DNA from: Lachnospiraceae bacterium
GTDB lineage: Bacteria > Bacillota > Clostridia > Lachnospirales > Lachnospiraceae
DNA: 52,822 nt
Direction: 5' to 3'
Assembly (NCBI GenBank): GCA_011959285.1
Contig: BLLW01000022.1
Coordinates: forward strand, 1 to 52,822
Position 1 is the stretch's first letter; every line of letters starts with the position of its first letter. Under the pieces are notes generated by a model. The model did no database searches. It saw only the letters and a list, made by a program, of their open reading frames with translations, and was not told the origin of the DNA. A program made the position numbers and the translations under genes. Below, piece by piece: positions 1 through 52,822 of this stretch.

Positions 1-2
1 TT

Positions 3-494
3 GTTGTGCTGGGAGCCGGGATTATTGGAGATAAGGTCACTCCATTGCTTGCAGCGAGGATTGAAAAGGGGATAGAATTGCTGCGTTATAATCCAAATGC
101 TGTATTGATTATGTCCGGCGGGCAAGGCTCTGGAGAGGATATTCCAGAAAGTAAAGCGATGGCGGCTTATGCGGTCAGTCAAGGCGTGGATACGGAAAAA
201 ATCATCATGGAGCAAAAATCTGTATCAACACAGGAAAATCTACGTTTCTCAAGGGAACTGATGAATAAACAGAAGCCTCAAATTATTATCGTCACAACTG
301 CCTATCATGTATTCAGGGCATTAATATTGGCAAAGCAGCAGGGAATAAGATGCGTGGGATTTGGAGCAAAAACAAAATGGTATTTTACATTAAATGCTTT
401 TATTCGTGAATTTATCGGGTATTTATGTTTATCATGGAAAAAACATACTTTTGTAATAATCATTGTGATCGGTATTGTCCTTTTCAGAAGATGA
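3..494 (+). CDS. YdcF/SanA-like DUF218 protein, 5'-truncated by window edge
   Basis: The frame is open from the window edge, so the true start lies upstream. The visible part opens with a VVLGAGI strand, followed by a MSGGQG loop, an ES pair and a TTAYHVFRA motif. This is the DUF218 pattern of YdcF/SanA/ElyC envelope proteins. The C-terminal 25 residues form a hydrophobic segment (about residues 140-160) ending in basic residues, consistent with a membrane anchor. DUF218 proteins are linked to cell-envelope maintenance, but the substrate is generally unknown. The 3' end overlaps the next frame by 20 bases. The family call is good; the biological role is not known. Confidence 0.8.
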   Translation, partial: VVLGAGIIGDKVTPLLAARIEKGIELLRYNPNAVLIMSGGQGSGEDIPESKAMAAYAVSQGVDTEKIIMEQKSVSTQENLRFSRELMNKQKPQIIIVTTAYHVFRALILAKQQGIRCVGFGAKTKWYFTLNAFIREFIGYLCLSWKKHTFVIIIVIGIVLFRR

Positions 495-891
495 AGAAGA
501 TATTTGCCAGAGGATATTGAATATTATAAGTGAAAGCTCTCATTTTGAAGGCTGTAATGTGATTCAAGTGGAAAAAAATCTTAATTTTGGTGGAATGAAG
601 CTGAACTTAGCAGAGAAGAATGTAGTCATACATGGAGCGGAGGTTATACTTACCAACAGAGAGTTTGCAATACTGTATTTATTGGCGCAGAGTCCCGGCA
701 GGATATTCAACAAAGAGCAGATTTATGATATTGTCTGGCAGGAACCGTATTCCGGCGATTACAATATTGTCATGAGCCATATCCACCACATAAGGGAGAA
801 AATGGAGGACAATCCGAGCAAGCCGCTTTACATACAGACCGTATGGGGCATTGGCTATCACTTCAACAAAAATTTAAGCAGTGTTCTGTAA
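475..891 (+). CDS. Stand-alone winged-helix (OmpR/PhoB C-terminal type) regulator
   Basis: The 138 residues hold a complete Trans_reg_C winged helix (about residues 42-132), with LTNREFAILYLLA, a DNA-recognition helix region NIVMSHIHHIREKM and the terminal wing VWGIGYHF. There is no receiver domain. The N-terminal 40 residues (SEDEEDICQRIL region) are not recognisable as one. Short receiver-less winged-helix proteins of this type are common in gut Clostridia, so it may be complete. The TTG start overlaps the DUF218 gene and lacks a convincing ribosome binding site, so an upstream deletion is also possible. A rho-independent terminator follows. Confidence 0.7.
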   Translation: MSFSEDEEDICQRILNIISESSHFEGCNVIQVEKNLNFGGMKLNLAEKNVVIHGAEVILTNREFAILYLLAQSPGRIFNKEQIYDIVWQEPYSGDYNIVMSHIHHIREKMEDNPSKPLYIQTVWGIGYHFNKNLSSVL

Positions 892-982
892 AATAGTAAA
901 TACAGATGCACGAACAATAAAAGGAAATGTCAGAGACAGATTTTGGGATATCAATAACTGCTGAATTTTAGGAAAGCAACGC

Positions 983-1037
983 AAAATAAGATGTACTGTA
1001 GTGAGGTAGAAACTTTATTATGGTGCATCTTATTTTT
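983..1037 (+). terminator. Rho-independent terminator after the winged-helix gene
   Basis: AAAATAAGATGTAC at 983-996 pairs with GTGCATCTTATTTTT at 1023-1037 around a loop of about 26 bases. The stem has mainly Watson-Crick pairs and ends in a T run. The A-rich opposite flank could also let it work on the minus strand. Confidence 0.75.
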
Positions 1038-1179
1038 GGGCTATTGAACTCAAGGTGATTATCGACTGTTTTCTGCTACGTTGGAATCTGATTAAGGTAT
1101 TGGTTGAGATTGTCTGGTTTTACTTGTTTTCTTTATAAAGTTTCTCTATAAAGTTTACAAATACACTTGACAATCTTTC

Positions 1180-1800
1180 TCTGAGGAAGCAGTCGGCAAA
1201 GGTGTAAAGAGGGCGGTTGCGGACGGGCTGGCTACAAGGGAAGAACTTTTCATCACTACAAAGGTATGGGTGCAGGATGCAAAAAGCGAAGAAACGGCAT
1301 ATGAGGCTGTCAAGTCATCCCTGGCAAAGCTGGATATGTCCTATATTGATCTCATCCTGCTTCATCAGCCTATGGGAGATTATTTTGCTGCGTACCGTGG
1401 GATTGAGAAGGCCTATAAGGAGGGACTGGCAAAGGCTGTGGGCGTGGCAAACTTTTATCCGGCAATCCTTGCCAACCTTTGTGAAAACGTAGATGTGATT
1501 CCTGCCGTCAATCAGGTAGAGCTGCATCCGTTCTTTGTGCAGGCAAAAGCTCTTGAAAATATGAAAACATATGGCGTGGCGCCGCAGGTCGCCTTGAAAT
1601 GGAATGTACAACGCGGCGTGTCCATTATTCCCAAATCAGTGCATGTGGAAAGAATGGGGCAGAATATCGACATCTGGGATTTTACGCTTACGGATGACGA
1701 GATGACGAAGATTGCGGCAAAGGACCTGGGACACAGTGAGATTGTCAACCACGATGCCCCGGCGTTTGTCAAAATGCTCTGCGGAAGGAACATTCACTGA
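1180..1800 (+). pseudogene. Aldo/keto reductase remnant with 5' loss and internal deletion
   Basis: The frame begins abruptly around SEEAVGKGVKRAV, the segment that normally follows the AKR catalytic Asp/Tyr region. It runs through FITTKVWVQD, YIDLILLHQP and VGVANFYP to the C-terminal cofactor segment RGVSIIPKSV. The first 50 or so residues are missing, including catalytic Asp and Tyr. A second, in-frame loss joins MKTYGVAP directly to QVALKWN, where the family normally has about 50 more residues. Upstream sequence (1038-1179) is AT-rich and shows no start or ribosome binding site. It cannot be an active reductase. The family is clear; the boundaries are approximate. Confidence 0.85.
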
Positions 1801-1916
1801 GCCAAAGGGCGCTTTAGGAAAATACAGATGTGGACGCGGGACATTGGCACAATGTCCTGCGAACTGAAACAGGAAAGCATGAAGAAATATTAAAAAGGGA
1901 AAGGCGGTAGGAATTT

Positions 1917-2243
1917 ATGGCAAAAAAGCAGACGGCAGGAAGGGACAGGCTGGGAGATTTGGCACCTAAATTTGCGGAATTAAATGATGATATTTTATTA
2001 GGGGAGGTATGGTCGAGGGAGGAACAGCTTTCAGCAAGGGACCGGAGTATGATCACTATTGCGGCGCTCTTTTCGGCGGGACTGTACCCACGGCTAAAAT
2101 CCCATCTGGTACTTGGAAAGGAACATGGGATTACAAAAGAGGAAGCGGTCGAAATCGTGACACAGCTTGCGTTTTACTGCGGCTGGCCGAAAGCATGGAG
2201 TACATTTGAACTGATTCGGGAAGTTTATGACACGGAGACCTGA
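1917..2243 (+). CDS. Carboxymuconolactone decarboxylase-family protein
   Basis: A 108-residue protein starting at ATG 1917. It has the all-helical CMD/AhpD-like pattern: SARDRSMITIAALFSAG, then SHLVLGKEHGITKEEAVEIVTQLAFYCGWP. The CxxC pair of peroxidase-type AhpD is absent; one Cys sits in FYCGWP. Members act as lactone decarboxylases or, often, as uncharacterised redox partners. It appears full length, one of the few intact genes in this eroded stretch. Between the AKR remnant and this start, a frame ending at 1914 looks like the C-terminal tail of another lost gene. Confidence 0.85.
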   Translation: MAKKQTAGRDRLGDLAPKFAELNDDILLGEVWSREEQLSARDRSMITIAALFSAGLYPRLKSHLVLGKEHGITKEEAVEIVTQLAFYCGWPKAWSTFELIREVYDTET

Positions 2244-2443
2244 TTTTTGCGAACAATGAATAAAGCGGCCGTTTGGTTTTAACCTCCAAGTATATACTGC
2301 AATACCAATCGGAACTTCCAGACAGGTTATAAATCGCCTACAATGAACAATAAGAACAGGAAAAACGGAAATATTTTTGAGAGTTCTGTAAGGGTATTTA
2401 TGAAACGGGCGGACAGCCTGAAAAATTTAAGGAGGTTTGGGGT

Positions 2444-2623
2444 ATGGATTATTCCACAACAGCTAAGCAGCTCTTGGGAAAACTGGGCGGCGAAAAAAAC
2501 ATTATCAGTGTAACACATTGTATGACACGGCTTCGCTTTGTTTTGAAAGACGAGTACCGGTTTCCGAAAGCCTGTATTGGAAGAAGCGGAGGAAGTGCCG
2601 GAAGGGGATTTTGTGGCGGATGA
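2444..2623 (+). pseudogene. PTS glucose-family EIIB fragment
   Basis: An AAGGAGG site (2428-2434) precedes ATG 2444. The first 39 codons encode the start of a PTS EIIB domain, AKQLLGKLGGEKNIISVTHC then MTRLRFVLKD. The Cys in THC sits where the phosphorylated Cys of EIIB is expected. Similarity stops abruptly near 2560, where the sequence becomes a RibD-type reductase in another frame; the EIIB frame then ends after 59 codons. The EIIB fold and all of EIIC are lost, so it is nonfunctional. Its good ribosome site suggests it was once the start of a sugar permease gene. Confidence 0.8.
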
Positions 2624-3102
2624 CAGGGCAGACCTGTATTTTGTTTCAGTGGATGTGGACGGTGAAATCGGATGGGAATCGGGGATATTTTGCAATAAAG
2701 GGAGAGCGCCGGCTCATGTGATAGAGGTTTTGACGGCTTCCACTCCGACGGCTTATAAAGCCTGTCTGCGGAAAACAGGAGTTTCCTATATTATTGCAGG
2801 TGAAAAGGAACTGGACTGTGAGGCGGCAATGAAAAAGCTGTATCAATTTTTTCACATCAAAAAACTGCTGATCTGCGGGGGGCGGTATCGTAAACTGGAG
2901 TTTCCTACAGGCAGGCATGGTGGATGAACTCAGCCTGTTTTTGGCGCCGGTAACGGATGGCGGCTGCGGTACGGCATCTTTATTTACACAGATTCAGCCC
3001 TTTACGGAAGGCGAACCGGTAGAGTTCCTATTAAGGGAAATAGAGCAGATAGGGGACGGGGGGCTACGCTTGAATTATCAGCCCCAAAACAGAAAGATAT
3101 AA
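2577..3102 (+). pseudogene. RibD C-terminal / dihydrofolate-reductase-like remnant, frameshifted
   Basis: From about 2577 the sequence encodes a RibD_C-type reductase lacking its N-terminal substrate motifs. It runs EGDFVADDRADLYFVSVDVD, then TGVSYIIAGEKELD and KKLLICGG. At the G6 run (2876-2881) the frame breaks. The family's usual continuation (NWSFLQAGMVDELSLFLAP) resumes in another frame and ends LRLNYQPQNRKI at 3102. One base gained or lost in the G run would explain the shift. RibD_C proteins reduce pyrimidine or pterin-like substrates with NADPH. N-terminal loss plus the frameshift make it inactive. Confidence 0.8.
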
Positions 3103-3122
3103 AAATGATAGGAGGAGAAGCA

Positions 3123-3776
3123 ATGAAGGTACTTTTAGCAAATGGCAGTCCCCATAAGGAAGGCTGTACTTATACGGCGCTTTGCGAGTTGGCAGATACC
3201 TTGAATAAAGAGGGTATTGAGACGGAAATTTTCTGGATTGGCAATAAACCCATAGGGGGATGTATTGCCTGTCTGAAATGTGGGGAAAAGGGCTGCTGTG
3301 TTTTTGACGACACAGTAAACCGTTTCCGGGAAAAGGCATATAAGGCGGACGGATTTGTGTTTGGAAGCCCTGTCCACTATGCAGGCGCAACCGGAAATAT
3401 GACAGCTTTTATGGACCGGCTGTTCTACTCTGAATTGCGTGGAAACGGAAATAAGGCGTTTTACATGAAACCTGCAGCGGCAGTCGTTTCCGCACGCAGG
3501 GCCGGTACAACGGTGACATTTGACCAGCTAAATAAATATTTTACCATTCAGGAAATGCCTGTGGTATCCTCCCGCTACTGGAACATGATCCACGGTGCAA
3601 ATGCAGAGCAGGCGAGACAGGATGCGGAGGGACTGTATACCATGCGGGTTCTGGGCAGGAATATGGCGTATATGCTGCGCTGCTGTTACTCATGGCATAT
3701 GAGCTGGTCGGGCAGGCAGCCCATGAATGGATCGGCATTGGAATGTTTGCCCTTTTTGTCATCCACCATATCTTAA
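3123..3776 (+). CDS. NADPH-dependent FMN reductase / flavoprotein with replaced C-terminus
   Basis: Starts at ATG 3123 behind AGGAGG. The N-terminus MKVLLANGSPHKEGCT is the phosphate-binding loop of the flavodoxin-like NADPH-dependent FMN reductases. GGCIACLKCGEKGCC is the Cys cluster of the iron-sulfur flavoprotein subgroup. FGSPVHYAGATGNMTAFMDR completes the FMN site. Homology runs to about residue 188 (GRNMAYMLRC). The remaining 29 codons are out-of-frame DUF4405 sequence, so the native last ~20 residues were lost in a deletion. The FMN-binding core is complete, so activity is possible but uncertain. Confidence 0.75.
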   Translation: MKVLLANGSPHKEGCTYTALCELADTLNKEGIETEIFWIGNKPIGGCIACLKCGEKGCCVFDDTVNRFREKAYKADGFVFGSPVHYAGATGNMTAFMDRLFYSELRGNGNKAFYMKPAAAVVSARRAGTTVTFDQLNKYFTIQEMPVVSSRYWNMIHGANAEQARQDAEGLYTMRVLGRNMAYMLRCCYSWHMSWSGRQPMNGSALECLPFLSSTIS

Positions 3777-4252
3777 ACGGCAGCTGGATCAGAAACCTTC
3801 TAAGGGGGAGATACAATCCTGTGCGCATCATGCAGACAGGACTTGTATTATTGATACTTTGCGCAATGGCCGGCTTAATGGTAAGCGGAACCATCCTGTC
3901 CCGTCATGCGCTGTCTTTTCTGCCCATAAAAGGCGGGCGTTCTTTTGCGAGGAATCTGCATATGCTTTCCGCTTATTGGGGATTTGTACTGATGTCCGTT
4001 CATCTTGGGTTTCATTGGAGCATGATGATGGGAATGGCAAAGAAGTTTTTCCCGAAACCGTCTGCAGTACGGAAGTGGGTGCTGCGCATTCTGGCACTGG
4101 TGATTGCGGGATATGGCGGAGCATTCGGAGTCTTTCTTTGCAATGGATACATACATGACTTTTACGGCATACGGGGCGGATGCAGAGCCGGCCGTCCTCG
4201 CAGCGCAAGACAAAATAAGGGAGCTGGAGGAATTATGGTCTGTTACAGATAA
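3677..4252 (+). pseudogene. DUF4405 membrane protein remnant fused at both ends
   Basis: Reads LLLLMAYELVGQAAHEWIG, FVIHHILNGSW, SFARNLHMLSAYWGFVLMS and HWSMMMGMAKK. This is the DUF4405 four-helix membrane fold with conserved His residues, resembling heme-binding cytochrome b-type helices. The first helix is clipped where it joins the flavoprotein gene near 3680. After about 4130 the frame runs into ApbE coding sequence read out of frame. No ribosome site precedes ATG 3692. DUF4405, flavoprotein and ApbE genes often occur together in anaerobe redox loci, so this is a collapsed version of such a cluster. Confidence 0.8.
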
Positions 4253-5063
4253 AAACAGTGATGTCTATGCGGTCAATCACAGCAGCGGGCAGACTGTAAC
4301 GGTGGACTGGAAGACTGCGGAACTGCTTTCTTTTGCGCTAGATATGGCAGAGGAAACAAACGGAGCTTTGGAACCAACGATTTACCCGGTTCTGACTGCA
4401 TGGGGATTTACAACAGGAAAGAACCGTGTCCCGGCAGAGACAGAACTGGCGGAACTTTTAAAAAAAGTCGGTTACGATAAAGTTGAATTGAATAATGACC
4501 AAATTCAAATGGAACCCGGCGGTATGATTGATCTGGGTGCCGTGGGGAAAGGATATGCAGGGGATGAAGCGGCACAGGTTTTGCGTGAACGTGGTATTAC
4601 CGCTGCATTGCTTGACATAGGGGGAAATATTCAGGCAATCGGGACGAAGCCGGATGGGAGTGACTGGCGTGTCGGACTGAAAGATCCCTTTTCGGGTGGC
4701 GTACTTGGAATCATTCAGGTTTCAGACGTGGCGGTGGTTACTTCCGGAAATTATGAGCGTTTTTTCATTGGAGAGGATGGAAAAGTGTATGGGCATGTTA
4801 TTGATCCGGCAACAGGGCATCCGGTGGAAAATGGTATTGCTTCGGTATCAGTCATCGCCAGTGAAGGGAAATTGTGTGATGCGCTTTCTACTGCGCTTTT
4901 TGTCATGGGATTGGAAAATGCACAGGATTACTGGAGACAGCGCCGGAATTTTGAAATGATCCTGATTATGGAAGATGGAGATATATATCTGACAGAGGGA
5001 ATAAGGGACAGTTTTTCCTTAAATAGTGAATATAGAAATATGAAAATCAATGTCATCGACTAA
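4104..5063 (+). CDS. ApbE-type FAD:protein FMN transferase, N-terminally truncated
   Basis: ApbE catalyses FMN transfer to a Thr of flavoproteins. Homology starts at FAMDTYMTFTAYG (about 4140). It includes NGALEPTIYPVLTAWGF, GGMIDLGAVGKGYAGDEA, LLDIGGNIQAIG and HVIDPATGHPVENG, ending with DALSTALFVMG where the metal/FAD residues lie. The usual lipoprotein signal peptide is missing because the DUF4405 gene is joined directly upstream. The first dozen codons (MRDMAEHSE) are chimeric. The catalytic core looks complete, but without export it would be cytoplasmic. Functional status is uncertain. Confidence 0.75.
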   Translation: MRDMAEHSESFFAMDTYMTFTAYGADAEPAVLAAQDKIRELEELWSVTDKNSDVYAVNHSSGQTVTVDWKTAELLSFALDMAEETNGALEPTIYPVLTAWGFTTGKNRVPAETELAELLKKVGYDKVELNNDQIQMEPGGMIDLGAVGKGYAGDEAAQVLRERGITAALLDIGGNIQAIGTKPDGSDWRVGLKDPFSGGVLGIIQVSDVAVVTSGNYERFFIGEDGKVYGHVIDPATGHPVENGIASVSVIASEGKLCDALSTALFVMGLENAQDYWRQRRNFEMILIMEDGDIYLTEGIRDSFSLNSEYRNMKINVID

Positions 5064-5081
5064 TGGAAGGAGGAGCAGTAA

Positions 5082-5624
5082 GTGATTTATAGGGATTTTG
5101 GAAAGACAGGGCTAAGGGTAAGCGCTATCGGCATGGGCTGCGAATATGTGTGGACAGCAGATGAGAAACAGATTTTTGATCTGGTGCGTGCTGCCGTGGA
5201 TGGCTTATTAAGCCTTACGCCTGTCCAGTGTATCAGCTATGTCCTTTCGTTCCCGCAGGTGGCTTGTCCCGTTCCGAGATTTGCAAACGTAGATGAGTTG
5301 AATCAGTCATTGGCATATCTGACAGCGAGCGAGGAGGAAAAGGATTTCAGCGAAATTCAGGAAAGTCTGGTGGGGCAGTTCGCAAACCAGAGCATGTACT
5401 GTAATCATTGTCAGCCATGCCCTAAAAAGATTGACATTGCTGAAGTGACTAAACTGGCTGACATGGCGGAAAAAGAGATGACGGATGAATTGAGGGAACG
5501 GTATGCAGCGCTATTGGTGACAGGAGAGGACTGCGTTCACTGCGGCTCCTGCACGAGAAGGTGTCCTTTTGGTATTGATGCATCGGAGAACATGCGGAGG
5601 GCACAGAGGATTTTTGGATGTTGA
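5082..5624 (+). pseudogene. 4Fe-4S aldo/keto reductase with large internal deletion
   Basis: GTG 5082 follows GGAGGAG. The first 40 residues (MIYRDFGKTGLRVSAIGMGC) are the AKR N-terminus. The sequence then jumps at about residue 41 to LLSLTPVQCISYVLSFPQV, the C-terminal part of ferredoxin-fused AKRs, skipping roughly 200 residues of barrel with the catalytic Tyr/Lys/His. The tail keeps the Cys motifs CNHCQPCPKK and CVHCGSCTRRCPFG. About 180 residues remain of about 370 expected. The reading frame is preserved across the deletion. It cannot be a reductase; a residual Fe-S-binding polypeptide is conceivable. Confidence 0.8.
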
Positions 5625-5755
5625 GGCGGTTAAATCCTGCATTTATACGGGAGGATACAGAATTAAAAAACTTTCTTCGCTATTGTCCGCAATGCAAACA
5701 GAAAAATTTAATTGACGCTAAAGAACTACATATAACTATTATCAAAGCCGCATAG
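5618..5755 (+). pseudogene. Cysteine-rich KTR protein remnant (Tn916/Tn1549-type element)
   Basis: A 45-codon frame overlaps the end of the AKR gene. After a chimeric start it reads REDTELKNFLRYCPQCKQK then LIDAKELHITIIK. This matches the second half of the small cysteine-rich KTR proteins carried by Tn916/Tn1549-like conjugative elements, which normally begin with another CPxC pair. Only one CxxC remains. It marks a former conjugative element at this locus, next to a tyrosine recombinase. Identification is from recalled family pattern. Confidence 0.6.
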
Positions 5756-6026
5756 ATATTTATATATCATGGCGGCGGTCATTGCCGCCACCGTATCAGC
5801 CCTTGTTTTCTTCCTGCAACAGCAGATAAGGTTTGTTTCCTCAAAATTGAATTGTCCCATGCGTTTATATGATTATTATCAAGCTTGGGAGCCGGTATGG
5901 AAGAAATGTTCGTTGGGTTTTCGGCTGATAAGATGGACGGCGAGTACGGAAAGAGCATAGAACATTATCTGCCGGGACTTGAGCCGGACGGACTGGAGGC
6001 AAGGGTGGAGTAGAAAGAAGCCGATA
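5756..6026. other. Gene-fragment debris upstream of recombinase
   Basis: No intact gene here. A plus-strand frame at 5888-6013 (GAGMEEMFVGFSADKMDGEY, ending LEPDGLEARVE) has the composition of the end of a real protein but no start or ribosome site. I do not recognise its family. Confidence 0.4.
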
Positions 6027-6953
6027 TTATCCTTTATTTACATTCATTTGATTTCTTGGATGCTTATTTGTAAGAATATCCTTCTGCTTTGTGTTTGACA
6101 CATGTGTGTAAATCTCGGTTGTACTTATAGAACTATGTCCAAGCATTCTTTGTATGTATCTAATGTCAACATCCTGCTCCAATAAAAGAGTGGCAAAAGA
6201 ATGTCTGAACATATGCGGGGTAATGTGTTGACTGATACCAGCAAGTTCTGCGTAGTGATTGATCATAAACCGAACAGATTGATCAGATAATTTATGCTGC
6301 AATCTGTTTACAAAAAAATATCCACAAATTTCAATATCCTTTTTGAAAGTTTCCTTATATAAAATCAGGGCGGAAATAACTTCCTGATTACCAAGCTGTA
6401 TGATCCTTTCTTTAGCGCCTTTTCCATAAATCAGAATGTTTCTGCTCTCAAAGTCTATATCTGATGGCTTTAATGAACATAATTCAGATATTCGCATTCC
6501 GGTAGCAAATAATAATTCGATAACGGCAATATCCCTAATGCAGCAGCGAAGCTGGTATTCTGATTCAGCCAGTTCTTTTTGTGTATAAAGCGTAGAAAGA
6601 AATGTTTGAATGGAATGAAAAGGAATTGTTTTAGGAAGGAGTTTGGCTTCTCGAAAGCGGATGTCCAGCTTTGCAAAAGGATTTTCATTTAACAATTCCT
6701 TATATTCCATATGATGAAAAAAGGCTTTTAAGCTTGCAATTTTACGTTTGACAGTTTTAGGTTTATATTGTTTATGCAAATTGGTAATAAAATCGTCCAC
6801 TACACTTTTAGCAAAGCAATCAGATAGATTAGTACAAAAAATTTCAAATTGCTTTAGATCTATCTTATAAGCCTTCAATGTTTTGGAATCTAAGCGTTTC
6901 CGATATTCACAGTATTCAATATATTTAGAAATATAGCTTTTCAAAGTGTTCAT
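6027..6953 (-). CDS. Tyrosine recombinase (XerD-like integrase)
   Basis: 308 residues with an N-terminal SAM-like core-binding domain (about 1-90) and a phage-integrase catalytic domain (about 105-295). All catalytic residues are present: R154 in TGMRISEL, K178/K181 in GKGAKER, H247 and R250 in HMFRHSFA, H273 in LGHSS, Y282 in TEIYTHV. AAGGAG lies 10 bases before the ATG. The length fits simple XerD-like recombinases of gut Firmicutes, which act in element integration or inversion of surface-polysaccharide promoters. It sits between conjugative-element debris and an AbiEii fragment, so it is probably the surviving recombinase of that element. It looks intact. Confidence 0.9.
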   Translation of the reverse strand: MNTLKSYISKYIEYCEYRKRLDSKTLKAYKIDLKQFEIFCTNLSDCFAKSVVDDFITNLHKQYKPKTVKRKIASLKAFFHHMEYKELLNENPFAKLDIRFREAKLLPKTIPFHSIQTFLSTLYTQKELAESEYQLRCCIRDIAVIELLFATGMRISELCSLKPSDIDFESRNILIYGKGAKERIIQLGNQEVISALILYKETFKKDIEICGYFFVNRLQHKLSDQSVRFMINHYAELAGISQHITPHMFRHSFATLLLEQDVDIRYIQRMLGHSSISTTEIYTHVSNTKQKDILTNKHPRNQMNVNKG

Positions 6954-7003
6954 AAACAGGCACTCTCCTTAGTTTTTTAAATAATTATGAATGCCTGTTC
7001 ATA
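6951..7003. repeat. Imperfect inverted repeat at the recombinase start
   Basis: CATAAACAGGCACTC (6951-6965) and GAATGCCTGTTCATA (6989-7003) are inverted copies matching at 12 of 15 positions with a 23-base spacer. The left arm contains the start codon of the recombinase. It could be a recombinase-binding site, a scar of recombination or an operator. Confidence 0.5.
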
Positions 7004-7009
7004 AGTTGT

Positions 7010-7339
7010 CTATTGGGTATCTTTCGGAAAAAATTTGTCCAACATTTTCAGACAGTCCTTTGAGGTGTATCTCCACAGGATGAAACTGAGTGCCTGAACA
7101 GCCTTTGGGCGCATGCGGTAGTAGGTCCTGTGGGAGATATTTGCTATATGCGGGCGCAGGCTCTCGATGATCTCATCCGTATTCTGGAGTTGTTGGGGGG
7201 AGAGTCAGCATTTTGTTGCTGCGCTCGATGCTCCGGGCATGATCCTCCAGCCGCGTACCGCCAACGTCTGCTCCTGCAAGATAGATGGAGTCCAGAAATT
7301 TCTCAATGCTGATTCCAAACTCAATACTTTGGAATCAGA
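7010..7339 (-). pseudogene. Unrecognised gene remnant, frameshifted in a homopolymer
   Basis: On the minus strand a frame from about 7339 reads EFGISIEKFLDSIYLAGADV then LEDHARSIERSNKMLTL. It breaks at the six-base G run at 7195-7200 and continues in another frame as LQNTDEIIESLRPHIAN, HRTYYRMRPKAVQALSFIL and KMLDKFFPKDTQ, stopping at 7010. Both halves read like one protein's C-terminal 100 residues. I do not recognise the family. No start or ribosome site exists for it, so it is a fragment, probably of the same mobile element. Confidence 0.5.
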
Positions 7340-7413
7340 TGGTATATAAAAGGCTGGCGCGAAACCAGAGGATATTATTAAAATATCAAATTATTTTATA
7401 AGTGTTATTTGTA

Positions 7414-7453
7414 TTTACCTTCGTGCGAATGTGCGATATTATATTAGCACGAA
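7414..7453 (+). promoter_or_regulatory. Promoter with inverted-repeat operator (AbiE-type)
   Basis: TTTACC (7414-7419), a 17-base spacer and TATTAT (7437-7442) form a plausible sigma-A promoter. Perfect 7-base inverted repeats TTCGTGC (7420-7426) and GCACGAA (7447-7453) bracket the -10. In abiE toxin-antitoxin operons the AbiEi antitoxin represses by binding inverted repeats at the promoter, which fits this layout. Function is inferred from position. Confidence 0.55.
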
Positions 7454-7486
7454 AGGAGTAGACCATATTTGGAGGTGCTGCTTTAG

Positions 7487-7690
7487 ATGATAACAACGGC
7501 AAGACAATTAAAGGATTTGATTCGTAATCTGTCAAAGAAAAAATCCGCTGATGCACAGATTTTGATGTGGAATTATATGATGGAACGTTTTTTAGAACGA
7601 ATTTTTTTATCAGAGTATAAAGACCAGTTTATATTAAAGGGTGGAATGCTGGTGGCAGCTATCAAACAGCTTGTGACGAAAGGAATGTAA
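7487..7690 (+). pseudogene. AbiEii-type toxin fragment, N-terminal part only
   Basis: ATG 7487 follows GGAGG. MITTARQLKDLIRNLSKK, MWNYMMERFLERI and DQFILKGGMLVAA are the N-terminus of AbiEii/AbiGii nucleotidyltransferase toxins. The frame stops after 67 residues, just before the GSxxxxDxD-type nucleotidyltransferase motif expected after GGMLV, so no catalytic site is present. The last residues (IKQLVTKGM) are junction sequence running into the response-regulator leader. The upstream antitoxin gene is absent: only about 45 bases separate promoter and toxin, and an overlapping frame ending GKTIKGFDS may be its last codons. Confidence 0.75.
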
Positions 7691-7693
7691 CGT

Positions 7694-8356
7694 ATGAGCA
7701 GAATATTATTGATTGAAGATGACACTATGATTGCTTCAGGAATTACTTATGCACTGGAAACGGAGGGCTATGAAACAAAACATGCCACGATGATTGCGGA
7801 TGCCAAAAAAATGGTTGAAGCTAATAAATTTGATTTGGCAATCATAGATATGCAGCTTCCAGATGGAAACGGATTTGATGTAAGTGAAATGGTGAAAAAT
7901 ACCAATACCTCAGTTATTTTCCTGACGGTTGTGGATGATGAAAATACGATTGTACGAGCATTTGATGAGGGCGCACAGGATTATATTGTAAAGCCTTTCC
8001 GAATTCGAGAGCTTTTGGCAAGAGTCCGTCGTATCCTGTCTACCAAAAACAAATATGCAGAAAATGATAACATTATCAGCATTGGACAGACAATCATCCA
8101 TACAGACGAGGCAAAAGTTTATGTGAATGACAAAATAATTGAACTTACAGCATTGGAATACAGGCTTTTGCTTATATTTGCAAGTAATAAAGGATCTCTG
8201 CTGTCCAGACAGCAGATTTTGGATAAAATATGGGATGCTGATGGCAACTTTGTTGAGGACAATACGCTTACCGTTTATGTGAAACGATTGCGTGAGAAAC
8301 TTGGTGAAGCGGTAAACATTGAGACTGTGAGAGGAATGGGCTATCGTGTGGATTAG
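7694..8356 (+). CDS. OmpR-family response regulator (BceR-like)
   Basis: 220 residues: receiver domain 1-115 with acidic pair D9/D10, phospho-acceptor D52 (IIDMQLPDG) and K100 (IVKPF), then a winged helix (about 125-220) ending RGMGYRVD. It is the cytoplasmic transcription factor of a two-component pair. Its 3' end overlaps the kinase start by 11 bases. The downstream ATPase and FtsX-like permease give the gene order regulator, kinase, ATPase, permease typical of Bce-type peptide-antibiotic detoxification modules. The palindrome at 9167-9182 is its likely target. Upstream is a deletion junction, so its original promoter may be lost or borrowed from the AbiE fragment. Confidence 0.9.
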   Translation: MSRILLIEDDTMIASGITYALETEGYETKHATMIADAKKMVEANKFDLAIIDMQLPDGNGFDVSEMVKNTNTSVIFLTVVDDENTIVRAFDEGAQDYIVKPFRIRELLARVRRILSTKNKYAENDNIISIGQTIIHTDEAKVYVNDKIIELTALEYRLLLIFASNKGSLLSRQQILDKIWDADGNFVEDNTLTVYVKRLREKLGEAVNIETVRGMGYRVD

Positions 8357-9170
8357 GAAAAAAGATGTAGAACAGCTGTCGGAGTTCGTGAAAGGCTATA
8401 TTTCGGGCGAAAAGCTTGATATTCGTGTCAATAGAGAAGGTGTTTTTAATATACTGAAAAATGATATCTATTCTCTTGTTGATAAGAAGAATGAACAGAT
8501 AAAGGCGATTGAATCGGAAAGGGACATTCTCTCTGACTATATGGCAGATATTTCACATCAGCTGAAAACTCCGATTACTTCCATGATGATTATGGCAGAT
8601 TTACTGGAAGATGCAGAATCTGAAAAACAGGCAGAGTTTATTCATAACATTCAATTTTCATTAAATAAGATGGAGTGGCTTGTAGAGGCGCTCCTTAAAA
8701 TGGCAAAACTTGATGCCCATGCGATTGATTTTATAAAAAAAGATATCCATACATCGGAACTTCTTGAAGCCGTAAAACCATCGGTTGCAATACTTCTTGA
8801 TATCAATAATCAGACAATGGAACTGAAAAATGATTGTGCCATACATTGTGATAAACGCTGGACGGTTGAAGCACTTACGAATATTATAAAAAATGCTATT
8901 GAGTATTCACCGAAAGATAGTGTTATAGTGGTAGACAGCGGAGAAAATCCTATGTATAGCTGGATTTCAGTAAAGGACAGCGGCAGGGGAATGGACAGAA
9001 CAAAGTATGCAGCCCTCTTTAAGCGATTTGAAAATTCCACGAGTGAAAATGGATTTGGAATCGGTATGCCACTGGCACTATCCATTATGAAAGGGCAAGG
9101 TGGAGATATCGATGTCGATTTTGGAGGGAATGGAGAAGGCACTATTTTCATTCTTAAATTTTTTAAGTGA
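8346..9170 (+). CDS. Sensor histidine kinase without membrane segments
   Basis: 274 residues from a GTG overlapping the regulator. The HisKA motif ISHQLKTPIT carries H71. HATPase boxes follow: N box (ALTNIIKNAIEYSP), G1 (VKDSGRGM) and G2 (GFGIGMPLAL). No hydrophobic stretch is seen in the first 60 residues, unlike BceS kinases with two helices. It must therefore receive its signal from the transporter or a soluble cue. Flux sensing through the BceAB-type permease is known for this class. An ATG alternative start is not evident nearby; the short N-terminus appears native rather than cut. Confidence 0.85.
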   Translation: MWIRKKDVEQLSEFVKGYISGEKLDIRVNREGVFNILKNDIYSLVDKKNEQIKAIESERDILSDYMADISHQLKTPITSMMIMADLLEDAESEKQAEFIHNIQFSLNKMEWLVEALLKMAKLDAHAIDFIKKDIHTSELLEAVKPSVAILLDINNQTMELKNDCAIHCDKRWTVEALTNIIKNAIEYSPKDSVIVVDSGENPMYSWISVKDSGRGMDRTKYAALFKRFENSTSENGFGIGMPLALSIMKGQGGDIDVDFGGNGEGTIFILKFFK

Positions 9171-9182
9171 CAAAATTGTCAC
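9167..9182. promoter_or_regulatory. Palindrome, candidate response-regulator operator
   Basis: GTGACA-AAAT-TGTCAC is a perfect 6-4-6 inverted repeat overlapping the kinase stop codon, 126 bases before the ABC transporter start. BceR-type regulators bind inverted repeats with a 4-base gap upstream of their transporter operon, so this is a natural target for the regulator at 7694. No ideal -35/-10 pair is obvious downstream, as expected for an activated promoter. Confidence 0.55.
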
Positions 9183-9307
9183 AATAAAATTCTCTTTAGT
9201 CACGGAACAGTCATTTAGCATTGTTAGGATTGAAAGTGAAAAAGGAGTAAAATCCCTCTCCTCATCATAGGGTTCGGATTTTGCTTCGCAAAACAAGGAG
9301 GAATACA

Positions 9308-9988
9308 ATGGCTGTTTTAGAAGTAAAAGATTTAACAAAGAAGTATGGTCAGGGGGAATCGGAAGTAATCGCACTTGACCATGTTTCGTTTTCTGTTGAA
9401 CGAGGAGAATTTGTCGCAATCATAGGGGCTTCCGGTTCTGGAAAATCGACGCTTATGAATATGATTGGAGGAATTGATTATCCAACAAGCGGTTCGGTTA
9501 TCATTGACGGAAACGGGATACAATCAATGAGTGAGGATGAACTTGCAATCTTTCGTAGAAGAAATCTGGGAATTGTATATCAGTTTTATAATCTGATACC
9601 TACCCTTACAGCAGAGGAAAATATTGTATTACCATGGAAACTTGATGGAAGAAAAGAGAATAAAGAACGTCTTTTGGAGATTGTAAATATGCTCGGGCTG
9701 GAAAAGCGGGAAAAACATCTGCCGGGACAGATGTCAGGCGGTCAGCAGCAGAGAGTATCAATAGGAAGAGCTCTTATTAATGAACCGGCTTTTATTCTTG
9801 CAGATGAACCGACGGGAAACCTTGATAGTAAGACAAGTCAGGAGATTCTTGATATTTTAAAGTTTACAAACCAGAAATACAATCAGACGATTCTTCTGGT
9901 CACACATGACGAAAAGATTGCACTGCAGGCGAATCGTATCATCACGATTGGCGATGGAAAAATTATAAAAGACGAGGTGATGAAGTAA
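9308..9988 (+). CDS. ABC transporter ATP-binding protein (MacB/BceA type)
   Basis: 226 residues; ATG 9308 follows AAGGAGG. Walker A GASGSGKST (40-48), Q-loop YQFYNLIP, signature MSGGQQQ (142-148), Walker B FILADEPTG with E167, and H-loop VTHD are all present. It pairs with the FtsX-like permease, whose ATG overlaps its stop (TAATG). In Bce-type systems the pair confers resistance to cell-wall-active peptides and signals to the kinase. The substrate here is unknown. Confidence 0.92.
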   Translation: MAVLEVKDLTKKYGQGESEVIALDHVSFSVERGEFVAIIGASGSGKSTLMNMIGGIDYPTSGSVIIDGNGIQSMSEDELAIFRRRNLGIVYQFYNLIPTLTAEENIVLPWKLDGRKENKERLLEIVNMLGLEKREKHLPGQMSGGQQQRVSIGRALINEPAFILADEPTGNLDSKTSQEILDILKFTNQKYNQTILLVTHDEKIALQANRIITIGDGKIIKDEVMK

Positions 9989-11979
9989 TGAAAATAACAG
10001 CACAGCTCGCCCTCAGCCAGATTAAATTAAATCGAAAAAGAACAAGGGGAAGTATTCTGGCAATTTCTTTATCAACATCGCTTGTTACAGCGGTCATGTG
10101 CTTTGCAACAAGCGGCAACAAAATGCTTACTGATTTTTTAGGACCGAAATATGGAAATTATGGTGGAGCATATTCCATGATAGTTGCAATTCCGGCTTTC
10201 ATTTTGGGATTGCTGATTGCTTTTATGTCGATGACGGTTATTTCAAATATTTTTACTGCAAGTGCGAATAAGAGAATACAGGAACTTGGAATTTTAAAAT
10301 GTGTAGGTGGAACTGGAAAACAGGTAAAAGAGACGGTCATTTATGAAGGCTTGTGGCTCTGTCTGGTAAGTATTCCTCTTGGTCTTATTTGGGGAACAGG
10401 CGTTGGATATTTTGGTGTAAAAATAACAGGATATTTTGTCTCAGATATAAATGAACTTTCTAAGAGCATTATCATGAGACCGATTTCGTTTTCTCTTTCA
10501 TTTTATGTTTCTGTATGGACATATGTGCTTGCAGCATTTTTTGCTTTTCTTATTGTATTATGCTCTGCATATAAACCTGCAAAAAAAGTTGGAAAATTTA
10601 CTGCACTGCAATGTATAAAGGGTGTTGCAGCAAATACAGACTTAAAAAAATCCGATGTAAACGATAGTTTTGTAGAAGCGATATTTGGATGTGAAGGAGC
10701 AATTGCATATAAGAATATAAAAAGAAACAAATCTGGTTATAAAGCAACGATACGGGCTTTGTCACTAGGAATTTTATTACTCTTGATAACAGGTGGACTT
10801 TCAAATCAGGCAAAAGAACTTAGAAATTGGATGGAATCAGATTCAGAAGAAATAGATGTGGATTACTGTTCTATCCGTGATATCGTAATAAATGAAAATA
10901 CAGGAAAAAAAGAAGAACAAATCGGAGTTCCGATTTCATCTGAAACTTACAATGATATAATAAAGAGTTTGTCAGAGTATGCGAATACTGAAGTTTACGG
11001 AATCGGAAGCGATGCGTGTACCTATAATGCAATACTGAATAGGGATTTTCTTTCAGCGGATATGTTAGGGGTTCTTGATATTTTTGATAAGAATGGCGAA
11101 ACAGAAGTTTCTCTTGTCGCTGTTGACAATAATCTTTATAAAAAATTATGTGACAGAGCAGGAGCGGATTATGGCAGCAATCTGTTAATAAACTGTTATC
11201 AGTATAATGACAACGGAAAAATAAAAACAATAAGTCCTTTCAATGAGAATACAACGAAAATTACATTAATAAATGCAGCAGATGAGCAGACAGAACTTAA
11301 AATCGGCGGATTTTTATATCAGGAAGATTTAAAAGAACAGGGATTTCATGAACTGAATCCGAATCCGGTAAGAATTGTTGTTCCTGATATAGATGCAAGA
11401 TATTTCGACTGGTATAGCACGCCGGATGATGAACAGGCTTATACAGCATATGCCAGAAAAGTAATGGAAAGATATTATCCGATTCTCACAGAAGATTCCT
11501 ATGTTAAGCAGGGATATGCCGTAAGAATAAGTCGTACCGATACAATGGTTAAAATGCTGAACGTAGCGATTGTATTGGCTGAAATCGTAATGTATGGTTT
11601 TGTTATCCTGCTCATTATTATGGGATTTACAAGTGTAATTAGTACACTGACAACAAATATCAGAATCAGAAGCCGTGAGTTTGCTGTTTTAAAGAGTGTA
11701 GGAATGACAAATAAATCACTTTGCAAAATGCTTTATAGTGAAAGTATTGTGTGCGTTATAAAAGCACTTGTACCCGGAGTTATACTGGGAACTGCAATTC
11801 CATTTGCCATTAACTTATCCATTCGGAAAGCTTTTCCGGTATTGTATCATATTCCATGGGTCTCATTGGTTGTTGGAGTATTTGCTTTGATTATTATTGT
11901 ATTGTTCATTACTCGAACTGAAATTAATAAGCTAAAAAATAAAAGCATCATTGACGAAATAAGAATGGACGTTATGTAA
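9988..11979 (+). CDS. FtsX-like ABC permease (BceB-like)
   Basis: 663 residues. Predicted membrane segments lie near the N-terminus (about 20-45), at 60-90, 115-150 and 180-205, again near 245-265, and at the C-terminus (about 545-570, 595-620, 630-650). A long hydrophilic extracellular region (about 270-530) sits between them. The motif ELGILKCVGGTGKQV and its C-terminal echo EFAVLKSVGMTNKSL are the FtsX/MacB coupling-helix signatures. The arrangement fits BceB-type permeases, whose large loop contacts peptide antibiotics. Translation is coupled to the ATPase. Confidence 0.88.
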   Translation: MKITAQLALSQIKLNRKRTRGSILAISLSTSLVTAVMCFATSGNKMLTDFLGPKYGNYGGAYSMIVAIPAFILGLLIAFMSMTVISNIFTASANKRIQELGILKCVGGTGKQVKETVIYEGLWLCLVSIPLGLIWGTGVGYFGVKITGYFVSDINELSKSIIMRPISFSLSFYVSVWTYVLAAFFAFLIVLCSAYKPAKKVGKFTALQCIKGVAANTDLKKSDVNDSFVEAIFGCEGAIAYKNIKRNKSGYKATIRALSLGILLLLITGGLSNQAKELRNWMESDSEEIDVDYCSIRDIVINENTGKKEEQIGVPISSETYNDIIKSLSEYANTEVYGIGSDACTYNAILNRDFLSADMLGVLDIFDKNGETEVSLVAVDNNLYKKLCDRAGADYGSNLLINCYQYNDNGKIKTISPFNENTTKITLINAADEQTELKIGGFLYQEDLKEQGFHELNPNPVRIVVPDIDARYFDWYSTPDDEQAYTAYARKVMERYYPILTEDSYVKQGYAVRISRTDTMVKMLNVAIVLAEIVMYGFVILLIIMGFTSVISTLTTNIRIRSREFAVLKSVGMTNKSLCKMLYSESIVCVIKALVPGVILGTAIPFAINLSIRKAFPVLYHIPWVSLVVGVFALIIIVLFITRTEINKLKNKSIIDEIRMDVM

Positions 11980-11981
11980 AT

Positions 11982-12248
11982 ATGATTGGATTTATTGGGC
12001 TGTGTGTGCAAAATGTAAATTTTGCGAAGTCGCCCAAGAAAGTGGAATTGCAAAACAATAAAGAGGAAATTATAAAAGATTATCAGATGCCGAAATGTTC
12101 ACCTTTGAACCGTATATCAGAATTTTCGATTCTAAATAGGGATATAAGAGAGAAGAAATCTATTATTTTGACAATACAAACTAAAAAATACGAAAAAAAC
12201 AAACAAAAGATGATAAAAAAATATGGGAGTTATGCTGAAAATGTTTAA
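11982..12248 (+). CDS. Doubtful small ORF after the permease
   Basis: An 88-codon frame beginning 3 bases after the permease stop, rich in Lys and Asn, with no recognisable motif and no clear ribosome site other than the preceding coding sequence. Composition resembles AT-rich noncoding DNA. It could be a remnant or chance frame. Confidence 0.2.
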   Translation: MIGFIGLCVQNVNFAKSPKKVELQNNKEEIIKDYQMPKCSPLNRISEFSILNRDIREKKSIILTIQTKKYEKNKQKMIKKYGSYAENV

Positions 12249-12263
12249 AAATTTTTTAAAAAA

Positions 12264-12292
12264 TTGACAGTGCTTTTTTGGGGTGATATATT
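12264..12292 (+). promoter_or_regulatory. Strong sigma-A-type promoter upstream of the fapA-like gene
   Basis: TTGACA (12264-12269), exactly 17 bases, TATATT (12287-12292). It would give a leader of about 420 nt before the ATG at 12717. The leader holds a very short TTG-initiated frame (12291 on), a 40-codon frame and a long hairpin. Confidence 0.65.
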
Positions 12293-12381
12293 TGTCTTTA
12301 GAGAAAATAGGAAAAAAGTATCAGAAGATTTCTGCGAAAAATAGCAGGTTATAATCTGCTGAAGGGTCCGGTAAAGATTAA

Positions 12382-12504
12382 ATGTCCAGTATGCAACCAA
12401 CTACTACAACATGGACAGAAACCAGCGACGGCAAAACATTGATAAAGACAGTCATTGATTCTACTAGACAACGTTTTTCATCAAAGAAAAAAGAAATAAT
12501 ATAA
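12382..12504 (+). CDS. Possible 40-residue small ORF in the leader
   Basis: Runs MSSMQPTTTTWTETSDGKT to RFSSKKKEII. The middle (DGKTLIKTVIDSTRQRF) has protein-like composition, but there is no good ribosome site. An overlapping frame encodes KIKCPVCNQLLQHG with a CxxC knuckle, so this stretch may be debris of a small zinc-ribbon gene. Confidence 0.25.
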   Translation: MSSMQPTTTTWTETSDGKTLIKTVIDSTRQRFSSKKKEII

Positions 12505-12527
12505 TAGAAAAGAAGTAAAGCACGTGG

Positions 12528-12579
12528 GCGGTTGTAAAATGAGTCTGGCGTTAGAAAGGAATACTCGTTTTGCAGCCGC
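12528..12579 (+). promoter_or_regulatory. Long leader hairpin with G-U pairs
   Basis: The 17-base arm at 12528-12544 (GCGGTTGTAAAATGAGT) pairs with 12563-12579 (ACTCGTTTTGCAGCCGC). Fourteen pairs are Watson-Crick and three are G-U wobbles if transcribed on the plus strand. The loop is 18 bases. No U run follows, so it is not a standard terminator. It lies in an AT-rich leader 140 bases before the fapA-like gene and may be an RNA control element, a processed RNA or a small repeat element. Confidence 0.5.
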
Positions 12580-12716
12580 TAGTATATATAATATTTAAAA
12601 TAAGTACATCCATTATTTCCCATGCGGCATTACATGCGGCATTAATATAAGAAAACCAGTGGACTTTCTGTTTCTATTTATGTATAATAACATGGGTGTA
12701 TTTATTATAAAAAAGT

Positions 12717-14831
12717 ATGGTGGCAGATATGAGTGACTTTCCTTTTAACCAGATGCAGTCTAAAAAATCTGATAATGCAAAAAATATGGAACAGCAAATT
12801 CCCATGATAGAAAATCCAGAATATTCTGATGAGCAAAATCAGGAAATCCGTCTGGGAAAAGAAGAGGGGTTGGATGTTTCGATTTATTCCAAGCAAGAAT
12901 TCAACTGGCTTCAGATGGAACAGATTCGTATGGGGCTTAAGGACAAGGTGAATGTTTTGGTCTATGCGAATCCGGCTTATAGCTATGACACAATGAAACA
13001 GATCAGACTCTCTTTCTACTCATCCATTGACCTTATTCCGTACTTGGATAGAGGGTTTGCGGATGATGAACTCGAACAGATCAGACTTTCTTTGGAGGAG
13101 GGGCTTGCTATCGATAGATGGCTTACCGACGATATGTATGCCCAGCAGATTCATGAGATTCGGATAGGGTTGTACGAAGGGTTGGATGTTGCACCGTATG
13201 CCAATGTAAAGTATAACTGGATGCAGATGCAGGAGATTCGCTTGGGAATCGAGAAGAAATTGAAAGTGTCCACTTATACAAATTATTTGTTCAACCATTG
13301 GCAGATGAAAGAAATACGGTTGGGGCTGGAAGCGGGGCTGGACGTATCTTCTTATGCCAAATTGATTTACTCCAGCAGTGATATGGTGGATAAGCGTTTG
13401 AATTTATTGAACAGGAAGGATACGAAGAAGTCTTCTGACAATGATTCAGCGATAAAAATTGATTCGCTGCGGACGAAAGAATTCAGTATTTTAATTGAGG
13501 ATAACGGAAATAAGGCGTATGCATATATCCCGTGGGTTCCTGGCAACAGGGTCACTGAAGAAGATATTTTAAAGGATTTAGAGCTTAGGGGAATCATTTT
13601 GGGAATCAAACATGATGTCATTACTGAAATGATTCAAAAGCGAAGAATGAATGAAAAGATCCTTATTGCGGAGGGGACACCAGCACAGACAGGTAAAGAT
13701 GGCTGGTATGAATTTTATGTAAGAATCGATTTGCCTAGGATTCCGGCGCCGCTGCCTGACGGAGGCGTTGATTATGTCAATATAGAAGCTTTTGAAATGG
13801 TTGAGGAGGGAGAAAAGCTTGCGGTTTACCATCCTGCTGAAAAGGGCATAGACGGCAAGAACGTATTTGGTGAAGTGATTCATGCGAATAATGGTCTTGA
13901 AAAAAAGCCGCTTAAAGGTGTGGGCTTTTCAATTGCACCGGATGGGGTGACTTACGTTGCCAAAATGAGTGGGAAGTTTGAGTACTTAAATGGCAGAATT
14001 GTGATTTCTAATATGATTGTTGTACGTGAGGATGTCACAGCGGTTACAGGTAAGCTTGAGGTGGACGGCTCGGTATATGTAATTGGCAGCGTTTATTCCG
14101 GCGGATATATCAAGGCGGCGGGGGATATCATCATTGAGTACAATGTGGAGACGGCAAGGCTGATTGCAGGCGGTAATGTCATGATAAAAAAAGGAAGCTG
14201 TTCTAAGCGCGACTGCTTTATTGAAGCAGGCGGTGAAGTATCCGGGAGTTTCTTTGAAGCTGCGAATATTAATGCAGGAGGCAATGTCAAAGCCAACTAT
14301 ATTATGAACAGTAATATTAATACCTTGGGAAGGGTGATCGTATCTGGAAGCAAGGGAGTGCTGCTGGGAGGAAAGATATGCGCCGTAAAAGGAGTAGATA
14401 CATATAATCTTGGAAACAGTTCCCATATCAAGACGTATCTGGATATAGGTCGAAATGAGATCTATGAGAAAGAGCAGGTAAAATTTGCGGAAAGAAGAGA
14501 ACAGATTTTAAGCGAATTATCAGCACTAGAAGAGGGATGGAATAAGATATTGAAGGCGCTTCCGACTAAAAAGGAACTTGCGGAGGAGGCGCTGAAAAAG
14601 TTGAATTATTCAATTGTGGCAAAGGATCATGAATTAGCTGATTTAGATGCAGAGATTTCCAAGCTTGCCAATATGACGGATCAGGACATGAGAGCGCCTG
14701 TCTGTGTCAGGGGCAGTGCATATGAAGGAAGCGTTATTCAAATTAATTCCATAAAATACATGCTTCCGGCGCAAGTGAACAGAATTATTTTTAAGCTTCG
14801 GAACAAAACTGTAGTAATGGTCAAACTATAA
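12717..14831 (+). CDS. FapA-like (DUF342) protein with N-terminal EIRLG repeats
   Basis: 704 residues. Residues about 33-215 hold seven tandem 25-27-residue repeats of the form QMxEIRLGLEEGLDVSxYA, plus a degraded eighth. Residues about 245-704 are a FapA/DUF342 region: an N-terminal domain (FSILIEDNGNKAYAYI), a beta-helix-like stretch rich in Gly, Asn and Val (GGYIKAAGDIII, AGGNVMIKKGSC, NINAGGNVKANYI), and a coiled coil at about 580-660. FapA-family proteins are cell-surface or polar-localisation proteins in several phyla with poorly known function. No signal peptide is visible. A second in-frame ATG lies at 12729. The next gene, an HD-GYP regulator, starts 23 bases downstream, so the two probably form an operon. 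Confidence 0.85.
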   Translation: MVADMSDFPFNQMQSKKSDNAKNMEQQIPMIENPEYSDEQNQEIRLGKEEGLDVSIYSKQEFNWLQMEQIRMGLKDKVNVLVYANPAYSYDTMKQIRLSFYSSIDLIPYLDRGFADDELEQIRLSLEEGLAIDRWLTDDMYAQQIHEIRIGLYEGLDVAPYANVKYNWMQMQEIRLGIEKKLKVSTYTNYLFNHWQMKEIRLGLEAGLDVSSYAKLIYSSSDMVDKRLNLLNRKDTKKSSDNDSAIKIDSLRTKEFSILIEDNGNKAYAYIPWVPGNRVTEEDILKDLELRGIILGIKHDVITEMIQKRRMNEKILIAEGTPAQTGKDGWYEFYVRIDLPRIPAPLPDGGVDYVNIEAFEMVEEGEKLAVYHPAEKGIDGKNVFGEVIHANNGLEKKPLKGVGFSIAPDGVTYVAKMSGKFEYLNGRIVISNMIVVREDVTAVTGKLEVDGSVYVIGSVYSGGYIKAAGDIIIEYNVETARLIAGGNVMIKKGSCSKRDCFIEAGGEVSGSFFEAANINAGGNVKANYIMNSNINTLGRVIVSGSKGVLLGGKICAVKGVDTYNLGNSSHIKTYLDIGRNEIYEKEQVKFAERREQILSELSALEEGWNKILKALPTKKELAEEALKKLNYSIVAKDHELADLDAEISKLANMTDQDMRAPVCVRGSAYEGSVIQINSIKYMLPAQVNRIIFKLRNKTVVMVKL

Positions 14832-14854
14832 AATAAAGAAAGTATGGATGGGAC

Positions 14855-15955
14855 ATGAAGCGAGATACAATCTTAATTATTGATGATGATGATATCAGCC
14901 GTACGATTTTAGCGGATATTTTTCGGGATGAGTACAAAATTCTAGAGGCGAGTAATGGAAAAGAGGGAATTGAGCTTTTGAGGAAAAACGCCAATTCGTT
15001 AGCCGTTGTTCTATTGGACTATACAATGCCAGTCATGGATGGTTTTCAAATGTTGGAGTATTTAAACAAGAGGCAGCTGCTGACATTGCTTCCATTTGTT
15101 ATGATCACAAGTGAAGAATCTCCTGAATTTGAAAGAAAAGGTTATGAGTACGGCGTAGTAAGCTACATTAAAAAGCCATTCAATGCTGAAGTCGTGAGGC
15201 AGCTGGTTGAAAATGTACTTTATTTCTTTCAGTATAAGCTTAAGCTGGAAATCACAGTTAAAGGTCAGGCAGATAAGCTTACAAAGCAAAATGCCGTGTT
15301 AAAGAAGCAGGCTACGCAGCTCCGCCATATGAACGAGGTGATGATAGATGCTTTAAGTAATATCGTTGAATTCAGGAATTTGGAATCAGAACAGCATATA
15401 AAGCGAGTACGTGGATTTTGCATTTGCCTTGGAACGTGTGTGATGAATCTGTATCCGGAATATGAGCTTACGCCTGAGAAGGTGGATTCGATTGGAAAAG
15501 CTTCAGGGCTTCATGATATTGGGAAGATTGTAATTCCTGATAATATCATTTTGAAACCTGGTAAGTTGACGGAGGATGAGTTTGAAGTCATAAAGTCCCA
15601 CACTACAAAGGGGGCTGAAATGATAAAAAAAGTGGTTCATTTGGACGATCAGATGTTTTGTGATTATGCATATGATATTGCAAGACATCATCATGAAAAA
15701 TATGATGGAAGTGGATATCCTGACGGTCTGAAGGGAGAAGAAATCAGCATTGCGGCACAGATTGTTGCTTTGGTCGATATATACGATGCATTGACTTCAA
15801 AGCGCGTCTATAAAGCGGCGTACAGTACGGAAAAGGCCTATCAAATGGTTATGAATGGGCAGAGAGGTATGTTTTCTCAAAAACTGTTGAAAGTGTTTAC
15901 AGAAGTAAGACCAGAATTTGAAAAGCTTGTGAAAAAACACAGCGATACCGAATGA
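14855..15955 (+). CDS. Receiver-HD-GYP cyclic-di-GMP phosphodiesterase (RpfG-like)
   Basis: 366 residues. The receiver domain (1-125) has acidic residues DDDD at 10-13, phospho-acceptor D55 (LLDYTMPVMDG) and KKPF. A short coiled linker is followed by an HD-GYP domain with H220-D221 (LHDIGKI), HHHEKYDG and G287-Y288-P289. Such proteins hydrolyse c-di-GMP (some also cGAMP) to mono- or dinucleotides when phosphorylated. No kinase is adjacent. Its partner is the EIRLG-repeat FapA protein just upstream, suggesting control of a surface or motility structure by c-di-GMP. Confidence 0.92.
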   Translation: MKRDTILIIDDDDISRTILADIFRDEYKILEASNGKEGIELLRKNANSLAVVLLDYTMPVMDGFQMLEYLNKRQLLTLLPFVMITSEESPEFERKGYEYGVVSYIKKPFNAEVVRQLVENVLYFFQYKLKLEITVKGQADKLTKQNAVLKKQATQLRHMNEVMIDALSNIVEFRNLESEQHIKRVRGFCICLGTCVMNLYPEYELTPEKVDSIGKASGLHDIGKIVIPDNIILKPGKLTEDEFEVIKSHTTKGAEMIKKVVHLDDQMFCDYAYDIARHHHEKYDGSGYPDGLKGEEISIAAQIVALVDIYDALTSKRVYKAAYSTEKAYQMVMNGQRGMFSQKLLKVFTEVRPEFEKLVKKHSDTE

Positions 15956-15968
15956 TCCCTTTTTCAGA

Positions 15969-16451
15969 TTAGTACCCGGATATTTTGATTGCCGTATAAG
16001 CGCGGCTGTAATAATCACTTAGTTTCTCGGCAAGAGCGACAGAAGCCTTATTTTGTGTATTCCAGCTGGGGTATAAGTTTCGATTTAAACATTCCAGGAT
16101 TAATTTTGCGCCACATACACTGGCAAGGCCTTTGCGGCGGTATTCTGCTCTGGTATCGAATTGTGGAAGTTTGATACCAGATCGGAACTAAATGTTTCAT
16201 TTCTGCACATTTTAAATAAGGATTCGCCAATCATACAGAGCGTATATTTGTCGGGCAGAGAAGAAATAATCAGCCCCAGTCTTTTTTATCAAAAACCCAA
16301 GGTTCTTTCTTGATGGCGTAGCGGGAGGCGATGTTTGCCCTACCGTCATAGATTTTTCCCATAATACCCTGCAGACAGGACCAAATCAGGGGTGTTCCCA
16401 ATTTCCAAATAGTTGCACGGCTTTTTCTTTTGCTGTAAGTTCAAATATCAT
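15969..16451 (-). pseudogene. GNAT acetyltransferase pseudogene with several frameshifts
   Basis: From ATG at 16451 (behind an AGGAGA site) the minus strand encodes MIFELTAKEKAVQLFGNWEH. A stop follows at a C4 run, with continuation in another frame as WSCLQGIMGKIYDGRANIAS, then RLGLIISSLPDKYTLCMIGE in a third. It ends EYRRKGLASVCGAKLILECL and SWNTQNKASVALAEKL, the GNAT acetyl-CoA site and C-terminus. At least three frame changes are needed, so the gene is dead. It converges on the HD-GYP gene. Confidence 0.75.
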
Positions 16452-16508
16452 TAAAATCTCCTTTCTCAAAAGCAGAAATGAATAAGTATATATACTTTAC
16501 TATATTAG

Positions 16509-16727
16509 ATGGAAGATAATACATCACTAGTAACAGTTCAGCGGCTGTCCTGCCTTTACCAGATGATTTCACGTGGACTGACAGGTTTAGAAGGACTGCT
16601 CGTGCATTTAGAGAAAAGAAAGGCTTTAGAGCACAGGATCATTGACGAGATCTTTAAGGAGAATACGTTTGTCGTGCAGGCGAAACATTATGTATTAGAG
16701 GATATAAAAAGGGGGAGGGGCAATTGA
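16509..16727 (+). CDS. Small hypothetical protein upstream of GNAT
   Basis: 72 residues, helical and charged (LEHRIIDEIFKENTFVVQAK). The stop overlaps the following GNAT start (TGATG). A 12-base palindrome AGTATATATACT at 16485-16496 lies just upstream in the region divergent from the dead GNAT gene and may be a promoter or operator. I do not recognise the family. Overlap with the next gene supports translation. Confidence 0.5.
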   Translation: MEDNTSLVTVQRLSCLYQMISRGLTGLEGLLVHLEKRKALEHRIIDEIFKENTFVVQAKHYVLEDIKRGRGN

Positions 16728-17599
16728 TGAATACAGAAATAATCAGAGGCTACTACAATCAGGATGCGCTTCGAGGCAGTTTTAACCAGCTTGCCCGCCA
16801 AACCTTTGACGGGCTGGATTTTGAAGCGTGGTATCGGGATGGGTATTGGAGTGAGTGCTATGACCCTCACTCTATTGTGATAGACGGGAAAGTAGTCGCG
16901 AATGTGTCCGTCAATTTCATGGATTTTTTCTGGAATGGTCAGAGAAAGCACTTTATTCAGCTGGGTACTGTGATGACAGCTGAGGGCTTTCGGAATCAAG
17001 GGCTGATTCGGCAGATTATGGATGGAATAGAGGAAGAATTTGGGCAGAAGGCGGACGGCATATATCTGTTTGCAAATGACAGCGTCTTAGATTTTTATCC
17101 TAAGTTTGGCTTTAAAAAGGTAATGGAGCACTGCTATACAAAGCCTTTTTCTATATCCGAAGGCAGTAGCGCGATACGGATTTCCATGCAGGAACAGGGG
17201 GAAAGGAAAAGGCTGGAGGATGCCATGCGCAGAAGTGTTTCTTACAGCCGGTTCCGCATGGTGGATAATGACAATCTGATTTTCTTCTATCTCACCGGTC
17301 CCTTGCGGGATTGTGTTTACTATGACTGCAGGCATGATGCCTATGTGATTGCGCAGATAGAGAAAGAGGTGCTTACCGTGCATGATATTTTTTCGGAAAA
17401 GAAATATCCTGTGGATGATATCCTTGCCGCATTTGGCAGGGGTATAAGGCTGGTCAGGTTTGGGTTCACGCCGATCGATGCGGAAGAATGTGAGGTGGAA
17501 GCATACAGGGAAGAGGACTGCACATTGTTTGTCAAAGGGACTGGATTGGAGGATTTTGAAAAAGACAAAGTGATTTTTCCTACATTGTCCCATGCGTAG
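16727..17599 (+). CDS. GNAT-family N-acetyltransferase
   Basis: 290 residues from ATG 16727, preceded by GGGGGAGGGG. The N-terminal GNAT domain (about 1-145) has the acetyl-CoA loop LGTVMTAEGFRNQGLIRQIM and the FYPKFGFKKV motif; the C-terminal half (150-290) is of unknown fold. The acceptor substrate cannot be inferred. The preceding 72-residue gene is translationally coupled. After it, 17600-17793 holds no gene. Confidence 0.85.
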   Translation: MNTEIIRGYYNQDALRGSFNQLARQTFDGLDFEAWYRDGYWSECYDPHSIVIDGKVVANVSVNFMDFFWNGQRKHFIQLGTVMTAEGFRNQGLIRQIMDGIEEEFGQKADGIYLFANDSVLDFYPKFGFKKVMEHCYTKPFSISEGSSAIRISMQEQGERKRLEDAMRRSVSYSRFRMVDNDNLIFFYLTGPLRDCVYYDCRHDAYVIAQIEKEVLTVHDIFSEKKYPVDDILAAFGRGIRLVRFGFTPIDAEECEVEAYREEDCTLFVKGTGLEDFEKDKVIFPTLSHA

Positions 17600-17793
17600 A
17601 AGGGGTGATACACGGTGCAACGGGGTCGCGGTTCTGAAGACGGCATAGTGCACCTCTTCATTGGCGACTTCGTGTAAAATGCTGCCTGCCCAGGACACAA
17701 GATGCTGGGTCAAAAATTAGTTTTGGACTATCTGTCCAATGACAATCAAGTAAAATCTTGTTATCCTTTTATTACAGATTAAGGGGTGATGGG

Positions 17794-18465
17794 ATGCTGT
17801 TTCTGATTGATTATGAAAATGTTGGCAATGCAGGAATGAAGGGCTGTAACTATCTTGATGCACAGGATCAGCTGATCGTTTTTTACAGCGAAGCGAAAAA
17901 GCACATGGAGCAAAGGAGCCTAGAGAATATCACAGCTTCCGGGTGCACCTTTGAGATATGCAAGCTTTGCAAGACAGGGAAGAATGCGCTGGACTTTTAC
18001 ATTGCGTCCAAGCTGGGAGAGCTGATAGGAGAGGGATATGGGGGGATTGCAGCCGTGGTCAGCAGTGACGGCGGGTTCCAGGCGGTCAGAGACTATTGGG
18101 AGAAGCGCTCAGACCGTAAGAGACGGATCGTCCTATCCTCCTGCATTGAAGACGCCATCGTAAGCGGCAACGAAAACAACGAGCGGACGAGAGAACTTAA
18201 GCGTCTGCGCGAAAAGCTTCCAATCGGCAGTTTTTATTCGGCTTATGCCGAGCGGACAAGAATCAAGGTCATGTTAAAGGAATTGTTTAAAGATACCCCG
18301 TACGAGAACAGGATAGAAGATATCCAGAATATGATAGAGGGAAAAGAAAAAAGTTCCAAAGTAATTTACTTAAGCAGCCTGCATTTGTTCGGAAAAAAGG
18401 GCGGTTTGGAAGTTTATAACAGAATCAAGGCGGGTAATGCGCTTCAAAAAGCAGAACATGCTTGA
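17794..18465 (+). CDS. NYN/PIN-like domain protein
   Basis: 223 residues. MLFLIDYENVGNAGM is the first acidic motif of NYN/PIN-like RNases. TGKNALDFYIASKLGEL carries the second Asp, and AAVVSSDGGFQAVRDYW carries the SxDxxF motif with the third. The C-terminal 90 residues are basic and helical. The fold predicts Mg-dependent RNA cleavage. GGGGTGAT precedes ATG 17794. It is single, not beside an antitoxin, so a housekeeping RNA role is more likely than a toxin. Confidence 0.75.
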   Translation: MLFLIDYENVGNAGMKGCNYLDAQDQLIVFYSEAKKHMEQRSLENITASGCTFEICKLCKTGKNALDFYIASKLGELIGEGYGGIAAVVSSDGGFQAVRDYWEKRSDRKRRIVLSSCIEDAIVSGNENNERTRELKRLREKLPIGSFYSAYAERTRIKVMLKELFKDTPYENRIEDIQNMIEGKEKSSKVIYLSSLHLFGKKGGLEVYNRIKAGNALQKAEHA

Positions 18466-18483
18466 CTATAGATGAATATGAGG

Positions 18484-18529
18484 TTGACATTACTTATTTC
18501 ATTTGATTAAATGAGATTGTGTTAACACA
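18484..18529 (+). promoter_or_regulatory. Promoter with adjacent palindromic operator
   Basis: TTGACA (18484-18489), 17 bases, TTAAAT (18507-18512), directly followed by the 12-base perfect palindrome TGTGTTAACACA at 18518-18529. The palindrome spans the predicted transcription start, ideal for repression. It drives the 13-codon frame at 18552 and perhaps the Mor-like regulator at 18672. Confidence 0.6.
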
Positions 18530-18551
18530 CTAGGAAAGAGAGGAAAATTGC

Positions 18552-18593
18552 ATGAAGAATTATACGAAGAAGGATCTTGTGGTGGCTGCATAG
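18552..18593 (+). CDS. 13-codon leader or truncated gene
   Basis: AGGAAA precedes ATG 18552; the frame reads MKNYTKKDLVVAA and stops. In another frame protein-like sequence continues to 18661 (EAAIANIIRMIVIAVCDPKK), so it may be the frameshifted remains of a small gene. Imperfect arms CGGCTAT and ATAGCCG at about 18595-18635 could also form a hairpin. Confidence 0.3.
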   Translation: MKNYTKKDLVVAA

Positions 18594-18671
18594 AGGCGGC
18601 TATTGCAAACATAATAAGAATGATTGTTATAGCCGTTTGTGACCCAAAGAAATATTTTTAGGAGGGCTATC

Positions 18672-18986
18672 ATGGGCTATATAAGGGCAGAAGATGTTCT
18701 GCCGGAAGAAGTGATTGACCTGATTTGGCAATATGTTGACGGCGAATTGGTCTATATCCCCCGAAAGGGACAGAAACGCTGCTGGGGTTCTGTAACGGGC
18801 GCCCGCGACAATCTGAAACTACGAAACGAGAGCATCTATACACAGTATATGAAGGGGATATCGGTCCAGGAACTTGCAGCCTGCTATTGTCTGTCGGAGA
18901 AAAGCATACAGAGAATCATCAGGGAATTAAAGAAATCGCCTCCTTCTGAGAGCCATATATTAAGAGCCCTCAAAGGAGGAAAATAA
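18672..18986 (+). CDS. CD3324-type Mor-like DNA-binding protein
   Basis: 104 residues from ATG 18672 behind AGGAGGG. The N-terminal part (DVLPEEVIDLIWQYVDGELV, then YIPRKG) and the C-terminal helix-turn-helix (VQELAACYCLSEKSIQRII) match the Mor/CD3324 family related to the phage Mu middle-operon activator. The target is unknown; the palindrome at 18518 upstream suggests autoregulation. The RNHCP gene starts one base after its stop. Confidence 0.8.
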   Translation: MGYIRAEDVLPEEVIDLIWQYVDGELVYIPRKGQKRCWGSVTGARDNLKLRNESIYTQYMKGISVQELAACYCLSEKSIQRIIRELKKSPPSESHILRALKGGK

Positions 18987-18987
18987 A

Positions 18988-19416
18988 TTGAATAGAGAAA
19001 ATAAAAGAAAAACCTTTGAAAAAGGGTATTATAAGAATCATGCCTGCAAGGATACCTTTACCTGTAAAGTATGCGGACGGGAAGTGGTGCCGGAGGGTGC
19101 AGGAAGTGATCACAGAAATCATTGTCCGAATTGCCTGACTAGTCTGCACGTCGATATCAGACCCGGGGATCGGGAGGCAGACTGCGGCGGATACATGGAT
19201 GCAGTGGCAGTGTGGGTGAGGAAGAACGGTGAATGGGCAGTCATCCACCGGTGCAGGATGTGCGGAGCGTTCAGCTCTAATCGGGTAGCGGCGGATGACA
19301 ATCCCATGAAACTGATGTCGATTGCCTTAAGGCCGCTTACCTTGCCGCCTTTTCCGGTGGAGCGGATTGAAGAGATGACCCGCCTGATGGGCGGAGACGG
19401 AGAAATAAAATTTTAA
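18988..19416 (+). CDS. RNHCP domain zinc-binding protein
   Basis: 142 residues from TTG 18988 with AGGAGG upstream. FTCKVCGREVVPEGAG, the family-naming RNHCPNCLTSLHVD and a third pair HRCRMCGAFSSNR give three CxxC-type zinc knuckles. The function of RNHCP proteins is not established. It forms a two-gene unit with the Mor-like regulator and ends in a strong terminator. Confidence 0.85.
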   Translation: MNRENKRKTFEKGYYKNHACKDTFTCKVCGREVVPEGAGSDHRNHCPNCLTSLHVDIRPGDREADCGGYMDAVAVWVRKNGEWAVIHRCRMCGAFSSNRVAADDNPMKLMSIALRPLTLPPFPVERIEEMTRLMGGDGEIKF

Positions 19417-19456
19417 AAAAGCAGGTCGCGGCTTGTGCCGATGACCTGCTTTTTTT
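19415..19456 (+). terminator. Rho-independent terminator after RNHCP gene
   Basis: AAAAAAGCAGGTC and GACCTGCTTTTTTT form a perfect stem with a 15-base loop and T tail, usable in both directions. Confidence 0.85.
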
Positions 19457-19459
19457 AAC

Positions 19460-19488
19460 AAGCCGCCTCAAGAAGCGTGGCGGCGTTT
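19460..19488. repeat. Dispersed hairpin element, copy A
   Basis: The segment pairs GCCGCC with GGCGGC around a loop ending AAGCGT. About 23 of 28 positions match a second copy at 27438-27465; both follow a terminator directly. Possibly a small intergenic repeat family. Confidence 0.45.
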
Positions 19489-19499
19489 CCTTAGAACTT

Positions 19500-19529
19500 T
19501 TGACAGGGGCAAGGTGACATGTGTATAAT
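19500..19529 (+). promoter_or_regulatory. Promoter of the pepT gene
   Basis: TTGACA (19500-19505), an 18-base spacer and TATAAT (19524-19529) match the sigma-A consensus at both boxes, 74 bases before the pepT ATG. Confidence 0.75.
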
Positions 19530-19602
19530 AAAATCCAGAGGTGGATATTGATTTATATATAGAAGAAAGGCAGAGTATGCCGAGAGAATAGGAGCGCGGA
19601 AG

Positions 19603-20838
19603 ATGGAAAGAGTGATAGAAAAATTTCTTGAATATGTCAAAATGGATACCCAGTCGTCGGAGGAAAGTACATCTGTGCCTTCCACCGCCAAACAGCATGA
19701 TCTTGCAAAGCTTCTGGTAAGGCAGCTTAAGGAGATGGGAGCGGAAGAAATCACATATGATGAGGAACATTGTTATGTGTATGCTTCGGTTCCGGCTTCC
19801 GATGGATGCAAGGAGGCGCCGGTTCTGGGCTTTATTGCGCATATGGATACCGCTCCGGCGGTGAGCGGGGCAGGGGTAAAGCCGAGGATAGTGGAAAATT
19901 ATGATGGAAATGACTTGGTGCTGAATGAAGAAAAGCAGGTCGTGATGAAGGTGGCGGACTTTCCGGAGCTGGTTTCCTATAAGGGAAAAAGGCTGATTGT
20001 GACGGATGGGACTACGCTGCTGGGGGCGGACGATAAAGCCGGCGTTGCGGAAATCATGGCAATGGCTGAATATCTCCTGGAACATCCTGAAATTGTCCAT
20101 GGCAAGATACGCATTGGATTTACGCCGGATGAAGAGGTGGGTGCCGGTGCGGATCACTTTGATGTGGAACTCTTCGGTGCAGACTATGCCTATACGGTAG
20201 ACGGCGGAAGGCTGGGAGAACTGGAATATGAGAATTTCAATGCGGCAGGGGCAAAGGTAGCTGTCCAAGGCAGGAGCGTCCATCCGGGGGAGGCGAAGGA
20301 TAAGATGTGCAATGCAATTTTAATCGCGCAGGAGTTCCAGATGCTGCTCCCTGCTTCAGAAAATCCTATGTATACCTGCGGATATGAGGGATTTTACCAT
20401 TTGGACCGATTAAGCGGTACGGTGGAAGAGGCGGAAGCGGAATATATCATCAGGGACCATGACAGGGAAAAGTTTGAGAAAAAGAAGGCGTTCTTTTTAC
20501 AGACCGGTGAATTTTTAAACAAAAAATACGGGGAAGGGACCGTTACAATCGACCTGAAGGATTCTTATTATAATATGAAAGAGATGATAGAAAAACATAT
20601 GCATCTGGTGGACAATGCGAAACAGGCGATGGAGGAGCTTAGCATTTCACCTGTGGTGGTTCCCATCAGGGGAGGGACGGACGGAGCACGGCTTTCATTT
20701 ATGGGGCTGCCCTGCCCGAATCTCTGCACGGGGGGAGCGAACTTCCACGGAAAATTTGAATATGCCTGTGCGGACGATATGGAAAAAATTGTGGAACTGC
20801 TGATTAGGATAACGGAAAAATACAGTGGAAAAATGTAG
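19603..20838 (+). CDS. pepT: Peptidase T (tripeptidase, M20B)
   Basis: 411 residues, the normal length. It removes N-terminal residues from tripeptides using two zinc ions in the cytoplasm. HMDTAP carries the first metal ligand and catalytic Asp. [11 protein letters not shown] carries the bridging Asp, TPDEEVG the general-base Glu pair, and VDGG and NFHGKFE further ligands. [18 protein letters not shown] is the PepT signature. The dimerisation lid domain occupies about 205-315. A weak AG-rich site precedes the ATG. The WYL regulator follows after 14 bases. Confidence 0.95.
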
Positions 20839-20852
20839 GAAACGGCAAATCA

Positions 20853-21773
20853 ATGAAGACGGAACGACTCTATGCCATTACGGTATATTTACTGAATCAT
20901 GGAAGGACAAGCGCAAGTGAATTGGCAAAGCATTTTGAAGTGTCGCTGCGTACGATACAGCGGGATATAGACTCCTTATGTCTGGCAGGGATTCCGGTTA
21001 TCGCGGTTGCGGGGGCGGCAGGCGGTTATGAGATATCTGACCGTTTCGAGTTAAATAAAGAATATGCTACGGCGGATGATTATTCCCGTATTTTGATTGC
21101 CCTTCAGGGGCTGGCTTCGGTTACCAGCGATCCAAAAGTAAAATACACAGCGGAAAAGATTGCTCGTGTATCAAAGCCGGAGGATCAAGGTATCGTGCTG
21201 GACTTTTCTGTTCTGCGGGAGGGGGAATCTGCCGTCTTGCAGCAATTGCAGAATGCAGTAGCTTTAAAGCATATGGTGGAGTTCTTTTATACAAATAATA
21301 ATTATGAAACCCGGATACACCGGGTGGAGCCTATTGCGGTCTTGTACAGGTGGTATGCATGGTATCTTCTCGCTTATTCAAAGGTAAAAAAAGATTACCG
21401 TACCTACAAATTGGTGCGGATGCGCGCATTAAAGATAACGGATCAGCCCTTTGAAAAGGGGCACGAATCGGCAAGTGAGATTTTAGAGAAGATGGATCGG
21501 ACTGATTCACGCAGCTACACCCGGATATTGATTAAGTGTGCGGAACCTGCAAAAGTGAGGATTATAGAATATTTGAAAGGTACGATTGTGCAGGAATTTC
21601 CTGATGGCGGTGCATTGATTCAGGCGATGGTAGTTGAAAATGAGCAATTCTGGTTGGGAACACTTTTATCATTGGGCGATAAGGCGGAGATTATTGAACC
21701 AGAAGAAATCCGCTGCCGGGTATTGGATGCGGCGGAAAAAATCGTTTCTTTATATACAAACTATGACATCTAG
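20853..21773 (+). CDS. YafY-type HTH-WYL transcriptional regulator
   Basis: 306 residues: DeoR-like HTH (ALAKHFEVSLRTIQRDIDSL-type motif, about 15-55), then a WYL domain (about 130-215) with YRWYAWYLLAYSKVKKDYRT, and a C-terminal extension. WYL domains bind nucleotides or small ligands to control DNA binding. It starts 14 bases after pepT. A perfect palindrome overlapping its stop codon lies in front of the next gene and is a likely binding site. Confidence 0.9.
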   Translation: MKTERLYAITVYLLNHGRTSASELAKHFEVSLRTIQRDIDSLCLAGIPVIAVAGAAGGYEISDRFELNKEYATADDYSRILIALQGLASVTSDPKVKYTAEKIARVSKPEDQGIVLDFSVLREGESAVLQQLQNAVALKHMVEFFYTNNNYETRIHRVEPIAVLYRWYAWYLLAYSKVKKDYRTYKLVRMRALKITDQPFEKGHESASEILEKMDRTDSRSYTRILIKCAEPAKVRIIEYLKGTIVQEFPDGGALIQAMVVENEQFWLGTLLSLGDKAEIIEPEEIRCRVLDAAEKIVSLYTNYDI

Positions 21774-21781
21774 TTGTCATA
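21762..21781. promoter_or_regulatory. Palindromic operator between WYL and GNAT genes
   Basis: TATGACA-TCTAGT-TGTCATA is a perfect inverted repeat with 7-base arms; it contains the WYL stop codon. A TATACT box lies 10 bases downstream (21792-21797). It probably binds the adjacent WYL regulator and controls the GNAT gene at 21825. Confidence 0.6.
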
Positions 21782-21824
21782 TATGCTGTGGTATACTGCT
21801 GAAAAAAGAGTTGGAGGTATTGTA

Positions 21825-22391
21825 ATGACAAATCCATATGAAACTTGTCCGATATTTGAAAATGAAAGTTATCTGATAAGGATGATTGACGAAAGCGATG
21901 CGCCGGACCTTCTGCTGGTGTATTCCGATGAGAAAGCGGTGCCCTTTTTTAACAGTGATAACTGCGGAGGGGATGACTTTTACATGACGCGCTTAGAATA
22001 TGTGCAGGGGGCAATCAAGGCATGGCAGGAAGCATATGAGAGAAGGGAGTTTGTGCGCTGGTCGATAATCGACAAAAAGGCGAAGCAGGCGATTGGAACC
22101 ATTGAACTATTCAACCGTCATGCTGAAGACTACTTTAACGACTGCGCTATCCTGCGGCTGGATCTTAGAAGCGATTATGAACGCAGAGAGGTGATTTATG
22201 AAATCGTATCTCTTATCGCGCAGCCGGCTTTTGAGATGTTTGACTGCCGGATGATTGCAACGAAGATTCCTCCCTTAGCCTCCTTACGCAGACAGGCGGC
22301 GGAGGAATGGGGCTTTGCGTCTTCTTCTGAAAGACTGATCGGACATGACGGAACGGCTTACACGGATTACTTTATCTTGCGAAAAAAATGA
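21825..22391 (+). CDS. GNAT acetyltransferase, RimJ/RimL-like
   Basis: 188 residues from ATG 21825, preceded by TTGGAGG. SYLIRMIDESDAPDLLLVYS at the start and WSIIDKKAKQAIGTIELFN are RimJ/RimL-type GNAT features. The acetyl-CoA loop is poorly conserved (RLDLRSDYERREV), so activity is not certain. It sits directly behind the palindrome of the WYL regulator and is probably its target. Confidence 0.75.
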   Translation: MTNPYETCPIFENESYLIRMIDESDAPDLLLVYSDEKAVPFFNSDNCGGDDFYMTRLEYVQGAIKAWQEAYERREFVRWSIIDKKAKQAIGTIELFNRHAEDYFNDCAILRLDLRSDYERREVIYEIVSLIAQPAFEMFDCRMIATKIPPLASLRRQAAEEWGFASSSERLIGHDGTAYTDYFILRKK

Positions 22392-22428
22392 TACTTAGTG
22401 TATAATTTCATTTATAGGAGGGTGAGAT

Positions 22429-22800
22429 ATGAGTTTAAGTGAAAAAGAGAAACAGGAATGGGAAGATGCACTGAGGGAAACAGAATTGCTGAAAGAGGGA
22501 GATTCCATAGTGGAATATGTGAAAGGCGATTACTGGTCCTTTGGTCAGAACAGAGGCAGATACTTTTTTACCAATGAATCTTTAATCTTTATAAGCGGAT
22601 TTGGCGGTACGACTGCTGTTATGCCTTACCGCAATATCAAGGAAATCAAAAAGTGCTTCGTGGGTCCATTTATCCCGACGGGAGTCAAGCTGACAGTGTT
22701 CGACGAGAAAAAGGGAAAGAATAAGAAACATAAGCTGTCCTTGATGGGAAGAAAGAAATGGATGGAGTATCTTTCCAAACAGTCCGGCGTAGCTCTTTAA
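22429..22800 (+). CDS. Small PH/GRAM-like domain protein
   Basis: 123 residues; AGGAGGGTGAG precedes the ATG. The beta-rich pattern (GRYFFTNESLIFISGFGG, AVMPYRNIKEIKKC, VKLTVFDEKKG) fits bacterial PH-like (bPH/GRAM) domains. No membrane segment. Function unknown. It is followed by a strong terminator. Confidence 0.65.
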   Translation: MSLSEKEKQEWEDALRETELLKEGDSIVEYVKGDYWSFGQNRGRYFFTNESLIFISGFGGTTAVMPYRNIKEIKKCFVGPFIPTGVKLTVFDEKKGKNKKHKLSLMGRKKWMEYLSKQSGVAL

Positions 22801-22805
22801 AGCAC

Positions 22806-22850
22806 AAAAAGGAGATATACTTGCAAAAGATGCAGGTGTATCTCTTTTTT
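22806..22850 (+). terminator. Rho-independent terminator
   Basis: A 20-base stem (22806-22825 with 22831-22850) with a few wobbles, five-base loop and terminal T6. TATAAT at 22859-22864 just after it may be the -10 box of the SEC-C gene, without a clear -35. Confidence 0.8.
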
Positions 22851-22919
22851 GCGTATGGTATAATATGTATGAAAACGGATGCGGCAGGTACCAGAGAATA
22901 AATTGAAAGAGGTACGAGT

Positions 22920-24425
22920 GTGAAAGAAACCAGAGAGGAAATTAAAAATTATTTGAAGAAGTATCACGCACAGGAAATAAAACTGCTTTGTGGAGTGGTT
23001 ATTCAAGTGCTTCCTAGTAATCATGACTTTAGAATTGCAACGGGTTCAGATGAAGGGGATATTCGCAAGGTGATAGAAAGGGAGTGCGAGCGGAAAATTC
23101 TTTTTTCTAATGAAACCATCATCAGCAAAGACGATGCAGAATTATTTCGTATGATAGATGAACTTGATTACAAACAGACGAAGTTAGGGAAAACGAAGCA
23201 AATAGAACTTATGGCGGGAGTACTGGGGAGTGATACGCTATTTGAAGGTTTTTGCCTTGCTTTTCACGATTCGGACGACAGTTTGGAGGAATTTTGCAAA
23301 TTGTGCGGATGCGCAGGGCGCTATCAAGAATGTGCACTTGAACCAGTGTACAGAAAAAGGAGAAAATACGGCAGGTTAATTGCTGAATATGCAACGGCAG
23401 CGGCAAACCTATATGGCGTAATACATATTGTTGAACTTGAGGAACTGATCTGGGAATATGAAAGATCATTCAGAGATTACAAGGGATATGCAAGAGAGAC
23501 AGGAAGTTATCAAAATACGATTATGTTCACGCCGGAATTTATTGGTACTTATACGCTGCACAACTTGGTGGGAAATGTAGTGGCGGCTGTCTGTACGACT
23601 TTGGATGGCTATATTCTGCATTTGTGCTTTAAGGAGGACTATGAATGGGAACAGCAGAAGTTTATTCATCACTTTAAAGGGGTGAACAGGGAGCTTACGG
23701 AAGATGATCTTGGCAGATTTTTTTGCAGTTGTGATACTTCCTTTAGGGTACTGCATGATCTTGCAAGTGAAAAAGAAGTCTATTTTCCGGAGAAGAAAGA
23801 GTTCCTGCGATATGTAGATGAAACATATTATGCAGAGAATCTCGCTTGCAAAAAGATGCGGCGCTACATAGAAAAGAATTTTATGAGTGCATTTTCCCAA
23901 GCAGCAAAACAGGAGGAAATCACTACTGCACAGTGTATAGATGATTTCATGTATGAAATATGTGTGCAGGCTTCGGATAGGAATGATGCAGGAATAGAAC
24001 GGGATGTAAATGATTTTGTACAGTTCCTTTTTGAATCGCTGGAGGCATATGATGTTCACTTTGACGGTACGGAACAGGAAAATGAACTTTTAGGATATGC
24101 AATGAATGTGGCAAATTCGGTAAGATTGTGGATAAATCATGGATGCACTCCCCAGGAAGTCAGGAGACAGATGCAGGCTCATCCAGAGGAAACGGTCATT
24201 GTTCCGGGAAGCTCCCATGCTGCCGTTTTCCTGGCGGAAGGAAAATCAGAGATAGAGAAAATGGGTTTTCATGTGGATCTGGATGCATCGGCGTCACAAA
24301 TACCGATATTTGGGTTTGCTCAAGGGGCAGATGGAGAAATGAAGAAAGGGGTTAAAAAAATTTATCCCAATGATCCTTGTCCCTGCGGCTCTGGCAAAAA
24401 GTATAAAAAGTGTTGCGGAAAATGA
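22920..24425 (+). CDS. Large SEC-C metal-binding protein of unknown function
   Basis: 501 residues from GTG 22920. The last 20 residues (NDPCPCGSGKKYKKCCG) are the SEC-C zinc motif also found at the SecA C-terminus. The rest is not recognised; it is mostly helical and acidic, with a Cys-containing helix near 120-145 (EEFCKLCGCAGRYQEC). Related SEC-C proteins in Clostridia are poorly characterised and are often near stress or defence genes. No signal peptide or membrane segment. Confidence 0.75.
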   Translation: MKETREEIKNYLKKYHAQEIKLLCGVVIQVLPSNHDFRIATGSDEGDIRKVIERECERKILFSNETIISKDDAELFRMIDELDYKQTKLGKTKQIELMAGVLGSDTLFEGFCLAFHDSDDSLEEFCKLCGCAGRYQECALEPVYRKRRKYGRLIAEYATAAANLYGVIHIVELEELIWEYERSFRDYKGYARETGSYQNTIMFTPEFIGTYTLHNLVGNVVAAVCTTLDGYILHLCFKEDYEWEQQKFIHHFKGVNRELTEDDLGRFFCSCDTSFRVLHDLASEKEVYFPEKKEFLRYVDETYYAENLACKKMRRYIEKNFMSAFSQAAKQEEITTAQCIDDFMYEICVQASDRNDAGIERDVNDFVQFLFESLEAYDVHFDGTEQENELLGYAMNVANSVRLWINHGCTPQEVRRQMQAHPEETVIVPGSSHAAVFLAEGKSEIEKMGFHVDLDASASQIPIFGFAQGADGEMKKGVKKIYPNDPCPCGSGKKYKKCCGK

Positions 24426-24482
24426 GAAAATAGAGGAGAGAAGGTATTGAATTCACAGTATATTTGGACGATATATAATTTA

Positions 24483-24498
24483 AGCACAGGGATGTGCT
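24483..24498. promoter_or_regulatory. Small palindrome at predicted transcription start
   Basis: AGCACA-GGGA-TGTGCT directly downstream of a TATAAT (24474-24479). It could be an operator or a 5' hairpin of the coiled-coil gene transcript. The -35 is weak. Confidence 0.4.
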
Positions 24499-24523
24499 AA
24501 TAAGTATACAAGGATGTGATGAA

Positions 24524-25126
24524 ATGAAAATTGGAGAAGCGCAGCAGATTTACAGGGAACAGGTGAAGGAATATCGGACACAGAAGGTTGCTTTATCCAA
24601 GGAATTAAAGGATATTCAGTCAAGAATGAAGCGTGAGCCGGAGAAACAGGAAGAGTATGCTTCTAAGGCGGCTACTTTGGAACTGACTTTAAATGCATTG
24701 GATGAAAAGCAGACGGAGTATCAGGATTATTTAAGCAAACTGGCAGATCAGTACTGTGCATACTGGAATGCAACGGTGGCGGATCAACAGGCAGACGCAG
24801 CAGCTGAATATGCGGAAGATATGGGGAAAATGATGGAAGTTGCCCGCCGCATCATGAAGGGCGGAATCGTGCCGGCTTCAGATGAAAAAAAGCTGATGGA
24901 GTTCAGTTTTGAGATGTACCAGACGGCAAAGAATATTGGAGCCATGGTGCAGCGCCAGAAAAGAGAAAAATATGATTCCCTTTGGGGGGATGAAGAAGAA
25001 AAAGAGTATGACGATCCGCGGGAAGTGGCGGAGAATGGAACTGCCCCGGCAGGGGCACCGGATGTGGTGGATGTTGCGGAGACGATGGCGTCTGTTACAA
25101 CGGCGTCTGCGACACCGGCGGAATAA
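24524..25126 (+). CDS. Coiled-coil hypothetical protein
   Basis: 200 residues from ATG 24524 (AGGATGTGATG upstream). Residues 1-80 are strongly heptad-like (KEYRTQKVALSKELKDIQSR), 100-150 are helical, and the tail is acidic, then Ala/Thr-rich (VTTASATPAE), suggesting a disordered end. I do not recognise a named family. A similarly built coiled-coil protein is encoded at 27508-28344 on the other strand, with the GH13 gene between them. The two may act together in a cell structure. Confidence 0.65.
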   Translation: MKIGEAQQIYREQVKEYRTQKVALSKELKDIQSRMKREPEKQEEYASKAATLELTLNALDEKQTEYQDYLSKLADQYCAYWNATVADQQADAAAEYAEDMGKMMEVARRIMKGGIVPASDEKKLMEFSFEMYQTAKNIGAMVQRQKREKYDSLWGDEEEKEYDDPREVAENGTAPAGAPDVVDVAETMASVTTASATPAE

Positions 25127-25179
25127 TGATTTCTTTTGACTTACATAGAAGTGTCTCATGAATTGTGGCATTTGTTGTG

Positions 25180-25299
25180 ATGTATTTTATTCGATTTTTT
25201 AAGGATAAGAGAAAACGAAAGGATTTGATGAGCAATGATCTGTCGTATGCGTATCTGGAAGAGGATGCGTATTTTCAGGCGAAAGAAAAGTTAAGGTAG
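25180..25299 (+). CDS. Possible 39-residue small protein
   Basis: MYFIRFFKDKRKRKDLMSND then SYAYLEEDAYFQAKEKLR. The amphipathic, protein-like composition supports it, but there is no clear ribosome site. Perhaps the end of a lost gene. Confidence 0.3.
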   Translation: MYFIRFFKDKRKRKDLMSNDLSYAYLEEDAYFQAKEKLR

Positions 25300-25489
25300 A
25301 TTGAGGGACCAGGGAAGGTATCATAATGAATAAAAAATCAGCTTTAATATTATGAATAATGCCCATTCTCAAAATATAGATTATATTATATGATAATCGC
25401 ACGGTGAGAGCGGCGGTATGCAAGGAAGAAAGAATAGTTGTGACTGCAGGCAGAGATTATATCATAATAACTTTGAAGGTGAGTGGAAA

Positions 25490-27385
25490 ATGGCGAAGAA
25501 ATCAGTAGTAGAAAGTAAGAAAAATGATGTGAAAAGGGCAGCACAAAGTCAACGTGCAGGAGATGTTTTTCAAAAGAGATTTGACAAGCATCGGGAGGAA
25601 TTTCACAAGCTGTATGTATCTTTGTATGGGGAGGATGCCAGATTTGAAGAGCTATGCAGCCACATGCGCCAGTTCTTTGAAGAAAGAGGTAAGGAGTTGA
25701 AAGCGCTGGATGCGCAGCGGGAGAAGGATCCGAATTGGTACAAGCAGAATGATATGCTTGGCATGATGTTTTATATTGACAACTTCGCGGGGAATATGAA
25801 GGGGGTGGAATCTAGGCTTGATTATATTGAGAGATGTAATGTCAATTACATTCATCTGATGCCTTTTTTAGATACGCCGGAAGGGCGTTCGGACGGGGGC
25901 TATGCGGTGTCGGATTTCAGAAAGGTTCAGGAAAAGCTGGGTTCCATGGAGGATTTGGAAAGCCTTACTGCCGCCTGCCATAAAAAGGGCATCAATGTCT
26001 GTATGGATTTCGTGATGAATCATACCTCTGAGGATCATGCGTGGGCAAAAAAGGCGCGTCAGGGTGAGGAAGAATATAGGGACCGTTACTTTTTCTTTGA
26101 AAATTCCTATGAACCGTCTTTATATGAGAAAACGGTGCCTCAGGTATTTCCCACGACGGCTCCGGGGAATTTTACATGGCTTGCGGATGCAGGACGCTTC
26201 GTGATGACCACATTTTATCCTTACCAGTGGGACTTGAATTATAAAAATCCTATCGTGTTCAATGAAATGATGTACCATTTTCTTTACCTTGCCAATAGAG
26301 GAATTGATATTATCCGCATAGATGCCGTTCCTTATATATGGAAGGAACTGAACACGCCTTGTCGGAATCTTCCGCAGGTGCATGCCATTGTGCGTATGAT
26401 GCGCATCATAAGTGAGATTGTATGCCCGGGGATTCTTTTGCTCGGCGAGGTGGTGATGGAGCCGGAGAAGGTGGTGCCTTATTTTGGAACGGTGGAAAAG
26501 CCGGAATGCCATATGCTCTACAATGTCACCACGATGGCGACCACATGGCATACTGTGGCGACGAGGGATGTGCGTCTATTGAAAAAGCAGCTCGATATCG
26601 TGAGTTCTCTGCCGAAGGAGTATGTATTCCTTAACTATCTCCGCTGCCATGATGATATTGGATGGGGATTGGATTATGGAACCTTGATGACAGAGGGGAT
26701 CGGTGAACGTTCCCATAAGCAGTACCTAAACGATTATTTCCAGGGATATGCGGGGAGCAGCAACAGCCGTGGGGAGCTTTATAATGCGGATCCGGTTACA
26801 GGAGATGCCAGATTCTGCGGAACGACAGCATCCATGTGCGGTATAGAAAAGGCTGGATTTGAAAAGGATGACGCTGCAATGGCGAAAGCCATCAAGCTGG
26901 TTATAATGTTACATGCGTATATGTTTATGCAGTCAGGGATTCCTGTGCTTTACAGCGGAGACGAAGTGGCGCAGGTCAATGATTATTCTTACAAGGAAGA
27001 TCCCAATAAGGCAGTGGACTCCCGGTATATTCACAGGGGCGCTATGAATTGGGAACTTGCGCGGAATATTGATGATGCGGATACCGTGGAGGGAAAAGTG
27101 TTTGCAGGATTAGCCAGATTAGAGCAGATTCGCAAGAGCGAAAAGGTATTTGTGTCGAGTGCGGTTACATGGACGATTGAGACATGGGATCAGTCGGTAC
27201 TTTGTATTGGAAGGTACTTTGAGGGAGAAAAAATCATTGGTCTGTTTAATTTCAGCGAGTTTGACAAGACAGCGTGGATCAATGAGACAGACGGCAATTA
27301 TGTAGATTTGATTTCGGGACAAAAGAAAAATCCGGTGGGAGTTGATATACCGGCTTATGGATTCTTCTATTTAAAAAAATTATAA
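25490..27385 (+). CDS. Amylosucrase-like GH13 glucosyltransferase
   Basis: 631 residues from ATG 25490 behind GGTGAG. An N-terminal helical domain (about 1-90) precedes the GH13 barrel. DFVMNHTS is region I; IIRIDAV has nucleophile D278; LLGEVVM has acid/base E320; YLRCHDDIGW has D388 with the second Asp typical of amylosucrase (GH13_4). FPTTAPGNFTW and DLNYKNP also fit that subfamily. Amylosucrase makes alpha-1,4-glucan from sucrose, releasing fructose; relatives hydrolyse or phosphorolyse sucrose. No signal peptide, so it is cytoplasmic. An upstream in-frame start (25418) has no ribosome site. The exact reaction is inferred. Confidence 0.85.
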   Translation: MAKKSVVESKKNDVKRAAQSQRAGDVFQKRFDKHREEFHKLYVSLYGEDARFEELCSHMRQFFEERGKELKALDAQREKDPNWYKQNDMLGMMFYIDNFAGNMKGVESRLDYIERCNVNYIHLMPFLDTPEGRSDGGYAVSDFRKVQEKLGSMEDLESLTAACHKKGINVCMDFVMNHTSEDHAWAKKARQGEEEYRDRYFFFENSYEPSLYEKTVPQVFPTTAPGNFTWLADAGRFVMTTFYPYQWDLNYKNPIVFNEMMYHFLYLANRGIDIIRIDAVPYIWKELNTPCRNLPQVHAIVRMMRIISEIVCPGILLLGEVVMEPEKVVPYFGTVEKPECHMLYNVTTMATTWHTVATRDVRLLKKQLDIVSSLPKEYVFLNYLRCHDDIGWGLDYGTLMTEGIGERSHKQYLNDYFQGYAGSSNSRGELYNADPVTGDARFCGTTASMCGIEKAGFEKDDAAMAKAIKLVIMLHAYMFMQSGIPVLYSGDEVAQVNDYSYKEDPNKAVDSRYIHRGAMNWELARNIDDADTVEGKVFAGLARLEQIRKSEKVFVSSAVTWTIETWDQSVLCIGRYFEGEKIIGLFNFSEFDKTAWINETDGNYVDLISGQKKNPVGVDIPAYGFFYLKKL

Positions 27386-27403
27386 AGTTCAGGATGTGAC
27401 AAG

Positions 27404-27428
27404 GGCGCCGCATATAAACGGCGCCTTT
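27404..27428 (+). terminator. Short GC-rich terminator after the GH13 gene
   Basis: GGCGCCG-CATATAAA-CGGCGCC followed by TTT. The stem is perfect, the T tail short, so it may be weak. Confidence 0.6.
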
Positions 27429-27437
27429 GATTACGAT

Positions 27438-27467
27438 AAGCCGGCTCGCAAAGCGTGACGGCGTTCG
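27438..27467. repeat. Dispersed hairpin element, copy B
   Basis: Similar to copy A at 19460, sharing AAGCCG, CTC, AAGCGTG and CGGCGTT in the same order. The stem has one A-G mismatch here. It too lies just after a terminator. Confidence 0.45.
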
Positions 27468-27507
27468 TTATAATAAGCAGTCTTACAAAAAGTAATAGCG
27501 ATTGTTG

Positions 27508-28344
27508 TTATGCCATTAAATCGATGTTTTCTCCGGAAGCAGGAACCGGGATTTCCATAGGCGTTACTGGCACTTCCATTCCGCTAAGCTCCAGCGAGAC
27601 AGCGTCAGATGCATTGGAATTTGAATGGGAAGAGGCTTCCTGCTTTTCCTTTGCCAATTTTTCAAACATGGCTTTTAAATACTTCATATCAGCTTCCATG
27701 ATATCGCGAAGTTCTTCCGCCCGGTGCTTTTTCTTAAGCAGCTCCAGATCTTCAGGATCCAGGCTGCGCTCTTCGGTGGGCATGAGTTCATCGGACAAAG
27801 CTTCCAGACCATCGGTATCTGACATGGCGCGTTCTAATTCCTGAAGCTGCTCTTCTAATTCCTGCATGAGTTCTCTTAATTCTTCTTCGCTCAGACTAGT
27901 ATCTTCCAGCTCTTCAAAAGCCTCTTCCTCCCAATCCATTTCAAGCATTTCTTCGTCCAGATCGCCTTCGCATACACCGCCGCTTTTTTTGGCATTTTCT
28001 TCCTCACGCAAATGTTTCATTCGCTTCCGGGCGACCCTTGTCAGCTGTTCTGCGTGCAGGATAGCGCTTTGCACTTCTTTGTCATCATACTCACCAGTAC
28101 GCAATTTAGAACGAAGTCCCATAACTTTGATAAATGCTTTTGACATGACTTGCCTTGCATTGGAGGAGGTTCTTGTCCGCATAATTAGTGTGGAGATCTC
28201 TTTAAAATTATACTGAAGACGTTTCAGCTTCTTTTGGGCGGGCTTTCTGACGCTCATGGTTCCCACAACAGAACCGTTCGGCTTTTTGAAGGTGTATTTA
28301 GTTACATTGGAATTGCCGCCGCCAATCATCATACTCATACGCAT
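27508..28344 (-). CDS. Acidic coiled-coil hypothetical protein
   Basis: 278 residues. A basic N-terminal part (FKKPNGSVVGTMSVRKPAQK, then MSKAFIKVMGLRSKL) is followed by a long acidic coiled coil (about 110-220; LREEENAKKS, SEEELRELMQELEEQLQELE) and a Ser-rich tail. I do not recognise a domain. The start may be the third Met (28332-28344 region holds several). It lies tail to tail with the GH13 gene and resembles in architecture the protein at 24524. Confidence 0.7.
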   Translation of the reverse strand: MRMSMMIGGGNSNVTKYTFKKPNGSVVGTMSVRKPAQKKLKRLQYNFKEISTLIMRTRTSSNARQVMSKAFIKVMGLRSKLRTGEYDDKEVQSAILHAEQLTRVARKRMKHLREEENAKKSGGVCEGDLDEEMLEMDWEEEAFEELEDTSLSEEELRELMQELEEQLQELERAMSDTDGLEALSDELMPTEERSLDPEDLELLKKKHRAEELRDIMEADMKYLKAMFEKLAKEKQEASSHSNSNASDAVSLELSGMEVPVTPMEIPVPASGENIDLMA

Positions 28345-28718
28345 ACCTTATTCCGTTATATTCAAGGGGCTCGCATTGAAAGATGTATAAGAAGAAACGA
28401 TATGAATGTAAAATAGTTCTTATAGTCAGTCCTATCCTTGAACATAGTTGGGAAATCCTTTTCCTGTTTCTATAAGTTATATAATATATCGGCAGTTTTA
28501 CAGTATGCAGCTAGTCATTAAAATATGGTTTCGTTGCATTTTTCCTGCATTTGGTGTCTGCATGCAGCTTTGACGGTACAGCCATTTCCATCCAGCTTCT
28601 TTTGCGGTATGAATTGCGGTTAAGTAGGAGTGTCGCGAGGATGGAGAGAGTGTAGTGACAAATGACTCGTTGATGTGTTAGACTAAATTAAATATTTGGA
28701 AGTGAAAGGGCAGGAGAA
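28345..28718. other. Intergenic region with one weak promoter
   Basis: About 370 bases between divergent genes. GTGACA (28655-28660), 18 bases, TAGACT (28679-28684) is a possible promoter for the gene at 28719. I see no gene, tRNA or strong hairpin in the rest. Confidence 0.4.
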
Positions 28719-29915
28719 ATGACTAGGCAAGAAATGGCAGATGAATTATTTGAGGCAGGGAAAGAAGTCAAGCGGAGTTTTCTGGGGGTGGCGGAGGCAT
28801 CCCGTAAGGGAGACGGGATGGATGAGACTGTTTATGTTCAGTGTGTACAGATCTTGAAGAATTTGAATGTGCTTTATCAAACTATAGAGACAGGTGGGGA
28901 GCGCTTTGATCTGGCGATAGAAGAGCTTACCAATAGAGCATCTGATTTGTCTGACAGGGCTGGGGAAGATGAATTTGTTTCCATGTTTGTGTCGGTGCTG
29001 GATGGCATGCTCATGAATACGATAAAATTTCGTCAAAGATACTGCCTAATCCGGCGAAATGATGGGATTCCGGGGCTTGCTTCTCATATAATAACTAACT
29101 TGGGACAGATAGCAGCAAGTTTGGATCAGGGATATATTCCAGTGATCGATACGATTCATGCGGATAATATAATGACTGATTTGAGCAGACAGTATGCAGT
29201 GAATGCATGGGAATTATATTTTGGACAGCCGATTATTTCTTTTTCACAAGTGGCGAGGGAGGATAAGGAGGTAAAGGTATTGGAGGGCATTCCGGGGTTC
29301 ATGCCAAGTTATGATATGGATTGTCTGATGAATCCAAGGCTGATGGCATTTTGGAGAGGTATCATGAAAAAATATATGCCTGTGTCAAAGACGCTTTATG
29401 ATAGTGTCAGGGAATGCCTTGACAGGCTGCCGTTTGGAAACGGAGAAAAAGTCCTCGGTGTTTTGTGCCGCGGCACAGATTATACAAATATTCGTCCCTT
29501 TAATCATCCGGTGCAGCCGCCTCTTAAGGAGGTCTTGGAAAAAGCAGAGGAATTTATGCAGCAGTATCGGTGTGATTACTGTTATCTTGCCACTGAGGAT
29601 CAGGAGATATTACAGGCTTTTCAAAAAAGATTTAAGGATAAGCTGTTAACGACGCAGGAAATCTACTATGCACCAGATTTAGCGGATACGATTAATGATG
29701 CTAACCGCAGACGCAGCATTGACCTTCACCAGAAAAATATGGAATATTTGACAGCACTGACGGTATTGTCAAAATGTGGATACTTTATAGGCGGACGCAC
29801 CAGCGGAACGGTGGTTTCCCTCCTTCTTTCTGAAGGGTTTGCAGCAGAATACATATGGGATTGTGGGCGCTATGGTATAGATGATGTGTTGACACTGAAA
29901 TCTTACATATGCTGA
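28719..29915 (+). CDS. O-fucosyltransferase-like / putative glycosyltransferase
   Basis: 398 residues, no signal peptide or membrane helix. The C-terminal half (about 235-395) has VLGVLCRGTDYTN, YLATEDQEILQAFQKRF and GYFIGGRTSGTVVSLLLSEG. These recall the GDP-sugar-binding motifs (RGTD or R-x-x-D, then a Ser/Thr-rich SG-S motif) of the GT-B-type fucosyltransferases FUT8, NodZ and O-FucT. The N-terminal 130 residues are helical and unrecognised. The donor and acceptor are unknown. AGTGAAAGGGCAGGAG precedes ATG. Confidence 0.5.
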   Translation: MTRQEMADELFEAGKEVKRSFLGVAEASRKGDGMDETVYVQCVQILKNLNVLYQTIETGGERFDLAIEELTNRASDLSDRAGEDEFVSMFVSVLDGMLMNTIKFRQRYCLIRRNDGIPGLASHIITNLGQIAASLDQGYIPVIDTIHADNIMTDLSRQYAVNAWELYFGQPIISFSQVAREDKEVKVLEGIPGFMPSYDMDCLMNPRLMAFWRGIMKKYMPVSKTLYDSVRECLDRLPFGNGEKVLGVLCRGTDYTNIRPFNHPVQPPLKEVLEKAEEFMQQYRCDYCYLATEDQEILQAFQKRFKDKLLTTQEIYYAPDLADTINDANRRRSIDLHQKNMEYLTALTVLSKCGYFIGGRTSGTVVSLLLSEGFAAEYIWDCGRYGIDDVLTLKSYIC

Positions 29916-30010
29916 CCGGAACTTTCAGAGGCAGTAGTTAGAGTAAGAGGAAGTTAAAAAGACAGATATGGTGATCTATCAGGATTTGGGAACCAAAAGA
30001 GGTTGAGGAA

Positions 30011-30868
30011 ATGATTTATTTGTCACAGTTTCGTTTTCCCCACAGGGAGCGTGAATATGATTTTGTATTTGGTCAGAAAAGGACCTGTTACGATACATAC
30101 TATCCTTTTCAGATTGTGTCGAAGCATGGGCTTGAAGTACTGGACTTTGAACCAGTCACGATTCTATATGGAGGGAATGGTTCCGGAAAGACTACAGTAC
30201 TAAATGTCATTGCCGAAAAGCTGGGACTGGAACGGGATACGTTATACAATCGGTCTGATTTTTTTGAAGATTACACGAAAATGTGTGATTATGAGACTTT
30301 GAGGGAAATACCGGCGGGCAGCAGGATTATTACCAGTGATGATGTGTTTGATTTTATGTTGAATTTAAGGAGCATGAACGAAGGAATAGACCGAAAAAGG
30401 GAAGAACTTTTGAAGGATTATCTGGATGCAAAATATTCTCATTTTCAGATGAAATCGCTGGACGATTACGAGCAGTTAAAGAAAGTGACGATGGCGCGGG
30501 GGAATACCCAGTCCCGATTTGTGAGGAAAAGCATGAAGGGTAACATCCGGGAGCATTCTAATGGGGAAAGCGCGTTTCTTTATTTTGCGGAAAAGATTAA
30601 GGAGAATGGGCTTTATCTGCTGGATGAGCCGGAAAATTCGTTATCGCCGGAAAAGCAGCAGGAACTGCTTAGATTTTTGGAGGATTCAGCACGCTTTTTT
30701 GGATGTCAGTTCATCATGGCGACACATTCGCCCTTCCTGCTCTCCATGCGGGGAGCAAAGATTTATGATATGGATGAGGAAGTGGTGGATGTCAAAAGAT
30801 GGAGTGAGCTGGCAAACGTACGGGCATACTATACTTTCTTCAAGGAACACGAAAAAGAGTTTTGGTAG
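30011..30868 (+). CDS. RecF/SMC-like AAA ATPase
   Basis: 285 residues. Walker A YGGNGSGKTTV (about 53-63), an ABC-type signature-like region REHSNGESAFLYF and Walker B LYLLDEPENSLSPEKQQEL (about 206-224), with the D-loop and ATHSPFLL H-loop after it. This is the OLD/RecF-type P-loop fold with ABC-like dimerisation. There is no nuclease domain and no nearby partner. Such stand-alone ATPases are common in Firmicutes; the substrate is unknown. GAGG precedes the ATG. Confidence 0.8.
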   Translation: MIYLSQFRFPHREREYDFVFGQKRTCYDTYYPFQIVSKHGLEVLDFEPVTILYGGNGSGKTTVLNVIAEKLGLERDTLYNRSDFFEDYTKMCDYETLREIPAGSRIITSDDVFDFMLNLRSMNEGIDRKREELLKDYLDAKYSHFQMKSLDDYEQLKKVTMARGNTQSRFVRKSMKGNIREHSNGESAFLYFAEKIKENGLYLLDEPENSLSPEKQQELLRFLEDSARFFGCQFIMATHSPFLLSMRGAKIYDMDEEVVDVKRWSELANVRAYYTFFKEHEKEFW

Positions 30869-31067
30869 AGCAGTTTCGACCGCAAGGGCTGCATTGTTGT
30901 AGATATATTAAAGTAAGATTGTGGATGAAAGTTTGAGAGGATTATGGTATACTTCGTATATAATGACGAGTCGTCGTGGCTTAGCAAACGCAGTATGGCA
31001 GGGGCATAAAGATGGCACTGTGGCTGGGCATGTGTGAGCAAAACGAGAGACGGAAATGGAGGAAAGT

Positions 31068-31631
31068 ATGCACAAAGAAAATTTATCCGCAGCGGAGGCA
31101 CTGGCAAAGCTGAAAGAAGGGAATCAGAGGTATTTGGAGGCTGAGACGAATCCCGGGAATGTATCGCCGAAGATCAGGCAGCTTACTTGCGATGAGGGAC
31201 AGTCACCATATGCGATTGTGGTGACATGTTCAGATTCAAGAGTGATTCCTGAAAGTATTTTTTCAGCCGGAATCGGTGAGCTGTTCGTAATCCGTGTGGC
31301 AGGAAATGTTATGGATAAGCATCAGCTTGGAAGTGTGGAATACGCAGCGGATCATCTGGGATGTAAGCTGGTCGTTGTATTGGGGCATGAGCATTGCGGC
31401 GCTGTGGGGGCAGCAATCACCAGCGCACCGGAAGGGTATATCAAATATATAACCGATGAAATTTTGAAGGCAATCGGGGAAGAAAAGGATGAGCTTCGTG
31501 CGTGTCGCCTGAATGTGGAAAGAAGCGTGGCAGCAATTAAGGAAAGCCTGGGTATGCCGGAGGATAAATTGAAGGTATGCGGGGCGGTTTATAAGATTGA
31601 CAGCGGGGCTGTTGAATTTATGAATGAATAG
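31068..31631 (+). CDS. Beta-class carbonic anhydrase
   Basis: 187 residues from ATG 31068 behind GGAGGAAAG. Interconverts CO2 and bicarbonate. Zinc ligands C54 (CSDSR), H107 and C110 (GHEHCGAV) and the Asp-Arg dyad D56/R58 are present. RVAGN is conserved. No signal peptide, so cytoplasmic. The EFR1 gene starts 63 bases later and may share its transcript. Confidence 0.95.
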   Translation: MHKENLSAAEALAKLKEGNQRYLEAETNPGNVSPKIRQLTCDEGQSPYAIVVTCSDSRVIPESIFSAGIGELFVIRVAGNVMDKHQLGSVEYAADHLGCKLVVVLGHEHCGAVGAAITSAPEGYIKYITDEILKAIGEEKDELRACRLNVERSVAAIKESLGMPEDKLKVCGAVYKIDSGAVEFMNE

Positions 31632-31694
31632 GTAGAAATGCTCTTGAACCTGGAATTGACAGGGGAGAGGGCATTTTTTATGGAGGAGGATGAG

Positions 31695-32456
31695 ATGATA
31701 GGGATATATTTCAGTGGGACAGGAAATTCAAGGCATTGTGTGGAGAAGTTTTTGCAGGAGTATGAAGGGGAAGTAAGGGCATTTCCCATAGAAGACCGGG
31801 AAACGGCAGAGCAGGTTTATCAAAATGATGAAATTGTTTTTGGCTATCCGGTGCAGTACAGTGCGGTGCCTAAGATCGTTCAGGACTATATATGCGGGCA
31901 TAAGGCGTTATGGAAGGGAAAAAGAATCTTTGTGATTGCAACTATGGGCGCTTTCAGCGGGGATGGAGCAGGGATATTGGCAAGGCTCCTGGAAACCTAT
32001 GGAGCCGTTATAACAGGCGGTCTGCATCTGAAAATGCCGGACAGCATCTGTGATGAAAAGGTGCTGAAAAGAACCATGGAAAAGAACAGAAAAATTGTAG
32101 CGGATGGGGAGAAGAAAATAAGGCAGGCAGCAGAGCAATGTAAAAGTGGAAATCCGCCCCAAAATGGAATTGGTATATGGTGCCGTATGGCAGGTTTTTT
32201 TGGACAGAGATTGTATTTCGGCAGTAAGACAAAAAGGTATTCTGATAAGCTTAAAGTAAATAAAGAAAAATGTATTGGATGTGGGAAATGTGTGAAGTTA
32301 TGTCCCATGGATAATCTTTCCATAGCGAACGGTAAAGCTGAGGCGGGGGATAGATGTACCCTATGTTATCGCTGTGTCAACCATTGCCAGGCACAGGCAA
32401 TCACCCTTCTTGGAAAAAGGGTGGTGGAGCAAAGTACCATAGAGAAATATTTGTAA
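31695..32456 (+). CDS. EFR1-family ferredoxin-flavodoxin protein
   Basis: 253 residues from ATG 31695 with GGAGGA upstream. The N-terminus IYFSGTGNSRHCVEKF is a flavodoxin FMN phosphate loop, GYPVQYSAVP a second FMN loop; the C-terminal 70 residues hold two 4Fe-4S motifs, CIGCGKCVKLCP and CTLCYRCVNHCQ. Members are predicted cytoplasmic electron carriers in anaerobes. The redox partner is not apparent here. Confidence 0.9.
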   Translation: MIGIYFSGTGNSRHCVEKFLQEYEGEVRAFPIEDRETAEQVYQNDEIVFGYPVQYSAVPKIVQDYICGHKALWKGKRIFVIATMGAFSGDGAGILARLLETYGAVITGGLHLKMPDSICDEKVLKRTMEKNRKIVADGEKKIRQAAEQCKSGNPPQNGIGIWCRMAGFFGQRLYFGSKTKRYSDKLKVNKEKCIGCGKCVKLCPMDNLSIANGKAEAGDRCTLCYRCVNHCQAQAITLLGKRVVEQSTIEKYL

Positions 32457-32466
32457 AGTGAATGAA

Positions 32467-32495
32467 TTGACTTTTTGTAAGGCGGCAAGTATAAT
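32467..32495 (+). promoter_or_regulatory. Promoter of the hybrid sensor kinase
   Basis: TTGACT (32467-32472), exactly 17 bases, TATAAT (32490-32495), giving a leader of about 90 nt. Confidence 0.7.
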
Positions 32496-32591
32496 TTTAC
32501 ATATATGTCGATTATGAAAGAAATGGCGGATGGAGTGGAGTGTGCAGTTTTGTTTCCTGCCTGTGACGTAAATTATATTAAGAGGTAGTTT

Positions 32592-35156
32592 ATGAAGGGA
32601 AAGAGCATAGGAAAAAGCATAAAGTTATTTTTATTTGTCAGCAGCATTGGACTTATTATACTTGGATTTGTCGTTTTCTCATGGATGGGAATGGAAATGA
32701 GCAACAAAAGCGAGGCGGCGGTGGATGAAATCAGCGATATTTATATGTCTGAGATGAGCAGCCAGCTTCAAAAAAAATTTGAAGCTGTTATTGATTTGTA
32801 TCTGGCACAGCTAGACGGTGTCATAAAGCGTGTTGAGGCAGAAGAATTTGATTATAAGAGAAGCTTAAGGCAAGAGCTTGAATTATCTGCTGAAATCCGA
32901 GATTTCAAGTTCATGGGTCTGTATACAGAAGAGGGAGACTGTGACTTGATTTATGGGGAACCTGTGAAGGTAAGCAATCAGGATGAGTTCTTTAGAATGA
33001 TTGGAAACGATGATACAAGGATCAGCAGTGGGGTCAATGCAAGTGGTGAAAAGCTTTTTTTGCTTGGAAAAACAGTGGATTATCCTATGAAAGATGGAAA
33101 CATCAGTGATGCGCTGGTTGTTGGCGTGCCCGTAGATACCTTAGAAAATATGCTTGCATTAGATGAAAAGGAGGCAATTCTTTTTTCACATATTATAGCG
33201 GAAGACGGGGATTTTATTATCAGAAGCGGCGAGGCGTACAGAGATAGTTACTTTGAGCGGATTTTAGCTGAGTTTGAAGTAACTAAAGGCAAAACGCCGG
33301 AACAGTATGCAGAGGAAATTAAAGATGCCATTGTAAAGAAGGAAGACTATAGTACGGCAGTAACTGTTAAAGGGGGTAAGCAACATTTATATTTAACCAG
33401 CCTTTCCCATTCGGAATGGTATCTTTTGTCGATTATGCCGGATGGGCGTTTGGATGATGCCGTTAAACGTATGGGGGACGCCCGCCAGCGTATTATGCTG
33501 ACAGCCGGCGGAATTATGCTTGCCGCCGCATTTATTATTTTTATAATGTATTACAAAATGTCTCAAAAACAGATGGCGGAACTGAATGAAGCCAGGAAAG
33601 AGGCGGTTCGTGCAAATAGAGCGAAGAGCGAATTTCTTTCAAGTATGAGTCATGACATTCGTACCCCTATGAATGGCATTGTGGGAATGACGGCGATTGC
33701 GCAGGCAAATATCGGCGATACATTGAGAGTAAGGGACTGCTTGGGTAAAATTGCGTTGTCCAGTAAGCACTTGCTTGGGCTGATTAATGACGTGCTGGAT
33801 ATGTCAAAGATCGAGAGCGGTAAGCTGTCTCTTAATATGCAGTTGGTTTCTCTCAGAGATACGATGAACAATATCGTTAATATTGCACAGCCTCAGGTGA
33901 AGGCAAAGGATCAGCATTTCGATGTCTTTATTCAAAATGTGCAGACAGAAAATGTAATCTGTGACAATGTGCGGCTTAGCCAGGTACTGATTAATCTTTT
34001 ATCCAATGCGGTTAAGTTCACTCCCGAGAAAGGGGAGGTCAATGTATATATGGAGCAGGAGGATTCTCCGAAGGGAAGCGAGTACGTGCGCTGCCATTTC
34101 CGCGTAAAGGACAATGGTATTGGAATGACACCAGAGTTTCAGCAGGAGGTCTTTGAAAAGTTTGTGAGGGAAAGAAAGGAGCAGGTAGATAAGACGGAGG
34201 GCTCCGGACTTGGGATGGCAATCACGAAAGCAATCGTGGATTTGATGGATGGAACCATAGAACTGGTGAGCGCGCCTAATCAGGGCAGTGATTTCCATAT
34301 CATATTGGATTTTGAGAGGGCAGACGTGCAGGAAGAGGATATGATTCTTCCGCCATGGAAAATGCTTGTAGTGGATGATGATGAAGATTTGTGTCATAGA
34401 GTTGTTTCATCCTTGAAGGAAATAGGAATTGATGCAGAGTGGGCGTCAGATGGAAGGACAGCAGTCAAGATGGTGGAAAATCGGCATCTTAAAAATGATG
34501 GTTATCAAATTGTGCTGTTAGATTGGAAGATGCCGGATATGAATGGATTAGAAGCGGCAAAGAAAATGAGGAAGCATCTTGGGGACAATGTTCCGATTCT
34601 CATTATTTCGGCTTATGATTGGAGCGATATTGAAGAGGAGGCAAGGGAAGCAGGAGCACAGGGATTTATATCTAAACTGCTGTTCAAGTCGAATTTGTTC
34701 CTAGGTCTTAAGCCTTATATGATTGGACTGGAAGAAGAAAAACCGGTTAAGGAAGAAAAGCAGATGCAGTTTAGCGGAAAGCGTATTTTGCTGGCAGAAG
34801 ACAATGACCTTAACTGGGAGATTGCAGAGGCAATTTTACGCGAAGTGGGATTTTGGCTGGAAAGAGCAGAAAATGGAAAGATTTGCGTGGAGAAATTTAA
34901 TCAGTCTGAGGTTAATTTCTATGATATTATCCTGATGGATATCAGAATGCCTGTCATGAACGGATACGAAGCGACACAGAATATCCGGGCACTGGAAAGA
35001 GAGGATGCTGGACTTCCTATCATTGCTATGACGGCAGATGCCTTTTCGGAGGATATTCAGCGCAGCAAGGAATGCGGCATGAATGAACACATTGCAAAAC
35101 CGCTGGATGTGAACCAGCTTATGCAGGTCTTGGACAGATACTTAAATCATAATTAA
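32592..35156 (+). CDS. Hybrid sensor histidine kinase with two receiver domains
   Basis: 854 residues. TM1 about 10-30, an extracellular sensor (about 35-295, dCache-like), TM2 about 302-322. HisKA has H354 ([10 protein letters not shown]), followed by HATPase ([25 protein letters not shown]). Receiver 1 has D644 ([11 protein letters not shown]); receiver 2 has D783 ([11 protein letters not shown]) with KPLD. Receiver 1 shows ISKLLFK where the usual KP lies, so it may be degenerate. No output regulator is adjacent. Such kinases are frequent in Lachnospiraceae. It ends in a bidirectional terminator. Confidence 0.92.
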
Positions 35157-35168
35157 ACTACTTATATA

Positions 35169-35217
35169 AAGCCTCCTTTTTAGGTCGAATTGATGATAAG
35201 ACGTAAAAAGGAGGCTT
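35169..35217. terminator. Bidirectional terminator
   Basis: AAGCCTCCTTTTT and AAAAAGGAGGCTT form a perfect 13-base stem, serving the kinase gene and the convergent TPM gene. Confidence 0.85.
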
Positions 35218-35260
35218 ATTTTATAGATATGTGATAAAGTAAACATAAGGCAGTTGGGAG

Positions 35261-36070
35261 TTAAAATCTGTGTCCTCCGCCACTACTGTGACTTCTGCCG
35301 CTGGAACTGCCTCCTCCACTAAAACCGCCATGGATATGTCCGGCACTGCTGCTTGTGGCGCGGACAGATTTATCTTGTTTTGTAAGTTTCTTTTGCGGAT
35401 TGGTAAAAGCAAACTGGGAAGAAATCGCATTCAGTATTTCCCTGGAGGATGCTTTGGCGGAGTTCGCTGTGCGCATTGCCACAAAATAGTTGAGCAATGC
35501 TGCAAGGATTAGTGCAAGCAGTGCATTGCAGATATACTTCATGGGCTGAGCAATCCTGCGCCCTGCTAAGAGGCTCTGAACTTGCTCAAAAGTCTTGGAA
35601 GCACATGTGTAATAATCTTCCTTAGAGGCATATCGATATACATTGTCTGTGATGGTATTGGAATAGGAACTTGTAATGGTATAGGATATATCTTCGCTGT
35701 TAAATAGATAAAGTTCCCTGTTATCCATATCGATGAGGAACAGGGTACCGTTGCTTTGTCCGAATATATCATAGTAAAAATCTTCTGCGTAGGAGGAAGC
35801 CGAATAGGAATTATAGGAAATCGTTTTAAGGACTGCATTCCCATACGCGGTAATGGTTCGCATTTCCTTTGCAAGCTGTGCCTCTTCGTCTGAACTGAGC
35901 AGCTCTGCATCGTCTTGTAAAAGAACGAAATAACCTGTTTCTGAGTTTTCCCAGATAATTGGTTCTGGCAAAGAAGAATCCTTGTCAGATTCAGCATGGG
36001 CTGAAAGCGAAAAAGAAAAACAGCAAATCAGCAAAAGTATGGCGGCAATTGCTTTTATTCTCTTATGCAC
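35261..36070 (-). CDS. TPM-domain exported protein
   Basis: 269 residues from the GTG at 36070, with GGGAGG upstream. A signal peptide (IKAIAAILLLICCFSFSLSA) ends at SAHA. A TPM (TLP18.3/Psb32/MOLO-1) domain follows (about 45-165), then one membrane segment (about 183-203) and a Gly/Ser/His-rich tail (GGFSGGGSSSG). TPM proteins occur near membrane assembly or phosphatase functions. It overlaps the zinc-ribbon gene by 8 bases, so the two are co-translated. The upstream Met frame (36118) is inside the neighbouring gene and not the start. Confidence 0.85.
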   Translation of the reverse strand: MHKRIKAIAAILLLICCFSFSLSAHAESDKDSSLPEPIIWENSETGYFVLLQDDAELLSSDEEAQLAKEMRTITAYGNAVLKTISYNSYSASSYAEDFYYDIFGQSNGTLFLIDMDNRELYLFNSEDISYTITSSYSNTITDNVYRYASKEDYYTCASKTFEQVQSLLAGRRIAQPMKYICNALLALILAALLNYFVAMRTANSAKASSREILNAISSQFAFTNPQKKLTKQDKSVRATSSSAGHIHGGFSGGGSSSGRSHSSGGGHRF

Positions 36071-37454
36071 GGTCGTCACCTCCCTTTCTGTCAAATTGAG
36101 GCAGTTTTCTGGTGGCAAGAATGTTATATTTCTTGATAATTGCTATAATGGTAAAAAGGACACCGATAAAGGCAATGATCGTACCTGCATAATACCAGTA
36201 GTCGGCTACCGGATTAATGACAAAAATAAGCGCTGCTGCGATGACGGCAATGATTGAACCCAAAAAGCCGCCGCGTGCTGCAGAGGACTCCCGTTTGGAA
36301 GACTGTGCGGCTTTGGACTGACGGGACAAGTAGCCGCGATCATCCATCCGCTGATCTCGTACATTGATTTTCCTAATCTCAGCTATATGTATGATTAGTG
36401 TTGCGACTGCCAGAAAAGCGGACAAACCTAGAGTAAAGTTAGGTTTGAAGGTAAAGAAGAAATTTAGCAGCAGGAAGATGGGGAGCGCTAACAGCAAGGA
36501 ACCTAAAATATATTTTTTAGAATCTATCGGAATATCTGCCGCTACCTTTCCGGTTTGTCCATTGACTGTGGCGTAGGCGACGCGGTCGCCTTTGCGATAG
36601 GACATGAACCAGACTGGGTACATTGTGCGTTCCGGAGAATCACAACGGGTATGGAGCATAGAGCTTAAGTCGGAATCACTATTCGATAAGGAAAAAGCTA
36701 GGTCGCTGAACGCGGAGGTAGACAAAATCCGGCTGCGGGTAGATTCGTTAGCGATTCTTATGGCATCTTCTTTATAAATGCCGCTGTCCACATCTGCCGT
36801 GTCTGCATAAAATCCGCTTAAAAAGGAGGGCGTGAACTGTACAGTCTGTTTTACATCAAAAGGTGCAATTTGTTCACTGAGCTCATCAGAAAAAGAAGAT
36901 TATGCGTCATAGGACAGGTCGTTATAGCAGGCATTGACTTCACCGCTTAACTCATAGTAGTCTGTATAGTCGTAATTACCTCTTGTATAGGATTTTCGTC
37001 CTTTCATATGAACAGGTCCCTTTTGAGAAATGGTATAAGACCAGTAAGGGATATAGATGCCGCGGAAACCATCAATATACTTTTTATCCTTTAGTTCATC
37101 GGGGGCAAAAATAGCGCGCTTCATTTTGGAAATATAGATTTCCTTACAAGCATCCTTGGTCTGCTTAAACGGGATGATGTAGGCGGGGCGCTTTTCCTTG
37201 CTGATGCGGCTATCCAGAATCGTGGAAGCGCCGCAGAAGCTGCAGAACTCTGCCACAGAGGTATCGGTACTCAATATTTCACCGCCGCATTGCGGACAAG
37301 TGAACACGGTGACATCAAAGGCATTGCTTTCTTCCGCATCTTTGTCTTTGGTCACCTCATAGGGGTCTTTCAGAGTGAGACAGTAATCGCATTTGAGCTG
37401 CTGGGATGCAATGTCAAATTTCAGATTACCGCCGCAGTTTGGACATTCGTACAA
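36063..37454 (-). pseudogene. Zinc-ribbon membrane protein interrupted by an in-frame stop
   Basis: Read from 37454 the frame encodes two zinc ribbons (CPNCGG...CDYC and CPQCGG...CSFCG), then KRPAYIIPFKQTKDACKEIY and GIYIPYWSYTI. It meets TAA (36900-36902) after SYDA. The same frame continues past the stop (SSFSDELSEQIAPFDVKQTV) into four membrane helices, ending at 36063. The two parts together form a 463-residue TFIIB-like zinc-ribbon/TM protein of the type paired with TPM genes. One base change would restore it. It is either a recent nonsense mutant or needs readthrough. Confidence 0.75.
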
Positions 37455-37580
37455 GAAATTATCCTCCTTTATCGTTTGATGATTTTATTTTACAGAGGGA
37501 AAATGGAAAAGTAAAGAGTGTTTTGGTTGCGGGGAAAATGGATTATAATGGAAGAAAAGTACTTGGAAGGAATTGTGAAG

Positions 37581-38450
37581 ATGCATTTTGTAGAGGTAAA
37601 GGGAATCTTATCGGCGAAAAACGGCATGAATCTTTATAGGGGTTGTACCCATGGGTGTATTTACTGCGACAGCCGCAGCCGGTGTTATCAGATGGGTCAT
37701 GCCTTTGAGGATATAGAGGTGAAAAAGAATGCGCCACAGCTGCTGGAAAGGGCGCTGCGCTCTAAGCGGAAAAGGTGCATGATCGGGACGGGGGCAATGT
37801 GCGATTCTTATATGCACTGCGAAGAAGAACTGGAATTGACGCGCAGGTGTCTGGAGATCATCGATCAGTACGGATTTGGGCTTGCCATCCAGACCAAGTC
37901 GGACAGGATTCTTCGGGATTTGGATCTTTTAAAAAGTATCAACAAGAAGGCAAAATGTGTGGTGCAGATGACATTGACCACTTATGATGAGGAACTTTGC
38001 AGGATACTTGAACCGAATGTGTGCACTACGCGGGAACGCTTTGAGGCGCTTAAGGTATTTCAGGAAAACGGGATTCCCACCGTAGTGTGGATGTCACCGT
38101 TTCTTCCCTTTCTTAATGCAAATCGGGAAAATGTGGAAGGGATTCTGGATTATTGCGTTAAGGCAAAGGTTCATGGAATCATCTGCTTTGGCATTGGTTT
38201 GACACTGCGGGAGGGGAATCGGGAGTACTTTTATGCGGCGCTGGACCGGCATTTCCCAGGTATGAAGGAAATGTACCAACGAAGGTATGGGCATGCCTAT
38301 GAGATTACTAGCAGTAAAAATGCAGAACTGATGAACCTGCTCCATGATACATGCAGAAAGCACGGAATCGTCAGCAGCATAGAGGAGGTGTTTGCCTATC
38401 TTCATTCGTTTCCAGAGGAAGACTATGAGCAGCTTACCCTGCCTTTTTGA
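37581..38450 (+). CDS. SPL-family radical SAM protein (Rv2578c-like)
   Basis: 289 residues from ATG 37581, with GGAAGG upstream. CTHGCIYC carries the radical SAM cysteines C22, C26 and C29 in a CxxxCxxC motif. GTGAMCDSYMHCEEE, IQTKSDRILRDLDLL and VVWMSPFLPFLN are conserved in the spore-photoproduct-lyase-like/Rv2578c group. Substrate unknown. Its 3' end overlaps the convergent AraC gene by 28 bases. Confidence 0.85.
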   Translation: MHFVEVKGILSAKNGMNLYRGCTHGCIYCDSRSRCYQMGHAFEDIEVKKNAPQLLERALRSKRKRCMIGTGAMCDSYMHCEEELELTRRCLEIIDQYGFGLAIQTKSDRILRDLDLLKSINKKAKCVVQMTLTTYDEELCRILEPNVCTTRERFEALKVFQENGIPTVVWMSPFLPFLNANRENVEGILDYCVKAKVHGIICFGIGLTLREGNREYFYAALDRHFPGMKEMYQRRYGHAYEITSSKNAELMNLLHDTCRKHGIVSSIEEVFAYLHSFPEEDYEQLTLPF

Positions 38451-39316
38451 TGTTCCTTTTGATATTCGCTGGGGGAAACACCATATTTTTCTATAAAGGA
38501 ACGGGTAAAATAAGAATGATTATTAAAACCGACATTTTCTGCCGCTTCTATGATTTTTTGCGTCCCATTTGCAAGCTGACCGGCTGCAATTTCCAGACGG
38601 AAATCTTTTAGGTACTGAATAAAAGTCCTTCCGGTCAATTCCTTGAACAACTTCATAAAGTGACTGGACGAAAAACCGCAGATGGCTGCCGCCTGGTCGA
38701 TGGAGATGGGCTTATCGTAATTTGCCTGTACATAAGAAAGCAGTTTTTTAAGTTTATCATAAGTTCCATGAAGGGAAAGCCATGCCTCGCTTGTCTGTTC
38801 ACAGTGTTGGTTTAAATGATGCATGATGGCAAAAAGGTTGGATTTTATCATCAAAGCGTAAGCCTCCTCCTTCTGCCGCCTGTTTTCGATCAAATTGCGT
38901 ATGTAAGGCAGCAAAAGGCGGTTTAATGGGCTTTGGGCAGGAAGGTAGGGGGCAATGGTCCTTGTGTGTTCGTACAGGGGCTTGAAATATTTTTCATAGC
39001 AGCCGTCACTGATGCTGCTCTCAAGAAGCGAGAACTGGAACAGAATATTGAAGTATTCCATAGGCATGCTGTCAAGCTGCTCTATGGAGTGGACGACCTG
39101 AGGAAGCAGGATGATCATATCCCCTGCATTAAGAATATGCCTGTCGGTCTGAGCGGTGATGATTCCTGTCCCGTCGGTTACATAAATAATTTCCATCTCA
39201 TCGTGCCAGTGGAGGGGATAGGAACAAATATATTCGGGAACAACGCCGCGGTAAACGGCATAGGGGAAGGAAAGTTTGCCGTGGGTTTTAGTCTCATGCA
39301 TGATTGGGGTAGTCAT
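38423..39316 (-). CDS. AraC-family regulator with cupin sensor
   Basis: 297 residues. An N-terminal cupin (about 15-150; LHWHDEMEIIYVTDGTG, LNAGDMIILLPQVVHSI) and a C-terminal double HTH (about 195-292; SIDQAAAICGFSSSHFMKLF, ENVGFNNHSYFTRSFIEKYG). It is divergent from the GH13-kinase gene 146 bases away and likely regulates it in response to a sugar. Confidence 0.9.
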   Translation of the reverse strand: MTTPIMHETKTHGKLSFPYAVYRGVVPEYICSYPLHWHDEMEIIYVTDGTGIITAQTDRHILNAGDMIILLPQVVHSIEQLDSMPMEYFNILFQFSLLESSISDGCYEKYFKPLYEHTRTIAPYLPAQSPLNRLLLPYIRNLIENRRQKEEAYALMIKSNLFAIMHHLNQHCEQTSEAWLSLHGTYDKLKKLLSYVQANYDKPISIDQAAAICGFSSSHFMKLFKELTGRTFIQYLKDFRLEIAAGQLANGTQKIIEAAENVGFNNHSYFTRSFIEKYGVSPSEYQKEHQKGRVSCS

Positions 39317-39462
39317 TTGGAATGTCTCCTTTGTCTCGATTGATAGTTTTGTGTTAAAAATACAAGTGTTTTATGTGAGAATTATATAAGAAGAGATAGT
39401 ATAATGCAAGTATATTGAGAGAATCGGAACGCATTACTTATGCAGAAGGCATGGAGGATTGT
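39317..39462. promoter_or_regulatory. Divergent control region AraC / GH13
   Basis: TATAAT at 39400-39405 faces the GH13 gene, with a poor -35 near 39377, as expected of an AraC-activated promoter. The AraC half-sites cannot be assigned by eye. Confidence 0.5.
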
Positions 39463-41781
39463 ATGAGACGGGATTGTGTCAGCCATAGATGTGGATTCAT
39501 GGATTGTTATGGATTGAATAGGGATGAAGTGGTGATTCAGATTAGGACAGGGAAGGATGTTACCGGCGTCCGCTTGATTTGTGAGGATCCTTATGTTGCA
39601 GGATGTTCCGGACAGGCGCCCTGGGAGGGAAAACCTGTGAGGATGCAGATGGAAAGAGAACTGGAGTATATCTATATTTGGCGGGTGAGACTTCGGCTGG
39701 AATTTAAGCGGGTGCAGTATTATTTTGAACTCTGGGAGGGGGAGGAGAAGGTCTATTTTCTGGAGGACGGCTTTTATACAGAAGAGAGGATGCGTATGCC
39801 GGGAAGGATGCATCAGTATTTTAGGTTCCCGTGGCTGAATGAGCTGGATATATGCCGCCATCCGGCATGGGTGGAAGATACGGTATGGTATCAGATTATG
39901 CCTGACCGGTTCTGCAGAGGGGATCAGGGAGAAAAGCGCATAAAGGTAAGCGATTGGAATGACAGGGAAAATATGTCTGGTGGAGATTTTTATGGAGGAG
40001 ATCTGCGGGGGATTGCAGATAAGTTGGATTATATAAGGCAGCTGGGCATTTCGGGGATTTACTTCACGCCGATTTTTGACGCCGGAAGCAATCACAAATA
40101 TGATACCAGAGATTATAAAAGAATCGATCCTGATTTCGGGAATGAAGCGGATATGAAGGCGTTGATTCAAAAGGCGCACGGTATGGGAATCAGGGTGATG
40201 CTGGATGCAGTCTTTAATCACTGTGGAATAGAATTTTTTGCATGGAAAGATGTGCTTGACAAGGGGAAGGAATCTCCTTATTTTGATTGGTTCTTTGTGA
40301 ATAAGACGCTTAAGAAGGACGATTTTTCCAAAACAAACGATGGAAGATATTATTCTTTTGCTTTTGAACCATATATGCCGAAGTTCAATACTAACAATCC
40401 TGCAGTTATGGAGTATTTCATTGATACCTGCAAATATTGGGTAGAGGAATGGGGCATTGACGGAATCCGTTTTGATGTTGGAAATGAGATATCCCATGCT
40501 TTTATCAAAAGACTGCGCAGCGAGTTGAAGGAGCTGAATCCGGACTTGTTTTTGCTGGGAGAAATCTGGCATGATGCAAAAGAGTGGATGCTGGGGGATG
40601 AGTACGATTCGGTGATGAACTATCCTTTTGTGGAAAGCATCAATGATTTTTGGGTGGACAATGGCACAGACGGCGGATGGGAGATGGATGCCAAGGGCTT
40701 GATGTACCGGCTTAATTATTGCTATACGATGTATAAGGAACAGACCAACCGGGTACTGTTTAATTTCCTTGATAGTCACGATATAGGGCGGGCGTACAGC
40801 CGGTGTGGGAATCTTGATATTTTATTGCAGCAGTTGGTCCTTCTTCTGTCCATGCCCGGTTCTCCATGTCTGTATTATGGGACGGAGATTGCAATGTCAG
40901 GCAGTGACGGGTGCTATAACAGAAAAACGATGCCCTGGGATGAGATTGAGCGTGGGTGTCATGATGAGATTATAGAAGAAGTGAAGAAGCTCATAGCCCT
41001 TAGAAAGGCACACAGCCATATGAAGAGTGGTGAGATTCTATGGAAGCACGATCGGGCGAAGGAGCGTCTGGTTCATTATACGAAGTATGATGAGGGCAGT
41101 GGGTATGCGTTAGAAGTGTACTTGAATGCAATGGCGGAAGATGACAGGGATGAAGTGCCGGTTGAGGTGAGCGGAGCGGTGCTTTATTCCAGAAATTATG
41201 AAAATGGCTGCCTGCGCAGAAACGGTATTTTGATCTGCAGCAGGGAAGTTATGATGGTGAACGGCAGGGCGTATGAAATTATCAAACTGCTGGGGCATGG
41301 GAAGGGCGGCTACTCCTACCTGGCCGCCCGTGGGGAAAAACAATTCGTGTTAAAACAGATTCATCATGAACCATGTGATTATTATCAGTTCGGGAACAAG
41401 ATGGAGGCTGAAAAGAGAGACTATGAGAGGCTGAAAAGAACTGGCATCCGCATGCCGGAAATGATTGACTTTGACGAAGAAAGCGAGAGAATTGTAAAGG
41501 AGTATATAAAGGGACCGACGATTTACGAACTGGTGCGGCAGGATGAGATGGAAGATAAGTTCCTTGTGCAGGTAAAGGAGATGTGCCGCAAGGTATATGA
41601 AGCAGGGCTCAACATCGACTATTTCCCAACAAATTTCGTGGTGCAGGAAGGGGAAATCCATTATGTGGATTACGAGTGCAACGACTACATGGAAGAATGG
41701 AATTTTGAGAATTGGGGCGTAAAGTATTGGTCTAAGACGGAAGAATTTCAGAAGTATGCGCAGGAGCATGGGGAGAAGTAA
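39463..41781 (+). CDS. GH13 alpha-glycosidase fused to a C-terminal kinase-like domain
   Basis: 772 residues from ATG 39463 with GGAGG upstream. Residues 1-115 look like a starch-binding (CBM34-like) domain. Residues 120-520 are a GH13 barrel of neopullulanase type: DAVFNH, nucleophile D338 (GIRFDVGNE), acid/base E367 (LLGEIWH), D440 (LDSHDIGR). Residues about 597-772 are a compact protein-kinase-like domain: Gly loop LLGHGKGGYSYLA, K631 (FVLKQIH), loop D719-N724 (LNIDYFPTN) and D736 (YVDYECND). No signal peptide, so cytoplasmic. It may degrade maltodextrin. The kinase target, if any, is unknown. Confidence 0.85.
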   Translation: MRRDCVSHRCGFMDCYGLNRDEVVIQIRTGKDVTGVRLICEDPYVAGCSGQAPWEGKPVRMQMERELEYIYIWRVRLRLEFKRVQYYFELWEGEEKVYFLEDGFYTEERMRMPGRMHQYFRFPWLNELDICRHPAWVEDTVWYQIMPDRFCRGDQGEKRIKVSDWNDRENMSGGDFYGGDLRGIADKLDYIRQLGISGIYFTPIFDAGSNHKYDTRDYKRIDPDFGNEADMKALIQKAHGMGIRVMLDAVFNHCGIEFFAWKDVLDKGKESPYFDWFFVNKTLKKDDFSKTNDGRYYSFAFEPYMPKFNTNNPAVMEYFIDTCKYWVEEWGIDGIRFDVGNEISHAFIKRLRSELKELNPDLFLLGEIWHDAKEWMLGDEYDSVMNYPFVESINDFWVDNGTDGGWEMDAKGLMYRLNYCYTMYKEQTNRVLFNFLDSHDIGRAYSRCGNLDILLQQLVLLLSMPGSPCLYYGTEIAMSGSDGCYNRKTMPWDEIERGCHDEIIEEVKKLIALRKAHSHMKSGEILWKHDRAKERLVHYTKYDEGSGYALEVYLNAMAEDDRDEVPVEVSGAVLYSRNYENGCLRRNGILICSREVMMVNGRAYEIIKLLGHGKGGYSYLAARGEKQFVLKQIHHEPCDYYQFGNKMEAEKRDYERLKRTGIRMPEMIDFDEESERIVKEYIKGPTIYELVRQDEMEDKFLVQVKEMCRKVYEAGLNIDYFPTNFVVQEGEIHYVDYECNDYMEEWNFENWGVKYWSKTEEFQKYAQEHGEK

Positions 41782-41876
41782 AGGAAGAATCAAAACAGGT
41801 GTATGAATAAAACATAAAACACAAGCATTGAAATTCGTGGTATAATGGATGCGGATGCAATGCGCAGAGATCTTGT

Positions 41877-41914
41877 GGGAGAGGATATCACGGCAGGCGC
41901 TGGTATCCTCTTTT
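41877..41914 (+). promoter_or_regulatory. Leader hairpin before the nucleotidyltransferase pair
   Basis: GAGGATA (41881-41887) pairs with TATCCTC (41904-41910), then TTTT. A TATAAT at 41841-41846 upstream suggests the hairpin is in the 5' leader, perhaps as an attenuator. Confidence 0.4.
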
Positions 41915-41955
41915 GTTGTGATACATAAAATGGAGGACGCTGAGAGGAAAATAAG

Positions 41956-42975
41956 ATGGATATTTCAGCAATTCTTAAAAAAGAAGAATATGATTTTATA
42001 AAAACGAATGAGCATTTGGGAAAACATGTCATTTTGCTTGGGCTTTCCGGCAGTTATTCTTATGGGACAAACAATGAAAACAGCGATATCGATGTGAGAG
42101 GCGTGGCGCTGAATCGAAAATCTGATTTGATAGGGATGACGGAGTTTGAACAGTATGTGGATAAAAATACAGATACGACGATTTACGGCTTTCAAAAAAT
42201 GATAAACTTATTGCTTAACTGTAATCCCAATACGTTGGAGTTATTAGGGCTTAATCAGGAACATTATCTTTTTCTCAACGAGACAGGTAAGGCGCTGATT
42301 ACAAATACAGATTTATTTCTTTCTAAAAGGGCGATTCAGTCGTTTGGCGGCTATGCCGATGCGCAGCTTCGCAGGCTGCAGAATGCCTTGGCGAGGGATG
42401 CTTATCCGCAGAGTGAAAAGGAACGGCATATTTTCAACTCTGTAAAGAATGTCATGTATGACATTAAGAATCGTTATGAAAAATTTGAAAATGGAGCTAT
42501 CCATCTTTATATAGACCAATCACAGAACCCCGACTTTGATACAGAAATCTTTTTGGATGTGAATCTTACACACTACCCACTGCGGGATTATAGAAGCATC
42601 TGGAATGAGATGAACAATATTGTGAAGGACTATGATAAGATAGGCAAACGCAATAAAAAGAAGGATGATAATCACCTCAATAAACATGCAATGCATTTAA
42701 TCAGGCTCTTTATGATGGCAATCGACATTTTGGAGAAAGGAAAAATCAACACATACAGGGTAAAGGAGCACGAGCTCCTTATGCGCATCCGGGGCGGAGA
42801 ATACCAGAAGGAGGATGGCACGTTTGATGAAGCGTTTTATGAGATTATAGCGGATTATGAAAAAAAGTTAGATTACGCGGCGGCGCATACGTACCTTCCG
42901 GAGGAACCGGATATGGAACGGGTGCAGGAATTTGTTATGGCAGTAAATGAAAAGGTGATTCGGGATGAAATATAA
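41956..42975 (+). CDS. RlaP/YcgL-type nucleotidyltransferase 1
   Basis: 339 residues. The polymerase-beta-like active site is LLGLSGSYSYGTNNENSDID: GS at 32-33, D44 and D46. It belongs to the predicted RNA-repair-associated nucleotidyltransferases (RlaP, PF10127). Members are thought to add nucleotides to RNA ends. Its 3' end overlaps a second copy of the same fold by 11 bases, so the two are co-translated. Confidence 0.8.
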   Translation: MDISAILKKEEYDFIKTNEHLGKHVILLGLSGSYSYGTNNENSDIDVRGVALNRKSDLIGMTEFEQYVDKNTDTTIYGFQKMINLLLNCNPNTLELLGLNQEHYLFLNETGKALITNTDLFLSKRAIQSFGGYADAQLRRLQNALARDAYPQSEKERHIFNSVKNVMYDIKNRYEKFENGAIHLYIDQSQNPDFDTEIFLDVNLTHYPLRDYRSIWNEMNNIVKDYDKIGKRNKKKDDNHLNKHAMHLIRLFMMAIDILEKGKINTYRVKEHELLMRIRGGEYQKEDGTFDEAFYEIIADYEKKLDYAAAHTYLPEEPDMERVQEFVMAVNEKVIRDEI

Positions 42976-43747
42976 GGACTATCATGGAACTATCGAAAAT
43001 TTGATAAATGTAAAATTAGATGAAATAGAAGAACAGGAGAACGTAAAAATCCTGCATGCAGTCGAATCAGGCAGCAGGGCATGGGGATTTGCTTCTCCTG
43101 ACAGTGATTATGATGTAAGATTTATATATATAAGACCGATGGAATATTATCTTGGATTGCAGAAAAAGAAGGATTTTATCGACTGGGAGCTGAATGAAAT
43201 CTTGGACATCAATGGGTGGGATGTTTCAAAGGCGCTGCAGCATTTTCATAAATCGAATGCAACTTTGTTTGAATGGAGTAACTCTCCAATCGTTTACCGG
43301 ACTACTGATGAGTGGGAAAGGGTAAAAAGGACTGCGTCAGAATATTTTTGCTGTAAGTCTGCGATGTATCATTACTATGGAACTGCAAATAAAAATTACT
43401 ATGAGTTCCTTTTGGAGGGCAGGGTCAAGTATAAGAAATATTTTTACGTTCTTCGTCCAATTTTAGCGTGTAAATGGATAGAAAAGAGGCAGTGCCCGCC
43501 GCCGGTGCTTTTTGACCGATTGGTGCAGGAGATGCTTGAAGAAGATATGAGACCGGTTGTTGAAGGGCTGTTGCAGCAAAAGACGAAGATGATTGAAGCG
43601 GAGAAGGGACCGAGAATTGATGAATTGAATGCGTATATTCAGGAAAATTTGACAGCAATCAAGATGAAGACGGAAGCAATGGAGGATGATGGGAAGAGGG
43701 ATTGGGAGGAAATTAATAGGTTGTTTATTGAAATTTTACATAAATAG
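42965..43747 (+). CDS. RlaP/YcgL-type nucleotidyltransferase 2
   Basis: 260 residues. The active site is HAVESGSRAWGFASPDSDYD: GS at 36-37, D48 and D50. Same family as the preceding gene but clearly divergent, with conserved WDVSKALQHFHKSN and MYHYYG segments. Tandem, overlapping copies suggest a heterodimer or division of labour. The SOS-box promoter of the next operon starts immediately after it. Confidence 0.85.
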   Translation: MKYKDYHGTIENLINVKLDEIEEQENVKILHAVESGSRAWGFASPDSDYDVRFIYIRPMEYYLGLQKKKDFIDWELNEILDINGWDVSKALQHFHKSNATLFEWSNSPIVYRTTDEWERVKRTASEYFCCKSAMYHYYGTANKNYYEFLLEGRVKYKKYFYVLRPILACKWIEKRQCPPPVLFDRLVQEMLEEDMRPVVEGLLQQKTKMIEAEKGPRIDELNAYIQENLTAIKMKTEAMEDDGKRDWEEINRLFIEILHK

Positions 43748-43750
43748 TCC

Positions 43751-43779
43751 TTGAAAGTAAAGAACGTATGTTCTATAAT
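43751..43779 (+). promoter_or_regulatory. Promoter with embedded LexA/DinR-type box
   Basis: TTGAAA (43751-43756), 17 bases, TATAAT (43774-43779). Inside the spacer, abutting the -10, is GAACGTATGTTC (43762-43773), a perfect match to the Gram-positive SOS consensus GAAC-RNRY-GTTC. It drives the gene at 43798 and probably the restriction genes behind it. Function is inferred from match and position. Confidence 0.7.
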
Positions 43780-43797
43780 TTGAATGAGGTGTTGACA

Positions 43798-44262
43798 ATG
43801 AAATTTTTTTTACCTATTTATTTACGAGTGGCACAGAAGAGAAGAAAGAAATATGATTTGGTGACAGATGAACTTTGTGTTGAAGGCTGGGAGTTAATTA
43901 ATTCGGATGTATGTGAACAATATTATATCTCGGGATATGGAAAAAAACGTAAGTTAATCTTCTCGGGATATTTTAATTCATGTTCCATGGCAGAGATTTC
44001 AGATAAGATACAAAAGAGCAATTTGGTCATTGTCAAGTCAAAACGATTTTGCAGAAATAACGCGTTGAATATGCTTAGAGAATATTCTTACAGGGAGAGA
44101 TGTTTTGCACCAGTGGTGTACTCGGGTGGGGAGGAGGTTTTGTTTTTTCCTCAATTGCGATATGAGGACGGTCTCTTGGTAAAATGGTTATTAAAGCGGC
44201 AATTTAAAGAAGAGATGTATTATGTCACTTACGGCAACAGCAGTCAGTTGATAGCCATTTGA
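43798..44262 (+). CDS. Hypothetical protein heading the restriction operon
   Basis: 154 residues from ATG 43798 behind GAGGTG; an in-frame ATG at 43768 lies upstream of the predicted transcript start. Basic N-terminus (RVAQKRRKKYD), mixed alpha/beta, with ISGYGKKRKLIFSGYFNS. I do not recognise the family. The methyltransferase-endonuclease gene starts 40 bases later, so it may be a controller or accessory protein, but no helix-turn-helix is evident. Confidence 0.6.
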   Translation: MKFFLPIYLRVAQKRRKKYDLVTDELCVEGWELINSDVCEQYYISGYGKKRKLIFSGYFNSCSMAEISDKIQKSNLVIVKSKRFCRNNALNMLREYSYRERCFAPVVYSGGEEVLFFPQLRYEDGLLVKWLLKRQFKEEMYYVTYGNSSQLIAI

Positions 44263-44302
44263 AAATAGACTTTACAAGCGAAAGAAGGAGCGGTGTTATT
44301 TT

Positions 44303-46405
44303 ATGCAATTTACAGTTATATCTATGTTTTCAGGAGCCGGGGGCTTGGATATGGGCTTTCATAACAAAGGCTTTAAGATATTATGGGCAAATGATTTTGC
44401 AAAGGATGCATGTGATACTTATGATTTATGGGCAAATTATAATTTAGATGGAACAAGAAAAAGTGAGGAAGATTGTACGACCATAGTATGCGGAGATATT
44501 GCAAAGCTGGATTTAAAAAAGGTGTTGCCGGGAGAAGTGGTTGATGTTGTTCTTGGCGGATTTCCCTGCCAAGGATTTTCTTTAGCTGGTCCAAGGCAGA
44601 TTGACGATACAAGAAATGTGCTATATAGACATTTCGTAGAAGTAGTCAAGCTTAAAAATCCCAAGGTTTTCATTGCGGAAAATGTGATTGGCATAAAAAC
44701 ACTAGGCGGTGGGGCGGCATTTGAGAAAATAATTGATGATTTTTCTGAGCTGGGGTACACAATGTCAGCTCCTACGGTAAATGCGAAGAACTTTGGAGTT
44801 CCTCAAGATAGAATGCGGGTGGTTTTTATAGGAATCAGAAATGACATATGTCATAAGGGTGCGTACATCTTTCCGGCAGGTGATATGAGGGAGGTTAGTC
44901 TTAGGGAAGCATTGGCAGATTTACCGCCGGTTGATATGGAGGACGTATGCCAGGCCCCGTTTTCATCACGTTATATGTCAAGGAACAGGAGAAGAGAATA
45001 TGCGGATGTATCATTTACCATTCCGGCAATGGCTAAGCAAGTGCCATTAAGCCCAGATTCAGGAGGAATGCGGTATGTGGATGTGGATAGATTTGAATTT
45101 GTAGGAGCAAACAGAAGACTAAGTTACCGGGAAGCGGCAGCAATTCAAACATTTCCTAGAGATATGGTATTTTGCGGTGATTTAGACAGCAAATATAAAC
45201 AAATTGGGAATGCTGTTCCGGTTAAATTGGCAGAGGCAATTGCAGTAGAAGTAAAGAAAATTTTGACAACGAAAGATTTAACCCCACTCTTAAATATTGA
45301 AAATCCAGAAAAGGAAATTGAAGCGGACCGAAGAATAAATGATAAGGTAAAAAATGGAAAAGCGTTTGAATATGCTTCTTTAATAGAACTGTATAATGAA
45401 CTTCTTCATACTGGGTGGAAACAAGAACAGTTAGAGATTGAACGGGATAAGAATTATCAAAACATTGAAAGAGCATATCAGTCCTTTGAGCTGCTGGATG
45501 AAGATGAGGAGGACGAAAATGAAGTAGAACTTATTGTTGAAAGACATTGCAATATGTTCAGCTGTGCGGCGCATGTGGCGGCGCGGTACTTGTGTATGGT
45601 AGAACCAATTTTACAAAATCCCAAGGGATTGCATGGTGTGCTTAAGGCAATGCCGGACAGCGCAGGGATCAAAGGTGACGTTAGGGATATAGATTTTATT
45701 GTATATTATGATAAAGAGCATAAGGAAAAGATTAAAGAAATAGGAATAAGCTGTAAAAACAATCATGAAGCAGTAAAACATCCAAGGATAACAGAAGAAC
45801 CCGATTTTGCGAAAGAGTGGACGAAAGGTGAATTTGTCTGCAGCCAAGAATTTATGGATGAAATGGAGAAAATTCAAAATAAGATTGATGAGTATAAAGG
45901 GAAATATAAAAAGTGGTCAGATGTAGAAGAAAAAATGGATAGTATTTATTATCCAATTGTGAAACTTTTTGTAAAAGAGATTAAGCGCTTAGGAATTGCT
46001 GACGAAAAGGCAGCGCATGAACAGCAGTTAAAGGCAAAAAGATTTACACAATTGTTCTTTGAGTATATGTTCGGAACTCAGGATTTTTACAAATTTATAA
46101 AGGATGATAATTCCAGAGCAACCAAAGTATACCCATATAATATGCATGGCTCTTTGATGAATCCATATAATGGAAATAAAAATGAGCAGGCTGTTAAAAG
46201 CATAAATATGCCGGAAGAAATAGTGGAAGTCAGAGTAAAGCCCAAAAGCAAAACGACGATAGAAGTATATTTCGACCAGTGGATTATATCGATGAGATTG
46301 CATAATGCTGATTCCAAAATAACCAAAACATCGTTGAAATTTGATGTGCAGATTAAAGCGCAGCCGAGAAAAGTCATGGGAACTGTATTACATTGGGATA
46401 AATAG
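44303..46405 (+). CDS. Fused C5-cytosine methyltransferase and HaeIII-like endonuclease
   Basis: 700 residues from ATG 44303 (AAGGAG upstream). Residues 1-325 form a C5 methyltransferase: motif I FSGAGGLDMGF, motif IV GGFPCQGFS with catalytic C89, ENV, QDRMRV and motif X YKQIGNAVPV. The target-recognition segment MSRNRRREYADVSFT resembles that of M.HaeIII (GGCC), from recalled sequence. Residues 351-700 match the HaeIII endonuclease family: NGKAFEYASL, GDVRDIDFIV and GISCKNNHEAVKHPRI (catalytic-type D462/D464, K485). One chain would thus modify and cut the same site, predicted GGCC. Fusion of a C5 methyltransferase with its endonuclease is unusual. The frame is clean across the junction. Confidence 0.85.
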   Translation: MQFTVISMFSGAGGLDMGFHNKGFKILWANDFAKDACDTYDLWANYNLDGTRKSEEDCTTIVCGDIAKLDLKKVLPGEVVDVVLGGFPCQGFSLAGPRQIDDTRNVLYRHFVEVVKLKNPKVFIAENVIGIKTLGGGAAFEKIIDDFSELGYTMSAPTVNAKNFGVPQDRMRVVFIGIRNDICHKGAYIFPAGDMREVSLREALADLPPVDMEDVCQAPFSSRYMSRNRRREYADVSFTIPAMAKQVPLSPDSGGMRYVDVDRFEFVGANRRLSYREAAAIQTFPRDMVFCGDLDSKYKQIGNAVPVKLAEAIAVEVKKILTTKDLTPLLNIENPEKEIEADRRINDKVKNGKAFEYASLIELYNELLHTGWKQEQLEIERDKNYQNIERAYQSFELLDEDEEDENEVELIVERHCNMFSCAAHVAARYLCMVEPILQNPKGLHGVLKAMPDSAGIKGDVRDIDFIVYYDKEHKEKIKEIGISCKNNHEAVKHPRITEEPDFAKEWTKGEFVCSQEFMDEMEKIQNKIDEYKGKYKKWSDVEEKMDSIYYPIVKLFVKEIKRLGIADEKAAHEQQLKAKRFTQLFFEYMFGTQDFYKFIKDDNSRATKVYPYNMHGSLMNPYNGNKNEQAVKSINMPEEIVEVRVKPKSKTTIEVYFDQWIISMRLHNADSKITKTSLKFDVQIKAQPRKVMGTVLHWDK

Positions 46406-46415
46406 GGGGATTTAA

Positions 46416-47660
46416 ATGGAAATAGAATTTGAAAAACTTGATGTAAGTGATCTGATGGTAGATGCTGTGTATAAGGGAGGGACAGTCGGCGGAAAAGGAG
46501 CAGAGGTTTTATCAAAATTGATGCCTGGATGCAGTAATTCAGGCGGTTTTAGAAAGGTAATGAGAAAAGACGGAAGCGGTCTTCCGGCGTATGTTGTTTT
46601 GTACACTTCTATGCAGGAATTGGCTTGGCCAGATTATTTAGATGAAGAAACGGGTATATTTCGATATTACGGAGATAATCGAAATCCAGGCAGAGCAATT
46701 CTAGATACTCCGCGAAAGGGAAATCAATTATTAGAATTTGTTTTTGGGTGTTTAAACAGCAAAGATGGATCGATCAGGAATATTCCACCCTTTTTTGTTT
46801 TTAAAAAAACAGGGAGAGGATGGGATGTTCAATTCTTAGGTTTGGCAGCACCGGGCAATCCCCATATTTCTCCAGATAGAGATTTAGTGGCTTTTTGGCG
46901 TACATTGGATGAAAAACGTTTTCAAAATTATGAAGCATATTTTACAATTTTGCAGACACCGTGTGCGATTAGCAAGGAGTGGATTCATGCATTGGTTTAT
47001 GAACACGAAAAAAGTTTTGAATTAGCACCATATAGCTGGAAATCTTTTTTAAAACAGGGACGCAATGGAATTACTCCGCTAATTGCGAAAAAAATTCCTA
47101 AGGTTCCAACAAGATATGATCAATTACAAAGTGATGCGGAAGGAAACATATGTTTATCTAAAATAAGAGAGCATTACGGAAATAATCCATATGGATTTGA
47201 AAATTGCGCGAAAGATATTTTAGAAAAAATGGATGAAAAATTTCAGGACTTTTCGCTTACAAGACCATGGAGAGACGGTGGGAGAGATGCTTTGGGGCAT
47301 TATATAATCGGGAGGGAAACGAAGTCAAATTATCCTTTGCGAATTGACTGTGCAATGGAGGCAAAATGTTTTTCTGAAAACATCGGAGTTGGAGTAAAGC
47401 ATATGTCCAGACTTATTTCTAGAATTCGATATAGACAGTTTGGAGTTATGATTACAACAAGCTATGTAAATAAGCAGGCATATAAGGAGGTAATTGAAGA
47501 TGGTCATCCCATCTTGATTGTTTCTGCTAGTGATATTGCCAGAATTTTAAGAAGGAATGCGGTTACAAGTTCTAATGTGGATGAATGGCTGTTGGCTCTT
47601 GATGAAACCGACAATAGGGGCAGAGCACAAAGAATGGAAGCTTATTATAGAACTCTTTAG
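46416..47660 (+). CDS. Mrr-type restriction endonuclease, possibly 5mC-dependent
   Basis: 414 residues starting 10 bases after the fusion gene. The C-terminal Mrr-like nuclease core has RDGGRDALGHY with D291 and CAMEAKCF with E315 and K317 (D-ExK), then QFGVMITTSYVNKQAY. The N-terminal 220 residues (VSDLMVDAVYKGGTVGGKGA, then KVMRKDGSGLPAYVVLY) recall the AspBHI/MspJI-type 5-methylcytosine-recognition domain (RE_AspBHI_N), from memory. If right, it would cut foreign 5mC DNA beside a gene that makes 5mC. Alternative: a second classical endonuclease served by the same methyltransferase. Confidence 0.65.
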   Translation: MEIEFEKLDVSDLMVDAVYKGGTVGGKGAEVLSKLMPGCSNSGGFRKVMRKDGSGLPAYVVLYTSMQELAWPDYLDEETGIFRYYGDNRNPGRAILDTPRKGNQLLEFVFGCLNSKDGSIRNIPPFFVFKKTGRGWDVQFLGLAAPGNPHISPDRDLVAFWRTLDEKRFQNYEAYFTILQTPCAISKEWIHALVYEHEKSFELAPYSWKSFLKQGRNGITPLIAKKIPKVPTRYDQLQSDAEGNICLSKIREHYGNNPYGFENCAKDILEKMDEKFQDFSLTRPWRDGGRDALGHYIIGRETKSNYPLRIDCAMEAKCFSENIGVGVKHMSRLISRIRYRQFGVMITTSYVNKQAYKEVIEDGHPILIVSASDIARILRRNAVTSSNVDEWLLALDETDNRGRAQRMEAYYRTL

Positions 47661-47662
47661 GC

Positions 47663-47691
47663 TTGACAGCATATAGTTGTTACTTTAGAGT
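47663..47691 (+). promoter_or_regulatory. Promoter of the MutT gene
   Basis: TTGACA (47663-47668), 17 bases, TAGAGT (47686-47691); it overlaps the end of the endonuclease gene. Confidence 0.5.
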
Positions 47692-47709
47692 ATGCAGGGA
47701 GGTAAAATT

Positions 47710-48117
47710 GTGTCTTACTCACCAAAAAGAAAAACAATCAACGTAGCTGCCGCTATCATCAAGGTCCAAAACCAAATTTTCGCCACCCAAAGAGGCTATG
47801 GACCCTTCAAGGACGGATGGGAGTTTCCAGGCGGCAAGATAGAAGAAGGTGAAACTCCAGAGCAAGCCCTCGTTCGGGAAATTAAGGAGGAGCTTGATAC
47901 GGAAATAGAGATTGGAGAGCTGGTGGACATTGTGGAATATGATTATCCAGATTTCCATCTGACCATGCACTGCTTCATGTGCACGATCAAATCTGGTGAT
48001 TTAGTGCTGAAGGAGCATGAGGCGGCAAAATGGCTTACCAGGGAAACATTGTACAGCGTGGACTGGCTTCCGGCGGATAAGGATTTAATTGACAAATTAT
48101 ATGCAAAATTCATGTGA
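47710..48117 (+). CDS. MutT-like NUDIX hydrolase
   Basis: 135 residues from GTG 47710 with GGAGG upstream. The NUDIX box GGKIEEGETPEQALVREIKE then EL has the metal-binding Glu residues. The length fits MutT-type (8-oxo-dGTP) pyrophosphohydrolases, but substrate cannot be fixed from sequence. It has its own promoter and is probably not part of the restriction operon. Confidence 0.85.
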   Translation: MSYSPKRKTINVAAAIIKVQNQIFATQRGYGPFKDGWEFPGGKIEEGETPEQALVREIKEELDTEIEIGELVDIVEYDYPDFHLTMHCFMCTIKSGDLVLKEHEAAKWLTRETLYSVDWLPADKDLIDKLYAKFM

Positions 48118-48177
48118 AGGAGATTCTTTCATGGATTAAGTCAGTATTTACATACAGATAGTAACCGGAGGAAAATC

Positions 48178-49023
48178 ATGGTAAAGATTATAGCGGACAG
48201 CACCTGCGACCTGTCAAAAGAATTATTGGAGCGTTACGACATATCCATTTTACCCCTTCACATCCTGCTTGGAGAAGAGGAGTATTTAGATGGTGTCAAC
48301 ATCACCCCGCAGGAAATCTACAACTGGTCTGACCGGCAAAAAACTACCCCGAAGACTTCTGCCCCTTCACTTGAGGATGCTGTGGAGCTTATGAAGCCTT
48401 ATGTAGAGGAGGGAAGGGAATTGATCTGCTTTTCCATATCGGATGATATGTCAACATCCGGCAATGTGATGCGGCTGGCGGCGGAGGAACTGCAGGCAGA
48501 GGAATGTGTTAAAGTCATAAACTCAGCAAATCTCTCCACCGGCATTGGCCTGCAGGTCATAGAGGCGGCAATCATGGCACAGAAGGGAATGGACGGGGAG
48601 ACCATTGCCCGGCAGATAGAGCGCATATGTCCCCGAGTGAGAGCAAGTTTTGTGGTGGACACGTTGACCTATCTTCACAGGGGCGGAAGATGCAGCGGTC
48701 TGGCAGCCATGGCAGGAGGCGCGTTAAAGCTGCATCCCAGAATCGTGGTGGAAGAAGGGAAAATGAAGCCGGGAAAGAAATACCGCGGAGGCATGAATAA
48801 AGTTATCCTGTCTTATGTGAAAGATATGGAAGAGGATTTGAAGAACGCCAAAAAAGACAGAGTCTTCATCACACATTCCGGCTGTGACAAGGAATTGGTG
48901 GATGAGGTGAAAGCATATCTCAAATCGCTTGGCTGCTTTGACGAGATTTTGGAAACCATAGCAGGAGGCGTTATCTCCAGTCACTGCGGTCCCGGGACGC
49001 TGGGGGTTTTATTTATTTTGTAG
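48178..49023 (+). CDS. DegV-family fatty-acid-binding protein
   Basis: 281 residues. The start VKIIADSTCDLSKEL, the motif TSAPSLEDAVEL, SISDDMSTSGNVM, and GGRCSGLAAMAG then HCGPGTLGV are typical of DegV (FakB-like) proteins that bind fatty acids for phosphorylation by FakA. GGAGG precedes the ATG. Confidence 0.92.
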   Translation: MVKIIADSTCDLSKELLERYDISILPLHILLGEEEYLDGVNITPQEIYNWSDRQKTTPKTSAPSLEDAVELMKPYVEEGRELICFSISDDMSTSGNVMRLAAEELQAEECVKVINSANLSTGIGLQVIEAAIMAQKGMDGETIARQIERICPRVRASFVVDTLTYLHRGGRCSGLAAMAGGALKLHPRIVVEEGKMKPGKKYRGGMNKVILSYVKDMEEDLKNAKKDRVFITHSGCDKELVDEVKAYLKSLGCFDEILETIAGGVISSHCGPGTLGVLFIL

Positions 49024-49131
49024 GAAAGTGTGTCCTTGAAGGAAGATAAAGCTTGGAAGCGTGTAAAGGGTCTTGGACTGTTGAAATGTAAGCGCTGTCT
49101 CAGCGTAAAACATTTTGATGTGGAGGAAAAG

Positions 49132-50025
49132 GTGAGAATTTTAATTACAGGTGCAAATGGCTATCTGGGGGAAAGGCTGGTAAAGACCTATCAGGGTAAA
49201 TATGAGGTCTTTGCGGCAACCCGTGAAAATATGGATTTTACGGATGAGGATAAGGTGAAGGCGGCCTTTGCTGATTTTAGACCGGAGGTCGTCATTCATT
49301 GCGGTGCGATTTCTGATGTTGCAGCATGTGCGATGGATGCATCAAAATCGTTGGAGATTAATGTGCATGGCACACAGAACCTTGCAAAGGCTTGCCGACA
49401 GCAGAGCGCAAGAATGGTCTTCTGCAGTTCGGATCAGGTTTACATCGAGTCTCTGACGAAGGAGAACGAGGCAGTTTTTTATCTCCCTCATAAAGAAGAG
49501 GAACGGCTAAAGCCCCTGCCGGTTTACGGACAGCATAAGTTAATGGCGGAGCAGAGCTGCCTGCATGAGAACCCTGACAGCGTCATCCTGCGGCTGACTC
49601 TTTTGTATGACATGCCCGACAAGGCGGAAAGGGAAAGGGGTAAGGGCATGTTTGGGGAAAATTTAAAGACTGCCCTTGAAAACTGCCTGCCTCATCAGGT
49701 ACTCAAAAATACCAGCAGGGGAATAACGGACTGCAGGGAAGTGGTTGCTAATATGGAGAAGGCGTGGAGTCTGCCGCCGGGAATTTACAATTTTGGAAGC
49801 ACAGGCACAGGCACCGTGTATGATACGGTGAGGAAGGTCTTTTCCCTTTTTGGGAAAGAAGCCCTTGTGACCAGCCGGGGGCATCGGGAAGGCGGGGAAG
49901 AACGCAATCTTCTGATGGATACGCAGAAAGCGGAAAAAGAGGGAATCCTCTTTCGGGATACGGCATTGGGGCTTTATCAATATATCAAGGCGGTGCCGTT
50001 TCAGAAAAGCGCAGAAAATAAATGA
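49132..50025 (+). CDS. RmlD-like NAD(P)-dependent sugar-nucleotide reductase (SDR)
   Basis: 297 residues from GTG 49132 (GGAGGAAAAG upstream). TGANGYLG is the Rossmann loop, VFCSSDQVY carries the Ser, and YGQHKLMAE is the YxxxK catalytic motif. The fold is that of dTDP-4-dehydrorhamnose reductases. No other rhamnose genes are adjacent, so the substrate is open. A longer upstream frame (from 49030) lacks a ribosome site. Confidence 0.8.
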   Translation: MRILITGANGYLGERLVKTYQGKYEVFAATRENMDFTDEDKVKAAFADFRPEVVIHCGAISDVAACAMDASKSLEINVHGTQNLAKACRQQSARMVFCSSDQVYIESLTKENEAVFYLPHKEEERLKPLPVYGQHKLMAEQSCLHENPDSVILRLTLLYDMPDKAERERGKGMFGENLKTALENCLPHQVLKNTSRGITDCREVVANMEKAWSLPPGIYNFGSTGTGTVYDTVRKVFSLFGKEALVTSRGHREGGEERNLLMDTQKAEKEGILFRDTALGLYQYIKAVPFQKSAENK

Positions 50026-50036
50026 TAGATACCATA

Positions 50037-50086
50037 CAAAGACTTTCATCGGCTATGGAGCAGGTGAAGGTCTTTGCGAATTTTTA
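50037..50086 (+). terminator. Rho-independent terminator
   Basis: CAAAGACTTTCA pairs with TGAAGGTCTTTG, with a 16-base loop and a T run at 50080-50085. Confidence 0.65.
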
Positions 50087-50139
50087 AGCACATTTAGGGC
50101 AGTTTGGTCCTGCGTATGGGCAACATGCGCTTTCGTATC

Positions 50140-50168
50140 TTGCTGCCTCTTGCAGGGTATGCTATGTT
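50140..50168 (+). promoter_or_regulatory. Candidate promoter of the LytTR operon
   Basis: TTGCTG (50140-50145), 17 bases, TATGTT (50163-50168). Weak -35; likely activator dependent. Confidence 0.45.
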
Positions 50169-50222
50169 GTTGAAAGAAAAAGGAACGGCGTCCCGAAGAA
50201 CGCTCTCACAGGGAGGAAGAAC

Positions 50223-50663
50223 TTGAAAATAGCAATCAATGTGAATGAAGATGTAAAGGATATAGAAATCACGATTTCCTGTAGCCATTTGACACCGGAA
50301 ATTGAAAAGATGCTGGTCACTTTAAGGATGCTGGATCGGCAGCTGACTGCATCAAAAGGGGAAGAGACCTATTTGGTGGACGTTTCTAAGGTGATTTACT
50401 TGGAGTCGGTGGACCGGAAAACTTTTGTCTATACGGGGGATAGCATTTATGAATCCAGCTTAAAGTTGTATGAACTGGAGGAACAGCTTTATGAATGCGG
50501 TTTTTTCAGGGCAAGTAAATCCTGCCTTGTGCAGCTTAAGTATATCAAATCCCTAAAGGCGGACATCAACAGAAAGATACGGGTGACATTGGAAAACGGA
50601 GAGCAGATTATCGTTTCCAGACAATATGCAGAAGACTTTAAAAAGAGACTGGGGGTAAAGTAA
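50223..50663 (+). CDS. LytTR-domain transcriptional regulator
   Basis: 146 residues from TTG 50223 behind GGAGG. A short N-terminal part (1-45) precedes a LytTR DNA-binding domain (about 48-145): VDVSKVIYLESVDRKTFVYT, FFRASKSCLVQL and VSRQYAEDFKKRL. No receiver. LytTR-DUF3021 pairs are known regulatory modules in Firmicutes. DUF3021 may hold it at the membrane. Confidence 0.9.
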   Translation: MKIAINVNEDVKDIEITISCSHLTPEIEKMLVTLRMLDRQLTASKGEETYLVDVSKVIYLESVDRKTFVYTGDSIYESSLKLYELEEQLYECGFFRASKSCLVQLKYIKSLKADINRKIRVTLENGEQIIVSRQYAEDFKKRLGVK

Positions 50664-51185
50664 ATGGAGGAGAGAAAAACGGTTATTGACTATATCGAGC
50701 AGGTTATGAAGATTTTTGGGTTTTCAATCATTATGCTAAATATTTTTTGTATTCTGTTTGGGGAGAGCGCCAAAGAATTTTCAACTATATTTGCCTTGGG
50801 AAAGGAAGGGCTGCGGGTTGTGACAATGCTGCAGTTTTTGACGCTGGCTGTGTGGATTACATTTTGCAGATTCTTGTTTTTTACGGATATCATTATCAAG
50901 AACATGAGGACGGTGTGGAGAACCATTTGTATGATAGGCGCGATTTTGGTGGTTATGATGATTTATATCATGGTGTTTCAGTGGTTTCCGAAAGATGAAT
51001 GGCTTCCCTGGGTAATGTTTCTGAGCAACTTCCTAGTCTGTTTTGCAATGAGCTTAGCAGCGATGACCTTTAAGGAGTATAGCGAAAACAAACGGATGGA
51101 GGAAGCTTTAGGAAAAATGAAAAGGCTGAATCAGATGCAGGAAGAGAACAGGGGGAAGGAAGAGAATGATGGAATACGCAATTGA
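50664..51185 (+). CDS. DUF3021 membrane protein
   Basis: 173 residues, four predicted membrane helices (about 15-35, 50-75, 85-110, 115-140) and a charged C-terminal coil. It starts directly after the LytTR stop and overlaps the ABC gene by 20 bases. By analogy it modulates the adjacent LytTR regulator. Confidence 0.85.
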   Translation: MEERKTVIDYIEQVMKIFGFSIIMLNIFCILFGESAKEFSTIFALGKEGLRVVTMLQFLTLAVWITFCRFLFFTDIIIKNMRTVWRTICMIGAILVVMMIYIMVFQWFPKDEWLPWVMFLSNFLVCFAMSLAAMTFKEYSENKRMEEALGKMKRLNQMQEENRGKEENDGIRN

Positions 51186-52014
51186 AATGAACCATATTGT
51201 GCAGCGGTTCGGAGAAAAGGAAGTTCTTAAGGGAATCGATTTAAAGGTGGCGCGCGGTGAGATTTTCGGTCTGCTGGGACCGTCCGGCGCAGGAAAGACG
51301 ACGCTGATTAAGATCTTGACGGGGCAGCTTTGTCAGACAGGCGGAGAGGCAGTTCTTTTGGGGAGTGATACCAAGCATGCCCAGAATATACACCGAAGGC
51401 TTGGAATGATGATGGATAATTTCGGGCTTTACGAAAGACTGTCTGTAAGCGATAATCTGAAATTGTTTGCAGCAATCTATGGCGTGTCCAGGGTAAAGAT
51501 GGACGAAGCGCTGAAAAAAGTGGGACTTTACAAAGATAAAAAATGTCCTGCCATGAAGCTCTCCAAGGGGATGCGCAGCAGATTGTCATTGGCAAGGGCA
51601 GTCATAGCGGAGCCGGATGTACTTTTTCTGGATGAACCTACCAGCGGGCTGGACCCTGCCACTGCGGCAGAAATTCATCAACTAATACAAAAGGAGCAGG
51701 AAAAGGGGGCTACTATATTTTTAACCACCCACAATATGGAGGAGGCACATAAGCTGTGCAATCATGTGGTACTCCTCAATGAAGGGAAAATCGTGGAGTA
51801 TGGTGAGCCGGAGGAGGTATGTAGGAGATATAATCATCAAAATAAACTGCAGATACGCTTGTATGATGGGAAGCAGATTGAACTCCCTAATAATAAGACG
51901 GCGGCGGATAAAATGAAAAAATACCTAGAGGAAGAAGCGGTGGAAACCATTCATTCCACAGAGCCCAGTTTGGAAACTGTGTTTATGGAACTGACTGGAA
52001 GAAGTTTTGAATAG
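51166..52014 (+). CDS. ABC-2 transporter ATP-binding protein
   Basis: 282 residues. Walker A GPSGAGKTT, signature LSKGMRSRLS, Walker B VLFLDEPTSGLD and H-loop TTHN. The signature is LSKGM rather than LSGGQ, common in ABC-2 exporters. Start 51166 or 51169 (both ATG). Pairs with the permease at 52038; substrate unknown. Confidence 0.9.
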   Translation: MMEYAIEMNHIVQRFGEKEVLKGIDLKVARGEIFGLLGPSGAGKTTLIKILTGQLCQTGGEAVLLGSDTKHAQNIHRRLGMMMDNFGLYERLSVSDNLKLFAAIYGVSRVKMDEALKKVGLYKDKKCPAMKLSKGMRSRLSLARAVIAEPDVLFLDEPTSGLDPATAAEIHQLIQKEQEKGATIFLTTHNMEEAHKLCNHVVLLNEGKIVEYGEPEEVCRRYNHQNKLQIRLYDGKQIELPNNKTAADKMKKYLEEEAVETIHSTEPSLETVFMELTGRSFE

Positions 52015-52037
52015 TAGAAGGGAGATTTGGATTAAAG

Positions 52038-52730
52038 ATGAGAAATGTTGCAGCAATTTTTCAAAAGCAGATAAAGGATACATTTAAAAATAAGGAAATC
52101 TTGATTCAGTTTGTCATGTTCCCCGTGCTTGCGCTGATTATGGAAGAGCTGATTCATGTGGAGGGACTGCCGCGAAACTATTTTGTAAATATGTTTTCTT
52201 CCATGTTTGTGGGGATGGCGCCGCTTGTCAGTATTGCGGCGGTGATTTCCGAGGAGAAAGAAAAGAATACCCTTAGGGTGCTTATGATGTCAGGGGTAAA
52301 ACCGGCAGAGTATCTGCTGGGGATAGGGAGTTATATCTGGCTTGCCTGTATGGCGGGAGCGTTTATTATGGGAATGACGGGAAAGTATAAAGGGCGTGAA
52401 TTTGCCGTGTTTTTGATGGTCATGGGAGTGGGGATTTTGGCTTCTATGCTGATTGGGGCAGCAATTGGGACGTTGAGCAGGAATCAGATGATGGCGACTT
52501 CTTTGATGGTGCCGGTGATGCTGGTCTTTGCATTTTTGCCGATGCTTGCCGGGTTCAATGACAGTATTAAGAAAATCGCGAGGTTTGCTTACTCGGAGCA
52601 GATTGGGATATTGATTGGACGAGTAGGGGAATTTCAGATTGGGGTTGAGAATGTGGGGGTGATATTGGGCAATATGGTGGTGGCTGGGTTGGTTTTTCGA
52701 TATGCGTATAGGAAGTGTGGGTTGGCGTAA
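52038..52730 (+). CDS. ABC-2-type permease
   Basis: 230 residues with about six hydrophobic segments; KEKNTLRVLMMSGVKPAEYL is the ABC-2 coupling motif after TM2. GGGAGA precedes the ATG. It completes the LytTR-DUF3021-ABC operon. The rest of the window (52731-52822) is GC-rich and holds no visible gene. Confidence 0.85.
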   Translation: MRNVAAIFQKQIKDTFKNKEILIQFVMFPVLALIMEELIHVEGLPRNYFVNMFSSMFVGMAPLVSIAAVISEEKEKNTLRVLMMSGVKPAEYLLGIGSYIWLACMAGAFIMGMTGKYKGREFAVFLMVMGVGILASMLIGAAIGTLSRNQMMATSLMVPVMLVFAFLPMLAGFNDSIKKIARFAYSEQIGILIGRVGEFQIGVENVGVILGNMVVAGLVFRYAYRKCGLA

Positions 52731-52822
52731 GAAGGTAGGGGGTGGCACAGTCGAGGGGTACTCCGGTACTGGCAGGGCGGCAGCGGCTAAGGTTCAGGGG
52801 GCGGAGGGTGCGCAGAGGGAAC

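Follow-up and report, generated by a model that had tools for sequence, protein, structure and literature searches.

The HaeIII restriction-modification system, which acts on GGCC, is encoded by two genes, and M.HaeIII methylates the inner cytosine of this site to give GG5mCC. Homologs of both M.HaeIII and R.HaeIII are joined in one chain, with a divergent nuclease domain, in a 52,822-nucleotide stretch of DNA (the window) from a Lachnospiraceae bacterium (contig BLLW01000022.1 of assembly GCA_011959285.1), and depletion of GGCC from the host genome supports the same target. We consider it highly likely, from sequence evidence, that the product of the gene at 44303–46405 is a naturally occurring single-chain Type II restriction-modification enzyme for GGCC, with an N-terminal half that methylates and a C-terminal half that cuts. 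Such an enzyme would resemble RM.Eco29kI, in which an m5C methyltransferase and a palindrome-cutting nuclease also share one chain. According to the account in PMC3039593, RM.Eco29kI is a laboratory fusion obtained by mutagenesis, ordered R-M and directed at CCGCGG, whereas the window enzyme is natural, ordered M-R, and predicted to read GGCC; the same account has RM.Eco29kI cutting inside a true palindrome and other Type IIC enzymes containing m6A methyltransferases. The Type IIC/IIG enzymes MmeI, BpuSI, and BtgZI likewise combine cutting and methylation in one chain, but they are described in PMC4081073 as carrying gamma-class methyltransferases (alpha-class in BtgZI) and cutting away from their sites, unlike the pairing of a C5 methyltransferase with a HaeIII-type nuclease seen here. 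The presence of both domains in one open frame, in the window and in its relatives, conforms to Type IIC, and the C5 class of the methyltransferase departs from the gamma class expected of Type IIG, in which S-adenosylmethionine also stimulates cutting. Our reading is that the fused enzyme is probably a natural m5C "Type IIC" counterpart of RM.Eco29kI. Among the papers listed in a literature search on C5 fusions, no title or abstract opening describes a single-chain C5 enzyme from nature; REBASE may well contain predicted fused entries, and we make no claim of a first.

The fused gene lies on the forward strand and is, as the original prediction had it, one clean frame of 700 codons (700 aa) that opens with ATG and contains no internal stop. 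Its assignment draws on Pfam, PADLOC, and the closest solved structure. Separate matches cover the two halves: Pfam DNA_methylase spans residues 3–319 (E 4.1e-64; 217.5 bits against a cut-off of 22) and RE_HaeIII residues 352–686 (E 2e-56; 191.8 bits against a curated cut-off of 25), and PADLOC places MTase_II at 1–325 and REase_II at 346–698. The methyltransferase domain (44309–45259; predicted product GG(5mC)C) contains PCQ at 88–90, ENV at 126, QDRMRV at 168, MSRNRR at 225, and IGNAVPV at 301, the last of which we take to be motif X; the predicted complete C5 methyltransferase with catalytic C89 is thus recovered. The nuclease domain (45356–46360), delimited by Pfam and by alignment with separate HaeIII-type nucleases, carries GDVRD at 458–462 and GISCKNNHEAVKHPR at 481–495. 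It had been expected to occupy residues 345–700; the HaeIII family assignment stands and the start does not, as the match begins at 352, and approximately codons 323–351 (45269–45355) form a linker. With an RE_HaeIII score of 192 bits, compared with 364–463 for full-length matches in other genomes, the domain appears to be a divergent family member, and a sequence search of the fused protein against the PDB found no relative of it among solved structures. A second, weaker C5 methyltransferase match occurs elsewhere in the host, in a 652-aa frame (contig C27, 20654–21502; E 9e-8, 32.5 bits).

The nearest solved structure to the fused protein is M.HaeIII (1dct; phmmer E 4e-44, aligned over residues 5–319). 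An AlphaFold model built from 23 sequences (the window's fused protein together with 10 further fused rows and 12 in which M or R stands alone) contains two confident domains, with a mean pLDDT of 85.2, a weak stretch at 342–345 within the linker, and a pTM of 0.54 that leaves the modeled mutual orientation of the M and R domains unsure. Foldseek ranks M.HaeIII at the top for this model (3ubt, E 6e-27; 1dct, E 7e-26); the 50 matches listed from the whole-model search show methyltransferases, with no match for the R-domain fold among them. A PD-(D/E)XK layout may be read into the modeled R domain, with D462 ahead of the strand at 463–468 and K485 within the strand at 476–486, but this is a reading only.

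The fused frame recurs across species. Scanning genome contigs with the fused protein yielded seven loci, five of which are other distinct fusions at 72–75% identity: L002, L003, L004, L007, and L008, of which L007 is truncated at its end. L004 and L005, two contigs from a single metagenome-assembled genome, carry the same match and were counted once, and L006 (Lachnospiraceae bacterium IMSAGC_003), 100% identical over codons 239–700, was taken as the window's own species. Because the M-R junction is covered and open in all five other loci (L004 together with L005), and L006 is identical over the codons given, the fusion is neither a chance frame nor an assembly slip. Viral contigs contained no relative of the fused protein in a scan able to find close relatives only, and no relative of the R domain was found in phages.

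One indication of the target comes from the sampled host genome, in which GGCC is almost completely lost. The sample comprises the window and 17 further stretches of 20 kb each, 392,822 bases or about 9% of the assembly. It contains 67 GGCC sites where trinucleotide frequencies predict 1063.7 (134 and 2127, respectively, when both strands are counted), and the observed/expected ratio (O/E) of 0.06 is the lowest of the 256 tetramers. In a same-genus genome with no RE_HaeIII match (G264), GGCC occurs 1045 times against 1506.7 expected in 400,000 bases (O/E 0.69), and pooled loci (L051–L079) from 29 genomes outside the RE_HaeIII matches also give 0.69. CGCG, GATC, and ACGT are depleted in the host and G264 alike; low tetramer ratios have other causes too, and it is the contrast in GGCC between the host and G264 that is informative. 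CTAG shows the opposite pattern (O/E 0.10 in G264, 0.46 in the host) and is perhaps another restriction target in G264. GGCC depletion extends to the five genomes with a second type of fusion (type B; O/E 0.14–0.44). Among 13 sampled RE_HaeIII genomes, host included, O/E is 0.06–0.44 in nine and 0.55–0.86 in four, all four of which have separate genes. As three of the seven separate-gene genomes show comparable loss (0.10–0.28), low GGCC marks specificity rather than fusion, and it is by itself no proof that the fused enzyme caused it. Stronger avoidance in fused genomes (0.06, 0.37, 0.17, 0.14, 0.44, and 0.20) than in separate-gene genomes (0.55, 0.62, 0.11, 0.10, 0.86, 0.82, and 0.28) is not supported (Mann-Whitney p 0.23); the small contigs bearing window-type (type A) fusions (L002, L003, L004, L006, L007, and L008; 5–14 kb, O/E 0.07–0.65) were kept outside this test. 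GGTC/GACC, the trace expected of deamination, is not raised in the host (O/E 0.85). That the enzyme reads some GGCC-related site, with GGCC avoided for another reason, might be argued from the mild rarity of GGCC in the controls, but the far lower ratio in the host, the depletion in most RE_HaeIII genomes, and M.HaeIII as the nearest solved methyltransferase make it extremely unlikely. GGCC, the site originally predicted, is very probably the target.

The C-terminal half has evolved faster than the N-terminal half. Between the window and L002, L003, L004, and L008, dN is 0.12–0.14 for M and 0.22–0.26 for R, and L003 compared with L007 gives dN/dS of about 0.03 for M and 0.1 for R. Since dN is low where synonymous sites are saturated or nearly so, both halves are under purifying selection. 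The faster change of R and its reduced RE_HaeIII score could be taken to mean that the nuclease has decayed, leaving an orphan GGCC methyltransferase with an epigenetic or anti-restriction role and GGCC loss as a relic. Such decay is very improbable, given that the window, L002, L003, L004, and L008 keep a complete R frame (L007 being cut by its contig), that GDVRD and the GISCKNNHEAVKHPR block are identical in these five and L007, and that R retains the low dN/dS just given. Processing or internal initiation could instead release free M and R, so that fusion merely co-expresses two enzymes, a scheme compatible with the apparent independence of two well-modeled domains (low pTM despite a pLDDT of 85) and with TTG codons at 321–322 in the window, L003, and L007. 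Within codons 301–420 of the window copy, however, no in-frame start codon is preceded by a Shine-Dalgarno-like motif, and start positions near the junction are not common to all six rows, so we regard release of separate enzymes as very unlikely.

The preferred reading thus remains a single chain with two working halves. We infer that both domains would be catalytically active, the N-terminal half methylating the inner cytosine (GG5mCC) of the host's own sites and the C-terminal half cleaving incoming DNA wherever GGCC is unmethylated. With a flexible linker of approximately 29 residues between them, M and R would be largely independent in action and present at a fixed 1:1 dose. A balance of cutting against protection in cis within the fused enzyme, as initially proposed, is plausible.

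Enzymes of this type had been described in the original prediction as normally two genes, which holds in the samples from elsewhere, whereas fusion is common within Lachnospiraceae. RE_HaeIII occurs in nine of 397 sampled family genomes, in a fused open frame in six (G000, which is the host, G092, G344, G303, G173, and G322) and as a separate gene in three (G053, G224, and G386). A phylum sample of 398 genomes contains the host and four others, all with separate genes, and the nuclease gene is separate in all three plasmid records that have one. In trees built for the M and the R domains (21 of each), the window-type methyltransferases fall beside non-fused enzymes from G053, G224, G091, and G700; the second fused group sides with G449, Streptococcus, and Helicobacter. 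The data reject a constraint that unites all fused rows in a single clade (M, p 2e-10; R, p 0.0076) and do not reject a single clade of the second group alone (p 0.27 and 0.12, respectively); these values are indicative, given the long branches in the trees and the naming of the groups once identities had been seen. Because the one-clade constraint fails for both domains and the linkers of the two groups are dissimilar, we conclude that at least two independent fusions probably occurred, with the same M-R order. The second lineage (G092, G344, G303, G173, and G322) likewise fuses HaeIII-type domains but differs from the window in its methyltransferase, which comes from another branch, its linker, and the small upstream gene, which was not found beside it. 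Separate M and R open frames (as distinct from mapped starts) overlap in G224 and G449, and we view such overlap as an easy starting state for fusion. Another natural C5 fusion was noted in G032 (L049, 5391–7667), a 759-aa frame of opposite domain order in which an HNH_2 match (7e-5, barely above its cut-off) precedes a C5 methyltransferase.

A small gene with a 164-aa frame (43768–44262, forward strand) ends 40 bases ahead of the fused gene. An ATG at 43798, preceded by GAGGTG, is its likelier start, and a promoter-like TTGAAA-17-TATAAT (11/12; 43751–43779, forward strand), possibly the operon promoter, comes from a consensus scan that returned 22 sites against 13.7 expected in the scanned region and is not evidence of function. 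The frame has no match in Pfam, NCBIfam, or PADLOC, yet all six distinct loci in which that side is visible, window included, carry it or a homolog immediately before the fused gene. These homologs (L002, L003, L004/L005, L007, and L008) share 26–30% identity with it, compared with 72–75% for the enzyme, and a conserved core, FFPxL...D..L. Its dN to the window copy, 0.71–0.88, is approximately three to seven times that of the M and R halves; as dN/dS between L003 and L007 is 0.2 despite this divergence, the gene evolves fast but under constraint. A profile search of 150 genomes at E 0.01 gave six matches: the window copy, G061, G096, G124, G127, and G139. The G061 match (E 6e-5) was rejected as antisense to a long frame, presumably a phosphotransferase enzyme, and the last four reach E 0.004–0.009, so that no convincing copy was found in the 149 other sampled genomes; viral contigs contained no relative either. 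The predicted structure is poor (pLDDT 65, a mixed strand-helix core, 54 of 164 residues below pLDDT 50), with no Foldseek match better than E 0.15. Controller (C) proteins are small helix-turn-helix regulators; compared with these, the small protein has no family match and its relatives give weak, sub-threshold rows. The protein may be a brake on or regulator of the single-chain enzyme, a guess somewhat more apt to be wrong than right, and an anti-inhibitor facing phage proteins is another guess. Farther upstream in the window are two adjacent RlaP-type nucleotidyltransferase genes (RNA repair; 41956–43747) and an alpha-amylase (39415–41781) whose C-terminal part shows weak, sub-cut-off similarity to a RIO-like kinase (E 0.008). 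In L008, the fused enzyme is preceded (1335–5016) by a PLD/NgoFVII-like protein, possibly with an NTPase part, and a large protein, both possible additional defense genes.

Beginning 10 bases after the fused gene is a predicted AspBHI/LpnPI-like 5mC-dependent restriction endonuclease (46416–47660, forward strand). It combines the SRA-like N-domain and Mrr-type catalytic domain of the MspJI family (Pfam RE_AspBHI_N 4e-52, Mrr_cat 2.7e-10; PADLOC mREase_II 1.4e-132), is a clear relative of AspBHI itself (PDB 4oc8, E 3e-95), and aligns its GGRD..EAKC with AspBHI. The gene has a 73% copy in L008 and is identical in L006. Its place in L002 (8048–9250) and L004 (8111–10431) is taken by a DUF262 gene followed by a HEPN-type gene; the DUF262 genes are 66% identical, and the L002 copy matches GmrSD_N (Pfam) and NsnA and PD-T4-2_A (PADLOC). 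L003 has neither an AspBHI-like nor a DUF262 gene, and L007 ends too soon. Given AspBHI-like genes in the window and L008, DUF262 in L002 and L004, and neither in L003, the core of the locus is the small gene and the fused enzyme, with a variable second defense gene. RE_AspBHI_N is found in five of 250 family genomes (the window's, G003, G022, G027, and G110). The intact gene of G003 and the fragment of G022 each share a run with a C5 methyltransferase (PADLOC MTase_II) and a Vsr gene, the latter called by Pfam in G022 and by likeness alone in G003; no C5 methyltransferase or Vsr was seen, by eye and motif, near that of G027. The G022 run (L102, 3605–7956) comprises the AspBHI-like fragment, Vsr, a MutH/Sau3AI-like nuclease, a C5 methyltransferase, and a Nudix gene.

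The idea that modification-dependent enzymes are compatible with the methyltransferases present in the same host is established (PMC3874153), and the MspJI gene is described there as adjoining a cytosine methyltransferase thought inactive, whereas the window nuclease runs with an intact-looking GGCC enzyme. AspBHI reads YS(mC)NS and LpnPI C(mC)DG (PMC4499157, Table 1); MspJI, a more distant member of the family, recognizes (mC)NNR (PMC4499157). By analogy with these listed sites, GG(mC)C, with G at −2 and −1 and C at +1, would fit neither the AspBHI nor the LpnPI site, but part of the GG5mCC sites would fit that of MspJI, so self-compatibility of the downstream nuclease would not be a given. 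A stretch that reads PGRAILDTP in the window nuclease, PGRLLHDTP in AspBHI, and PGHDIHDTP in LpnPI appears from PMC4499157 to hold the swapped RLL loop. If the window nuclease is AspBHI-like in specificity, the pyrimidine at −2 alone would keep it off GG5mCC.

A MutT/NudG-like Nudix hydrolase follows (47692–48117, forward strand; Pfam NUDIX 8e-21), with a likely start at the GTG at 47710. PADLOC assigns it to PDC-S07 (1.2e-50), which we read as a phage-defense candidate family. Its best solved match is 3gwy, a putative CTP pyrophosphohydrolase (1.3e-30), and E. coli MutT outranks NudG. Relatives at E 1e-20 are present in 108 of 250 family genomes, and many accompany nucleases that PADLOC calls mREase_IV (65 rows in the first 150 family genomes), presumably kin of SauUSI. 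Seen from the nuclease, the link is strong: in the sampled family genomes (L182–L211 among the loci), 22 of 24 full-length SauUSI-type rows have this Nudix type no more than 2 kb away, as do 32 of 34 rows reaching the profile end when fragments are included, as opposed to eight of 31 other rows. Seen from the Nudix it is only partial: of 69 Nudix rows in the same 150 genomes, 36 have some mREase_IV row at a distance of 2 kb or less, and 34 of these lie downstream of it on the same strand. The remaining 33 include those of G000 and of G022, the latter directly after a C5 methyltransferase. A Nudix frame was found in 26 of 32 further loci taken, with C5 methyltransferases beside it in G083, a SauUSI remnant in G070, and a SauUSI-type gene approximately 4 kb off in G010; the other 23 showed none of the gene types looked for. 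In G224, the same Nudix type comes about 30 bases after separate HaeIII-type genes. The G083 run (L224, 172–5410) consists of Vsr, two C5 methyltransferases, a GIY-YIG protein, and the same Nudix type. Material in PMC5389931 and PMC3744803 is the basis for a putative removal of 5-methyl-dCTP by the Nudix protein, which beside SauUSI-type nucleases is a candidate nucleotide-pool guard for 5mC restriction. Among the papers searched, SauUSI and Nudix are mentioned together in one, in passages that have nothing to do with each other; other papers may differ.

Membership of the Nudix gene in the GGCC-enzyme unit is doubtful, because its GC3 (0.50) resembles that of degV (0.57) and the amylase (0.53) and it is preceded by a separate promoter-like site (TTGACA-17-TAGAGT, 10/12; 47663–47691, forward strand; from the consensus scan only). 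GC3 is 0.41 for the small gene, 0.33 for M, 0.35 for R, 0.28 for the AspBHI-like nuclease, and 0.44 for rlaP2 upstream. L008 stops 80 bases past the nuclease gene, before any Nudix position. The small gene, the fused enzyme, and the 5mC-dependent nuclease form an operon-like run in which the small protein, by guess, replaces the separate timing of M and R lost on fusion, and the nuclease would be expected to cut foreign 5mC DNA and spare GG5mCC. A wider layered 5mC defense unit, in which a GGCC writer-cutter, its dedicated small partner, and a GG5mCC-sparing nuclease act with a Nudix that destroys 5-methyl-dCTP, is conceivable but rather unlikely; there, the Nudix would keep salvaged methylated nucleotides out of host DNA at sites the nuclease would cut. 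If so, the pairing of Nudix and 5mC nuclease would be general, the same Nudix type standing beside nearly all full-length SauUSI-type nucleases of the sampled family genomes.

For the family, a natural m5C single-chain enzyme apparently arose at least two times, and the resulting set of single-chain palindrome cutters is available for studying how cells tolerate cutter and protector in a fixed 1:1 dose. The companion small gene and the Nudix raise the questions of whether the former may act as a brake on the enzyme and whether 5-methyl-dCTP clean-up may protect cells that restrict 5mC.
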